Source: Achatina immaculata
Lineage: Eukaryota > Mollusca > Gastropoda > Stylommatophora > Achatinidae
Assembly (NCBI GenBank): GCA_009760885.1
Contig: CM019693.1
Span: 47,932,751 to 47,996,750, forward strand
Direction: 5' to 3'
Length of the DNA: 64,000 nucleotides
Position numbers and translations under genes: made by a program. The notes under the pieces were generated by a model that saw nothing but the letters and a program-made list of their open reading frames with translations, had not been told where the DNA came from and did not search any database. The first letter of the stretch is position 1. Each line of letters opens with the position of its first letter. This document shows positions 1 to 64,000 of this stretch, piece by piece.

Positions 1-82
1 GAGGAGAGCCTTACTTGTTTTGTGTGGCAAGAGCCTTACTTGTTTTGTGTAGCAAGAGTCTTACTTGTTTTGTTGTAGGAAG
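1..82. repeat. About 30-bp tandem repeat, 3 copies
   Basis: Three imperfect copies of a unit containing GCCTTACTTGTTTTGTGT begin at the window edge, so the array may extend further left. Confidence 0.8.
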
Positions 83-1440
83 AATTTTAGTAGTTTTGAT
101 GTAGATGGAATCTCGTTTAGGAAGAGTTTCTAGAAGTGGAAATTTGTTGGTAGTTGGAGGAATTAGGTTTCTTGATCGCTGAGGTTTTAGGTGGAATGTT
201 GTGAGTATGATTTCATGTGTATAGGACTTATTGTAAGGCGGATTGTCTTTTACTCATTTTCCTGTTATGTCCATGTTGCGGACAGTCTCATGCACCAGAT
301 ATGGGATGGGTTGTTATGGAGATTGCATATGTTATACTTTACTACTCATAGCGTTGAATATAACACATAAGAGTAGGTAGTTATTTGAATATTGTACACC
401 TTGGTACACCTTGTGGGTAGAATTAGGGTTGTGTTGGATAGTGATTAGTTTGATTAATTCTTTTTTTTTTTGAGAGTTTTCTGTAAAAGTTAGTAATTTT
501 TTGTTGGAGATATTTGATGGCCAAATATCTACCTTTAGGGGGTGGGGAGATATTCTGTAACAGAATAGCAATTCTGTTCAGAGATTATTTGTGTAGTGCT
601 AATAAATTGTGTTCGCGTAGACCACAACTCATGTCGGTAGGAAGGCCGGTGTGCAAAACGTCGTTAGAAAGGTCCGTGTGCAAAAAAAGCCGGTCGTTAG
701 AGGAGTCTTGGTGTGAATGTGTAAGTAGATGGACGTGTTTTGTGGAACGGTGTGTTTGTCTCGAGAAATGTGATAGAGAGAGCATTGTTGTTGTTAGAAT
801 TAGTTTAGTTTATTTTCCCTGTGTGAGTTGCAGTCTTTGGGTAAGCTTGTAAGTATGATTTTTTAGTATGTATAAATCATTGTAAGGTTTTCTTTGCCCA
901 TGTGGCGTAGAGGTCATCTCACGCCGGGCATTTGTTACTGTGAATTTCTGTTCAGCCTGATGGCTACATTCCCATCATCATGAGTTCACCCCTCATTTTG
1001 GTCCATTAATAAATATGTGTTGTCTGATGATAAACTACACCAATTGGCTTTGTGGAAATTCTCATTGTTGACGGTTTGTTTTGGTCAGAAGACTGCCAAG
1101 TTATGTTTAAGTTGTTGTATTCGTACTATTGTGTGGAGTTGAAAGCCTGGGTGTCTTGTTGTATTTTCTTAGTGTATAATTCAGAAAATTAGGTGAAGGT
1201 TAGAACACCAGCAACAAGAAGAAACTTATAAGTTGAAACTGTACTCCACAAGAAGATTCAATCAATCCAGTAGTCATACCATTCAGTAGTCTCCTTGTAA
1301 GGAGGATCCTGTTTCAAGTTTTAGGGCATGCATCTTTCTCATCTCAACATAAGCATGTGAGACCTGGACCCTTAACAATATAGTTCGCAAATACTTTTAA
1401 ATTTATATGCTACAGAAAAGTCCGTCACATATCATGGACT
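83..1440. other. No gene recognised; two diverged related segments
   Basis: No convincing coding region is visible. Two stretches, about 190-330 and 840-930, look like diverged copies of each other: both contain a GTATGAT...TTGTAAGG series followed by a TCTCA(C/T)GC motif. They are probably old interspersed repeats. The small open frame at 514-852 has no recognisable domain and I do not treat it as a gene. Confidence 0.4.
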
Positions 1441-1446
1441 CACAAA

Positions 1447-1461
1447 ATGAATATATATATA

Positions 1462-1492
<31 letters not shown>

Positions 1493-1493
1493 C
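1447..1493. repeat. (TA)n microsatellite
   Basis: An almost uninterrupted run of AT dinucleotides lies directly before an RTE-type 3' end. Confidence 0.95.
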
Positions 1494-1496
1494 ATA

Positions 1497-1790
1497 CATA
1501 CTACAAGAACTTAATATTGAAGAAGGTTGGCTAGTAAAGAGAATTAAACAGAGACAATTTAAATTTGTTAGGCATGTTAAACGTCAAAGTAATGTAGAGA
1601 AGACAGTTTTGGAAGGGTACATAATGGGAAAAGAAAGAGAGGAAGACCAAGCGAAGATGGCTGCAAGACATCGTTGATGATCTGCGATTGGACGCATCAA
1701 CAGCAAGGCATCTTACTTACAACCGACAGATCTGCAGGAGAGCTGTTCGGGAGGCAAAGTTCAGCAAAGTGACAGGCAAATGAATGTAGG
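1497..1790 (+). pseudogene. RTE-type non-LTR retrotransposon, 3' end fragment
   Basis: The translation reads LQELNIEEGWLVKRIKQR, then FVRHVKR...NVEKTVLEG and MGKERE. This is the conserved C-terminal tail of a widespread endonuclease-reverse transcriptase, in which a basic K-R region is followed by GHV.R and an E-K-T-V-L-EG block. The same tail occurs antisense at about 7520-7850, and the RT part of the same family at 27155-27949. Only about 300 bp remain. The reading frame is lost after the tail and there is no RT or endonuclease. Family membership is seen in the sequence; the clade label is from memory of similar proteins. Confidence 0.75.
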
Positions 1791-1970
1791 AAGATTGCAT
1801 ATGTCAGTTAGTATCCTGTGATCCTTATCTTATATTGAGATGTAAACCTCTGGATTTCTTGTTCTTGTTTTGCTTATCAGTTTGAGATATGACATGATAT
1901 ATTTCACCAACATGAGTTCATCGGCCAACATCATCATCATGTGTCGTTAATTAAATGTGTATGTGATCGG

Positions 1971-2052
1971 CATTGGATGGATGGATGGATGGATGGATGG
2001 ATGGATGGATGGATATATGGATGGATGGATGGATGGATGGATGGATGGATAT
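1971..2052. repeat. (ATGG)n microsatellite
   Basis: About 20 GGAT/ATGG tetranucleotides with one ATAT interruption. The reading frame through it is spurious. Confidence 0.95.
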
Positions 2053-2340
2053 ACGAAAGAAAGAACACATGAATCTTTTTATTTAAGGGCTAAAACGTGG
2101 ATACATAGATTCGACTTCATTTCTCGACCTTTTCTCTGTAACAATCATTCAAACCCAGCTTATTACTACTAAACTAAACACATAAAAGGTATAAGTAAAA
2201 TGTAAAATAATAAATCTTGTAAATGCAGCTCATTCATACTTTTCAGCAGTAGTGAGTAACTAAAACACAGGGTATAACTGGTTTCCCATGTGAAGGATAG
2301 AAGAAAGCTATATCAAATGAAAATGCATTATTAGACAGAG
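2053..2340. other. Nothing recognised
   Basis: AT-rich sequence between two tetranucleotide arrays, with no coding or RNA signal that I can see. Confidence 0.4.
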
Positions 2341-2341
2341 A

Positions 2342-2457
2342 GGGATAGAAAGACATGCAGACAGACAGACAGATAGACAGGCAGGCAGACAGACAGACAG
2401 ACAGGCAGGTAGGTAGGCAGACAGACAGACAGACAGACAGGCAGGCAGACAGACAGA
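2342..2457. repeat. (CAGA)n microsatellite
   Basis: An interrupted AGAC/CAGG tetranucleotide tract. The antisense reading frame over it (SVCLSVCLS) is an artefact of the repeat. Confidence 0.95.
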
Positions 2458-2689
2458 TAATTATTCGTTCGTAAAAGCATTCAAACACTGATGATATTGA
2501 AATTAGTTAACAACCGAGTATATTAATGTTTTGAAAATCTTGACATGTTTATCAAACACTTTAATCTTGCGTATGATTCATATTTTCTCCAGAAATGTTA
2601 AAACTTGAGGACCGACTGAACGACATCACAACAAACAACTGCAGGAAATCACACTTTTTAAAAAGCACGGTAACGAAAAAAAAAGAGTT

Positions 2690-4430
2690 ATAGGAAAGTC
2701 TATATTATATTCCCGCCATAACAGTTTTAGTTTAGGGAAAAAAGTTATGGAAAAGTCTATATTATATTCCCACAACAACAGTTTTAGTTTAGACAAAAAA
2801 AGTTATGGGAAAGTCTATATTATATTCCCACCATAACAGTTTTAGTTTAGAGAAAAAAATTATGGGAAAGTCTATATATTCCCGCCATAACAGTTTTAGT
2901 TTAGAGAAAAAAATTATGGGACAGTCTATATATTCGCGCCATAACAGTTTCAGTTTAGAGAAAAAAGTTATGGGAAAGTCTATATATTCCCGCAGAAGCA
3001 GTTTTAGTTAGGAGAAAAAAAATCTGGGAAAGTCTATATATTCCCGTCATAACAGTTTTAGTTTAGAGAAAAAAAATTATGTGAAAGTCTATATATTCCC
3101 ATCATAACAGTTTTAGTTTCGAGAAAAAAAAATATGGGAAAGTCTATATATTCCCGCCATAACAGTTTTAGTATAGAGAAAAAAAATCATGAGATAGTCT
3201 ATATATTCCCACCACAACAGTCTTAGTTTAGAGAAAAAAAAAGGTTATGGGAAAGTCTATATATTCCCGCCATAACAGTTTTAGTTTAGATTAAAAAAAT
3301 TGTGGGGAAGTCTATATATTCCCGCCACAACAGTTTTAGTTTAGATAAAAAAAAATTATGTGAAAGTCTATATATTCTCACCATAACAGTTTTAGTTTAG
3401 AGAAAAACAATTAGGAGAATGTCTATATTATATTCCCGCCATAATAGTTTTAGTTTAAAGAAAAAAAATATGGGAAAGTCTATATTATATTCCCGCCATA
3501 ACAGTTTTAGTTTATGAAAAAAGTTATGGTACAGTCTATATTATATTCCATCCGTAACAGTTTTAGTTTATTAAAAACAATTACGGGATAGTGTATATTA
3601 TATTCCCACCATAACAGTTTTAGTTTAGATAAAAAAAATACGGGACCGTCTATATTATATTCCCGCCATAACAGTTTTAGTTTAGGGAAAAAAAGTTATG
3701 GGAAAGTCTATATTATATTCCCACCATAACAGTTTTAGTTTAGGAAAAAAAAGTTATGGGAAAGTCTATATTATATTCCCGCCATAACAGTTTTAGTTTA
3801 GGGAAAAAAGTTATGGGAAAGTCTATATTATATTCCCGCCATAACAGTTTTAGTTTAGGGAAAAAAATTATGAGATAGTCTATATATTCCCACCATAACA
3901 GTTTTAGTTTAGAGAAAAACAATTATGGGAATGTCTATATTATATTCCCGCCGTAACAGTTTTAGTTTATGAAAAAAAGTTATGGGAAAGTCTATATTAT
4001 ATTCCCGCCATAACAGTTTTAGTTTAGAGAAAAAAAGTTATGGGAAAGTCTATATTATATTCCCGCCATAACAGTTTTAGTTTAGGAAAAAAGTTATGGG
4101 AAAGTCTATATTATATTCCCGCCATAACAGTTTTAGTTTAGGAAAAAAATTATGAGATAGTCTATATATTCCCACCATAACAGTCTTAGTTTAGAGAAAA
4201 AAAGGTTATGGGAAAGTCTATATTATATTCCCACCATAACAGTTTAGTTTAGGAAAAAAATTATTGCAAAGTCTATATATTCCCGCCATAACAGTTTTAG
4301 TTTAGAGAAAAACAATTATGGGAATGTCTATATTATATTCCCGCCGTAACAGTTTTAGTTTATGAAAAAAAGTTATGGGAAAGTCTATATTATATTCCCA
4401 CTATAACAGTTTTAGTTTAGGGAAAAGAAA
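2690..4430. repeat. A-tract minisatellite, about 31 copies of a 53-58 bp unit
   Basis: A long array whose unit has a TTATGGGAAAGTCTATAT block, a (TATAT)TATTCCCGCC block, CATAACAGTTTTAGTTTA and an A6-A9 tract. Two length classes alternate because the central TATATTATAT is sometimes shortened to TATATAT. Copies differ by substitutions and by poly-A length. No protein is supported, since the open frames follow the repeat. It is the largest simple array in the window. Confidence 0.95.
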
Positions 4431-4570
4431 CGCTATTGTTGTTATGCCTGCGTGAATTTGTTTTTAAAGCCAGGACCTGGTTTTGTGTAACAACTACAAC
4501 AAGGTTTAGCCAGCAGAATAAAAATAAAACATGCAACTGGAAATTTGGAAGAAACTATCATATGGTTGCA

Positions 4571-5390
4571 ATGTGTGGGCGTAAGTAGATGTCTCTGTGT
4601 ATGTGTCTGGGTGTAAGTAGGTGTCTCTATGTATGTGTCTGGGTGTAAGTAGGTGTCTATATGTATGTGTCTGGGTGTAAGTAGGTGTCTCTATGTATGT
4701 GTCTGGGTGTAAGTAGGTGTCTCTATGTATGTGTCTGGGTGTAAGTAGGTGTCTCTGTGTGTATGTACGCGTGTAAGTAGATGTCTCTATGTATGTGTCT
4801 GGGTGTAAGTAGGTGTCTCTATGTATGTATCTGGGTGTAAGTAGGTGTCTCTATGTATGTGTCTGGGTGTAAGTAGGTGTCTCTATGTATGTGTCTGGGT
4901 GTAAGTAGGTGTGTCTGTGTATGTCTCTGGGTGTAAGTAGGTGTCTCTATGTATGTGTCTGGGTGTAAGTAGGTGTCTCTGCGTGTATGTGTGGGTGTAA
5001 GTAGGTGTCTCTGTGTGTATGTGTGGGTGTAAGTAGGTGTCTCTATGTGTATGTGTGGTTGTAAGTAGGTGTCTCTGCGTGTATGTGTGGGTGTAAGTAG
5101 GTGTCTCTGTGTGTATGTGTGGGTGTAAGTGGGTGTTTCTGTGTGTATGTTTGGGTGTAAGTAAGTGTCTCTGTGTTTACGTATGGATGTAAGTAGGTGT
5201 ATCTGCCTGTATGTGTAGATATACGTAGGTGTCTCTGCGTGTATGTGTGGGTGTAAGTAGGTGTCCCTGTGTGTGTACGTGTGGGTATAAGTAGGTGTCT
5301 CTGCGTGTATGTGTGAATGTACGTAGGTGTCTTGACGTGTGTGTATGTGTGGTTGTAGGTAGGTCTCTACGTGTATGTGTATGTATGTCA
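4571..5390. repeat. 32-bp minisatellite, about 26 copies
   Basis: The unit contains GTGTAAGTAGGTGTCTCT followed by ATGTATGTGTCTGG. Nearly every copy holds a GTAAGTAG string. The 195-residue antisense frame rich in THTYTH is a repeat artefact. Confidence 0.95.
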
Positions 5391-5479
5391 GCGGTGAGCC
5401 GGGCATATAAACGGGGCCCCAGAGAACTGAGGGGACTCGAGGGCTCTGTTTTCCCTCTCTTTCCTTGTTACAGACAAAA

Positions 5480-5946
5480 TTATGGGAAAGTTACTTTCTG
5501 TGTTTGGTAGAGTTACTTTCTGTGTTTGGTAGAGTTACTTTCTGTGTTTGGTAGAGTTACTTCCTGTGTTTGGTAGAGTTACTTTCTGCGTTTAGTAGAG
5601 TTACTTTCTGTGTTTGGTAGAGTTACTTTCTGTGTTTGGTAGAGTTACTTTCTGTGTTTGGTAGAGTTACTTTCTGTGTTTGGTAGAGTTACTTCCTGTG
5701 TTTGGTAGAGTTACTTTCTGCGTTTAGTAGAGTTACTTTCTGTGTTTGGGAGAGTTACTTTCTGTGTTTGGTAGAGTTACTTTCTGTGTTTGGTAGAGTT
5801 ACTTTCTGTGTTTGGGATAGTTACTTTCTATGTTTGGTAGAGTTACTTTCTGTGTTTGGGAGTGTTACTTTCTCTGTTTGGGAGAGTTACTTTCTGTGTT
5901 TGGGAGAGTTACTTTCAATGTGTGGAGGAGTTACTTTCAATGTGTG
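5480..5946. repeat. 22-bp minisatellite, about 21 copies
   Basis: The unit is AGAGTTACTTTCTGTG plus TTTGGT, with minor variants. Later copies carry GGGAGAG and GGAGGAG variants, so the array decays toward its right end. Confidence 0.95.
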
Positions 5947-6404
5947 TGAAAGAGTGATAATAACGACCCCCGGTCTGACCTAGCCCTCCACGGTCCTGTG
6001 TATGAGAGTCTGTGTGTTTGTTCGTGCTGCCTGGGTGGTTAATGCTGTTCTCGAGTAGTTATAAACTTTTAATGTGGACAAATACTCGTGCTTTCATTTC
6101 TTCTCCCGTCAAGTCGTGACTAGTTACAGCTTGTTTTACGAACAACGACAGACAAACTAAACTTACATCTATTAATTTAGCCATATTTATCTCTAAATAA
6201 GAGTTTCTTTCTCAAGAGACCTTTAAAGTGGGCCAGGCTCGTTAAAGATCAGGACCAGGCTGATAATTCCAAGAAACTCACATTAGTGGTAAAGATGACA
6301 AAAATAACATGAAATAACATGGAATTCTTTCTTTTATATTGTTTATTATTTCCTCTAATGTTTTACTTTTTGTGTTTATCCACCCTAATATTTTGTTGTT
6401 GTTC

Positions 6405-6640
6405 TGTCCTTCTAGAAACGTGTATAACACATTTATATATCTTCTAGAAACTTGTATTACACATTTATCTTCTAGAAACGGGTATAACACATTTATCTTC
6501 TAGAAAAGTGTATAACACATTTATCTTCTAGAAACTTGTATAACACATTTATCTTCTAGAAACTTGTATAAAACATTTATCTTCTAGAAACTTGTATAAC
6601 ACATTTATCTTCTAGAAACTTGTATAACACATTTATCTAT
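6405..6640. repeat. 28-bp minisatellite, about 8 copies
   Basis: The unit contains TCTAGAAACTTGTATAAC and ACATTTATCT. Each copy carries an XbaI-type TCTAGA palindrome. Confidence 0.95.
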
Positions 6641-6789
6641 CTTAGCTACATCTCGTAGCAGTTTCAACAAGAGTTAAATGTTATTCATTATCAGAGTAAT
6701 CTATTAATAGATCCTGTGTGTGAGTGTTGTTTTGTCAGCTTCCCAAGATGTAAGTCGTCTGAGTAAGTTTAGTGTTTTCCGTAATTACA

Positions 6790-7072
6790 TACTGTACCAT
6801 TAATGTGTTCTCCATACTTACATGCTGTACCACTCATGTGTTCTTCATACTTACATGCTGTATCACTCTTGTGTTCTCCATACTTACATGCTGTACTACT
6901 CATGTGTTCTCCATTCTTACATGCTGTACCACTCATGTGTTCTCCATACTTACATGCTGTACCACTCATGTGTTCTCCATACTTACATGCTGTACCACTA
7001 ATGTGTTCTCCATACTTACATGCTGTACCACTCATGTGTTCTCCATACTTACATGCTGTACCACTCATGAAC
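6790..7072. repeat. 33-bp minisatellite, about 8.5 copies
   Basis: The unit contains ATGTGTTCTCCATACTTAC and ATGCTGTACCACTC. Because 33 is a multiple of three, three overlapping open frames of 91-116 residues appear on both strands. None resembles a protein. Confidence 0.95.
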
Positions 7073-7390
7073 TTTTAGAACTTTCTGTAGCTGCTATAAG
7101 TTGTAATAGCCGGACACGATAAAAAGAGTTCTCTTATCGGTTTGATACAAGTCCGATCTCCAGGTCCTTGTAATATTCACAAAAATAACTTTGTGAGTAT
7201 TCTGTAGGTCTGTTAGTTCGTTTATAAAAATGAAGAAGAGGGTGCAGCTAAGATCAGAACTTTGTGATTGCTGGTTTTGATGTGTAAGTTTCTGTGAAAG
7301 TCAGCTGTTGTCCTGGACTTGCGTGGGTTTTATCATGGAGGTTTTAACCAGTTATTACATTTTTAAGGGGCTCATATTCTGCATTTTAAC

Positions 7391-7512
7391 AGTAGACCTT
7401 TACTCCAGACAGTAGACATTTACTTCAGACAGTAGACCTTTACTCCAGACAGTAGACCTTTACTCCAGACAGTAGACCTTTACTCCAGACAGTAGACGTT
7501 TACTTCAGACAG
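7391..7512. repeat. 20-bp minisatellite, 6 copies
   Basis: The unit is GTAGACCTTTACTCCAGACA with small variants (GACGTT, TTCAGA). It directly abuts an RTE-type 3' end on the other strand. Confidence 0.9.
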
Positions 7513-7514
7513 TC

Positions 7515-8645
7515 AGTCATTTGCATGTCCCTTGCGGAACTTTGCCTCCCTAACAGCTCTCCTGTAGGCCTTTCGGTTGTGAGCAAGATGTCCTGCTGCT
7601 GATGCATCCATCTACAGATTATCAACTATGTTTTGCAGCCGTCTTCGCCTTAGTCTTCTCTCTTTCTTTTTCCCATTATGTACACTTCCAAGACGGTCTT
7701 CTCTAAATTATCATGTCGTTTAATATGTCCAAAAAAGTCAAAAAAAGGTTTTCTATGGTTAATCTTCCTTAGTAGCCAACCTTCTTCACTATTAATTTCT
7801 TGTAGTATGGATATATTTGTTCTTTTTTCTGTCCATGACATTTGAAGGACTCTTTTGTAGCATTTATATTCAAAGGCATGTATGTGTTTCTAAGATGATT
7901 TGTTAAGTGTCCATGTCTCACAAGCACATGTTGCGATGTGAAAGATGCATACCATTAAAAATCTTATTTGTGTAGTTCTGTCTGTTCCTTTCCACATTAG
8001 TTCTTTTACTTTTTGACGAGCGATAGATGTCCTCCTTTTAATTTCTCTCATTGTATCTCCATTATTAGTTAGTAATGATACAAGATATTAAAAATTCTCC
8101 ACCTCTTCCATTTTTCCCTTATTTCAGCTGCCTTGTTTGTCTTGTCAGTTGTCATCAATTTAGTTTTAGTCGCATTAAAATAGAGATTTTGCTCTTCACT
8201 GTTCTAACGGAATGACATAATTAGTTTTTCCATTCCTTTTTATTATTTTGTGGACAGTAGTACTGTGTCATCAGCTTATGTAATCTCTGGTATTTCATAA
8301 CCTCCAATTGTTATGGCATCGTAATATTCTTTGTCTACATCTTCTCTAACATTCCTCATTATATTTTCAGTATACAAATAAAATAAGTAAAATGACAGTA
8401 AGCAACACTTATGGACCCCTTGCTGTATGTCACACCAAGTTGTTGTTTCACCATTTATTCTTACTGCTGCCTGTTGGTCTACTTTACTTCAGACCCTCTC
8501 AAATGCCTGCTGGAAATCTACACAAACAGTAACTGAGTTTTCGTTGTGCAGAAAGTTTCCGTCTCACAGTTCTAGTAAGTAAACAGATCTGATCTTCCGT
8601 TCCTGACAATTTTCTGAAGCCTGCCTGTGATCCAGAGGATTCCAA
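7515..8645 (-). pseudogene. RTE-type retrotransposon relic (RT core to 3' end)
   Basis: Read on the minus strand, the fragment starts with an RT palm remnant (QAGFRKLSGTEDQI). It continues through DQQAAVRIN, EIPEIT-stop-ADDTVLLST and the C-terminal tail SWTEKRTNISILQEINSEE. It is collinear with, and very similar in DNA to, the copy at 27155-27949. Part of the RT between the finger and palm motifs is deleted, near 8480-8500. The tyrosine of the catalytic YADD box is replaced by a TAA stop (plus-strand 8276-8278), so the copy is dead. The endonuclease end is missing. The left boundary lies against a 20-bp minisatellite. Confidence 0.8.
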
Positions 8646-8649
8646 CCAT

Positions 8650-9190
8650 CAGTAGAGTGGGAGTGTTAAATATTCTTTCTTGTGACTAAATCAGTACATC
8701 TTAGTATTATGTTTCTTCTTGATAACTTAATTAGTACAGTTTAGTATTAAGTATTCATTCTGTTAACATAATCAGTAGAGTTGTAGCGTTAATATTCCTT
8801 CTGTTAACTTAATCAGTACCGGTTAATATTAATTATTCATTTTGTTAACTTAATCAGTAGAGTGGTGGTGTTAATATTCCATTTCTAACTTAATCGGTAT
8901 AGTTTAATATTAATTATTTATTCTGTTAACTTAATCATTACAATTTAATATTAATCATTCATTCTGTTAACTTAATCAATAGAGTGGTAGTGTTAAATAT
9001 TCCTTCTTTTAACATAATCATTTTAGTTTAGTATTAATTATTCGATCTGCGAACTTAATCAGTAGAGCAGTAGGTTAGTTATTAATGATTCTTTCTGTTA
9101 ACTTAATCAGTACAGTTTAGTATCTCTTATTCCTTCTGTTAACCATCAGTACGGTGTATTGTTAAATATTCTTTCTGTTGACTTAACAAC
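8650..9190. repeat. Degenerate about 45-bp tandem repeat, 11-12 copies
   Basis: Recurrent TTCTGTTAACTTAATCAG followed by TA(G/C)AGT and TTAATATTAA blocks. Copies are much more diverged than in the neighbouring arrays, suggesting an old array. Confidence 0.8.
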
Positions 9191-9214
9191 AAATATAACT
9201 TGACCTTGAGTAAT

Positions 9215-9447
9215 GGCAGTGCTTGGCCTTGACCTAGAGATGAGCTTCCTTACTCTCAGGACACTCCCATATGTGCTTGGCCTTGACCTAGAGATGAACT
9301 TCCTTACTCTCAGGACACTCCCATATGTGCTTGGCCTTGACCTAGAGATGAACTTCCTTACTCTCAGGACACTCCCATATGTGCTTGGCCTTGACCTAGA
9401 GATGAACTTCCTTACTCTCAGGACACTCCCATATGTGCTTGGTCTTG
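9215..9447. repeat. 54-bp minisatellite, 4+ near-identical copies
   Basis: The unit begins GTGCTTGGCCTTGACCTAGA and contains CTTACTCTCAGGACACTCCC. The 54-bp period keeps one frame open (LGLDLEMNFLTLRTLPYV repeated), but no protein family is recognised. Confidence 0.95.
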
Positions 9448-9559
9448 AACCTCAGTGTTGTTATGTTGGCTGATGGTAGCAATGGCACATTGACTGTAAA
9501 CTGATCAATCTTTCCCTCGAAGTTCTGATTCTCTGCCGCTGCCCGTCTTATTCCTCTCT

Positions 9560-10012
9560 CTTAAAGTCTCTGGGATGAGCGCTGCATTTAAAGTTTTTTT
9601 TTTCTTTTGCTTATCTCTCTGTAATTTTGATAGAGTGGGTATTATGAGGTCTTCTTTGTCTATTTATAGGCTGCCCAGGGTTATTGCTTTGCTTGTCAGC
9701 TGATCTGACATTTCATTGCCTTTGATGCCGGCATGTCCTGGGCAATAAATCCGTGTTAGGGAGGAGATTTGTAATTCTTTTAGTTTACCCAGCCACATTC
9801 GATGCATCAACTAGGCGCCATTTTTTGAGGATGTTCTGTAAGTCTGTTAAGATTATTTCTGGCGGTACTTGCAGGTTTGCTAGTTATTCTATGGCACAAA
9901 TGGTTGCTTCTATTTCCTTCCTTATGCTGGATGTGGCCGAGGCTCGGACTCCTTGACTCTCTGGGGCGCCCAATCTGACAGACCAGGAAATCCCGTCTAC
10001 TCCTTTGTCCGC
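9560..10012 (-). pseudogene. RNase H domain relic of an I-group non-LTR retrotransposon
   Basis: On the minus strand the sequence reads DGISWSVRLGAPES, then RKEIEATICAIE, LTDLQNILKKWRLVDAS, and finally PGHAGIKGNEMSDQL. These match the RNase H fold of retroelements: the region just after the first aspartate, the glutamate helix, the second aspartate as TD, and the PGHAG...NE..D end. Frameshifts and stops separate the pieces. The first TDG motif itself is disrupted where a 40-bp minisatellite begins (10020 onward). The antisense frame at 9753-9956 is its shadow. Confidence 0.75.
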
Positions 10013-10019
10013 CCGTGAC

Positions 10020-10252
10020 CGTTTAATCTGCATATATTATAGGGTCATCTGGGTTAGGATGTTTAATCTGCATATATTATAGGGTCATCTGGGTTAGGAT
10101 GTTTAATCTGCATTTATTATAGGGTCATCTGGGTTAGGATGTTTAATCTGCATATATTATAGGGTCATCTGGGTTAGGATGTTTAATCTGCATATATTAT
10201 AGGGTCATCTGGGTTAGGATGTTTAATCTGCATATATTATAGGGTCATCTGA
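10020..10252. repeat. 40-bp minisatellite inside an RNase H relic, about 6 copies
   Basis: The unit is GTTTAATCTGCATATATTAT plus AGGGTCATCTGGGTTAGGAT. On the minus strand each copy encodes DDPIIYAD, which occupies the place of the first RNase H catalytic motif (IYTDG). Sequence related to the host element lies on both sides. Confidence 0.9.
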
Positions 10253-10460
10253 ACTGGAGAGCTTTAATTTCTGAATCTGTTCGTCCTGCCGCCGAGTTTC
10301 GACAATCTTGAGTGTGCCGTATGTGAACTTTGATAAGATTTGGATATTTTCCAGCATCAATCCAGTCAGCATCCATGTGGATTTTCTCAGGATTGCATGA
10401 CTGCACAGTAGTCTTTTCAAATTCCGCTATCAATGATTGCCCTCTTCTCATCAGAGTACT
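10253..10460 (-). pseudogene. Probable 5' continuation of the RNase H-bearing retroelement
   Basis: The minus-strand frame reads EFEKTTVQSCNPEKIHMD, then DAGKYPNLIKVHIRHTQD, leading into the minisatellite and the RNase H. Its position and open frame suggest the linker between RT and RNase H of the same dead element. I do not recognise a domain in it. Confidence 0.4.
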
Positions 10461-11550
10461 TCTTTGTACCTCCTTTTTTCAATGTGTGGTCTTCCATGCT
10501 CTTGATTATCATGTACTCCTTTACTTGGGCATTTATGATCGATAAATATCTTTACTGGAAAGTTCCTTGATATGTTTCTATAGTGACTGTCACGTGCAGT
10601 AATTCACATGTCTGTAATTTCTCATTCAAAGTCTGAAAATGAACACATCAATTGTTTGTTGTGTTTAATTCTGTACTTTACTGGTTTACTTGGGTTTGTT
10701 TTCATTCCATGAATAAATGTGCAATTAATTATTCTCTATGTAATCTAGTGTTCCTATTAACCTATACAACTGGTGTACTGTGAATACTGAGTAAAAGAGC
10801 AAGCTCAGTAGTAAATATCCATTTGTAGCGCACAAAGCTCAGTAGTAAATATTAATTTGTAGCGCACAAAACTCAGTAGTAAATATCCATTTGTAGCACA
10901 CAAAGTCCTGAATTAGGGGAGACGGAATAATTTCATGGATTATTTATTTTGAATGTAAAGGAGGAAAAGTAGTGGCACACGGGAGAAAGAAGGACAAATA
11001 TACATTTTACAAGTGGTCACTGTTCTACACACTGGAACCTCTACGTGTCTGGTTAAATACAGAAGATGGTTTCAATCCATTGCATATCTTCCCCTGTGTT
11101 AAGAACACACTTACCTTAACATAGTCTTTGTGAGACAGAGAACATAGATACCATTACTTAAAATCTCTGACCTACTTCTTTAGCACAGAGACCTGTAACA
11201 ATCAACACTAATTGTAATGTCAGAATGATGGACGGACAGGGACATGGAGATCACCCGCAGGGATGAGGAAAATCTGATGTGAAACCAATGAGTCCAGGAT
11301 GTGAGAAGCCTATGGGTCTCTACAACAATGGCTATCAGAATGAGGTAAACAAAACAGAGCCAGCAGACTGTAGGTGACGGGGAATGGTTATCGTTGAAGC
11401 ATTCATCAGATTCCTCATCCCAAAGTTTGAGTGCCTCTGTGGAACTGTCTCAAAGCCATTGGACCTGATGTGGAGAAAGGGCTTAATTGCAGCCACCAGA
11501 GGCTGGAAAACAAAGTTTTGGCCAGGTCATTGGCCTACACCACTGTCTTC
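10461..11550. other. No gene recognised; short 35-bp triplicate
   Basis: AT-rich sequence without a supported gene. At 10797-10905 a unit containing CTCAGTAGTAAATATCCA and TTTGTAGCGCACAAA occurs three times. The open frames at 11384-11628 are short and have no recognisable domain; the second runs into the next minisatellite. Confidence 0.5.
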
Positions 11551-11554
11551 ATGG

Positions 11555-12045
11555 CAGTCCGAGCAAGACCACAGTCTGCTCTAGCGGGGAAAAGTGCTGA
11601 AGTCCGAGCAAGATCACAGTCTACCTAGCAAGGAAAGGTGCTGAAGTCCGAGCAAGATCACAGTCTACCTAGCAAGGAAAGGTGCTGAAGTCCTAGCAAG
11701 ACCACAGTCTACCTAGCAAGGAAAGGTGCTGAAGTCCTAGCAAGACCACAGTCTACCTAGCAAGGAAAGGTGCTGAAGTCCGAGCAAGATCACAGTCTAC
11801 CTAGCAAGGAAAGGTGCTGAAGTCCTAGCAAGACCACAGTCTACCTAGCAAGGAAAGGTGCTGAAGTCCTAGCAAGACCACAGTCTACCTAGCAAGGAAA
11901 GGTGCTGAAGTCCGAGCAAGATCACAGTCTACCTAGCAAGGAAAGGTGCTGAAGTCCGAGCAAGATCACAGTCTACCTAGCAAGGAAAGGTGCTGAAGTC
12001 CGAGCAAGATCACAGTCTGCCCTAGCAAGGAAAGCTGCTGAAGTC
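11555..12045. repeat. 44-bp minisatellite, about 11 copies
   Basis: The unit contains GAAGTCCGAGCAAGATCACA and GTCTACCTAGCAAGGAAAGG. Two main variants (CCGAGCAAGAT and CCTAGCAAGAC) are intermixed, which suggests unequal exchange or conversion between copies. Confidence 0.95.
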
Positions 12046-12149
12046 GGAGGTACCCAACCAGAAGGCGCATCGCAAAAAATCAAGGTACCACACATTATCG
12101 CTAAATGCGTTCGAAGAAGAGAAGACACTGCCTTTTTTCTATACAGCAG

Positions 12150-12275
12150 CTTTATTAATATTACATGTAAACAACAAGTAACAGATTCATTAGTACATGT
12201 GAGTTAAAAATAACAGACACATATCATTATTACATGTAAGTTGCAAGTAACAAACACACACCAGTATTACATTTA
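12150..12275. repeat. Degenerate ATTACATGTAAG repeat
   Basis: Three or four loosely similar units with ATTACATGTAA and AACA(A/G)ACAC blocks. Confidence 0.5.
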
Positions 12276-12499
12276 CCATAAAAAAGCTACTTTACAATAC
12301 CATATCTCATATTCCTTCAAAAATTATTTCTTATATATCTGCTACTTTCATCCAAACCTTAACCGGGGTTCACATAAAAAAATCAGTCTTTTTTTTTTTT
12401 TATGGTTAGATTTACCAGTAATTTGTATCAAAAGGCAAATCTGCATTATTTCCCCTTGCTCTAGTGGCCACAAATTTGGCACCACCTCCTTTCTCTGAA

Positions 12500-13345
12500 G
12501 GAATAAACAGAATGCCTGAATACACCTTGATTGCTACAAGTGGTAATAGAATGTAAAGAATATCTGAATACACCTTGATTGCTACATGCAGTGATAGAAT
12601 ATAAAGAATACCTGAATACACCTTGATTGCTACACGAGACAATATAATACAAAGAACATCTGAATACACATTGATTACTACACCAGACGATACAATACAA
12701 AGAACATCTGAATACACATTGATTGCTACACGAGACAATATAATACAAAGAACATCTGAATACACATTGATTACTACACGAGACAATATAATACAAAGAA
12801 CATCTGAATACACATTGATTACTACACCAGACGATACAATACAAAGAACATCTGAATACACATTGATTACTACACCAGACGATACAATACAAAGAACATC
12901 TGAATACACATTGATTACTACACCAGACGATACAATACAAAGAACATCTGAATACACATTGATTACTACACCAGACGATACAATACAAAGAACATCTGAA
13001 TACACATTGATTACTACACCAGACGATACAATACAAAGAACATCTGAATACACATTGATTACTACACCAGACGATACAATACAAAGAACATCTGAATACA
13101 CATTGATTACTACACCAGACGATACAATACAAAGAACATCTGAATACACATTGATTACTACACCAGACGATACAATACAAAGAACATCTGAATACACATT
13201 GATTACTACACCAGACGATACAATACAAAGAACACCTTTTAAACATCTTGATTACTTCGCGCGGTGATTGAATGTAAAGAATACATGAGTACACCTTGAT
13301 TACTAAACGCGGTAATACACCTTGATTGCTACACGAGGTGACAGG
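12500..13345. repeat. 48-bp minisatellite, about 15 core copies plus diverged flanks
   Basis: The unit contains TGAATACACATTGATTACTA and CACCAGACGATACAATACAA. The core (12655-13237) is highly homogeneous, while copies at both edges are more diverged, the usual pattern of central homogenisation. A 48-bp period keeps three frames open (214-305 residues on both strands); these are repeat translations, not proteins. Confidence 0.95.
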
Positions 13346-13419
13346 TTTCACAGGCTTATATTGACTGAGCCAGTTCAATTCCTCTTTTATTAAGTTATTT
13401 AAATCACGTGACTGTTAAT

Positions 13420-13690
13420 TAAAAAAACCTTGTCAAAAAGATAAGAGAGAGACAATGTACTTTCATAGGACATGCAATGAGAAGAGGGGGCATTGAAGAT
13501 ATTATAACAACAGGAAAAATAGAAGGAAGAAGATCAAGAGGGAGACCAAGAGAAATGATACTGGACAGTCTGACGGGATGGTGTGAGAGGAGATCACCAA
13601 ATTTAGCTGATGGCCTGCATGAAGGATCGTGTACTCTGGAGAAGCACAATAGCCAATGCCAGTCGGCACGGCGCTTGATGATGATGACTG
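13420..13690 (+). pseudogene. RTE-type retrotransposon 3' end fragment
   Basis: The translation reads RERQCTFIGHAMRRGG, then TTGKIEGRRSRGRPREMILD and ends near SARRLMMMT. The GH.MRR, GKIEGRR.RGRPR and terminal SAR residues are the usual C-terminus of RTE-type endonuclease-RT proteins. The same tail type appears at 29042-29246 (minus) and 29937-30300 (plus). Only the last 90 codons or so remain, with no RT. Confidence 0.75.
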
Positions 13691-13792
13691 TTAATAGGAG
13701 AAATCCCGTTAATCTGCAAAATTTCCAGAGCAGTGATTTTTCCTTTCATTTAAATGTTTCTAGCCTTACACTGTTGTGAAGATTTTCTTATC

Positions 13793-13918
13793 AGAACTTG
13801 TCTATACACAGAACTTGTCTATACACAGAACTTGTTTATACACAGAACTTGTCTATACACAGAACTTGTCTATACACAGAACTTGTCTATACACAAAACT
13901 TGTCTATACACAGAACTG
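13793..13918. repeat. 18-bp minisatellite, 7 copies
   Basis: The unit is CAGAACTTGTCTATACAC, nearly perfect in every copy. Confidence 0.95.
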
Positions 13919-15115
13919 CTATTAGATCTTTGAGCCATTATTTACACATTAAGTTTACAGTACAACACACAGAAACGCAGGGAATGAAGTACGTAAATCT
14001 AGAAACAGTAATTCAAGGGGATAAATCACAGGGTATTTTATGAGGGGACACTAATAAGTTCATCAACTTTAGCAAATAAAATCAGCACATTCAATGACTG
14101 TACAGTACAAAATAATATGGCTACTCTGGTTAAAATGGTTCACCACGTAACACTGAATGAAAAAAAAAGGTCTAATGTTCCAACATTCAAACAAAATCTC
14201 CTGTCGTCAGACGACATTCCGTCTACACTATCTCCCGCCAGCAAACGGTTCTACTCGTATCTGGACCTGGCTTAGATTCTGTTTTCTAAAGCGACTTAAA
14301 GTTGAAACTACTCGGTATCAGGAACCAGTTTTCAGGAACCGGGTACCTAATTTTATCTGATGGAACCGATTCCTAATTCATTCCTGCCCAGCTCTATCAA
14401 GAGAAAATTCTCTGAATGAACTGATCACATGGTATATGAAAGTAGAAGCAATTGGTTGATGTCACCAGGAAACATTCCCACTTAAGAAGACTGATCGCCA
14501 ACACCAACCTGTACGTCACATAATTATCACGTACATTAGCTCCCTTACCATCAGGTAAAATGTGACTGTGTATATAAAAAAGAAATTGAAAAAAAAGTTA
14601 AACAAATGAAGCATAATGTAACATTACAGAGGACATGGAACAATGAAAGTAGACTAATATGAAAAACAAGGAACATTGAAAGGAGACTGACACGACAGAG
14701 TTTCGGTAATCATAGTAGTAAACAAAGGTCATATGATATCTTCTGATCTAAGACCAACCCTTTACACCATTTGCTAGAATAGATTACCTGAAATCATATT
14801 AGATTAGCTGGAGAATCAAGAACTTTTGTTTAATTCTGTGACTACTAAACTCTTGTCAATCAGCCCAGCATCATCGTTCTCTCTCCGTGGCAATGTTACA
14901 GAAATCAAAATAATAAAACCACTTTTTACAATATCTGAGTGTAACATTTTTTTCCAGGCCTGATAATGACCCCAGAGACCAATACAAATACTGTAGAATA
15001 CAAAAACTAAATCAGGCTTATCAACAGTGTTCTGGAGGGTAGTTTTACGAGTTCTAATTTGCTTTCTTCCAAGACTTAAGCTACGTTCCATTTTTCATTA
15101 TTTTTTTCATTTTTT
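13919..15115. other. No gene recognised
   Basis: AT-rich sequence. A minus-strand frame of 91 residues at 14816-15091 has a faint resemblance to the region of Penelope-type proteins upstream of GIY-YIG, and a Penelope-like terminal sequence lies next to it. The match is too weak to call. Confidence 0.35.
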
Positions 15116-15119
15116 AAAA

Positions 15120-15290
15120 TTACTTCTTCTACATAAAGTTCATGTGAACCTATACTTTGTCTCCTTTGTCTGATTCTTTGTCCAGTTTGTGTTTGTATAA
15201 AGAAGGCTAGTCCAGAGACGTCACATCGTAGGTAACGTTAAGTAATAAAACTGTTCCTACTTTTTTCCTAGTTTATATATTTTGATATCA
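15120..15290 (+). mobile_element. Penelope-like terminal-repeat fragment
   Basis: This segment is the reverse complement of the sequence at about 29345-29490. Shared pieces include AATAAAACTGTTCCTAC, TTTTTTCCTAGTTTATA and a CTATACTTTGTCTCC / ATTCTTTGTCC block. Part of it also matches 17570-17650. The shared GACGTCAC core corresponds to the GAAACGTCAC motif of the other copies. I infer a Penelope-like terminal region; no coding sequence is attached. Confidence 0.5.
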
Positions 15291-15311
15291 CAGCTTTACT
15301 GCAGTGGCCGT

Positions 15312-15684
15312 GTATAGCTGTATACGTATACACTAATTATTGTGTGATACAATTACTGTATAGCTGTATACTTATGCACTAATTATTGTGTGATACAATT
15401 ACTGTATAGCTGTATACTTATGCACTAATTATTGTGTGATACAATTACTGTATAGCTGTATACTTATGCACTAATTATTGTGTGATACAATTACTGTATA
15501 GCTGTATACTTATGCACTAATTATTGTGTGATACAATTACTGTATAGCTGTATACTTATACACTAATTATTGTGTGATACAATTACTGTATAGCTGTATA
15601 CTTATGCACTAATTATTGTGTGATACAATTACTGTATAGCTGTATACTTATACACTAATTATTGTGTGATACAATTACTGTAGA
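15312..15684. repeat. 46-bp minisatellite, 8 copies
   Basis: The unit contains TGTATAGCTGTATACTTATG and CACTAATTATTGTGTGATAC. Copies are almost identical; the only recurring variant is ATGCAC versus ATACAC. Confidence 0.95.
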
Positions 15685-15926
15685 ATATATTACGAAAACT
15701 AAATCCCCGCTTTTTTTATTCAGTAACATTCACTATTTCACACGGAAGTGGTGGGGGGGGGGGGTTTGCATGTGAGTGGCCAGAATATTGTATATTTGAC
15801 TGCCTAGGCCTAAGTTTATACCGAGTTGTAGTAAGCAGAGTTCTGAAACATGTCACGTTACTTTCAGTCACAAGAATCACTTGAGTGACATGTTTTTATA
15901 TTCAACATTGACAGCATATTACATCT

Positions 15927-16001
15927 CTCTCTCCTCTCTCTCCATCTCGCTCTCTTTCTCTCTCTCTCTTTCTGTCTCTCCCTCTCTCCCTCTCTCTGAA
16001 C
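15927..16001. repeat. (CT)n microsatellite
   Basis: A TCTC-rich tract next to an RTE-type 3' end. A G9 run lies at about 15753-15763. Confidence 0.9.
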
Positions 16002-16002
16002 C

Positions 16003-16322
16003 TTAAGTGCCCAGGGCACATGGGACTTCCGCAAGGGTTTTCCACAAATGCCTGTCCTTTGCCTTTTTTTCTGCTCTTGCCCAGGTGAGCCCTCTATTGC
16101 TCAACATCCTTTCTGTTGTTCTTCTCCATGTCTCTTTTCGTCTACCCTTACTTCTGTTCCCCTGTGGTGTCCATCTTAGTGCTAATTTTGGTAGTGAGTT
16201 GTCAGTCATTCGGAGCACATGTCCCAACCATCGCCAGCGTCTTTCCTCAGTAATTGCTGTCAGTGGCTTTATCTGCATTTCTGCCAATAAGATGTTATTT
16301 CTTTTGGTGTTTGGCCAAAATA
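16003..16322 (-). pseudogene. RTE-clade retrotransposon C-terminal fragment, cut by a gap
   Basis: The minus-strand translation reads FWPNTKRNNILLAEMQI, then RRWRWLGHVLRM, LALRWTPQGNRSKGRRKETW and ends DRHLWKTLAEVPCALGT. The WRWLGHVLRM and W.P.G.R..GR...TWRR blocks are classic for the C-terminus of RTE-clade ORF2 proteins. The upstream part disappears into the assembly gap at 16323-16422. The plus-strand frames over it are shadows. Confidence 0.85.
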
Positions 16323-16422
16323 NNNNNNNNNNNNNNNNNNNNNNNNNNNNNNNNNNNNNNNNNNNNNNNNNNNNNNNNNNNNNNNNNNNNNNNNNNNNNN
16401 NNNNNNNNNNNNNNNNNNNNNN
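16323..16422. other. Assembly gap (100 N)
   Basis: Exactly 100 unresolved bases, the conventional placeholder for a gap of unknown size. Frames crossing it are meaningless. Confidence 1.
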
Positions 16423-17085
16423 CAAACCATCGACTCTAAGTTAATGTTAAAATTATTTAAGAAAATACTAGGATCAGCTTTATTTACCCAGTAAAATAGA
16501 AATAGTGTCTGTTTAGGGTAATAGGTAGAATTTTGGTATACGCTTTCATATTGGTAGAATTAGTAGATTTAGTTATACACTCCACTACTGACTAACTATT
16601 TATGCCTGATATTTGTAGTCTGGCGGTATCTGTTGGTGCCTGTTTACTATTCGCTGACAGACTCTCTCTCTCTCTCCCAGGATCGGTCTTCACTCAGTGG
16701 CAAACACAAGCAGCAGCTTCATAGATCATAATGGCTTTATTGGTGAAAAATGGCGAGAAGATGGTGATGACGACGAGTTGAAACAAAGGCAGTGACAAAT
16801 CCAATAACTTCACATTACATTACTGCAGTAGGACAACAAATATGATTCCCGAGTGAAATATTCAGCGCCATGTGAGAATCCTACCACACTCTAGACATAC
16901 TATCCTAAACTACAATTACTTAGTGACGACACTAAAAACATAGGCTAGGTCCCTAGACTAAGCTACATTCTACTCTGAACTAATATCGTTCTCTTCTCTC
17001 TCAATCCTGCGTGATATTTATACCATAACTGTGCCCAGCCCATTCTGGGATCCCCCTTTTTTCCGCGCTCGTTTCCCTCACTGCT
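16423..17085. other. No gene recognised
   Basis: No coding sequence recognised. A short TCTCTC tract lies at about 16664-16677. Confidence 0.4.
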
Positions 17086-17091
17086 TTTCCT

Positions 17092-17375
17092 GCACTGGCT
17101 TTTCGTGCGCTGGCTTTTCACGCGCTGTCTTTTCCTGCGCTGGCTTTTCCTGCTCTGGCTTTTCACGCGCTGGCTTTTCGTGCGCTGGCTTTTCCTGCCC
17201 TGGCTTTTCCTGCGCTACTTCTCCTGGGCTGACTTTCATACGCTGCGTTTTCATGCGCTACTTCTCCTAGGCTGCCTTTCATGCGCTGCGTTTTCCTGCG
17301 CTACTTCTCCTGGGCTGCCTTTCATGCGCTGCGTTTTCCTGTACTGGCTTTTCAGGCGCTGGCTTTTTTCGTACT
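17092..17375. repeat. About 15-bp GC-rich repeat with higher-order variants
   Basis: Repeated TGCGCTGGCTTTTCC units pass into a longer unit with CTACTTCTCCTGGGCTG and CCTTTCATGCGCTGCG. It is a GC-rich island in AT-rich surroundings. The open frames (CAGFSRAGFSCAGFS-like) reflect the 15-bp period. Confidence 0.9.
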
Positions 17376-17559
17376 GGCCTCCCGCGCGGCATTTCCCACG
17401 CTCCTTGGCCAGCACCAAAAACACGCTTCGACTTTTAAAAAAATGAAATTGTCACTATTAGTCAGGAAATCTACGGAACATAACTGTTAAAGCCCAACTT
17501 TTAAATGTCAGACTGGCTTAGCCAGCCTCTGCTTTCAAGGATCACTATACTGTCATACC

Positions 17560-17660
17560 AGTACACAGATGTGACGTTTCGTTTTGCACTTTACTCATAC
17601 AAAAACATACAAAGCAAAGAGCCAGGGAAGGAAGATAAAATATAAATTCACTTACTTCTA
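17560..17660 (-). mobile_element. Penelope-like terminal-repeat fragment
   Basis: The segment has GTGACGTTTCG followed by ACTCATACAAAAACATACAAAG and GAAGATAAAATATAAATTCAC. It aligns with 29410-29490 (same orientation) and, inverted, with 15120-15290. Confidence 0.5.
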
Positions 17661-17784
17661 TTTGTTGTATTGTGTATAGTGTAAAAGAAAATAACAGTAT
17701 TTGAAATGAAATATTACAGAAGGGCGCATAGAATATCATTGGTAGAACAAAAATCAAATAAAGAACTACTAATGTAGTTAGCTG

Positions 17785-18208
17785 TCTCATATATCACATA
17801 TTAGATCCACCATATGTTCAAACTGTCCTTATATCTTAGTGTAGGTCTACCAAGTGTTAAAACTGTCCTTATATCACATCACAGATTAGATCCACAATGT
17901 GTTCAAACTGTCCTTATATCTTAGTGTAGGTCTACCATGTGTTGAAACTGTCTTTATATCTCAGAGTAGGTCTACCATGTGTTAAAACTGACCTTATATC
18001 TCAGAGTAGGTCTACCATGTGTTGAAACTGTCCTTATATCTCAGAGTAGGTCTACCATGTGTTGAAACTGTCCTTATATCTCAGTGTAGGTGTACTATGT
18101 GTTGAAACTGTCATTATATCTCAGTCTACCAATTGTTGAAACTGTCCTTATATATCAGTGTACCACGTGTTGAAATAGTCCTTATATCTCAGTCTACCAA
18201 GTGTTGAA
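17785..18208. repeat. 34-40 bp minisatellite, left part
   Basis: The unit contains ACCATGTGTTGAAACTGTCC and TTATATCTCAGTGT, with a longer variant adding AGAGTAGGTCT. The array stops abruptly at GTGTTGAA (18201-18208), where a Penelope-like element is inserted, and resumes at 19372 with AAACTGTCC. Confidence 0.95.
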
Positions 18209-18244
18209 GATGGCGACTGCAGTAAAACTGGTTAAAATAAAAAG

Positions 18245-18460
18245 GTAGATAGAGGTGTATGGTGCAGTTTTACAAAGTGAGGGAGGGAGTGAGTAAAGTG
18301 AGAAAAACGAATAGAAAGTATGAGAATGTATAAATGAAAAACATACAACATCCTATATTTCGGCGTGAGCCTTTTTCGAGGATTACATGCACAAACGAGC
18401 CAAAAAAAAACCACAAAGAACTTATCTGAACGTGGCCTCCTCCAGAGTTAAACACCAGAG
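18245..18460 (-). repeat. Left inverted terminal repeat of the Penelope-like element
   Basis: Pairs with 19158-19371 in inverted orientation. It carries the GGCGTGAGCC hairpin and flanking TTTCG at 18351-18384, read as GGCTCACGCCGAAA on the minus strand. Confidence 0.85.
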
Positions 18461-18901
18461 TCCACGTTATCAGTTCAGGAGGGTTTCACTTGTACTTCAC
18501 GCAATGTTATTTATGCTATTATGTGTAAACGTTGCGGTTTGAAGTACATAGGGAAGACTGGCTTACGGTTAGGAGATCGATTTCGCCAGCATCTCAGTGA
18601 TATTTCTAAGAGAGCCTGGACACCTGTGGCTAAACATTTTTGCCTTAGCAACCACAGGGGAAAACAGGACATTTCTGTTAGTGCGATCCTCTCTTGTTCT
18701 GCTGATGTACGATCTCGGAGGGTCCTAGAACAGCGACTTATTTTTCAGACTGGCTGTCTCCACCCAGCTGGAATTAAACAATGTCTTCACATTTCTGTAA
18801 CTTATTTAGTTTTCCACTCCCCTTTTTTTAAAACTCTACTTTCTTTCTCTATGCTACCCCTCCCTAGCACCACCCTCTTTTCTTCTCTGGCAACATATTG
18901 A
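18452..18901 (+). pseudogene. GIY-YIG endonuclease fragment of the Penelope-like element
   Basis: The frame opens after a TAA at 18449. It reads PESTLSVQEGFTCTSRN, then VIYAIMCKRCG, LKYIGKTGLRLGDRFRQH, with VAKHF and RRVLEQRLI further on and CLHPAGIK near the end. The IY...YIG pair spaced by a CxxC-type insert, the R of LGDRFRQH and the later E are the expected GIY-YIG landmarks. CTSRN.IY.I.C..C is typical of Penelope-like proteins. GIY-YIG nicks target DNA for integration. The RT that should precede it is absent, and an in-frame ATG exists only at 18521, so it is a 5'-truncated remnant. Conserved sequence ends near 18785; the rest of the open frame is probably 3' UTR. Confidence 0.85.
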
Positions 18902-19157
18902 TGTCTATAGGGTCTTGTCCTATTCACCAGTTTCACATTTTCTCCCTGAGGGTGTTTATGTTCTTCATTCATTATCTCTCCGCGTTCCCATTTCCCTCCC
19001 CCCCCTCGAAACCTCCTCTAGCGGCTATTATGTTTCTATTGCCTTTCAGCGCACCCCTTTCTACCACTTGTTTTCCTCCTCTCTCTCCACCTCTTCTTTA
19101 CGATTCTCTCTATCGGGTATCCTTTGTTGGTCCGCTTGGTCCTTCTAAGACATACAC

Positions 19158-19371
19158 TTCTCTGTTGTTTACCTCTGGAGGAGGCCACATTCAGATAAGT
19201 TCTTTGTGTTTTTATGTCTTGTTTGTGCATGTAATCCTCGAAAAAAGCTCACGCCGAAATATAGGATGTTGTATGTTTTTCATTTATACATTCTCATAAT
19301 TTCTATTCGTTTTTTCTCACTTTACTCACTCCCTCCCTCACTTTGTAAAACTGCACCATACACCTCTATCT
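19158..19371 (+). repeat. Right inverted terminal repeat of the Penelope-like element
   Basis: Inverted partner of 18245-18460. It contains CCTCGAAAAAAGCTCACGCC then GAAATATAGGAT at 19234-19268 and ends CACCATACACCTCTATCT. Confidence 0.85.
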
Positions 19372-20252
19372 AAACTGTCCTTATATCTCAGTGTACCATG
19401 TGTTCAATCTGTAATTATATCTCAGTGTACAATGTCTTGAAACTGTCATTATATTTCAGACTACCATGTGTTGAAACTGTCATTATATTTCAGTCTACCA
19501 TGTGTTGAAACTGTCATTATATCTCAGACTACCATGTGTTGAAACTGTCATTATATTTCAGTCTACCATGTGTTGAAACTGTCCTTATATCTGAGTCTAC
19601 CATGTGTTGGAACTTTACTTATCTCAGTGTACCAAGTGTTGAAACTGTCATTATATCTCAGTCTACCATGTGTTGAAATTGTCTTTATATCTGAGTCTAC
19701 CAAGTGTTGAAACTGTCATTATATCTCAGTCTACCATGTCTTGAAGCTGTCATTATATCTCAGTCTACCATGTGTTGAAAATTTACTTATATCTCAATGT
19801 ACCAAGCGTTGAAACTTTACTTATCTCTCAGTGTACTTTGTGTTGAAACTGTCCTTATGTCACATTGTACCATGTGTTAATACTGGCCTTATATCTCTGT
19901 GCACAAAATGTTGAAACTGTCCTTATATCTCAGTGTACCGTGTGTTGAAACTGTCCTTATATCTCAGAGTAGGTCTACCATGTGGTGAAACTGTCCTTAT
20001 ATCTCAGAGTAGGTCTACCATGTGGTGAAACTGTCCTTATATCTCAGAGTAGGTCTACCATGTGTTGAAACTGTCCTTATATCTCAGAGTAGGTCTACCA
20101 TGTGTTGAAACTGTCCTTTTATCTCAGAGTAGGTCTACCATGTGGTGAAACTGTCCTTATATCTCAGTGTACCATGTGTTGAAACTGTCCTTATATCTCA
20201 GTGTACTAAGTGTTGAAACTGTCCTTATATCTCAGTGTACCATGTGGGTTTA
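19372..20252. repeat. 34-40 bp minisatellite, right part, about 24 copies
   Basis: Continuation of the array interrupted at 18208. Both the 34-bp (CTCAGTGTACCATGTG) and the 40-bp (CTCAGAGTAGGTCTACC) variants recur, in separate blocks. Confidence 0.95.
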
Positions 20253-21300
20253 ATGTTGTCATCACTGATGGAAGGGTATCGCTTTTAGAACCTGAGACTA
20301 CATTATCGAGAATATTCAGACTCTGTAGTCAAAGGGAGAATTTCTTAAACACAAAGTAGGAACTAAATAAAAGATAATATGATATTTTGTTCGTTTATGT
20401 TATGTGTACTTCAAGCAAAAAAATCAAATACTCACGACAACTAAAGTTTAATGTTGATTCCCCGGTACATTTGGTCTTAGAATCTGTCTCCTTCACGTGT
20501 CTCTGTATACGTCTGCTGACATCTTTGACTATTTATTTTTTTGGTGTTGTAAATAACGAAATAACCTTTCAGAATCTTACATTGCAAATACTTTATATGT
20601 GAGGACTTCAAAGAAGCTTTTCAGCTGCGGCTACGATGTTCATTGATGGAATAAAGACGTAAGAAATATTTTACTGCTAGGTTTCCTATATGCAGTAAAT
20701 ACAATGTCAGTTCACTCGGGTCTCTATATACGCTGTTTCTGTATTTGCAAATTTATATTTTCGTGAGGCAATTTATAATTCACAAAAAAAAACTCAATAT
20801 ACTTTTAATTGATGGCAGACTCACATTTTTAGTAAACTTTATTTGAGAAAGTTGGATATTTCTAGGAAAATGTGTTATTAAAATAGTGCATAAACATTAT
20901 TATTATTGCTCTAGTTATGTAAATAACCACGGGCCATACATGATTCATTTCTAGTGACAAAGCTGAGTCTAATAGTATTAAGTAAAGTGATGACTTTGAA
21001 AGAAAAAGTGCAGATTTGAATAAATGTCGAGTGAGGCTGTCATAGTTTTGTATATTCTGAAAGAAAGTACTGACCCGTTCATATAAAACCAAGACATATA
21101 AATAAGAGAAGCTGTAAGTACTGGTGAACCTATTCTGTACAATAAGAACATCAAAATCCATAGTTTCACTAACCAGCAGTTTGAAAACAAATAAATACAA
21201 TTTTAAGAAGCATAAATTAGTATATTTATATTCTATAATTTCGACGCCTTTTTTTGGTTTGAGCAGCGTTATGAATCATCTCTCAGTCAGCCATTTTCTT
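20253..21300. other. No gene recognised
   Basis: AT-rich single-copy-looking sequence. A minus-strand frame of 112 residues (20862-21200) is hydrophobic but has no recognisable family, and nothing supports it as a gene. Confidence 0.4.
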
Positions 21301-21308
21301 GTCTGACA

Positions 21309-21406
21309 GAGAAAGAGACAGACAGACAGAGAGAGAGAGAGAGAACACGAAAATAATCAGATAAGTTTTCAATTACCTTGATTTTAAGGCGTAAGTGAAT
21401 GTGCTC

Positions 21407-21452
<46 letters not shown>

Positions 21453-21462
21453 GTCTGTCTAG
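21309..21462. repeat. (GA)n and (CT)n microsatellites in inverted arrangement
   Basis: An AGACAGACAG(AG)n tract at about 21310-21344 and a (CT)n tract at about 21411-21460 face each other and could fold back. Confidence 0.85.
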
Positions 21463-21845
21463 TTCTCTGATATACACACTTACGCACATAAACAAAATTT
21501 CACACACGCCATCTCTCTATCCCTGTTTATTAATGTACTGTCCCTTTGATAACTACGTTATTCTAGTGTTGTGTTAATTGTTTTTGCTCTTGTCTTAATG
21601 TGTACAATTCATAGATTAAACTGTAGCCTATGTATGATTATATGTTGAAAGTGTAACTGTTCTGAGCTAGGTATTATCCGTCGTTTCAAATATCCGGGTG
21701 AAAATTTGGAACCAGATTTCCCTGGATACGAGGGGACTACTATAGAGGGTTTATGAACGTTGTAAAATATCATCAGTAACGAAGAATAGTTCATTTGAAT
21801 AAGAACGATACTAAAAATTAAGTAATTTTTAAATCTATTTTTCGT
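21463..21845. other. Nothing recognised
   Basis: No coding or structural signal that I can support. Confidence 0.35.
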
Positions 21846-21849
21846 TTTT

Positions 21850-22016
21850 TTAATTTATGTTTTTTTTTAATAAGATCCTCGAAAAAGGCCTTTGTCGAAA
21901 TAATGGATTGCTGTTTGATCTTTTAAACGTGCTCATCTTTTCCGATCACTCTCGTTCCTGCCAAGTTTCCTCACTCTTTTTATCATTTTGTCAAACTAAA
22001 CCATACACCTTAGTCT
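21850..22016 (+). mobile_element. Penelope-like terminal-repeat fragment
   Basis: It contains GATCCTCGAAAAAGGCC, then TTTGTCGAAATAATGGAT, followed by TCTCGTTCC, CACTCTTTTTATCATTTTG and AACCATACACCTTAGTCT. This is collinear with the right terminal repeat at 19234-19371 (TCCTCGAAAAA, CCGAAAT, CACTCCCTCC, ACCATACACCTCTATCT). It is diverged and lone. Confidence 0.6.
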
Positions 22017-22600
22017 AGCTTTATTACTAGAACTAGTTTTACCATAGTCCTCATTTCTCTTATGACATTTAGTGTTTCTGTCAGTGGTCTCCCTTGTATA
22101 TTCCTTGCATAACTACACTGCGTTCTTATTTTTGTGTTTGTTTTTTCCAACTATCATCAAACATTTGCCTGCTGTTTTTATCACCAGCCTCTTACATCAC
22201 TTCTTCTGATTTATTCATTCATTATTTCCCAGCTTTCACCTGGCAAATATGACTTGGGTCGATGTCAACACTATGATTTTGATCAAAGTAAAGATCTGTG
22301 TAACGTTTCTAAATTGTACACACCTCTTTAACTTATATGAATAAAATCACCCATTTTGAAAGAAGAAAGCACAAAACCATCAAAATCTTGTAATGCCTTT
22401 TCTAATTACTCTTGTCTCTCTAAGCTTTCAAATATTGTCCTAAATCATTGCATCTCTTGGTGAATGCTAGTTATGTCGAAGGTAGGATCTCTAGTTTGTT
22501 TCATCAAATCTGCATCCAGTTCTACTGAATCAATATCCTGTCCATGTAGATTTTTACAAAACACAGTAATTTACTATATTAATTTATTTTATTACAAGTC
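22017..22600. other. No gene recognised
   Basis: AT-rich sequence. The 65-residue frame at 22134-22331 has no recognisable domain. Confidence 0.35.
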
Positions 22601-22621
22601 TGAATCGACGTAGAAACGTGT

Positions 22622-23330
22622 TTAATTTTGCATTTTTCTGCACTCCGGGCATTCCCATACGAACTCCTCCGTCCGTTCCAACATCCACTGAAATGTGCGG
22701 CTGCAGATGGAGCCAGTCACACACTGCTTGTGGATAATGCAAGCTAAACTACTTCCTTCAGAAAAAAAGTCCAGTTCCCCTCTCTTCCTCCAATTCGATA
22801 ATCCTCCTGGTGCGGTTGTTTTCATTCAACCCAATATAGCCCTCCGTATGGAGTCAATTTAAAGTTGCTCTTGCAATCTCCTCCTTGTCCATTTTAGGGT
22901 GCCTTGAATTGAAGCCATAGCTGCCAGCTTGTCCGCTCTCTCATTGGCTGTGACTCTCGCATTACCCGGGCAGTAGATCCACGTCGCACTGGATGACCGA
23001 GTTCCCATTAGAAGCTGGACCCACTGCTAATGAAAGATATGTCTCTTGTTTCTCCTTAACATGTTTTGGGAGTCTGTTACAATGGCCCCATGCAAGTCGC
23101 CTGCTCCACCAACTAGGAGATTGCTTCTGCTGCTGCCTGCACCTCCATTCTCATGCCTGAAATGCTGGTTGCATAGGCTCTTGACTTACTGGGGTAGACA
23201 ACATAGCCCCATCCACATTTTAGGCCTCGTGCTACTGACCCGTCTGTGAAGATCACAAGGTCCTGTGTTTTATAGTGATCATCGATCTCCCTCACTTGAG
23301 GCCCTTACCTTTTCTTGAGTTCAGTTCTGG
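22622..23330 (-). pseudogene. RNase H and C-terminal cysteine-rich region of the I-group element
   Basis: The minus-strand translation reads HYKTQDLVIFTDGSVARG, GWGYVVYPSKSRAYATS, RMEVQAAAEAI, VTDSQNMLRRNKRH, CPGNARVTANERADKLAAMA, and ends with FVWECPECRKMQN. It contains the RNase H residues D (TDGS), E (RMEVQ), D (VTDS) and the terminal D (ERADKLA). The usual histidine of PGHAG is asparagine here (PGNAR). Internal stops after the E helix and before the tail break it. The C-terminal CxxC piece resembles the zinc-binding tail of these proteins. Confidence 0.8.
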
Positions 23331-23568
23331 TATAAGGGCCGTGCCGGCAATCATGAGATACGTCTTCACTTCCGCATAATTGCTCCTTGCCTTCATGCTG
23401 GACATTTCCAACAACTAAGTGCATGGGCATGCTCAGAGCGTCCGTGGTGCATCCCAGACCCGCTCTCATAGCCTCATTGTAGATTCTTTCCATCTTAATT
23501 ATCTTACTCGTGGATAAAGTCCGAAAGCTGAGGCCATGGTCAACCGACGACATCACCAACACCATCAT
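23331..23568 (-). pseudogene. RT thumb / connection region of the I-group element
   Basis: The frame reads LSFRTLSTSKIIKMERIYNE, then AMRAGLGCTTDALSMPM. The KMERI.NEA.R..LGCT..... pattern is typical of the segment between RT and RNase H in I-group and Jockey-group proteins. Its first residues (SSVDHG) come from the edge of the 66/73-bp minisatellite. Confidence 0.7.
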
Positions 23569-24372
23569 CAGTAGGAAGAGTGTGACAGACTAGCACCTGC
23601 CATGGTCAACCAACGATATCACCAACACCGTCATCAGTAGAAAGAGTGTGACAGACTAGCACCTGCTATGGTCAACCGACGACATCACCAACACCGTCAT
23701 CAGTAGGAAGAGTGTGACAGACTAGCACCTGCCATGGTCAACCAACGATATCACCAACACCATCATCAGTAGGAAGAGTGTGACAGACTAGCACCTGCCA
23801 TGGTCAACCAACGATATCACCAACACCGTCATCAGTAGGAAGAGTGACCACTGTGACAGACTAGCACCTGCCATGGTCAACCAACGATATCACCAACACC
23901 GTCATCAGTAGGAAGAGTGACCACTGTGACAGACTAGCACCTGCCATGGTCAACCAACGATATCACCAACACCGTCATCAGTAGGAAGAGTGACCACTGT
24001 GACAGACTAGCACCTGCCATGGTCAACCAACGACATCACCAACACCGTCATCAGTAGGAAGAGTGTGACAGACTAGCACCTGCCATGGTCAACCAACGAC
24101 ATCACCAACACCGTCATCAGTAGGAAGAGTGACCACTGTGACAGACTAGCACCTGCCATGGTCAACCAACGATATCACCAACACCGTCATCAGTAGGAAG
24201 AGTGACCACTGTGACAGACTAGCACCTGCCATGGTCAACCAACGATATCACCAACACCGTCATCAGTAGAAAGTGTGACAGACTAGCACCTGCCATGGTC
24301 AACCAACGATATCACCAACACCGTCATCAGTAGGAAGAGTGACCACTGTGACAGACTAGCACCTGCCATGGT
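23538..24372. repeat. 66/73-bp minisatellite within the retroelement, about 12 copies
   Basis: The unit contains TGTGACAGACTAGCACCTGC, CATGGTCAACCAACGATATC and ACCAACACCGTCATCAGTAG. Some copies add a 7-bp TGACCAC. The flanks are retroelement coding sequence on both sides, so the array grew inside the element. Confidence 0.95.
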
Positions 24373-24379
24373 CTGGGCC

Positions 24380-24700
24380 CTTTCCTTGATTTCTGAATAA
24401 CTATGTCCACGTGATGAATGAAAGAACGTGTCCTAGCGATCATGACCCCAAGGTATTTCAAAAATTGTTCCCTCTCGATATATTAGCAGTTACTTTGCAT
24501 TGTTGGTCTTTGAAGATCTGTTATCTAATGTACACCACAGAATGTTGGCTTTGCTGGGGTTTATCACTGCTATGTTGTCCTCGCACCAGCCCAGGATGTG
24601 GTCAATATTTTCCTAAATGTGGGCAAATATCTCCTCTCTACAGTTTCTATGTGTCAAGATGCCCTCTGCGTGAGTATTCGGTCAAGCAAGACTGGCGCAG
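24380..24700 (-). pseudogene. Post-palm RT segment of the I-group element
   Basis: The minus-strand pieces EENIDHILGWCEDN, then AVINPSKANILWCTL, match the region after the YADD box, where many of these RTs have a tryptophan helix and a N.xKxxxLW motif. Frameshifts are present. The expected YADD just upstream is replaced by an unrecognisable sequence at the edge of the 55-bp array. Confidence 0.7.
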
Positions 24701-24705
24701 TTGTG

Positions 24706-25100
24706 CAATCCTGGCAGTGTGTATGATGAAAAGCACTGGAGACAGTGCAGAGCATTGGGATGGTCCTGACAGTGTGTATGATGAAAAGCATTGGAGACAG
24801 TGCAGAGCCTTGAGATAGTCCTGGCAGTGTGTATGATGAAAAGCATTGGAGACAGTGCAGAGCCTTGAGATAGTCCTGGCAGTGTGTATGATGAAAAGCA
24901 TTGGAGACAGTGCAGGGCCTTGAGATAATCCTGGCAGTGTGTATGATAAAAAGCACTGGAGACAGTAGAGAGCCTTGAAATACTCCTGAAAGTGTGTATG
25001 ATGAAAAGCACTGGAGACAGTGGAGAGCCTTGAGATAGTCCTGGCAGTGTGTATGATGAAAAGCACTGGAGGCAGTGGAGAGCCTTGAGATAGTCCTGGC
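24706..25100. repeat. 55-bp minisatellite grown from the RT motif B region, about 7 copies
   Basis: The unit contains TCCTGGCAGTGTGTATGATG and AAAAGCATTGGAGACAGTGC. On the minus strand successive copies repeat the codons of LSQG..LSPVLFIIHT, which is RT motif B (GLPQGSPLSPVLF). The three overlapping minus-strand frames of 155-188 residues are this array plus flanking RT. Confidence 0.95.
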
Positions 25101-25548
25101 GCAATGATCCAAGGTTCCGAGGTCCATAACTCATATCGCAGTGCCACAATTCTTTTTAGAAGCACTGAGGCTACCCACCGAGCAATCCAGATGTCAATGA
25201 GCATTTCCTTCATAAGACACAGGCGTGACGTGTACTCAACTCTGTTACAGGCATCCTCCAGATCTAGAGCAACAACCGACGTCTCTTCTTTCTCTGAAAC
25301 GCTTCATATACATCATGTCAGTGTGGATACACTGTTTGTTGTGTCTCTGCTGGGCCGATAGCCTCCTAGTGTGCCTGTAAGCTTCTATCATTCTCCAGTT
25401 CCCATGCCAGTTTCTTAGCCACGATTTTCTTCAGCACCTTGCCAGAAATTCTTTGCATGCTGATGACACGGTACCCGCCAATGTTATGTTGTCTTTACCT
25501 GGTTTAGGTAATGGCAGCAGGTAGCTATGTAGCCATTCTTCTGGTATT
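25060..25548 (-). pseudogene. RT fingers-palm segment of the I-group element
   Basis: The minus strand encodes GEIPEEWLHSYLLPLPKPGK, then GYRVISMQRISGKVLKKIV, VVALDLEDACNRVEYTS with the motif A aspartate, MKEMLIDIWIARWVASVLLK, and GLSQGSPLPPVLF (motif B). These are in correct order and spacing for a non-LTR RT. At least two frameshifts and an in-frame stop separate them. Confidence 0.85.
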
Positions 25549-25551
25549 TCG

Positions 25552-25905
25552 CCCTTCTTCTTCTTCTTCTTTTTCTTCTTCTTCTACTTCTTCTTCTTCT
25601 TCTACTTCTTCTTCTTCTTCTTTATTAGCCATAAAGGCTCATTGCTGCAGATAAGGATCGCCTTCCATTCCTCTCTATTCCTAATCTTCTCTGTCAGTTG
25701 GTGACATCAATTTCTTGTAACAATTTCTTCTATGTTGTCTTTCCATCTGTGTATTGGTCTACCCCTTGATTTTCTTTCCCTCATCTCGTGTGCATACATA
25801 ATTTTAATTTGTCTGTTCTCTTTCTACATGGCCGAAACCATGGTTGTCAGTCGTGTTTCAAGACATTTATAATGACTTTATAGTACTGTTATACTCCTCT
25901 GCCAT
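25552..25905 (-). mobile_element. Nested RTE-type 3' end with a (GAA)n tail
   Basis: On the minus strand the sequence runs FGHVERE, IMYTHEMRERKSRGRPIHRW, KIRNREEWKAILICSNEPLW, then an (AAG)n tail of about 70 bp (25552-25622). This is a 5'-truncated RTE-type C-terminus with a microsatellite 3' tail. It sits exactly between RT motif 0 and RT finger sequence of the surrounding I-group element, so it inserted into that element. Confidence 0.8.
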
Positions 25906-26199
25906 CTTAGTTTGAACTTCTTCTAACACCTACTTCAGGTGATTATATCAAACTCCATCCGGACCCCGGGCACTATCCCTAGACTCTTTGATGATCTGTG
26001 AAGCCTTCTCAACACTGATCAAGCCTGCATATTGTAGTGATTCTGCTACTGTGCTCCATGCTGATCTGCGTTCTTCGATGTTATCTGGTCCAACTGGTCA
26101 ATATATCTGTGGAAGAATCCTGCCTCTTTCTCTGCATCTGTCTTCAGCACTTGATCGTTCTCATCCTTGTTGTTGTCACCACTCCTAGTTCTAGATTTA

Positions 26200-26421
26200 T
26201 TATTCATCCTTCTGTGCAATTGCCAAAACTTTTTTCTGGGATTTATCTTTCAATATCTCCTGCACCACGCCCTCCCAGAACAGTCTTTTTGATTCTGCAT
26301 CGAGAGCTTTGAAGCCGTGTGTGGCAAACTGCTTATCTTTCATAATCTTTTCCTTTTCTCTTCTCCTGTCATCATTTTTCTTCAGCAGCTTCAGCCACTG
26401 TTTTCTCAGGGTGGGTTTCAT
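26200..26421 (-). pseudogene. Basic linker of the I-group element
   Basis: A lysine/arginine-rich open frame (KQWLKLLKKNDDRRREKEK, then KALDAESKRLFWEGVVQEIL) lies immediately upstream of the RT. It is consistent with the endonuclease-RT linker of the same element. No catalytic motif is visible. Confidence 0.55.
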
Positions 26422-26561
26422 CTCCCAAGCCTTTTCTGTTTTATCTGTCCATCGTGAGGGCTGATGGAAGCCCTTTCATGTGAACCTTCTCTGACATGCT
26501 ACTTCTCGTGCTCTGTTGAGTAGTGTCTGAATAGCGCGCTCGTAAGTGAATATTAGTGCCT

Positions 26562-26651
26562 GGTGTCTCAGTGGTCAGCCTTGGCTATTCTCACTGAGCA
26601 CGGCAAGTGGTCAGCCTTGGCTATTCTCACTGAGTACGGCAAGTGGTCAGC
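26562..26651. repeat. 36-bp tandem repeat running into a gap
   Basis: The unit contains GTGGTCAGCCTTGGCTATTC and TCACTGAGCACGGCAA. About 2.5 copies are visible before the N run, so the gap probably hides more. Confidence 0.9.
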
Positions 26652-26751
26652 NNNNNNNNNNNNNNNNNNNNNNNNNNNNNNNNNNNNNNNNNNNNNNNNN
26701 NNNNNNNNNNNNNNNNNNNNNNNNNNNNNNNNNNNNNNNNNNNNNNNNNNN
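26652..26751. other. Assembly gap (100 N)
   Basis: Exactly 100 N, entered from within a 36-bp tandem repeat. Confidence 1.
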
Positions 26752-26984
26752 TGTACAGTGCTACTCTGTTGGTTTAATATGATAATTATGCTTGGTAATA
26801 GTCTAGAGGATGACTGAACAGACTTCACTGAAGACATGAAATAAGACGAAAAAAAAAAAAAAAAAAAAACAGCTATTTGTTATTAACAAGTGTGGCATGG
26901 CCAAATCAATGAAAACATTCATGCAGTGAACTGAACTCATTTTGCAACAACCCTATGTGGATGGCTAATTGGGAATGACGGAGA

Positions 26985-27000
26985 GGCCCTGAAAAGGGCC
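26985..27000 (-). promoter_or_regulatory. Histone-mRNA-type 3' stem-loop, orphan
   Basis: On the minus strand GGCCCTTTTCAGGGCC forms a 6-bp stem with a UUUC loop, preceded by TTCAAAC. This matches the canonical metazoan histone mRNA 3' stem-loop (GG-pyrimidines-U, four-base loop, A-purines-CC) bound by SLBP. The usual ACCA just after the stem is not present (TCTCCGTC follows), and no histone coding sequence lies upstream; an RTE-type element begins at 27155. It may be a 3' UTR remnant, a histone pseudogene end, or chance. Confidence 0.4.
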
Positions 27001-27154
27001 GTTTGAATGCAGAAGAAATCGCAGAAGGCACCCGGCAAGAGTTAAACTTTTGGCTGCAGCAGCCCCCGCCCGCTCGGAACTTTCTGTCCGCCACCATCAC
27101 TGTCCTTTTAAGGACAACCTACCAATTTTCCCCAATTGACAATGCCAGGATTGT

Positions 27155-28240
27155 TTAGCAAGAGTTCAATAATTCGTGACTTATCGCATTAAGATAGAGG
27201 TTTTGCTCTTCGCTGTTCTTACGGACTGACATAATTAGTTTTTCCATTCCTTTTTGTATTGTGGACAGTAATACTGTGTCATCAGCATATCTAATCTCTG
27301 GTATTTCATAACCTCCAATTGTTATGGCATCGTAATATTCTTTGTCTACATCTTCTCTAACATTCCTCATTATATTTTCAGTATACAAGTTAAATAAGTA
27401 AGGCGACAATATGCACCCCTGATGGACCCCTTGTTTTATGTCAAACCATGTTGTTGTTTCACTATTTATTCTTACTGCTGCTTGTTGGTCTAGATACAGC
27501 AGTGATGTTAATTTTATCAAATGTGTTGGAAATCCCATTTTCCCCCCCATTATTTCACAGAGTTTCTGGTGTTGTACACAATCAAATGCCTTTGAGTAGT
27601 CTATGAAAGATAAATATATATTCACATTAAATTCTCTGCATTTCTCTATTATTAATCTTATATTGAATATATGATCTCTTGATCCTCTTCCTTGCCTGAA
27701 ACCAGCTTGGACCATATTGGCTTCTTCTTCTTCTTCTATTTTCTTACGAAGTCTACCCATTATGATTATTAACAGAATTTTAATGACATGACTAATCAGG
27801 GAAACAGTTCTGTAGTTGGTGCATAATTTCAGGTTACCCTTTTTTGGCAGTGGTATGAATATAGTTCTTTTCCATTCTTTTGACCAAATACCTGAATCCC
27901 CCATCTCATCACAAATTACAGTGTCCTGATCCTTTCCATCGATGTTCACAGATACTTTGCCTCATACATACTTCTTACATTCTATGTTCCTACTCTTATT
28001 TTTCTTTTTAGTTTGATGCAGGAGTTTTCCTTGGTAACACCGTCAGGATTTTGTCTGTCATCACAATTACTAGTACTGACCTCTGTCTCACACTCTTCCC
28101 CAGTGTTAAAATTAGATCTATCTGGCCTGGGGGCCTCACCACCAGATCTTTTTCCTGTTTGACTTTCCATGTTGCTGTTTGGGTTTCTTGGTATATTACC
28201 AGAAGATAGTTTACCATACACCTCTACCTACTTAAGTTTA
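27155..28240 (-). pseudogene. RTE-type endonuclease-RT with internal deletion
   Basis: A minus-strand frame of 264 residues holds RT motifs in order: EWKRTIFIPLPKKGN, motif A SFIDYSKAFDCV, motif B GVHQGCILSPYLFNLYTE, and motif C RYADDTVLLS with both aspartates intact. Upstream (28221-27955) lies a pre-endonuclease leader and the very start of the endonuclease (KRKIRVGT.NVRSMYEA). The rest of the endonuclease is missing: the frame passes within a few codons into the RT linker (GKDQDTVICDEMGDSGIW). The copy is therefore internally deleted. It is also truncated at 27155 after the post-palm NAISHEL. It is the best-preserved relative of the 7.5-8.6 kb copy. Confidence 0.85.
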
Positions 28241-28388
28241 TTACACGCCTTAGCCTAAACAGACGCTGCTAACTATAACTCGTCATCACAGTACAGTTTA
28301 CGTTTATTTATTTCCTTACAAATTACAATATTGTCCTTTTTTATAAAAAAAAATGGTTGGACTATCGGTGTTAAAATATAGAATGTTA

Positions 28389-28686
28389 GATCTTTAAACG
28401 GCGGCCTGGTTGGCTGAGTGGTTAGGCGCAGGGTTTACTAATCCGGTGGTACCGAGCTCAAGTCCCAAGAGTGGGACTTTGTTTTTCTGGTACACACCAA
28501 AAAGGCCCCAGCCTCTAAAAATGGGCACCAGAGAAATCTGGGAAAGTATATCCGGCCAGGCATGATAATGACCACATCACACTTTCATGTTCCGAAGGTC
28601 ATGGAAACACGGGCCTAACACTGTATCCCCAGTAAGCCTTAATTGTATGGAGGTGGGGATTTTAACTTTGACCTTGATCTTTAAAC
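28389..28686 (+). mobile_element. tRNA-derived SINE with perfect 11-bp target-site duplication
   Basis: The SINE body is 28400-28675. Its head folds like a tRNA gene: box A TGGCTGAGTGG at 28411-28421 and a box B-like GCTCAAGTCC at 28456-28465, the internal RNA polymerase III promoter. A tRNA-unrelated body follows and ends in TTTTAACTTTGACCTT. Identical GATCTTTAAAC copies (28389-28399 and 28676-28686) flank it as the target-site duplication, which shows a retrotransposition event and fixes both ends. The partner LINE is unknown. Confidence 0.9.
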
Positions 28687-28859
28687 ATGATGCACTTGGT
28701 GTGCGTTATTTCGTCTATGGTCAAGTCGTTTGTGTATTTATCTTTTTGCTTTTCAAAATGTTTTCAAATTGTTTGACTGTCTGTTTAAGACTGCTTATTC
28801 TGTTTTTTTACTGTCTCTAATCATGCACACGTACCACTGCTTGAGGAGGATTTTAAACG

Positions 28860-29340
28860 TTAAATGGCAGGAACGAGGCGGTCTGGGAAAGGGCAGGACA
28901 AGAATCTATGAACCAAAAAAATCGTATCTAGGAAATGGAACTGGATTGGCCACACAGTGAGGAAACCTGACACCAAAATAGCAAGACAGGCACTGACATA
29001 AAATCCTCAAGGAAATAGAAAAAGAGGAAGACCTAGACTTACTTGGAGAATCAATCAATAAATCAAGTGCCATGCCGCGTGGTGTAGGCGATCATTTCTC
29101 TCCACAATTCCCTATATTTTGAGTTGATTATGAGATCCGCCGGTGACTTTCTTCCTAGCCACACTGACAGCCCATCCAGTAACTTCTCTCTCTCTCTGTC
29201 TTCCTCTGTCTCTTCTTCCTTCAATTTTTCCAGTTGCCACAATGTAGCAGTGATCAGAGACAAGGGATACACATGGAAGGAAGCAGAGAATAATTTCAAG
29301 AACAGGGATGACTGGAGAGACTTTATCCGTGGCCTATGAT
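28860..29340 (+). pseudogene. RTE-clade C-terminal fragment split by another insertion
   Basis: The left half (28860-29041) encodes SRKWNWIGHTVRKPDTKIAR, then NPQGNRKRGRPRLTWR. The right half (29247-29340) continues with VIRDKGYTWKEAENNFKNRD and DWRDFIRGL. Together they form the usual RTE C-terminus (KWRWIGHTLRK...GRP..TWR...G.TW.EA...DR..WR). The intervening 29042-29246 is an antisense RTE-type 3' end of a different family. The left half has one in-frame stop. Confidence 0.8.
29042..29246 (-). mobile_element. Nested RTE-type 3' end with (TTGA)n tail
   Basis: The minus-strand coding tail reads EKLLDGLSVWLGRKSPADLI, then INSKYRELWREMIAYTTRHGT, followed by a degenerate TTGATTTATTGATTGATT tail. 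It is a second, inverted copy of the sequence at 30100-30300. It is inserted within the RTE-clade fragment that surrounds it. Confidence 0.8.
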
Positions 29341-29344
29341 CCCA

Positions 29345-29495
29345 CGGGATTAAAATGTATAAACTAGGAAAAAAGTAGGAACAGCTTTATTACTTAACAA
29401 CTACAAAGTTGTGACGTTTCGGCGTGAGCCTTAATCATACAAAAACGTACAGGACAAAGAAATAGAGAGAGAAGATAAAGTATAGATTCACATGA
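29345..29495 (-). mobile_element. Penelope-like terminal-repeat fragment
   Basis: It contains TAAACTAGGAAAAAAGTAGG, AACAGCTTTATTACTTAAC, then GTGACGTTTCGGCGTGAGCC, TTAATCATACAAAAACGTAC and a GAAGATAAAGTATAGATTCAC block. It is shared with 17560-17660 and, inverted, with 15120-15290. The minus-strand AAGGCTCACGCCGAAACGTC core (29412-29434) resembles the 3' half of a minimal hammerhead ribozyme. Confidence 0.6.
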
Positions 29496-29594
29496 ATGCT
29501 ATGTGTAAAAAAAAATAAAATGAATAATGCACTTAGATGTAACGTGTACTTGTGGCTTTTCCGACGCTGTGTATCACAAAATGCCACATCCACT

Positions 29595-29882
29595 TATCAT
29601 ATATATTTATGCTTATGCTTATTTATATTTACTTATAATTATTTATACTTACTAATATTTATTTATACTTGTTCATACTTATTTATACCTATATTTATTT
29701 ATAATTGCTCATAATTATTTATACCTATACTTGTTTATATTTATACTTATTTATACGTAATCATACTTATTTATACTTATACTTATTTATACTTATACTT
29801 ATTCATACTTATACTTATTTATACTTATACTTATTCATACTTATACTTATTTATACTTATACTTATTCATACTTATAATTAT
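29595..29882. repeat. TTATAC-type low-complexity array
   Basis: Degenerate TTATACTTAT and ATTCATACTTATACTTATTT units with period about 12 and 24 bp. It ends at the RTE-type fragment beginning near 29880. Confidence 0.9.
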
Positions 29883-29936
29883 CTTCTCTGTTTGTATGAG
29901 ACGAAGCATGGTCTATGAATAAGTGTACAGCGAGGA

Positions 29937-30300
29937 ATGGAGGCCATGGAAATATGGTTTATAAGAAGGATGCTAAAGGTACCAAAAGCTAAGAAAACCA
30001 ACGAAGAAGTCTTAAGAGAGGCTGGAGTTAAAAAGCAAATTACAGCAAAGATCAGAGGCAGACAAGCGAGATTTATAGGACATTTCCTGAGAAGAGGACA
30101 ACTGGAACACATTGTGACAAGTGGAAAAATTGAGGGAAGAAGAGACAGATGAAGACAGAGAGAGAAGTTACTGGACGAGCTGTCAGTGTGGCTAGGAAGA
30201 AAGTCACCGGCGGATCTCATAATCAACTCTAAAGACAGAGAATTGTGGAGAGAAATGATCTCCTACGCCACACGGCACGGCACTTGATTGATTGATTGAT
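29937..30300 (+). pseudogene. RTE-type retrotransposon 3' end with (TTGA)n tail
   Basis: The translation reads MEAMEIWFIRRMLKVPKAKK, then ARFIGHFLRRGQLEHIVTSG, KIEGRRDR, a stop, and SVWLGRKSPADLIINS further on. The W..RR.L, R..R..FIGH.LRR and GKIEGRR blocks are the C-terminal part of an RTE-type protein. The 3' terminus is TTGATTGATTGATTGATG. An inverted relative lies at 29042-29246. Confidence 0.8.
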
Positions 30301-30625
30301 GTGACGAAGAGAGATGGACACCCCAACGAGGGGACGATACTGATATTTCAGGGGAGACAACACGAAAAATTATGGCGAAACAAAAACTTAACAACCAATA
30401 ATAAGAAGCAACAGAATCTATGGATCGACTCACTGCAAACCTTTCTTTGGCAGAACGAGTGTGGGTAAAGGTTTGCATAAACCAGCAGTGATGGTGATAC
30501 TCCAGCGTTTGGCAAGAAAGACGACTGTAAACAGAAGAAATTTACAACAACTGAAGAGTAACAAATATCCTGGGACGTTTGTGTGACCTGTAACAGCGTG
30601 GCTGTGTGGGCGGGAGACTGGCCAA
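30301..30625. other. 5' flank of the LINE array; no gene recognised
   Basis: Sequence between the RTE-type (TTGA)n tail and the first base of the first LINE copy. It does not recur at the other copy junctions, so it is flank and not part of the repeated unit. It ends ACTGGCCAA just before GGTAAG. Confidence 0.6.
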
Positions 30626-30636
30626 GGTAAGAACAG

Positions 30637-30703
30637 AACTTACCTGGCACGGAAGATCACCATGATCAACATGGTGGTCCTTTCAGTGAAGCTCAAAGTA
30701 TAG
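30637..30703 (+). ncRNA. U1-snRNA-like head of LINE copy 1
   Basis: AACTTACCTGGCACGGAAGA, then TCACCATGATCAACATGGTG and GTCCTTTCAGTGAAGCTCA, line up with the U1 snRNA 5' end. The shared parts are ACUUACCUGGCA (the 5' splice-site-recognition sequence), ACCAUGAUCA and GGUGGU of stem-loop I, and a GCUC stretch. CACCATG (30658-30664) and CATGGTG (30670-30676) form a perfect 7-bp stem. Similarity fades after about 65 nt, so there is no Sm site and no complete U1 gene. U1 comparison is from memory; the fold is read directly. The same head begins all four copies. Confidence 0.75.
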
Positions 30704-30754
30704 TGTCTGTTTCTCTGTTTTTGAATTTTGTGCGCGCTTTATTCTCTGCTGAAG

Positions 30755-31894
30755 ATGGAAACACCCCGTTTCACATACGACGCTGACAGCGACATGGAGG
30801 GCGGCCAGGAGGAGCACCCTGGAACCCTCGTCATCACGGTGAGTGGGCAAAATGCGACTAGAGTATCATACTCCTTTATGCACAGCATTCTTGCTGGTCC
30901 CGTTGGCCTTGGTGTTAATGGAGTGGCGACCCTCAGTCGCTATGAGAGTCGCACAAAGTGGTTTGTCACCCTACGACAAGCCACTCATATCATCCATTAT
31001 GGCTCTCTGCATGGCAAAACCCTGCACCTGGAAGAATCCAGACTCACCTTGCTCATCGAACACCTGGACAAGGAGCGTGTAAAAGGGACCCTCCACTGGA
31101 TGCCCACGGCAGCGAAGGCGCAGCTGGTCAAGCGCCTTGTCACTTTCCTGACCGGCGACGAGGAGGCCGAAGTGTCCCGCGTCGAGAAAGCAGACGACAA
31201 GTGGGCCTTTCGGTGCAAACCGAAACATGATGTCCCACACTACACGCTCTTGGCCAACTCAAGTGGGAGCAAAGAGTATAAAGTAGCCATTACCCTGCAG
31301 GGCCGCAATACGCCATGCCCAACTTGCGGAAGCGATTCACATAGGGCAAACAGATGTCCCAAACGCACCAAATCCACCCGCAGAGACACCACACGCCAGC
31401 AACAGGTCTCTGCAGTCAGGCGAGTTGAAGTCCGACCCGCCACACTTGCCGCGGACCCTCAAGGACAAGCTTCGGCCCACCAAGAGCCAGCCCCAGAGCC
31501 CACCGATGACGATGGGTTTAAGCTGGTAGAAAACCGGAAGAAGAGACGCCACCAGATCACCACCTCCGTGTCGCTGCCAACAAGCAAGTCCCCTTGTACA
31601 CCCAGGAAAAGGGTGCCATGCAACGGACCAGTGGAAGCCAGAAGTCCACGACGTGGTTCTGCAGCTCAGCTCCTTCCAACAGGGGAAGCACTGCAGCTTC
31701 CCCTTCCAGAGGAGGACATGGACCCACCACCACATCCAGCAGAGGATGCAGTTCATGTCCCCCTTCCGGTGGAGGACGCAGGATCACCACCTCATCCAAC
31801 GGAGGCACCCCTTTCTTGGGCACAACTGACAGAGGAGGATCATTCTGATGAGGAGGATCCTCCATTAACAATCGACGAGGACTTTCTATGTTAG
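30755..31894 (+). CDS. LINE ORF1 protein, copy 1 (intact, 379 aa)
   Basis: This is the nucleic-acid-binding ORF1 protein of the Tx1-type LINE, presumably coating the element RNA. I chose the ATG at 30755 because it sits in a good context (GAAGATGG) just after the head. Residues 1-25 are acidic and 25-175 form a probable folded region without an obvious motif. A zinc knuckle CPTCGSDSHRANRC spans residues 188-201 (C188, C191, H196, C201; CX2CX4HX4C). A basic stretch (KRTKSTRR) follows it. The last 70 residues are proline- and acid-rich with an imperfect internal repeat (PLPEEDMDPPPHPAED / PLPVEDAGSPPHPTEA) and end DEDFLC. Tx1-type ORF1 proteins typically carry such knuckles. Copies 2-4 have the same protein with frame breaks. 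Confidence 0.9.
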   Translation: METPRFTYDADSDMEGGQEEHPGTLVITVSGQNATRVSYSFMHSILAGPVGLGVNGVATLSRYESRTKWFVTLRQATHIIHYGSLHGKTLHLEESRLTLLIEHLDKERVKGTLHWMPTAAKAQLVKRLVTFLTGDEEAEVSRVEKADDKWAFRCKPKHDVPHYTLLANSSGSKEYKVAITLQGRNTPCPTCGSDSHRANRCPKRTKSTRRDTTRQQQVSAVRRVEVRPATLAADPQGQASAHQEPAPEPTDDDGFKLVENRKKRRHQITTSVSLPTSKSPCTPRKRVPCNGPVEARSPRRGSAAQLLPTGEALQLPLPEEDMDPPPHPAEDAVHVPLPVEDAGSPPHPTEAPLSWAQLTEEDHSDEEDPPLTIDEDFLC

Positions 31895-32413
31895 AACTGT
31901 GTCAATGTGACAGTTTAGACCACGGACAACTATGTATTTCCCCTATTTAGGAACACTGATTACATTTGTGTTGTGTCTTTCTTCACTATTGAGACTCACA
32001 GTCGCCAGGTAACTAGTCTACCACCATAATTTTAAAAATTTTTATTTCATTTACATCCAATCTTATCTTATATCCCCCGCCCCCATGCCGCTGAAAGTCG
32101 CATGGGGAACGCAAGTAAATTGCCCCACTTCGGAGTTGGCATCCCTAATATTCGGTTGGGTTCTCTGCAAGTTTTCATAACAATATCCCTTTGTCCCATA
32201 TCGAGTTGCCTCTAGATGTATCCCGGGATCAGGTTGTTCACCTTATGCCCCACTCCCGATACATGCTGTGTGACAGATCCAGCGGAATTCCGCTGTTTTC
32301 TGCATCCGGCTTGACCGTTTAAAGAAACATCCGCCATCTTGCACGTCACGCCGGAAGCCCCATCCACATAGTTATTTCGATGTTACGATTTTCATTTGTG
32401 TCCTGATTCCAAT
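31895..32413 (+). promoter_or_regulatory. 519-nt ORF1-ORF2 spacer with a 16-bp palindrome
   Basis: A long untranslated spacer is conserved in all four copies. It contains the perfect palindrome CAGCGGAATTCCGCTG at 32280-32295 and other short complementary stretches. Such a length excludes simple overlapping reinitiation and suggests an internal translation-entry or other structured RNA element, which is inference. The equivalent palindromes are at 37733-37748, 43193-43208 and 48644-48659. Confidence 0.5.
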
Positions 32414-35400
32414 ATGACCAATAAACTTTCCCTTTTAACTATTAATATTAGAGGACTGAGAAGAAAACTCAGTCAAGTAGTGCACCTAATACACAAACAT
32501 AAACCAGACTTTCTTCTCATCCAAGAAACATACATCAACACAGACACGCACGCTAACAAAATCACACACCTCTTAGGACTCAGACATTCGTGTTTCAGCG
32601 TAGGGAACATACACGCAGGGGTAGCAATACTGCAGGTATCCGAGGACTGGCAAATTGTGGGACGCAACAGAGACAGCGAAGGTAGAATAGCTATAGTGGA
32701 AATAAAACACACAAGTTCACACCAGAACAACTACACATTAGTCAACGTCTATGCACCAGCTGTGACAGAACAGCAACGTAATTTTTATGACAAACTCTCA
32801 CAGACACTAACATCATTCCACAGAAGACAAAACATTATTATGGCAGGCGACTTCAACTGTGTTCTTCACGACTTTGATCTGTCGAGAGGGACAATCAACA
32901 CACGCACTAGTCGAACCAACAGCAGTGAGCTCACACAAATAGACATACTACACAATATCATAGACGAGCACGGACTCGTAGACACATACAGAAAGACGAA
33001 CCCACATGGGAGGGAAACTACACACAAAGACATGATTAACATAAACATAGGACGATCAGCCCGACTAGACAGAATATATGTCCCAGAAACCTCCTAATAA
33101 ACAACATCACACACATTGACACAACATTAAATTACACTGATCATAAAGCTGTCATGGTCACATTAAACGCAAACTTGACACAACTCAAAATAATCGCTCT
33201 CCACACTGGAAGTTCAATAACAGCCTGCTGGACAACGTGAACTATGTAGACAACATAACAGAACTGTTACACGCGTACACCCAAGATTTACCCAAATCCA
33301 ACCTCCTAGAATACTGGGACATATTAAAGAACACTATCAGAGAACAAACACAGATCCTAGCGACAAAAATACACAGACACAGACGACAACAACAACAAAT
33401 TTTAGAAAACGCTATTAAACTGACCAAGCAGGTAGATCGCAATAGTCCGCACATACACGAGCTAGAGGAAGAACTAGAAAAATACCATCAACACAGCTAT
33501 CAAGGTGCTTTCATCAGAACAAAACTCAGCTCTGTCGTACAAGAATACCAAGCAAACAATATCTGGGAACAGAACGGAATGTACAAAGAAGCAGACAAAT
33601 ACACAAAATAATAGCTACAAACGGACAGGAACAACAGACACCACCAACATAAGCCAAACTTTTCTAGACTTTTACAAGCATCTATACTCTGAGGACAAGG
33701 GTCAGTCACAAGACATACAAAACAAATTCTTGAACTACGCTAAACAACTTCCTGAACAAGACAAGCAAACGTTAGACCTCCCACTCACGCTAGAAAACCT
33801 ACAGAATGCACTTAACACACTCCAAAAAAACAAATCTCCAGGACCGGATGGCCTCACCGCCGAGTTCTATCAGAAATTCTTTCCCATTCTAGGACCTGTC
33901 TTACACAAGGTTTTTACTGAAGCCTTCGACAGAAAAGAATTACCCAACAGCCTCAATCAGTCATACATAACACTCATCAAGAAAAACAACGCAGATACAA
34001 CCCAAGTAAAGAACTACAGACCTATCTCATTACTCAACGTAGACTACAAATCCTAGCAAAATCCCTAACTATGAAACTCAAACCCATCATGCACACACTT
34101 ATCAATGAGGACCAGCAATGTAGTGTCACCGACAGAAACATAAATACGCATTTACATTTCCTAAGAGATGTTATCCAATACTCTCACGATAAGAATAGCC
34201 AGTCAGCAATCTTATCGCTGGACCAGGAGAAGGCTTTCGACAGAGTTTCCCATTCTTTCCTCCAGAACCTTGTCCAAATGTAATCTTGGGGACTACATCA
34301 CAGACTGGATCAAAATTCTATACAACACACCAGAAAGCAGACTTTTAATAAACCACACCCTAAGTGAACCATTCCGGTTAACCAGATCTGTACGTCAGGG
34401 TTGCCCACTCTCACCCCTGTTGTATGTGCTAACTCTAGAGCCACTCCTGGAGAAAATCAGACAGGAGACACTAGTCAAAGGAATCTTTATTCCTGGAATG
34501 GGAGAGAGAAAATCGTTGGCCTACGCTGACGACACAATCTTCTTCCCCTCTAATATATCCTCTATTCAGAATATTCTAGACATAATTACAGAGTTCGGAC
34601 AAGGCAGCGGGGCCAAAATAAACATTCAAAAATCACACATAATGGGTTTAGGCAAATGGGTAAACAAAACAGACTTCCCATTCTCATTAATTCAGGTCAA
34701 CAAAATCAAACTATACGGAATTATATTTACAGCTACGCCTTCCAATAACACCAACGCAAGATGGCAAAATATCATTGGAAAAATAAAAAACCGACTGGAA
34801 CTATACAAATATAAAACTACCACCATATTCGGCAGAAGTGTCGCAGTCAACACCTGCGTCATACCACAGCTCATATACACCGCAAATATCTTTCCCTTGC
34901 CTAGACAGTCACTTAGGGAAGTCAATTCCATGATTAGCGACTTTATTTTCCGACACACAGTACACAGCATTCAACGGAAAACCTTGATGCAAGATAAGAA
35001 CAGAGGAGGCATCTCCCTACAAGACATATCAACAAAGATCCAGGCACTTAGAATTAAATATGTGGGACAAATCATCCAACAGCCACACAAACATACACTA
35101 GCCCTCTACTACGTAGGGCTAAGGCTAATCAAACTTTGTAAATTAAACAATGCATATCCCCATCACTTTGGCGCTATACCGCTCTTCTACAGACAATGCA
35201 TACAAAGTGTCACTGGACATGAACATTTAATACACATGAAAACATCAGGTATATACAAATACCTGGTAAGAAAACAGGAGCCACCATTACAGGACAGAAT
35301 AAAGAGAGGATACAAATACTTCATTACTGACTACACACAACCATTTCAAAACCTACACAAGAAAGGAATCACGCCAAGTGCGAGAGGTAACATACAGACT

Positions 35401-35787
35401 ATTGTTCAACATAACACCGACCACACAAGGGGTCGCCCGTAGATCCAATAGACTGATCAGATGTAGACTATGTAGAACAAAGACACAGTAAACAGAAGAG
35501 CACATCTTCTTTGAGTGCAAAACTGTTTCTTTAGCTTTTAAACTGTTGACTCACGAGATAACAACAAGAACAACACAGACAGTAGACATGTATAGAGCAG
35601 TCATGTTGACACCATCCCTCGAACAGTAGCAGACAGCCATGAACAGTCCATCATAATCCTAGCAGAATTTAGATCTCTTATCTGGTCATGTCGGAATAAG
35701 GCCATGTTTGATAACAAAGTTTTTACACCAGAAATTTTTCTGACCATCTTCCAAAACAAATTGTTAAGGCTTTCCGGTAGTTTTTAA
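32414..35787 (+). pseudogene. LINE ORF2, copy 1 (endonuclease-RT), frameshifted
   Basis: A polyprotein of about 1120 residues in the consensus. The N-terminal AP-like endonuclease has landmarks LTINIRGLRRK, LLIQETYI, VNVYAPA, MAGDFNCVLHD and SARLDRIYVPE, ending at TDHKAVMV. RT follows with NKSPGPDGLTAEFYQKFF, NYRPISLLNVDYK, motif A SLDQEKAFDRV, motif B RQGCPLSPLLYVLTLEPLL and motif C AYADDTIFF. A C-terminal CRLCRTKTQETEEHIFFEC is a CX2CX9HX4C zinc motif, damaged by an in-frame stop in this copy. The ATG is at 32414. Single-base indels break the frame at about 33090 (an A4 run reduced to A3), near 33190, near 34045 and near 34265, plus a few near the 3' end. The stop is at 35785-35787. Confidence 0.9.
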
Positions 35788-36079
35788 CAACTACTTGGAA
35801 TATTGAAGTCCTTTTTGTTTGTTTTTTTTTGGTGTGTGTATGTAGGTTTTGACAACGACACAGTTTTAGTTTCAAAACGTTGGGTATTATATAACCATGT
35901 TTTTATATACACATGCACTCAGATATACCTATCATCCAAATCACTATCATCTCATGTTTTGTTAAAGCCCACCATTTCATTATTTCACTTCACGGGCCAT
36001 CACCCTCACCTCACGTCATTTGCATACGATTTGTATTTGTAACTGTCAGACAAATAAACGTCATTAAAAAAAAAAAAAA
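35788..36079 (+). other. LINE 3' UTR and A-rich tail, copy 1
   Basis: It contains a short T/G-rich stretch, GACAACGACACAGTTTTAG, CAAAACGTTGGGTATTATAT, and ends AATAAACGTCATT plus A14. AATAAA lies about 10 bases before the A tail. Copy 3 has an expanded (TG)n here (about 46731-46758). Confidence 0.8.
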
Positions 36080-36090
36080 GGTAAGAACAG

Positions 36091-36157
36091 AACTTACCTG
36101 GCACGGAAGATCACCATGATCAACATGGTGGTCCTTTCAGTGAAGCTCAAAGTATAG
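36091..36157 (+). ncRNA. U1-snRNA-like head of LINE copy 2
   Basis: Identical to the copy 1 head over the whole 67 nt, including the CACCATG/CATGGTG stem. Confidence 0.75.
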
Positions 36158-36208
36158 TGTCTGTTTCTCTGTTTTTGAATTTTGTGCGCGCTTTATTCTC
36201 TGCTGAAG

Positions 36209-37347
36209 ATGGAACACCCCGTTTCACATACGACGCTGACAGCGACATGGAGGGCGGCCAGGAGGAGCACCCTGGAACCCTCGTCATCACGGTGAGTGGG
36301 CAAAATGCGACTAGAGTATCATACTCCTTTATGCACAGCATTCTTGCTGGTCCCGTTGGCCTTGGTGTTAATGGAGTGGCGACCCTCAGTCGCTATGAGA
36401 GTCGCACAAAGTGGTTTGTCACCCTACGACAAGCCACTCATATCATCCATTATGGCTCTCTGCATGGCAAAACCCTGCACCTGGAAGAATCCAGACTCAC
36501 CTTGCTCATCGAACACCTGGACAAGGAGCGTGTAAAAGGGACCCTCCACTGGATGCCCACGGCAGCGAAGGCGCAGCTGGTCAAGCGCCTTGTCACTTTC
36601 CTGACCGGCGACGAGGAGGCCGAAGTGTCCCGCGTCGAGAAAGCAGACGACAAGTGGGCCTTTCGGTGCAAACCGAAACATGATGTCCCACACTACACGC
36701 TCTTGGCCAACTCAAGTGGGAGCAAAGAGTATAAAGTAGCCATTACCCTGCAGGGCCGCAATACGCCATGCCCAACTTGCGGAAGCGATTCACATAGGGC
36801 AAACAGATGTCCCAAACGCACCAAATCCACCCGCAGAGACACCACACGCCAGCAACAGGTCTCTGCAGTCAGGCGAGTTGAAGTCCGACCCGCCACACTT
36901 GCCGCGGACCCTCAAGGACAAGCTTCGGCCCACCAAGAGCCAGCCCCAGAGCCCACCGATGACGATGGGTTTAAGCTGGTAGAAAACCGGAAGAAGAGAC
37001 GCCACCAGATCACCACCTCCGTGTCGCTGCCAACAAGCAAGTCCCCTTGTACACCCAGGAAAAGGGTGCCATGCAACGGACCAGTGGAAGCCAGAAGTCC
37101 ACGACGTGGTTCTGCAGCTCAGCTCCTTCCAACAGGGGAAGCACTGCAGCTTCCCCTTCCAGAGGAGGACATGGACCCACCACCACATCCAGCAGAGGAT
37201 GCAGTTCATGTCCCCCTTCCGGTGGAGGACGCAGGATCACCACCTCATCCAACGGAGGCACCCCTTTCTTGGGCACAACTGACAGAGGAGGATCATTCTG
37301 ATGAGGAGGATCCTCCATTAACAATCGACGAGGACTTTCTATGTTAG
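36209..37347 (+). pseudogene. LINE ORF1, copy 2, start-proximal frameshift
   Basis: One A is missing directly after the ATG (ATGGAACACC instead of ATGGAAACACC), so the normal start is out of frame. The rest of the protein, with zinc knuckle and acidic tail, is open and identical to copy 1. The next in-frame ATG is the MEGGQEEH methionine. A sequencing error in an A run would explain this equally well. Confidence 0.85.
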
Positions 37348-37866
37348 AACTGTGTCAATGTGACAGTTTAGACCACGGACAACTATGTATTTCCCCTATT
37401 TAGGAACACTGATTACATTTGTGTTGTGTCTTTCTTCACTATTGAGACTCACAGTCGCCAGGTAACTAGTCTACCACCATAATTTTAAAAATTTTTATTT
37501 CATTTACATCCAATCTTATCTTATATCCCCCGCCCCCATGCCGCTGAAAGTCGCATGGGGAACGCAAGTAAATTGCCCCACTTCGGAGTTGGCATCCCTA
37601 ATATTCGGTTGGGTTCTCTGCAAGTTTTCATAACAATATCCCTTTGTCCCATATCGAGTTGCCTCTAGATGTATCCCGGGATCAGGTTGTTCACCTTATG
37701 CCCCACTCCCGATACATGCTGTGTGACAGATCCAGCGGAATTCCGCTGTTTTCTGCATCCGGCTTGACCGTTTAAAGAAACATCCGCCATCTTGCACGTC
37801 ACGCCGGAAGCCCCATCCACATAGTTATTTCGATGTTACGATTTTCATTTGTGTCCTGATTCCAAT

Positions 37867-40800
37867 ATGACCAATAAACTTTCCCTTTTAACTATTAATA
37901 TTAGAGGACTGAGAAGAAAACTCAGTCAAGTAGTGCACCTAATACACAAACATAAACCAGACTTTCTTCTCATCCAAGAAACATACATCAACACAGACAC
38001 GCACGCTAACAAAATCACACACCTCTTAGGACTCAGACATTCGTGTTTCAGCGTAGGGAACATACACGCAGGGGTAGCAATACTGCAGGTATCCGAGGAC
38101 TGGCAAATTGTGGGACGCAACAGAGACAGCGAAGGTAGAATAGCTATAGTGGAAATAAAACACACAAGTTCACACCAGAACAACTACACATTAGTCAACG
38201 TCTATGCACCAGCTGTGACAGAACAGCAACGTAATTTTTATGACAAACTCTCACAGACACTAACATCATTCCACAGAAGACAAAACATTATTATGGCAGG
38301 CGACTTCAACTGTGTTCTTCACGACTTTGATCTGTCGAGAGGGACAATCAACACACGCACTAGTCGAACCAACAGCAGTGAGCTCACACAAATAGACATA
38401 CTACACAATATCATAGACGAGCACGGACTCGTAGACACATACAGAAAGACGAACCCACATGGGAGGGAAACTACACACAAAGACATGATTAACATAAACA
38501 TAGGACGATCAGCCCGACTAGACAGAATATATGTCCCAGAAAACCTCCTAATAAACAACATCACACACATTGACACAACATTAAATTACACTGATCATAA
38601 AGCTGTCATGGTCACATTAAACGCAAACTTGACACAACTCAAAAATAATCGCTCTCCACACTGGAAGTTCAATAACAGCCTGCTGGACAACGTGAACTAT
38701 GTAGACAACATAACAGAACTGTTACACGCGTACACCAAGACTTACCCAAATCCAACCTCCTAGAATACTGGGACATATTAAAGAACACTATCAGAGAACA
38801 AACACAGATCCTAGCGACAAAATACACAGACACAGACGACAACAACAACAAATTTTAGAAAACGCTATTAAACTGACCAAGCAGGTAGATCGCAATAGTC
38901 CGCACATACACGAGCTAGAGGAAGAACTAGAAAAATACCATCAACACAGCTATCAAGGTGCTTTCATCAGAACAAAACTCAGCTCTGTCGTACAAGAAAT
39001 ACCAAGCAAACAATATCTGGGAACAGAACGGAATGTACAAAGAAGCAGACAAATACACAAAATAATAGCTACAAACGGACAGGAACAAACAGACACCACC
39101 AACATAAGCCAAACTTTTCTAGACTTTTACAAGCATCTATACTCTGAGGACAAGGGTCAGTCACAAGACACACAAAACAAATTCTTGAACTACGCTAAAC
39201 AACTTCCTGAACAAGACAAGCAAACGTTAGACCTCCCACTCACGCTAGAAAACCTACAGAATGCACTTAACACACTCCAAAAAAACAAATCTCCAGGACC
39301 GGATGGCCTCACCGCCGAGTTCTATCAGAAATTCTTTCCCATTCTAGGACCTGTCTTACACAAGGTTTTTACTGAAGCCTTCGACAGAAAAGAATTACCC
39401 AACAGCCTCAATCAGTCATACATAACACTCATCAGAAAAACAACGCAGATACAACCCAAGTAAAGAACTACAGACCTATCTCATTACTCAACGTAGACTA
39501 CAAAATCCTAGCAAAATCCCTAACTATGAAACTCAAACCCATCATGCACACACTTATCAATGAGGACCAGCAATGTAGTGTCACCGACAGAAACATAAAT
39601 ACGCATTTACATTTCCTAAGAGATGTTATCCAATACTCTCACGAGAAGAATAGCCAGTCAGCAATCTTATCGCTGGACCAGGAGAAGGCTTTCGACAGAG
39701 TTTCCCATTCTTTCCTCCAGAGAACCTTGTCCAAATGTAATCTTGGGGACTACATCACAGACTGGATCAAAATTCTATACAACACACCAGAAAGCAGACT
39801 TTTAATAAACCACACCCTAAGTGAACCATTCCGGTTAACCAGATCTGTACGTCAGGGTTGCCCACTCTCACCCCTGTTGTATGTGCTAACTCTAGAGCCA
39901 CTCCTGGAGAAAATCAGACAGGAGACACTAGTCAAAGGAATCTTTATTCCTGGAATGGGAGAGAGAAAATCGTTGGCCTACGCTGACGACACAATCTTCT
40001 TCCCCTCTAATATATCCTCTATTCAGAATATTCTAGACATAATTACAGAGTTCGGACAAGGCAGCGGGGCCAAAATAAACATTCAAAAATCACACATAAT
40101 GGGTTTAGGCAAATGGGTAAACAAAACAGACTTCCCATTCTCATTAATTCAGGTCAACAAAATCAAACTATACGGAATTATATTTACAGCTACGCCTTCC
40201 AATAACACCAACGCAAGATGGCAAAATATCATTGGAAAAATAAAAAACCGACTGGAACTATACAAATATAAAACTACCACCATATTCGGCAGAAGTGTCG
40301 CAGTCAACACCTGCGTCATACCACAGCTCATATACACCGCAAATATCTTTCCCTTGCCTAGACAGTCACTTAGGGAAGTCAATTCCATGATTAGCGACTT
40401 TATTTTCCGACACACAGTACACAGCATTCAACGGAAAACCTTGATGCAAGATAAGAACAGAGGAGGCATCTCCCTACAAGACATATCAACAAAGATCCAG
40501 GCACTAGAATTAAATATGTGGGACAAATCATCCAACAGCCACACAACATACACTAGCCCTCTACTACGTAGGGCTAAGGCTAATCAAACTTTGTAAATTA
40601 AACAATGCATATCCCCATCACTTTGGCGCTATACCGCTCTTCTACAGACAATGCATACAAAGTGTCACTGGACATGAACATTTAATACACATGAAAACAT
40701 CAGGTATATACAAATACCTGGTAAGAAAACAGGAGCCACCATTACAGGACAGAATAAAGAGAGGATACAAATACTTCATTACTGACTACACACAACCATT

Positions 40801-41245
40801 TCAAAACCTACACAAGAAAGGAATCACGCCAAGTGCACGAGAGGTAACATACAGACTATTGTTCAACATAACACCGACCACACAAGGGGTCGCCCGTAGA
40901 TCCAATAGACTGATCAGATGTAGACTATGTAGAACAAAGACACAGGAAACAGAAGAGCACATCTTCTTTGAGTGCAAAACTGTTTCTTTAGCTTTTAAAC
41001 TGTTGACTCACGAGATAACAACAAGAACAACACAGACAGTAGACATGTATAGAGCAGTCATGTTGAACACCATCCCTCGAACAGTAGCAGACAGCCATGA
41101 ACAGTCCATCATAATCCTAGCAGAATTTAGATCTCTTATCTGGTCATGTCGGAATAAGGCCATGTTTGATAACAAAGTTTTTACACCAGAAATTTTTCTG
41201 ACCATCTTCCAAAACAAATTGTTAAGGCTTTCCGGTAGTTTTTAA
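37867..41245 (+). pseudogene. LINE ORF2, copy 2, frameshifted
   Basis: The endonuclease is open from the ATG at 37867 to about 38760, the longest intact endonuclease in the array (LTINIRGL to TDHKAVMV and beyond). Frame breaks follow near 38740, 38820 and 39435 (one A lost in ATCAGAAAAAC) and near 40505. The RT from NEDQQCSV to the YADD box and thumb is open at 39526-40500. The C-terminal part with CRLCRTKTQETEEHIFFEC is open at 40691-41245. Confidence 0.9.
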
Positions 41246-41549
41246 CAACTACTTGGAATATTGAAGTCCTTTTGTTTTTTTTTTTTTTGTGTGTGTGTAT
41301 GTAGGTTTTGACAACGACACAGTTTTAGTTTCAAAACGTTGGGTATTATATAACCATGTTTTTATATACACATGCACTCAGATATACCTATCATCCAAAT
41401 CACTATCATCTCATGTTTTGTTAAAGCCCACCATTTCATTATTTCACTTCACGGGCCATCACCCTCACCTCACGTCATTTGCATACGATTTGTATTTGTA
41501 ACTGTCAGACAAATAAACGTCATTAAAAAAAAAAAAAAGGTAAGAACAG

Positions 41550-41616
41550 AACTTACCTGGCACGGAAGATCACCATGATCAACATGGTGGTCCTTTCAGT
41601 GAAGCTCAAAGTATAG
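41550..41616 (+). ncRNA. U1-snRNA-like head of LINE copy 3
   Basis: Same 67-nt head as copies 1 and 2, with the intact hairpin. Confidence 0.75.
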
Positions 41617-41667
41617 TGTCTGTTTCTCTGTTTTTGAATTTTGTGCGCGCTTTATTCTTTGCTGAAG

Positions 41668-42805
41668 ATGGAAACACCCCGTTTCACATACGACGCTGAC
41701 AGCGACATGGAGGGCGGCCAGGAGGAGCACCCTGGAACCCTCGTCATCACGGTGAGTGGGCAAAATGCGACTAGAGTATCATACTCCTTTATGCACAGCA
41801 TTCTTGCTGGTCCCGTTGGCCTTGGTGTTAATGGAGTGGCGACCCTCAGTCGCTATGAGAGTCGCACAAAGTGGTTTGTCACCTTACGACAAGCCACTCA
41901 TATCATCCATTATGGCTCTCTGCATGGCAAAACCCTGCACCTGGAAGAATCCAGACTCACCTTGCTCATCGAACACCTGGACAAGGAGCGTGTAAAAGGG
42001 ACCCTCCACTGGATGCCCACGGCAGCGAAGGCGCAGCTGGTCAAGCGCCTTGTCACTTTCCTGACCGGCGACGAGGAGGCCGAAGTGTCCCGCGTCGAGA
42101 AAGCAGACGACAAGTGGGCCTTTCGGTGCAAACCGAAACATGATGTCCCACACTACACGCTCTTGGCCAACTCAAGTGGGAGCAAAGAGTATAAAGTAGC
42201 CATTACCCTGCAGGGCCGCAATACGCCATGCCCAACTTGCGGAAGCGATGCACATAGGGCAAACAGATGTCCCAAACGCACCAAATCCACCCGCAGACAC
42301 CACACGCCAGCAACAGGTCTCTGCAGTCAGGCGAGTTGAAGTCCGACCCGCCACACTTGCCGCGGACCCTCAAGGACAAGCTTCGGCCCACCAAGAGCAA
42401 GCCCCAGAGCCCACCGATGACGATGGGTTTAAGCTGGTAGAAAACCGGAAGAAGAGACGCCACCAGATCACCACCTCCGTGTCGCTGCCAACAAGCAAGT
42501 CCCCTTGTACACCCAGGAAAAGGGTGCCATGCAACGGACCAGTGGAAGCCAGAAGTCCACGACGTGGTTCTGCAGCTCAGCTCCTTCCAACAGGGGAAGC
42601 ACTGCAGCTTCCCCTTCCAGAGGAGGACATGGACCCACCACCACATCCAGCAGAGGATGCAGTTCATGTCCCCCTTCCGGTGGAGGACGCAGGATCACCA
42701 CCTCATCCAACGGAGGCACCCCTTTCTTGGGCACAACTGACAGAGGAGGATCATTCTGATGAGGAGGATCCTCCATTAACAATCGACGAGGACTTTCTAT
42801 GTTAG
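41668..42805 (+). pseudogene. LINE ORF1, copy 3, 2-nt deletion
   Basis: Open from the ATG through the zinc knuckle (CPTCGSDAHRANRC). A 2-nt loss just after it (CGCAGACACC instead of CGCAGAGACACC, near 42296) then ends the frame at RRHHTPATGLCSQAS. The acidic proline-rich tail continues in another frame to 42805. Confidence 0.85.
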
Positions 42806-43326
42806 AACTGTGTCAATGTGACAGTTTAGACCACGGACAACTATGTATTTCCCCTATTTAGGAACACTAATTACATTTGTGTTGTGTCTTTCTTCGCTAT
42901 TGAGACTCACAGTTGCCAGGTAACTAGTCTACCACCATAATTTTAAAAAAAAATTTTTATTTCATTTACATCCAATCTTATCTTATATCCCCCGCCCCCA
43001 TGCCGCTGAAAGTCGCATGGGGAACGCAAGTAAATTGCCCCACTTCGGAGTTGGCATCCTCAATATTCGGTTGGGTTCTCTGCAAGTTTTCATAACAATA
43101 TCCCTTTGTCCCATATCGAGTTGCCTCTAGATGTATCCCGGGATCAGGTTGTTCATTATGCCCCACTCCCGATACATGCTGTGTGACAGATCCAGCGGAA
43201 TTCCGCTGTTTTCTGCATCCGGCTTGACCGTTTAAAGAAACATCCGCCATCTTGCACGTCACGCCGGAAGCCCCATCCACATAGTTATTTCGATGTTACG
43301 ATTTTCATTTGTATCTTGATTCCAAT

Positions 43327-46300
43327 ATGACCGATAAACTTTCCCTTTTAACTATTAATATTAGAGGACTGAGAAGAAAACTCAGTCAAGTAGTGCACCT
43401 AATACAAAACATAAACCAGACTTTCTTCTCATCCAAGAAACATACATCAACACAGACACGCACGCTAACAAAATCCACACCTCTTAGGACTCAGACATTC
43501 GTGTTTCAGCGTAGGGAACATACACGCAGGGTAGCAATACTGCAGGTATCCGAGGACTGGCAAATTGTGGGACGCAACAGAGACAGCGAAGGTAGAATAG
43601 CTATAGTGGAAATAAAACACACAAGTTCACACCAGAACAACTACACATTAGTCAACGTATGCACCAGCTGTGACAGAACAGCAACGTAATTTTTATGACA
43701 AACTCTCACAGACACTAACATCATTCCACAGAAGACAAAACATTATTATGGCAGGCGACTTCAACTGTGTTCTTCACGACTTTGATCTGTCGAGAGGGAC
43801 AATCAACACACGCACTAGTCGAACCAACAGCAGTGAGCTCACACAAATAGACATACTACACAATATCATAGACGAGCACGGACTCGTAGACACATACAGA
43901 AAGACGAACCCACATGGTAGGGAAACTACACACAAGACATGATTCACATAAACATAGGACGATCAGCCCGACTAGACAGAATATATGTCCCAGAAAATCT
44001 CATAATAAACGACATCACACATTGACAACAACATTAAATTACACTGATCATAAAGCTGTCATGGTCACATTAAACGCAAACTTGACACAACTCAAAAATA
44101 ATCGCTCTCCACACTGGAAGTTCAATAACAGCCTGCTGGACAACGTGAACTATGTAGACAACAACAGAACTGTTACACGCGTACACCCAAGACTTACCCA
44201 AATCCAACCTCCTAGAATACTGGGACATATTAAAGAACACTATCAGAGAAAACACAGATCCTAGCGACAAAAATACACAGACACAGACGACAACAACAAC
44301 AAATTTTAGAAAACGCTATTAAACTGACCAAGCAGGTAGATCGCAATAGTCCCCACATACACGAGCTAGAGGAAGAACTAGAAAAATACCATCAACACAG
44401 CTATCACGGTGCTTTCATCAGAACAAAACTCGGCTCTGTCGTACAAGAAATACCAAGCAAACAATATCTGGGAACAGAACGGAATGTACAAAGAAGCAGA
44501 CAAATACACAAAATAATAGCTACAAACGGACAGGAACAGACAGACACCACCAACATAAGCCAAACTTTTCTAGACTTTTACAAGCATCTATACTCTGAGG
44601 ACAAGGGTCAGTCACAAGACATACAAAACAAATTCTTGAACTACGCTAAACAACTTCCTGAACAAGACAAGCAAACGTTAGACATCCCACTCACGCTAGA
44701 AAACCTACAGAATGCACTTAACACACTCCAAAAAAACAAATCTCCAGGACCGGATGGCCTCACCGCCGAGTTCTATCAGAAATTCTTTCCCATTCTAGGA
44801 CCTGTCTTACACAAGGTTTTTACTGAAGCCTTCGACAGAAAAGAATTACCCAACAGCCTCAATCAGTCATACATAACACTCATCAAGAAAAACAACGCAG
44901 ATACAACCCAAGTAAAGAACTACAGACCTATCTCATTACTCAACGTAGACTAAAAATCCTAGCAAAATCCCTAACTATGAAACTCAAACCCATCATGCAC
45001 ACACTTATCAATGAGGACCAGCAATGTAGTGTCACCGACAGAAACATAAATACGCATTTACTTCCTAAGAGATGTTATCCAATACTCTCACGATAAGAAT
45101 AGCCAGTCAGCAATCTTATCGCTGGACCAGGAGAAGGCTTTCGACAGAGTTTCCCATTCTTTCCTCCAGAAACCTTGTCCAAATGTAATCTTGGGGACTA
45201 CATCACAGACTGGATCAAAATTCTATACAACAAACCAGAAAGCAGACTTTTAATAAACCACACCCTAAGTGAACCATTCCGGTTAACCAGATCTGTACGT
45301 CAGGGTTGCCCACTCTCACCCTGTTGTATGTGCTAACTCTAGAGCCACTCCTGGAGAAAATCAGACAGGAGACACTAGTCAAAGGAATCTTTATTCCTGG
45401 AATGGGAGAGAGAAAATCGTTGGCCTACGCTGACGACACAATCTTCTTCCCCTCTAATATATCCTCTATTCAGAATATTCTAGACATAATTACAGAGTTC
45501 GGACAAGGCAGCGGGGCCAAAATAAACATTCAAAAATCACACATAATGGGTTTAGGCAAATGGGTCAACAAAACAGACTTCCCATTCTCATTAATTCAGG
45601 TCAACAAAATCAAACTATACGGAATTTATTTACAGCTACGCCTTCCATAACACCAACGCAAGATGGCAAAATATCATTGGAAAATAAAAAACCGACTGGA
45701 ACTATACAAATATAAAACTACCACCATATTCGGCAGAAGTGTCGCAGTCAACACCTGCGTCATACCACAGCTCATATACACCGCAAATATCTTTCCCTTG
45801 CCTAGACAGTCACTTAGGGAAGTCAATTCCATGATTAGCGACTTTATTTTCCGACACACAGTACACAGCATCCAAAGGAAAACCTTGATGCAAGATAAGA
45901 ACAGAGGAGGCATCTCCCTACAAGACATATCAACAAAGATCCAGGCACTCAGAATTAAATATGTGGGACAAATCATCCAACAGCCACACAGACATACACT
46001 AGCCCACTACTACGTAGGGCTAAGGCTAATCAACTTTGTAAATTAAACAATGTATCCCCATCACTTTGGCACTATACCGCTCTTCTACAGACAATGCATA
46101 AAGTGTCACTGGACATGAACATTTAATACACATGAAAACATCAGGTATATACAAATACCTGGTAAGAAAACAGGAGCCACCATTACAGGACAGAATAAAG
46201 AGAGGATACAAATACTTCATTACTGACTACACACAACCATTTCAAAACCTACACAAGAAAGGAATCACGCCAAGTGCACGAGAGATAACATACAGACTAT

Positions 46301-46686
46301 TGTTCAACATAACACCGACCACACAAGGGGTCGCCCGTAGATCCAATAGACTGATCAGATGTAGACTATGTAGAACAAAGACACAGGAAACAGAAGAGCA
46401 CATCTTCTTTGAGTGCAAAACTGTTTCTTTAGCTTTTAAACTGTTGACTCACGAGATAACAACAAGAACAACACAGACAGTAGACATGTATAGAGCAGTC
46501 ATGTTGAACACCATCCCTCGAACAGTAGCAGACAGCCATGAACAGTCCATCATAATCCTAGCAGAATTTAGATCTCTTATCTGGTCATGTCGGAATAAGG
46601 CCATGTTTGATAACAAAGTTTTTACACCAGAAATTTTTCTGACCATCTTCCAAAACAAATTGTTAAGGCTTTCCGGTAGTTTTTAA
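43327..46686 (+). pseudogene. LINE ORF2, copy 3, multiple frameshifts
   Basis: The same endonuclease-RT protein is broken by single-base losses near 43405, 43475, 43530 and 43660 and several in the linker. A premature stop follows LLNVD near 44950, and more breaks lie near 45060, 45320, 45625 and 45685. The YADD segment (45306-45650) and the CCHC C-terminus (46132-46686) remain readable. Confidence 0.9.
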
Positions 46687-46726
46687 CAACTACTTGGAAT
46701 ATTGAAGTCCTTTTGTTTGTTTGTTT

Positions 46727-46761
<35 letters not shown>

Positions 46762-47007
46762 AGGTTTTGACAACGACACAGTTTTAGTTTCAAAACGTTG
46801 GGTATTATATAACCATGTTTTTATATACACATGCACTCAGATATACCTATCATCCAAATCACTATCATCTCATGTTTTGTTAAAGCCCACCATTTCATTA
46901 TTTCACTTCACGGGCCATCACCCTCACCTCACGTCATTTGCATACGATTTGTATTTGTAACTGTCAGACAAATAACGTCATTAAAAAAAAAAAAAAGGTA
47001 AGAACAG

Positions 47008-47074
47008 AACTTACCTGGCACGGAAGATCACCATGATCAACATGGTGGTCCTTTCAGTGAAGCTCAAAGTATAG
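47008..47074 (+). ncRNA. U1-snRNA-like head of LINE copy 4
   Basis: The 67-nt head is unchanged even though the body of this copy is the most decayed. Confidence 0.75.
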
Positions 47075-47125
47075 TGTCTGTTTCTCTGTTTTTGAATTTT
47101 GTGCGCGCTTTATTCTTTGCTGAAG

Positions 47126-48258
47126 ATGGAAACACCCCGTTTCACCTACGACGCTGACAGCGACATGGAGGGCGGCCAGGAGGAGCACCCTGGAACCCTC
47201 GTCATCACGGTGAGTGGGCAAAATGCGACTAGAGTATCATACTCCTTTATGCACAGCATTCTTGCTGGTCCCGTTGGCCTTGGTGTTAATGGAGTGGCGA
47301 CCCTCAGTCGCTATGAGAGTCGCACAAAGTGGTTCTTCACCCTACGACAAGCCACTCATATCATCCATTATGGCTTTCTGCATGGCAAAACCCTGCACCT
47401 GGAAGAATCCAGACTCACCTTGCTCATCGAACACCTGGACAAGGAGCGTGTAAAAGGGACCCTCCACTGGATGCCCACGGCAGCGAAGGCGCAGCTGGTC
47501 AAGCGCCTTGTCACTTTCCTGACCGGCGACGAGGAGGCCGAAGTGTCCCGCGTCGAGAAAGCAGACGACAAGTGGGCCTTTCGGTGCAAACCGAAACAAG
47601 TTGTCCCACACTACACGCTCTTGGCCAACTCAAGTGGGAGCAAAGAGTATAAAGTAGCCATTACCCTGCAGGGCCGCAATACGCCATGCCCAACTTGCGG
47701 AAGCGATGCACATGGGCAAACAGATGTCCCAAAAGTACCATCCACTCGCAGAGAACACACACGCCAGCAACAGGTCTCTGCAGTCAGGCGAGTTGAAGTC
47801 CGACCCGCCACACTTGCCGCGGACCCTCAAGGACAAGCTTCGGCCCACAAGAGCAAGCCCCAGAGCCCACCGATGACGATGGGTTTAAGCTGGTAGAAAA
47901 CCGGAAGAGAGACGCCATCAGATCACCACCTCCGGTCGCTGCCAACAAGCAAGTCCCCGTGTACACCCAGGAAAAGGGTGCCATGCACGGACCAGTGGAA
48001 GCCAGAAGTCCACGACGTGGTTCTGCAGCTCAGCTCCTTCCAACAGGGGAAGCACTGCAGCTTCCCCTTCCAGAGGAGGACATGGACCCACCACCACATC
48101 CAGCAGAGGATGCAGTTCATGTCCCCCTTCCGGTGGAGGATGCAGGATCACCACCTCATCCAACGGAGGCACCCCTTTCTTGGGCACAACTGACAGAGGA
48201 GGATCATTCTGATGAGGAGGATCCTCCATTAACAATCGACGAGGACTTTCTATGTTAG
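47126..48258 (+). pseudogene. LINE ORF1, copy 4, multiple frameshifts
   Basis: The N-terminal part is open with substitutions (KWFFTLRQ, GFLHGK, KPKQVVPH). The zinc knuckle is damaged: after CPTCGSDAHG a base is lost and the final cysteine is gone. Further indels lie near 47850, 47910 and 47935. The acidic tail is intact at its end. Confidence 0.85.
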
Positions 48259-48777
48259 AACTGTGTCAATGTGACAGTTTAGACCACGGACAACTGTGTA
48301 TTTCTCCAATTTAGGAACACTAATTGCATTTGTGTTGTGTCTTTCTTCGCTATTGAGACTCACAGTTGCCAGGTAACTAGTCTACCACCATAATTTTAAA
48401 AATTTTTATTTCATTTACATCCAATCTTATCTTATATCCCCCGCCCCCATGCCGCTGAAAGTCGCATGGGGAACGCAAGTAAATTGCCCCACTTCGGAGT
48501 TGGCATCCCTAATATTCGGTTGGGTTCTCTGCAAGTTTTCATAACAATATCCCTTTGTCCCATATCGAGTTGCCTCTAGATGTATCCCGGGATCAGGTTG
48601 TTCACCTTATGCCCCACTCCCGATACGTGCTGTGTGACAGATCCAGCGGAATTCCGCTGTTTTCTGCATCCGGCTTGACCGTTTAAAGAAACATCCGCCA
48701 TCTTGCACGTCACGCCGGAAGCCCCATCCACATAGTTATTTCGATGTTACGATTTTCATTTGTGCCTTGATTCCAAT

Positions 48778-50764
48778 ATGACCGATAAACTTTCCCTTTT
48801 ACTATTAATATTAGAGGACTGAGAAGAAAACTCAGTCAAGTAGTGCACCTAATACACAAACATAAACCAGACTTTCTTCATCCAAGAAACTTACATCAAC
48901 ACAGACACGCACGCTAACAAAATTACCACCTCTTAGGACTCACACATTCGTGTTTCAGCGTAGGGAACATACACGCAGGGGTAGCAATACTGCAGGTATC
49001 CGAGGACTGGCAAATTGTGGGACGCAACAGAGACAGCGAAGGTAGAATAGCAATAGTGGAAATAAAACACAAGTTCTTTCACACCAGAACAACTACACAT
49101 TAGTCAACGTATATGCACCAGCTGTGACAGAACAGCAACGTAACTTTTATGACAAACTCTCACAGACACTAACATCATTCCACAGAAGACAAAACATTAT
49201 TATGGCAGGCGACTTAACTGTGTTCTTCACGACTTTGATCTGTCGAGAGGGACAATCAACACACGCACTAGTCGAACCAACAGCAGTGAACTCACACAAA
49301 TAGACATACTACACAATATCATAGACGAACACGGACTCGTAGACACATACAGAAGAACGAATCCACATGGTAGGGAAACTACACACAAAGACACGATTAA
49401 CATAAACATAGGACGATCAGCCCGACTAGACAGATATATGTCCCAGAAAACCTCCTATAAACAACATCACACACATAGACACAACATTAAATTACACTGA
49501 TCATAAAGCTGTCATGGTCACATTAAATGCAACCTTGACACAACTCAAAAACAAACGCTCCCCACACTGGAAGTTTAATAACAGCCTGCTGGACAACGTG
49601 AACTATGTAGACAACATAACAGAACTGTTACACGCGTACATTCAAGACTTACCCAAATCCAACCTCATAGAATACTGGGACATATCTTATTCCTGGAATG
49701 GGAGAGAGGAAATCGTTGGCCTACGCTGACGACACAATCTTCTTCCCCCCAATAATCCTCTATTCAGAATATTCTAGACATAATTACAGAGTTCGGACAA
49801 GGCAGTGGGGCCAAAAAACATTCAAAAATCACACATAATGGGTTTAGGCAAGTGGGTCAACAAAACAGACCTCCCACTCACATTAATTCAGGTCAACAAA
49901 ATCAAACTATACGGAATTTTATTTACAGCTACGCCCTCCAATAATACCAACGCAAGATGGCAAAATATCATAGGAAAAATAAAAAACCGACTGGAACTAT
50001 ACAAATATAAAACTACCACCATATTCGGCAGAAGTGTCACAGTCAACACCTGCGTCATACCACAGCTCATATACACCGCAAATATCTTTCCCTTGCCTAG
50101 ACAGTCACTTAAGGAAGTCCACTCCATGATTAGCGACTTTATTTTCCGACACACAGTACACAGCATTCAACGGAAAACCTTGATGCAAGATAAGAACAGA
50201 GGAGGCATCTCCCTACAAGACATATCAACAAAGATCCAGGCACTCAGAATTAAATATGTGGGACAAATCATCCAACAGCCACACAAACATACTCTAGCCC
50301 ACTACTACATATGAAAACATCAGGTATATACAAATATCTGGTCAGAAAACAGGAACCACCATTACAGGACAGAATAAAGAGAGGATTCAAATACTTCATT
50401 ACTGACTACACACAACCATTTCAAAACCTACACCAGAAAGGAATCACGCCAAGTGCACGAGAGATAACATACAGACTATTGTTCAACATAACACCGACCA
50501 CACAAGGAGTCGCCCGCAGATCCAACAGACTGATCAGATGTAGACTATGTAGAACAAAGACACAGGAAACAGAAGAGCACATCTTCTTTGAGTGCAAAAC
50601 TGTTTCTTTAGCTTTTAAACTGTTGACTCACGAGATAACAACACGAACAACACAGACAGTAGACATGTATAGAACAATCATGTTGAACACCATCCCGAAC
50701 AGTAGCAGACAGCCATGAACAGTCCATCATCCTCCTAGCAGAATTTAGATCTCTTATTCTGGTC
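48778..50764 (+). pseudogene. LINE ORF2, copy 4, deletions and frameshifts
   Basis: Endonuclease fragments are recognisable up to DNVNYVDNITELLHAY. The large deletion removes the linker and RT fingers to motif B. The YADD region and thumb (KNIQKSHIMGLGKWVNK) survive, as does most of the CCHC C-terminus (50311-50700). Confidence 0.9.
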
Positions 50765-50864
50765 NNNNNNNNNNNNNNNNNNNNNNNNNNNNNNNNNNNN
50801 NNNNNNNNNNNNNNNNNNNNNNNNNNNNNNNNNNNNNNNNNNNNNNNNNNNNNNNNNNNNNNNN
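50765..50864. other. Assembly gap (100 N)
   Basis: Exactly 100 N. It conceals the 3' end of LINE copy 4, and possibly more copies, so the array length and the right flank are unknown. Confidence 1.
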
Positions 50865-51010
50865 CCCATGTGTGTTTTGTAGTTTGTTTGGAACAAGTAA
50901 CCCATGTTGTGTTTCTAGTTTTTGTTGGGACAAAGTAACTCATGTTGTATTTTCTAGTTTGTTTGGGACAAAGTAACCCATGTGTGTTTTCTAGTTTGGT
51001 TGGGATTTGA
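50865..51010. repeat. About 36-bp repeat next to a gap, 4 copies
   Basis: The unit contains CCCATGTGTGTTTT(C/G)TAGTTTG and TTGGGACAAAGTAA. It starts at the gap edge and is unrelated to the LINE. Confidence 0.85.
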
Positions 51011-51224
51011 ACCCAAGCATGTCTGTCAATGCTGAAGCAGAACATTTATTCAGTAAATAATGATTGTTTATTTTTAATATTATTTATTCTGTCTTAAATG
51101 AAACACTGAGTGAAATACCATATTTTCCACAATGTATCATGTAATTTGGTCCAAAAATAAAAACGTAAAAAAAAAAAATGGCCCTCCTCCCTACAACCCA
51201 GTGATTAGGATTGGGTAGGCTTTG

Positions 51225-51965
51225 GATTAGAGGTTGCAGATACTAGACTAACATCTAAACATTCCATGTGGAACACACACGTCTTCTGACTACAATTAAG
51301 ATAGAGGTTGCAGATACTAGACTAACATCTAAACATCCATGTGTAACACACAAGTCTCCTGACTACAATTAAGATAGAGGTTGCAGATACTAGACTAACA
51401 TCTAAACATTCCATGTGTAACACACAAGTCTCCTGACTACAATTAGATAGAGGTTGCAGATACTAGACTAACATCTAAACATTCCATGTGTAACACACAA
51501 GTCTCCTGACTACAATTAAGATAGAGGTTGCAGATACTAGACTAACATCTAAACATTCCATGTGTAACACACAAGTCTCCTGACTACAATTAAGATAGAG
51601 GTTGCAGATACTAGACTAACATCTAAACATTCCATGTGGAACACACACGTCTCCTGACTACAATTAAGATAGAGGTTGCAGATACTAGACTAACATCTAA
51701 ACATTCCATGTGGAACACACACGTCTCCTGACTACAATTAAGATAGAGGTTGCAGATACTAGACTAACATCTAAACATTCCATGTGTAACACACAAGTCT
51801 CCTGACTACAATTAAGATAGAGGTTGCAGATGCTAGACTAACATCTAAACATCCATGTGTAACACACAAGTCTCCTGACTACAATTAAGATAGAGGTTGC
51901 AGATACTAGACTAACATCTAAACATCCATGTGTAACACACAAGTCTCCTGACTCCATTGATACAG
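51225..51965. repeat. 74-bp minisatellite, about 10 copies
   Basis: The unit contains GATAGAGGTTGCAGATACTA, GACTAACATCTAAACATTCC and CACACAAGTCTCCTGACTAC. Copies differ mainly at TGTGTAAC versus TGTGGAAC and CAAGTC versus CACGTC. Confidence 0.95.
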
Positions 51966-52540
51966 AGGTTACCAGTACTAGTTTAACATTCACGTTTAAC
52001 CCTGAAATCTCCTGATGACCCCAGAATGCAAAAATCATGAATGATTAAATTTTTATTACAAAGCAAAATAAAATTGAAATTTAAAAAAAAAACTGATGGC
52101 CAACAGCACAATACTGGATAGTCTTGCTTAATTGTTTTCAGGCATTTTGGTAACATACTGTATATATTGTAACATTTACTTTTTGAGTTTGGCTGAATCA
52201 CCAATTGAATATAGAAACCAAAACATATATATTATCCATAAAATTGTTAACAGTGTCAAGATGCTGTAAATACAAGAGGGTCATTGTTATTTTGTTGCTA
52301 GCACCTTACATAGACACACACAAAAATGGATCATCATCATCACCATCATCAACCTTACATGTTGGGGATTTGTAAATTTTGTCTGGTAAACAGCAAATGT
52401 TAGTAAACCCTTGCTAAGATGGTTAAAATTCCCAGCTTAAGTGTACTGTAGTTCTTATCTTTTAAAAATAAAATCCTGGATAAATTTGTTAATATAACAG
52501 ATAGTTTTGTGCTGAAGCTGCAGCCATATTCTGTAAGAAG
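51966..52540. other. No gene recognised
   Basis: AT-rich. A short ATCATCATCACCATCATCAA tract at about 52330-52350 may be an old RTE-type 3' tail, but no coding sequence is attached. Confidence 0.4.
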
Positions 52541-52544
52541 AAAG

Positions 52545-52762
52545 TAGGTTAGCTGGCGACAGTCACCAAGAAAGTGGCGTCGGCTGGTGACGTTCACCAA
52601 GAAAGTGGTGTTAGCTGGCGACATTCACCAAGAAAGTGGTGTTAGCTGGAAACATTCACCAAGAAGGTGGTGTTAGCTGGTAACATTCACCAAGAAAGTA
52701 GTGTTAGCTGGTAACATTCACCAAGAAAGTGGTGTTAGCTGGTGACATTCACCAAGAAACAA
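52545..52762. repeat. 31-bp minisatellite, 7 copies
   Basis: The unit contains AGCTGGTGACATTCACCAAG and AAAGTGGTGTT. Confidence 0.95.
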
Positions 52763-52927
52763 GTCAGAGCAAACAGAAGCTGAACTCTGAAAACAACAGC
52801 TTTCTGTTTCTAGCCCGTGCCTGCAGTGGGTTAGGTGTAACTCTTCTGCTAGTAGTGCACTGTTCTTGAACATAGAGAAAGAGCCGGAAAGAACTTGTGC
52901 TACCATAGTCATAGTTCTTCCGGGACA

Positions 52928-53056
52928 GTTAGGTTTACTTGTATGTTGGTATGTAAGATTACTTGTATGTTGGTGTATAAGATTACTTGTATGTTGGTGT
53001 ATAAGATTACTTGTATGTTGGTGTATAAGATTACTTGTATATTAGTATAAGATTAC
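52928..53056. repeat. 24-bp minisatellite, 5 copies
   Basis: The unit is TTACTTGTATGTTGGTGTAT plus AAGA. Confidence 0.95.
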
Positions 53057-53204
53057 TGGGGTGCTGGTATTCTGCTCAGTGCTACAGTTGAATTTTATGT
53101 CATATTTGAGGATGCTACTAATACATCTACAACTGCTAAGGCTACATTCAGGTATCTGCCAGAGTTATGGGTCATGACATCAAAAAAATTAATGTACCAA
53201 ATAA

Positions 53205-53732
53205 TTAAGTATCAGGATAAATCATACTTGGGTTATGAGGTTCCATGAATGATTGATGTATAAATCATACTTGGGTTATAAGGTTCCATGAATGATTGAT
53301 GTATAAATCATACTTGGGTTATAAGGTTTCATGAATGATAGATGTATAAATCAAACTTTGGTTATGAGGTTCCATGAATGATAGATGTATAAATCATACT
53401 TAGGTTATGAGGTTCCGTGAATGATAGATGTATAAATCATACTTGGGTTATGAGGTTCCATGAATGATAAATGTATAAATCATACTTGGGTTATGAGGTT
53501 CCATGAATGATAGATGTATAAATCATACTTGTGTTATGAGGTTCTATGAATGATAGATGTATAAATCATACTCGTGTTATGAGGTTCTATGAATGATAGA
53601 TGTATAAATCATACTTGTGTTATGAGGTTCTATGAATGATAGATGTATAAATCATACTTGTGTTATGAGGTTCTATGAATGATAGATGTATAAATCATAT
53701 TCGTGTTATGAGGTTCTGTGAATGATAGATGA
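53205..53732. repeat. 43-bp minisatellite, about 12 copies
   Basis: The unit contains ATGAATGATAGATGTATAAA and TCATACTTGGGTTATGAGG. Variants are ordered along the array (GATTGATG on the left, CTTGTG on the right). Confidence 0.95.
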
Positions 53733-54005
53733 TGGATGCATGTACCACACCTCAGCTGTACTGTAGTTTGTGAGCCAAGCTGATAAACTTGAAGCAAGTT
53801 AGCCCGCCAGTATTTATAAAGTTAGTTGTATGTTTTGTCCAAGAAGTTCAGTAGGAGAATGTCCAGCAGTGTACAGTCTTGAACAAAAACCCTCTTAAAA
53901 GAATGAGTAGTTGAGTTTTTGAAAAATGTGAGATTTTTAAAATTTTATTCCAAAATATTCCTTACCAGATTATAAGTGTTTCTCATCCTTGCTTGACAGA
54001 ACTGT
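53733..54005. other. Nothing recognised (probable GMPS intron)
   Basis: No coding signal. It lies upstream of the first visible GMPS exon and is probably intronic. Confidence 0.4.
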
Positions 54006-54009
54006 CTCA

Positions 54010-54288
54010 GGAAAGGTAACTTAACACCTGAATGTTTCAGAAAGGTAACTTAGCACCTGATTGTCTAAGGAAAGGTAACCACACACCTGATTGTTTCAGA
54101 AAGGTAACTTAATACCAGATTGTTTCAGAAAGGTAACTTAGTACCTGATTGTCTCAGGAAAGGTAACTTAATACCTGATTGTCTCAGGAAAGGTAACTTA
54201 ATACCTGATTGTCTCAGGAAAGGTAACTTAATACCTGATTGTCTCAGGAAAGGTAACTTAACAGCTGATTGTTTCAGAAAGGCATCAT
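54010..54288. repeat. 30-bp minisatellite just upstream of a GMPS exon, about 10 copies
   Basis: The unit is CAGGAAAGGTAACTTAATAC plus CTGATTGTCT. Every copy contains AGGTAACT, a 5' splice-site-like string. The 30-bp period produces an open frame (RKGNLIPDCL repeated) that runs in frame through to the real exon, so a simple ORF call wrongly joins them. Confidence 0.95.
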
Positions 54289-54351
54289 TACTCTCAGCTA
54301 CTTTAATCCCACACCTGAACAGATTTCTTGTTTTCAATATAATGAACCCAG

Positions 54352-54464
54352 GGACGCTGAGACCAGACCTTATAGAGAGCGCCTCATCTCTGGCAAGCGG
54401 GAAAGCTGATGCTATAAAAACACACCACAACGATACAGATCTTGTGAGAGAGCTCAGAAATCAG
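54352..54464 (+). CDS. GMPS: GMP synthase (glutamine-hydrolysing), internal exon A
   Basis: The exon encodes TLRPDLIESASSLASGKADA, then IKTHHNDTDLVRELRNQ, a close match to the ATP-pyrophosphatase part of animal GMP synthase, where a (G)TLRPDLIESAS...KTHHND segment is highly conserved. The enzyme makes GMP from XMP, glutamine and ATP in the cytosol, the last step of de novo guanine nucleotide synthesis. The boundaries are an acceptor CCCAG at 54347-54351 and a donor CAG|GTGGGC at 54464/54465. The exon starts after the first base of a glycine codon (phase 1) and ends at a codon boundary, which fits the next exon exactly. No frame damage is seen. Upstream exons (glutaminase domain) are not in the 3.5 kb to the left. 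Confidence 0.9.
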
Positions 54465-54500
54465 GTGGGCATTGTCACAAATTCCTCTCATACATCACAT

Positions 54501-54808
54501 TAAAGTAGGTCCTGGTTGTGTGTGCTTTCCTTCACAACAATAAAGTAGGTCCTGGTTGTGTGTGCTTTCCTTCACAACAATAAAGTAGGTCCTGGTTGTG
54601 TGTACTTTCATTCACAACAATAAAGTAGGTCCTGGTTGTGTGTACTTTCCTTCACAACAATAAAGTAGGTCCTGGTTGTGTGTACTTTCCTTCACAACAG
54701 TAAAGTAGGTCCTAGTTGTGTGTACTTTTCTTCACAACATTAAAGTAGGTCCTGGTTGTGTGTACTTTCTTTCACAACAGTAAAGTAGGTCCTAGTTGTG
54801 TGTACTGT
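54501..54808. repeat. 40-bp minisatellite in GMPS intron, about 8 copies
   Basis: The unit contains TAAAGTAGGTCCTGGTTGTG and TGTACTTTCCTTCACAACA. It begins about 35 bp after the exon A donor. Confidence 0.95.
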
Positions 54809-54879
54809 GTTTTTTATTGGGAGGAAAGAAGTCACACTTTTTTTCATATGACTTGTCAGTTACATAATTTTTCTCTCTT

Positions 54880-55130
54880 GTTATTTCATTACAGAATGTT
54901 TCTCTTGTGTTATCTGATCACAGAATGTTTCTCTCTTGTTATCTGATCACAGAATGTTTCTCTCTTGTTACCTGATCACAGAATGCTTCTCTCTTATTAC
55001 CAGATCACAGAATGTTTCTCTCTTGTTACCTGATCACAGAATGCTTCTCTCTTATTACCAGATCACAGAATGTTTCTATCTTGTTAACCTGATCATAGAA
55101 TGTATCTCTCTTGTTATCTAATCTACAAAT
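54880..55130. repeat. 29-bp minisatellite in GMPS intron, about 9 copies
   Basis: The unit contains TCTCTCTTGTTATCTGATCA and CAGAATGTT. Pyrimidine-rich stretches followed by CAG recur in every copy and resemble 3' splice acceptors. Confidence 0.95.
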
Positions 55131-55650
55131 GGTTCATCTAAGTAAGATGTCTGCTTGATTGAATGATGATAGAACAAACTGGAGGACTGTCACAGCTAAC
55201 CTTCCCTGGACAGAGGGCACAGCATGATGTTGATAGCCCATCAAGTTCAGTTGATATTATAGCCTTCAGAAACGCTGAAGTCAGAGACACTGGAGACGCA
55301 CAGTGCAGCCTAGATAGACAACCTCCTCTCACCCGGCAGAGATATATTCATATCCAAACCACGTTGAGGTTTTCCGGTGATTAAAGTCAAATTCGAGGCT
55401 GAACTGGTGCAGTGAAAACCACAGTGTCGTGCAATTCTGCTTCTGTGACCCACTGAGAATATAGGCCCAAGCCCCACAATGCTCTGAGCCTCCATCCTAA
55501 ATGAGACTATCGTGAGAACCACAGCAGTAAATTCAGTAGGATCACAGGGCGATCTTGATGGTAGAAGCATACGAAGAAGAAGAGGATAGCTTTCAGAGGT
55601 AAAAGTTCAGTAAATGTAAATAGAGGAGTAAGTTCAGTGGATGTATAGCC
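55131..55650. other. GMPS intron, nothing recognised
   Basis: Less repetitive intron sequence. The small open frames on both strands (55138-55570) overlap each other and have no recognisable domain. Confidence 0.45.
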
Positions 55651-55651
55651 T

Positions 55652-56078
55652 ACAAAGAAATAAGTTCAGAGAGATAAATTCATTGAATATATAGCCATAG
55701 AGACATAAGTTCAGAGAGATAAATTCATTGAATATATAGCCATAGAGACATAAGTTCAGAGAGATAAATTCAGTGAATATATAGCCATAGAAACATAAGT
55801 TCAGAGAGATAAATTCAATGAATATATAGCCATAGAGACATAAGTTCAGAGAGATAAATTCAGTGAATATATAGCCATAGAGACATAAGTTCAGAGAGAT
55901 AAATTCAATGAATATATAGCCATAGAGACATAAGTTCAGAGAGATAAATTCAGTGAATATATAGCCATAGAGACATAAGTTCAGAGAGATAAATTCAATG
56001 AATATATTAGCCATAGAGACATACGTTCAGAGAGATAAATTCAGTGAATATATAGCCATAGAGACATAAGTTCAGTAG
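55652..56078. repeat. 45-bp minisatellite in GMPS intron, about 9 copies
   Basis: The unit contains TCAGAGAGATAAATTCAGTG and AATATATAGCCATAGAGACA. The 45-bp period gives a 126-residue antisense frame (FIEFISLNLCLYGYI repeated) that I reject as a protein. Confidence 0.95.
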
Positions 56079-56398
56079 TTTAGGGATGTGTAGCCTATAG
56101 AGGAAGATCAGAAAATGTACTGTGAGACATTGTTTACAGTTACATGTATGTGAGCACAGGGGCAGTATAGTTATAGTTAAATGGCTTTTCATGTGCAAGT
56201 GTTTACATGCTTCAATCATTTGGCTGTAAAATTGGGTATCTGATGTTTGTGTCAAGGAAAACTGCTAGTGACATCAGAGAGTGGCCATCTGCAGGGTGAA
56301 GAGCACTTGACTGTCAGTGCATGAAGTTTATGGTGCCAAGTCAGATCTTGCTGTGGGTAACAGCAATAAAAATGTGTATTTATTTTGTTTGTTGGAAG

Positions 56399-56504
56399 GG
56401 CCGTGTTGTGGAGCCACTGAAAGATTTCCACAAAGATGAAGTGAGAGCCATTGGCAAGGACCTGGGTCTGCCAGAAGAGTTTGTACACAGACACCCCTTT
56501 CCTG
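56399..56504 (+). CDS. GMPS: GMP synthase, internal exon B
   Basis: The exon encodes [20 protein letters not shown], then [16 protein letters not shown], essentially the conserved [17 protein letters not shown]...V.RHPFPGPGL stretch at the end of the ATP-pyrophosphatase domain, leading into the dimerisation domain. The acceptor is GGAAG|G at 56398/56399 and the donor CCTG|GTAAGT at 56504/56505. It begins at a codon boundary (matching exon A) and ends after the first base of the glycine codon (matching exon C). Intron A is 1934 bp. The reading is undamaged. Confidence 0.95.
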
Positions 56505-56514
56505 GTAAGTAGAT

Positions 56515-56895
56515 GTGATGTTAGGCTGACCATACAAGGGCGTGTTGAGAAGGTGTTGGTGTGATGTGATGTTAGGTTGACCATACGAGGGAGTGTTGAG
56601 AAGGTGTTGGTGTGATGTGTTGTTAGGTTGACTATACGAGGGAGTGTTGGAATGATGTGATGTTAGGTTGACCATATGAAGGAGTGTTGAGAAGGTGTTG
56701 GTGTGATGTGTTGTTAGGTTGACTATACGAGGGAGTGTTGAAAAGGTGTTGGAATGATGTGATGTTAGGTTGACCATATGAAGGAGTGTTGAGAAGGTGT
56801 TGGTGTGATGTGATGTTAGGTTGACCATACGAGGGAGTGTTGAGAAGGTGTTGGTGTGATGTTTTGTTAGGCTGACCATATGAGGGCATGCTGAG
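56515..56895. repeat. 51-bp minisatellite starting 10 bp after the exon B donor, about 7 copies
   Basis: The unit contains GTTGAGAAGGTGTTGGTGTG and ATGTGATGTTAGGTTGACCA. The array expands right up to the splice donor. Two long antisense frames over it (HHTNTFSTLPRMVNLTS repeated) are artefacts of the 51-bp period. Confidence 0.95.
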
Positions 56896-57639
56896 AAGTT
56901 ATTGGCCTGATTACGAAGGGCATGGCCTGTAGCCATGAAATGGGATTATTTTCACATCTTCAGCCAAAGTTCATTACATTTGGCACATTAATTCTCTGGT
57001 TTCTTTAAGGAAGAAAATGAAAATCTGATATCTGGTCACTGAAATACTGTGCTGCTGCTGCTATCTCCTCCAAGTCATTTGAAACATTTCCTTCCTTTCT
57101 GACACTTTTTAAACCTGGGAAACAGGAAGTAGTCAGTTGGTGCTAGATCTGGTGAGTAGGGTGGATGGCACTGACCCCAAGTTCTTCAAAACATTCAGTG
57201 TCATGTGATGCCTTGTAAGCAGACGCGTTGTCTCACAAGAAGAGAACACCTTTCCGCAGTTCCTCCTTTAATTAGCACATCTAGTTAGGCTGGTATTATA
57301 CATCTTTTGTTGGGCCCCTCGGAAAATAGTCAGTCATCAAAATATCTTTCTTATTCCAAAAGAAACAATGGCCATGACCTTCCCTGCTGACCTTTGTGTC
57401 TTAAGTTTCTTCTGCTGTGGAGAATTTGAATGCCACCATTGCAGGGACTTTTGCTTGGTCATGTTGGTTTGACCATGTTTCAACAGCAGTAATAAGTCAT
57501 TTCAATTATCTGTAGATTTCTGTTGGCTGAGACTGGGCAAGATATCATGGAAATGTCACTTTGATTTTGTTGGCATTTGAACATTTCAGCATCCACTTGG
57601 CTGACAATTTCTGCATGCCCAAATACTCATGTAACCCAG

Positions 57640-57805
57640 CATGTTCCCTTGATGTCTGTAGTGTCTCAGCAGTTGTTTTAGCCAGAGTTCATTGATCTGC
57701 AAAAGTTAGATGACGAGCATGATGTTCCCTTGATGTCTGTAGTGTCTTAGCAGTTGTTCTAGCCAGAGTTCATTGATCTGCAAAAGTTAGATGATGAGCA
57801 TGATG
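57640..57805. repeat. About 81-bp direct duplication inside the mariner relic
   Basis: GATGTTCCCTTGATGTCTGT, then AGTGTCT(C/T)AGCAGTTGTT and CAAAAGTTAGATGA(C/T)GAGCA, occur twice in tandem with few differences, so the duplication is recent compared with the element. Confidence 0.9.
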
Positions 57806-57914
57806 AGTAGTTTCTAGAGTTGACTCTGTGAAAGCTTTCCACATCTTGCTGTAACTTTGGTCTCAAAATCTCCATGCTGAAAGTTGGTGCACCACTTCTT
57901 CACAGATGAGTAGG

Positions 57915-58092
57915 ATAGACACCTGTCACCTGTCACTCAGTGTTTGCAGCATACACACAAGAATGATAGACACCTGTCACTCAGTTTTTGCAGCATACAC
58001 ACAAGAATGATAGACACCTGTCACTCAGTGTTTGCAGCATACACACAAGAATGATAGACACCTGTCACTCAGTTTTTGCAGCATACATACTC
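57915..58092. repeat. 44-bp minisatellite inside the mariner relic, 4 copies
   Basis: The unit contains GATAGACACCTGTCACTCAG and TTTGCAGCATACACACAAG. It derives from the helix-turn-helix coding region (GDRCLSYSSV) of the transposase. Confidence 0.9.
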
Positions 58093-58269
58093 ATGGATTT
58101 CCTTTAGAGTTTTCCTCTACAGGAGCAGGAAATTCATGATGGCCCAGAGTTCCACACTTGAAAATTCCACACTGATTTAAAAAAAACAAACAAGCAAACA
58201 AACTCAGAACTTAATGCTATGATGCAGCATATTTGCCACTTTACATGATAAAGTAACACTCTTTCTTAC

Positions 58270-60072
58270 TTATCTTATATCCTTCCCGTGCCGTTAAACA
58301 TCACATAGGGCTCGCAAAGTAGTTCGACAATTTTGCCTGTCTTCAGTGAGTCTTTCAACCTCATCAAAGGATTTTATGCCTGTTAATTTGGCCTCTCTTA
58401 ATAATGTCCTCTTCAGAGTTTCACGTGGTCTGCCTCTTTTTCTTTGGCCTGTTGTGTTCCACTTGATAGCTTGTTTTGGGATTCTCTGATCATTTCTTCT
58501 CATCAAGTGCCAAACATATGTCCATCTCCTTTTCCTGATCACGCAAGAGACTGGTTGTTGTTCAGTCATCTGTCTTATCTCTGCATTGTTCTTGAATTCA
58601 TTCCACTTGATGCCGAGTATTTTCCTTAGGCATTTGTTTTCAAAAAAGTCTAATTTCTTTTCTGTTTCTTTAGTTGTTTTCCAGCTTTCGCATGCATAAC
58701 TGAGGTGGATATTACATTTGAATTGAATAGTCTTAACTTGATTTTTGTGCTTATAACTTTTGAATTCCATATGTTCTCAAGATTCTTGAAGATTGATGCT
58801 GCTTTTGCAATTCTGATCCTAACTTCCTTTCTAGTGTCACCATCCTGGTCTATGTAGCTGCCAAGGTATGCAAATTGATTGACTTCTTCAATATCTGTCC
58901 CTTCTATGTGTATTTTTCCATTTTGATTAAGGGGAATTTTCATTATTTTTGTTTTTTCCTTGTTAATTTCAAGTCCTATTTTGCTAGCCAGTGAAGACAG
59001 GCTATCTGATTTTTTCTTGCATGGAATTCACATTATTACTGATAAGAGTTATGTCATCATCAAAATCAAGATCTTCTAGTTAGGTCCCATGTACCCAGTC
59101 AATACCTGTGTTACCTGTGCAGCATTTTGTCATTATGAAGTTTATTGTAATCCAAAAAAGTAAAAGAGACAGTATACATCCTTGTTTCAGGCCTGTTTCA
59201 GTCTGGAACCATTCACTCATCCCTTCTTCTTTCTTGACTGCACAAACATATCCATTGTATAAGTCCTTAATGATGTAGACAATTTTAGATGGTATTCCAT
59301 ATAGACATAAAATTCTCCATAATGAATCTCTATGTATGCTATCAAATGCCTTTTTAAAATCTGTGAAGTTCAGTATTAATGGTTTCTGCTTTTCAGTATG
59401 TTCTTCAAGTATTATTCTGAGAGTAAAGATCTGGTCAAGACAGCTTCTTCCTTTTCTAAATCCTGCTTGTTCTTCTCTCATTGCAGTATCCACTATATCT
59501 TTGAGTCTATTCAAAATGACCTTGTAAAATACTTTTGACACAACTGATATTAAGGTTACTCCTCTCCAGTTGTTACAGTCACTAAGGTTGCCTTTTTTTG
59601 GTATTTTAACAATGATTCCTTTCTTCCAATTAGAAGGGACCTTTTCTTCTTTCCAAATCTTGTTAAACATTCTCTGTAGTTTGTTGTCACTATTGATAGC
59701 TTTTAGCATTTCGGCTGTTATTTCATCTTCACCTGCAGCTTTGTTGTTAGCCATTAAATTCACTGCTGTTTCAATTTCATGCAATTTAATTTCATCTAGG
59801 TTGGCATTTAGTTGTGGGGCTGGTAAGTCAGTTTCAAGGTTTAACAATTCTTTTGGGTGTGGTCGATTAAGTATTTCTTGGAAGTGTTCAGCCCATCTTT
59901 GCTTTTGGTCTTTATTTGATGTTAATAGGGTTCCAGTTTTGCTAAGGATTGGCCTTTCTTTAGATGTAATAGTACCTGTTAGCCTCTTTTGTATGTTATA
60001 TAAAGTTTTGCTGTCTCCTGTTTTTGCTGCTTTTTCTAGTGACAAAATTACATTCAGATTTTGAGACATTGG
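58270..60072 (-). pseudogene. RTE-clade retrotransposon (RT to 3' end) in GMPS intron
   Basis: The best RT frame (60069-59080, 329 residues) reads RWAEHFQEILNRPHP, ANNKAAGEDEITAEML, NWKKGIIVKIPKKGNLSDCN, NWRGVTLISVVSKVFYKVIL, EEQAGFRKGRSCLDQIFTLR, motif A FTDFKKAFDSI and motif B GLKQGCILSLLLF (normally LSPLLF). Motif C lies in another frame at 59053-59070 as LDFDDD, where the family has FADD; both catalytic aspartates remain. Then follow QFAYLGSYIDQDGDTRKEV (58943-58650) and RRWTYVWHLMRR and GQRKRGRPRETLKRT (58770-58294). The endonuclease is absent. At least three frame changes exist. It lies antisense to GMPS. Confidence 0.9.
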
Positions 60073-60174
60073 TCAGGCACCCTTTGAAACACGTAAACAG
60101 AGGAGACGTTGATACATAAAGTCTCCTTGTTTCATCATGCTCAGATCAGAGCAAATGTTACTTTTTCACATGGT

Positions 60175-60432
60175 CTGAGTTAGTCTCTTGTCGCTTCAGA
60201 GACTTAAGTTAGTCACTTGTCACTTCACAGTCTTAAGTTAATCACTTGTCACTCCAGAGACTTAAGTTATTCACTTGTCACTCCATAGTCTTAAGCTAGT
60301 CACTTGTCACTCCACATTCTTAAGCTAGTCACTTGTCACTCCACACACTTAAGTTAGTCACTTGTCACTCCAGAGACTTAAGTAAGTAACTCCACAGTCT
60401 TAAGTTAGTCACTTGTCACTTCACACACTGAA
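60175..60432. repeat. 29-bp minisatellite in GMPS intron, about 9 copies
   Basis: The unit is AGTCACTTGTCACTCCACAG plus TCTTAAGTT. It includes a recurrent CTTAAG palindrome. Confidence 0.95.
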
Positions 60433-60615
60433 ACCAGTACATGAAGAAAATAAAAGACGATCACTTAAAAATTAGTCATTTGTCAGCATCAGGTTGGTGA
60501 TACTAGATATGCTGAGCTGAGTTTAATTGATGATTTTAAAATACCATGAAGTCTAACTCGTGATGTTGTATTGATATCCTGGTCCTAATTTTTATGTCAA
60601 ATCTATGCCACCCAG

Positions 60616-60731
60616 GACCTGGACTGGCCATCCGAGTGATCTGTGCTGATGAGCCGTACATGTGCAAAGATTTTGCTGAAAACTCAGTCATGCTGCGTAT
60701 AATATCAACATTTGCAACATCCTCGAAAACC
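60616..60731 (+). CDS. GMPS: GMP synthase, internal exon C
   Basis: After the split glycine codon the exon reads PGLAIRVICADEPYMCKDF, then AENSVMLRIISTFATSSKT. The PGPGLAIRVIC..EPY.CKDF stretch is a signature of the start of the GMP synthase dimerisation domain and follows exon B without loss or gain of a residue. The acceptor is CCCAG|GA at 60615/60616 and the donor ACC|GTGAGT at 60731/60732. Intron B is 4111 bp and holds a minisatellite, the mariner relic, the RTE relic and another minisatellite. Later exons are beyond the window or unrecognised. Confidence 0.95.
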
Positions 60732-60734
60732 GTG

Positions 60735-61490
60735 AGTGCATGTAACATCTTCAGATTTTGTTAACTTTGGGTAACTTTTTATATTCTTCCACTTGGTTAA
60801 AGCTGACACGGATTCCTTGAGTACGGTCAGTAAACACTTCATGGCGTAATGTTTCAGTGGGACATATATGCATGAGTTAACATTGTTCAGTGTAAAGCTG
60901 ATCATTTTGTCATGCACATATAAGGTTCATAATGGGCCTTGTCTGTGCTTTATAACATATGGATGGTAAACTCCAGAACAGCAAAAATATGACAGAGAAG
61001 TGGATATCAGGCAGAAATGCTAGGAAAGATTTTTGTTATGTCTGTAATATTAGTAATGTTCTTTTTGGTAACGGTAGGGAGGCTGAAATTGTAAGGATTT
61101 ATGTTGTCGTTTATTTGTGGGGGTGGGGGTTACTCCCAGGCCATTGTCTGCCTGGAGCTTAGAGACATGAAGGTACCTAGAGGATATGCTGTAACTGCCC
61201 TTATTTCTCCTGACTTGTCGGCCGTCTAGGGGACAGTGAAAACCAAAGATTATTTCTATTAGCTGAGCGAGATTTGCACTAACTGGCTGAACTGACTGAC
61301 TAGACTTTATATTGAACTACTTGAATATGCACTACTTCACTCTTTTAATACTGTACATCACTTTTTACCGAGCAAATACTTTGCTAGCTGCTTCACAGGC
61401 GACACTAAGACGTTACATGGATATTCACCGTGTAACACACGACGACCCAATAACAAAATGCATATCACTACAAGTCAGACTAACTAAAAA
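60735..61490. other. Probable GMPS intron, no gene recognised
   Basis: No exon of the remaining dimerisation domain could be found. A frame at 61312-61506 (RANTLLAASQATLRRYMDIH) runs into the RNase H relic and may be its upstream part. Confidence 0.4.
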
Positions 61491-61499
61491 GACCATCGC

Positions 61500-61872
61500 C
61501 ACTTGAAAGATTTCCTCCAACAACAGTCCTCCTTGAAGCCCTCAAAATACTTAAAACAGAAAACCAGCACCCACAACACAGAATAGCCTTCTTTGCAGAC
61601 TGCATGGCACTTCTGGAATGTCTAAAAACAACAAAGAACCCACAAGTAAATATAAAGGAAATCACAACAGAACTGAAGCACCTTACACTGTCAAGAACCT
61701 GGCCCTACAATGGGTACCATCTGTGGATAGCTTGCAAAGGAATAGCTGACAGCTATCCAAAGCTAGCAGCATCAAGATCAAACAAATCATCCAGTAAACA
61801 CCAAGAGGCAAAACTAATCTGTAATCAGTGCAGATATGAATGGAAAAAGCAACTGAGATGCAGCAACTAACA
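61500..61872 (+). pseudogene. RNase H relic of an I-group retroelement, fragment 1
   Basis: The pieces PTTVLLEALKILKTE, AFFADCMALLECLKTTKNP, ITTELKHLTLS, ALQWVPS and CKGIADSYPKLAASRSNKS match the RNase H order: a helix, the second aspartate strand and helix, LQW.PSH.G, and the final ADS.AK. A frameshift removes the histidine, and several other frame changes occur. It ends at an assembly gap. Confidence 0.7.
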
Positions 61873-61918
61873 GATCCAATACACTAGCTACAAAAACATC
61901 AGCAAACCATCCTCTTCC

Positions 61919-62018
61919 NNNNNNNNNNNNNNNNNNNNNNNNNNNNNNNNNNNNNNNNNNNNNNNNNNNNNNNNNNNNNNNNNNNNNNNNNNNNNNNNNN
62001 NNNNNNNNNNNNNNNNNN
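61919..62018. other. Assembly gap (100 N)
   Basis: Exactly 100 N, bordered on the right by a 46-bp tandem repeat. Confidence 1.
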
Positions 62019-62027
62019 AATCCTTTG

Positions 62028-62232
62028 CATGATCTAGCAACCAATGTTGGGTGCTCTGATATCTGCTCCGCTGCATGATCTAGCAACCAATGTTGGATGC
62101 TAAGATATCTGCTCCAATGCATGATCTAGCAACCAATGTTGGATGCTAAGATATCTGCTCCAATGCATGATCTAGCAACCAATGTTGGATGCTAAGATAT
62201 CTGCTCCAATGCATGATCTAGCAACCAATGTA
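62028..62232. repeat. 46-bp minisatellite next to a gap, about 4.5 copies
   Basis: The unit contains TGCATGATCTAGCAACCAAT and GTTGGATGCTAAGATATCTG. Confidence 0.95.
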
Positions 62233-62393
62233 CTTGTGAAATGATGATTATGGATTTGTCTTTGGAAACACATCCCCAATGGTTGTGAGATATCCTGAGT
62301 TAGTACGTGTGACCCTAAAGTCTACAGCAATCAGACAGTAATCAAACAGGATACAAGGTTCAAAATCATTCATTATGGATTATCACAGGTGCC

Positions 62394-63245
62394 ATGAGGT
62401 CCACACCAGTAGTAGAAATGCAGAAAGTAGTTTGTGTTGAAGCGCTAAAGGAATATAGAGACACTAAGGTCATGACACTGGGAGAAACATTCCTAAGCTC
62501 TGTAAGCCATCCCCTGAAGGAGAGATTCAATAACCTGGCACTAAGACGGCTTAAAAGAAGCAGCTTCATTCATCAGGCTAAGCGTATGCGTAAGCTGATA
62601 CCTGACCTTCCAACTGTAGTCGCTCCATTATCATCTGTACCAGAGCATACACCATGGAAAGAAGCAGATTGTACACAAATAACTATTCAGACTGAAGTGA
62701 AAGGTGTGCTGAATGGTGAGATGCAAAGCAGTCTTGTAAGATCAACAGCCACACTTAGTGTGCTAGATGACAAATATCCATGTGACACCTGGATACGTGT
62801 GTATACAGACAGATCTGCACATAATACCATAAAGAATGGAGGGGCAGGAGCACATATTGAATATCCAAACAACACTACTAACAAGATTTCCATACCCACT
62901 GGAAAATACTGCAACAACTATGATACAGAAGTTAGGGCAATTATTGCTGCAGTTGAAAAACTATCAGACTCCAGAACTGATATGTGCCTCGTAGTAATTC
63001 TCACAGATGCAAGATTAGTACTGGAAGATCTTCAGTGCAACAAACTACCAGACCTTAAGGATGCCTTGCCAAAAATTGGCTTACAACATGGAGTCACCTT
63101 GCAGTGGATTCCCTCCCACTTTGGGATACCAGGCATTGAGAAAGCTGACCATCTGGTCAAAGAGGGCACTGAATTGGAACAACCAGACATACCAGTCACC
63201 TATAATCAGAAGATAAGCATGATAAAAACCTACAGGAAGCCATAA
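62394..63245 (+). pseudogene. I-group retroelement RNase H region, fragment 2 (283-residue open frame)
   Basis: The frame is open for 283 residues, unusually long for a relic here. The N-terminal half (EALKEYRDTKVMTLGETFLS, LKERFNNLALRRLKRSSFIH) is the RT-RNase H connection. The RNase H residues line up as D139 (VYTDRSA; the family has TDGS), E179 (YDTEVRAI), D205 (ILTDARLVLE), H242 (WIPSHFGI) and D252 (IEKADHLVKEG). All catalytic positions are present; only the glycine after D139 is an arginine. RNase H would remove the RNA template during reverse transcription. The RT is missing upstream, where the gap and a minisatellite lie. Confidence 0.85.
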
Positions 63246-63556
63246 ACACCACCACATGATGACTATCACATACTAAATAGAAAGGAACAAGTTACCATTT
63301 TCTGTCTCGGAACATGACACATCTGACTCCGAAGTCATATGTATACAAAGTTTAAAGTTGGTACTACTAATCTATGTACATGTGCCCAGGTGCCCCAAAC
63401 TGTGGAACATAACCTACAAAACTGCACCAACTATGAGACACTGAGAAATAATTATTGCCCCAGTGAAACCACTAAAGAAGATAAGCTTTATGGTTCCATA
63501 CATGAATTACACAAAACAGTGAAATTTGTCCAAGAGACAGGACTGCAGATTTAGCC
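63246..63556 (+). pseudogene. C-terminal zinc-like tail of the same I-group element
   Basis: After a frame change the sequence reads SHMYTKFKVGTTNLCTCAQV, then PQTVEHNLQNCTNYETLRNN. The CxCxxxxQTxEHxLqxC pattern (CX1CX8HX4C-like) is the usual C-terminal cysteine-histidine motif of these elements. It ends at a stop near 63552. Confidence 0.8.
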
Positions 63557-64000
63557 AGATAATGTGTATGAAGAAGGAGAATACAAGCTTGTGCAACTGT
63601 AGATTTTGTTGGGGGCAGCAGACATTTATCACAAGCTTGTGCGCTGTAGAATTCTTTATACAAGCCAATTTAAAAAACCTATGAAATTTATGAATGAAAT
63701 GCACTTTAATTTCAAAAGGTGAAGAACTGGGCATGTGTTCCTGTCTGCCATTCTGTTCCTGGTACACAACTCTAAGAAAAGGAAAGTTGTCTTTAGTACA
63801 TGCATATCATTAGTTGAGGGAGACTTCATAATGTCACAAGGAAAAAAAAGCCTGAAATGATGGGAAATGTCAAGTCTGTTTAACAGTTTGATCAACATCA
63901 GCGTTACATGTTATAACAAGAAATGTTTCTGATGATGTAATACAAGTTTAAAGAGAAGTAAAGAGCACCATTATTAGTGTGAGATATCAGCAACTCTGAT
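63557..64000. other. No gene recognised
   Basis: AT-rich window end. It includes two copies of a short ACAAGCTTGTGC(A/G)CTGTAGA string at about 63585-63655. The minus-strand frames at 63472-63898 have no recognisable domain. Confidence 0.35.

Follow-up and report, generated by a model that had tools for sequence, protein, structure and literature searches.

Keno, a LINE of the Tx1 clade, and Utopia are described as targeting U2 snRNA genes (PMC4640811), and Dada-U1 DNA transposons as inserting in U1 snRNA genes, at a site other than that reported below, with target-site duplications (TSDs) of 6-7 bp (PMC8869645). For R2, which resides in 28S rRNA genes, the account in PMC11331408 identifies no promoter of its own; because the template 5' end is homologous to the target, the cDNA end can anneal to target DNA upstream, for which as little as 11 bp is enough, and the co-transcript is processed by a ribozyme. 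Chimeras of U6 and LINE-1 usually propagate no further, according to PMC13174262. In the literature searched, we found no LINE targeting U1 genes. In 2015 Kojima reportedly described SINEs with U1 or U2 heads (SINEU) and Tx1-Mar in crocodilians, with recurrent addition of the head. SINEU is said to be non-coding and to prefer a Mariner transposon.

Here we describe a LINE of the gastropod Achatina immaculata, four copies of which stand head to tail in the window, the whole stretch of 64,000 nucleotides analysed. All four begin with the same U1-like head. We consider it probable that this is a U1-targeting LINE whose head derives from the promoter side of its target and is inherited through transcription from U1 promoters. 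The features, in window coordinates, are as follows.

30626-36079, plus strand: LINE copy 1 (12-bp prefix, U1 head, ORF1, ORF2 pieces, A tail)
36080-41538, plus strand: LINE copy 2, 99.56% identical to copy 1
41539-46996, plus strand: LINE copy 3, 98.3% identical to copies 1 and 2
46997-50764, plus strand: LINE copy 4, about 95-97% identical to copies 1-3, with two internal deletions, ending at the assembly gap
30626-30637, 36080-36091, 41539-41550 and 46997-47008, plus strand: GGTAAGAACAGA, read as a 12-bp TSD, outside the element
30638-30686, plus strand: U1 head of copy 1, corresponding to U1 nt 3-50; the equivalent of the U1 insertion site is 30672/30673
36092-36140, plus strand: U1 head of copy 2
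41551-41599, plus strand: U1 head of copy 3
47009-47057, plus strand: U1 head of copy 4
30755-31894, plus strand: ORF1 of copy 1, 379 aa, CCHC pattern seen by eye
32396-33097, plus strand: ORF2 piece of copy 1, APE-type endonuclease (Exo_endo_phos)
39526-40596, plus strand: ORF2 piece of copy 2, reverse transcriptase (RVT_1)
40691-41245, plus strand: ORF2 piece of copy 2, zf-RVT
36066-36079 (copy 1), 41525-41538 and 46983-46996, plus strand: A tails, 14 A each
50765-50864, no strand: assembly gap covering the 3' end of copy 4

The coding parts are best explained as those of a LINE of the L1/Tx1 group with an APE-type endonuclease. The ORF2 pieces yield both an APE-type endonuclease (Exo_endo_phos) and a reverse transcriptase (RVT_1), the combination sought for Tx1, and the closest solved reverse transcriptases are those of L1 ORF2; membership in the Tx1 clade is plausible. 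A Pfam scan of ORF1 of copy 1 returned no family, its CCHC pattern resting on reading by eye, and an ORF1 relative, P0121, shares 80% identity. Neither the viral contigs scanned with the head, the reverse transcriptase and the ORF1 relative, nor the genome contigs scanned with a reverse transcriptase alignment, contained relatives. The assembly of the LINE copies is marked by gaps and many one-base indels.

When 600 nt were searched with the Rfam U1 model (RF00003), the head reached 26.8 bits with an E value of 7.8e-5, short of the U1 gathering score of 69.5; the window contains no match to any Rfam family at gathering score. A separate local alignment with human U1 scored 56; none of 2000 shuffles exceeded 30, and nothing else in the window exceeded 28. 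Host U1 aligns to the head and is closer to it than human U1, CACGGAAG, ATCAACA and GGTCCTT being host U1 letters. The earlier note, which had proposed the Rfam comparison and had named the lack of a host U1 alignment as fatal, was thus right that the LINE has a U1-derived 5' end. Its claim that the head follows U1 1-65 holds only in part: all four copies have the U1-like start, but the likeness is over near nt 50, not nt 65. The prefix GGTAAGAACAG, which it had counted as part of the head, is confined, among the nine headed loci described below, to the window array and the C29 near-copy of that array, and behaves as a 12-bp target duplication. As it is missing before the other headed copies, we read it as lying outside the element. 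For the same reason, a GGTAAG-CTTACC hairpin was dropped as a candidate part of the element; snap-back priming was also considered and dropped.

The head is present in 16 of the best 40 matches to the LINE 5' end, representing nine independent loci, one of them short and SINE-like. Five of the 40 start at query position 45 or 46 and 19 at positions 102-130. The earlier note would have yielded to a finding that most full-length dispersed copies are headless; with 16 of these matches, at nine loci, keeping the head and the other 24 starting further in, we judge that this is not the case. At most loci the head starts at U1 +1 to +3, and it ends near nt 50, a position equal to the insertion site identified below plus one target duplication of 12-14 bp. 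Two of the nine heads are identical over 46 nt to different host U1 genes (L018 and L010) and are therefore recent rather than old. The D_C22 head is three edits away from family A heads and four from the nearest of the U1 genes compared, and family A heads differ from their nearest U1 by 4-6 edits; these heads were therefore inherited rather than freshly acquired. One locus (L045) carries ten additional U1 1-37 units, and the short element L047, also with a U1 head, belongs to a different kind. In the C16 and C47 copies another leader takes the place of U1 1-36, the switch falling exactly at the insertion point.

U1 genes themselves reveal where the LINE inserts. Among 42 U1 hits scored, of 19829 candidates, 20 of the 22 matches below 140 bits are U1 3' parts adjoining the 3' end of the LINE. 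The junction A8|GGTGGTNCTTCCAGG, in which eight A are followed by U1 nt 37, occurs exactly 34 times, and its reversed control not once. Independent insertions thus share one snRNA gene site, U1 nt 36/37, at many loci. We also scored 40 LINE 3' ends, not selected through U1, of 1145 first-look candidates: 14 of the 36 that could be resolved lie at U1 or a U1-like head, and 22 lie elsewhere, 14 of these in tandem or duplicated arrays. The LINE prefers insertion between U1 nt 36 and 37, and this is a preference, not strict specificity.

The copy on C19 joins both sides of such an insertion. Upstream, it matches the sequence before an intact U1 gene at 98% identity, scoring 192 where shuffles reached no more than 26.5; U1 nt 37-164 follow the LINE tail, and the element's own head stands in front with no fresh duplication. 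Among the headed loci a U1 promoter was found upstream at C19 only; seven of the other eight flanks score no better than shuffles, and that of the window array barely exceeds them (14.5 versus 13.0). A search for TSDs in four copies found flanking repeats on both sides in two (14 bp in L044 and 13 bp in L046); L045 and L037 gave matches of only 8 and 7 letters.

These sequence comparisons are best accounted for if the head is the promoter-side part of the U1 genes that the LINE prefers as targets, a cause absent from the earlier note. The LINE enters U1 stem-loop I at CAAYAA^GGTGG (nt 36/37) through target-primed reverse transcription and, as the junctions above show, leaves its A tail fused to U1 nt 37 onward. 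Such a copy sits behind the U1 promoter, U1 nt 1-36 and the duplicated nt 37-50; its transcription would therefore be expected to start at U1 +1 and to give an RNA beginning with U1 nt 1-50. New copies would inherit these 50 nt as their head, which would travel with the element because source copies are presumably transcribed from U1 promoters. At a further U1 gene the head could, in the manner of R2, pair with the corresponding upstream part of the target, which would leave no seam at the 5' junction, as the C19 copy suggests. Insertion at non-U1 sites would produce an ordinary 12-14 bp duplication, as in L044, L046 and, on our reading, the window array.

The window array would be of this non-U1 kind, copies 1-3 standing at a GGTAAG site upstream of copy 4. 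The tail of copy 4 probably abuts U1, judging from the C29 near-copy, in which U1 nt 35-151 follow the LINE tail; the window array's own U1 junction falls inside the assembly gap. The array may have grown by stepwise insertion, in line with 90 private substitution columns in copy 4 versus 15 in copy 3, although about 15 of the 90 sit at a deletion edge. It may also have arisen by unequal crossing-over, as the 99.56% identity of copies 1 and 2 and the 14 A in all three tails would suggest.

An alternative that we consider unlikely is that the reverse transcriptase switched template from the end of the LINE RNA to U1 snRNA, which would have given the inherited head, the preference for U1 genes having arisen separately or through head homology. 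Heads resembling different U1 variants are consistent with this scenario. U1- or U2-headed SINEs with recurrently added heads reportedly exist. LINE-1 chimeras with U1-U6 snRNAs are also known (PMC13174262). However, template switching predicts neither a break near nt 50 in diverged aligned lineages nor its coincidence with the insertion site plus the TSD length, and it leaves the copy behind a U1 promoter unexplained. Template switching onto U1 RNA is thus the weaker account of the break.

Still less likely, in our view, is that the head has long been inherited as a 5' untranslated region, its U1 likeness kept for an RNA function (U1-70K or 5' splice-site mimicry) and insertion into U1 following from homology. 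Preservation of the U1 5' end and stem-loop I across diverged lineages is compatible with this, as is the folding of the head into a long hairpin, but an old leader fits poorly with the exact switch in the C16 and C47 copies and with heads identical to particular host U1 genes. The stem-loop variants mirror U1 variants and therefore give no independent sign of selection. Nor does the unchanged head of copy 4, taken as constraint by the earlier note, indicate selection, because other stretches of 183-223 nt in the copies are equally free of substitutions. Chance resemblance or an assembly artefact is hardly credible: despite gaps, one-base indels and near-identical arrays on C11 and C29, it is contradicted by significant scores, differing flanks at the nine loci, heads that match host U1 genes exactly and 34 junctions versus none.

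Beyond the U1-targeting LINE with an inherited promoter-side head, we tentatively raise the possibility of an element living off U1: it would home to nt 36/37 and take the U1 promoter for its own transcription, and in lineage B its 5' end would carry a U1-type 3' box, possibly with further U1 sequence, so that an intact U1 gene would precede the insert and the interrupted gene be rebuilt. Some prokaryotic islands repair their target tRNA genes. If the reading of lineage B is true, a retroelement would likewise repair its essential target. More generally, U1 genes would be added to rRNA, tRNA, 5S and U2 genes as LINE homes, and a LINE 5' end would record its promoter source, the target. Heads vary by locus, some of them being identical to individual U1 genes, so that sequence alone may allow rounds of insertion and transcription to be followed. 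U1-headed SINEs would have an account without template switching.

As far as the published descriptions go, the LINE resembles Keno and Utopia in using one fixed site in a spliceosomal RNA gene and in occasional tandem insertions, and Keno also in its APE-type endonuclease; it differs in that the target is U1, not U2, and is preferred, and in that full-length copies elsewhere are headed by the target gene's 5' part. It shares U1 snRNA genes as a target with Dada-U1, as the latter is described, being a LINE rather than a DNA transposon. As in the R2 account, homology of the template 5' end to the target would permit upstream annealing, and no promoter of its own has been identified. The endonuclease of R2 is of a type other than the APE type of the U1 LINE. 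In the reported LINE-1/snRNA chimeras an snRNA is likewise joined to a LINE 5' end, whereas here headed copies occupy nine loci. SINEU and Tx1-Mar offer a parallel in the U1-derived 5' end, the involvement of a Tx1-clade LINE, plausibly so here, and preference over strict specificity. Unlike in SINEU, the head is borne by a protein-coding LINE with ORF1 and ORF2, and the preferred target is the U1 gene itself.

The U1-like 5′ end (head) of the APE-type LINE is real but shorter than the earlier note claimed: the U1-like letters span U1 nt 3-50 and not nt 1-65. The features concerned, and others observed beside them, are as follows (C, contigs; L, individual retrieved loci).

Window 30626-50764: four head-to-tail LINE copies, unit about 5.45 kb.
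Window 30638-30686: U1-like letters of the head.
Window 29610-50764; G000:C29 from 8901301: two nearly identical arrays of four copies, each on its own contig.
Window 1-64000: unusually abundant minisatellites (74 Tandem Repeats Finder rows, many units of 20-75 bp).
G000:C16 18.16, 44.8-44.9 and 45.1-45.2 Mb: arrays of LINE 3′ ends, spacing often about 2.73 kb, with a GATACC target in ten of the ten read.
L045:627-1041: ten tandem units of U1 nt 1-37 ahead of the LINE's U1 head.
L047:7860-8033 (minus strand): short SINE-like element, U1 nt 3-50 followed by its own tail.

Against Rfam U1 the head scores 26.8 bits (E 7.8e-5, 600 nt searched), below the gathering score of 69.5; aligned to human U1, it scores 56, the maximum among 2000 U1 shuffles being 30. 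The head is closer to host U1 than to human U1, in agreement with the proposed derivation. The genome searched comprises 1.65 Gb in 145 contigs; 42 of 19829 candidate U1 matches were scored, 20 exceeding 130 bits and 22 lying at 81-110 bits. Among the best 40 of 343 matches to the window 5′ end, 16 carry the head and 24 start further in, five at query position 45/46 and 19 at positions 102-130. The 16 represent nine independent loci, one being L047 and the other eight the window LINE or its relatives.

Copy 4 of the window LINE lacks two internal segments, of about 1.17 and 0.12 kb, and ends at an assembly gap; one-base indels between copies are numerous, some of them perhaps assembly errors. 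ORF1 of copy 1 (379 aa) has a CCHC pattern readable by eye, no Pfam match and a single relative in the protein search (80% identity). Pieces of ORF2 gave matches to APE-type endonuclease, RVT_1 and zf-RVT, LINE-1 ORF2 being the nearest among solved proteins. Open frames of 389 and 1010 codons occur in the C19 copy, and one of 1141 codons in a C26 copy of lineage B. The C29 array is 99.5% identical to that of the window over 10 kb, including the upstream flank, and the pair appears to be a segmental or assembly duplication. The prefix GGTAAGAACAGA, previously taken as part of the head, was found in these two arrays. It is best read as a 12-bp target duplication, because the letters upstream of the head differ at other headed loci, the prefix occurs in the C11 (window) and C29 arrays, and repeats flank both sides at L044 (14 bp) and L046 (13 bp), some letters of which may be tail or head; at L045 and L037 no flanking repeat above 8 was found.

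The 3′ side of the LINE leads into U1 genes. In the C19 copy the A tail is followed by U1 nt 37-164. Arrays on two contigs (C26, C28) and single loci on two (C16, C26) show the same arrangement, and at the end of the C29 array stand U1 nt 35-151. Seventeen of the 22 scored matches below 140 bits (42 of 19829 candidates scored) were read, and all 17 have the window LINE's tail in front of U1. In sixteen the tail is joined to U1 nt 37, at L060 across a short remnant of a head; the sole exception, L051, joins U1 near nt 21. Three further matches share coordinates with LINE 3′ ends, and the remaining two are L049, with an intact U1 5′ end, and L055, with a different tail. The exact junction A8|GGTGGTNCTTCCAGG occurs 34 times in the genome (reversed control, 0), a pattern silent on which element's tail precedes; other elements' tails stand at 4 of the 23 A8|U1 junctions listed at retrieved loci (L015, L017, L034, L055). 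Two additional C28 junctions lack one G. Beside intact U1 genes without the window LINE (L017, L015, L018) lie U1 fragments starting near nt 32-37, some after A-rich letters, which seem to have been left by other insertions or by very short ones.

Junction loci found via U1 do not measure the specificity of the LINE, which was assessed on the best 40 of 1145 LINE 3′ ends, not chosen via U1. Sequence, coordinates, junction pattern or 20 short stretches resolved 36 of these, four on C16 being left out. Fourteen lie at U1 (twelve) or at a U1-like head (two, L060 and L067). The rest are eight ends at single other sites, ten at the arrayed GATACC target on C16 and four where the C11/C29 arrays stand, at GGTAAG. 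With each array target counted once, the first group makes up 12 of 22 targets; the LINE therefore strongly prefers U1 relative to its tiny genome share, and U1 is not its sole target. No LINE targeting U1 was found in the literature searched, which covered few subscription papers.

Several loci (L010-L014, L033, L029/L030 of lineage B, L032) show an intact U1 gene, then the LINE, then a second U1 nt 37-164. At least 285 nt of window LINE sequence lies within 1.5 kb downstream of 6 of the 20 high-scoring U1 genes (L010-L014, L016). For L010-L014, this homology begins at position 1607 of the element, after some 540-1200 nt of intervening sequence common to these loci from just past U1 nt 164; other U1 genes share about 30 nt there. 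Within this stretch lies a degenerate U1 head, scoring 36-40 against shuffle maxima of 27-34. At L033, the same locus as L011, the stretch is unlike the flank that follows the downstream U1 part; the flank after the last U1 part of the C26 array is an 82% relative of it, perhaps an older insert. In lineage B an intact-looking U1 gene stands upstream. The second U1 part could be a duplication of the target, 128-300 bp long, or U1 carried by the element and rebuilding the gene. A truncated LINE on C28 is repeated together with U1 37-164 and 172 nt. At three loci U1 nt 37-164 is the same before and after the insert, while U1 types differ from one another there by 1-4 letters; for this segment, the comparison makes annealing or a long duplication of the target likelier than a copy brought by the element.

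As for the head, a cut at U1 36/37 plus 12-14 bp reaches nt 48-50, where U1 similarity stops in the aligned heads. Most heads begin at U1 +1 to +3, that on C9 slightly further in. Over 46 nt, two of nine heads are identical to host U1 genes (head D_C11 to L018, head X_C21 to L010); the other seven differ by 3-6 edits from the closest of 20 U1 genes compared. Some heads are plainly inherited, because head D_C22 lies 3 edits from the family A group of heads but 4 from the closest of those genes. The ten L045 units are as expected if U1 nt 1-36/37 were added in repeated rounds, and repeat expansion would look alike. In C16/C47 copies (L034, L040, L041), a different leader, common to them, stands in place of U1 1-36 and is joined exactly at the insertion point. 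The tail of L047 is 77% identical over 79 nt to the L055 element, whose A tail abuts U1 nt 37. Judged from these sequences, the best account is that the head would arise when copies resident in U1 genes are transcribed from the U1 promoter.

The C19 insertion carries the element's own version of the head directly behind a native U1 promoter. Its upstream region is 98% identical to that of an intact U1 gene over 150-1000 nt, the 1000-nt comparison containing 106 gap letters; the score of 192 compares with a shuffle maximum of 26.5. Among the flanks of the other eight headed copies, seven fell within shuffle range when compared with U1 upstream sequence, that of the window scoring 14.5 against 13.0. 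The C19 cDNA end may have annealed to the matching upstream target, placing the head seamlessly behind the promoter. For R2 templates, a match as short as 11 bp is reported to let the cDNA end anneal to its target (PMC11331408). Annealing of this type would account for the C19 junction.
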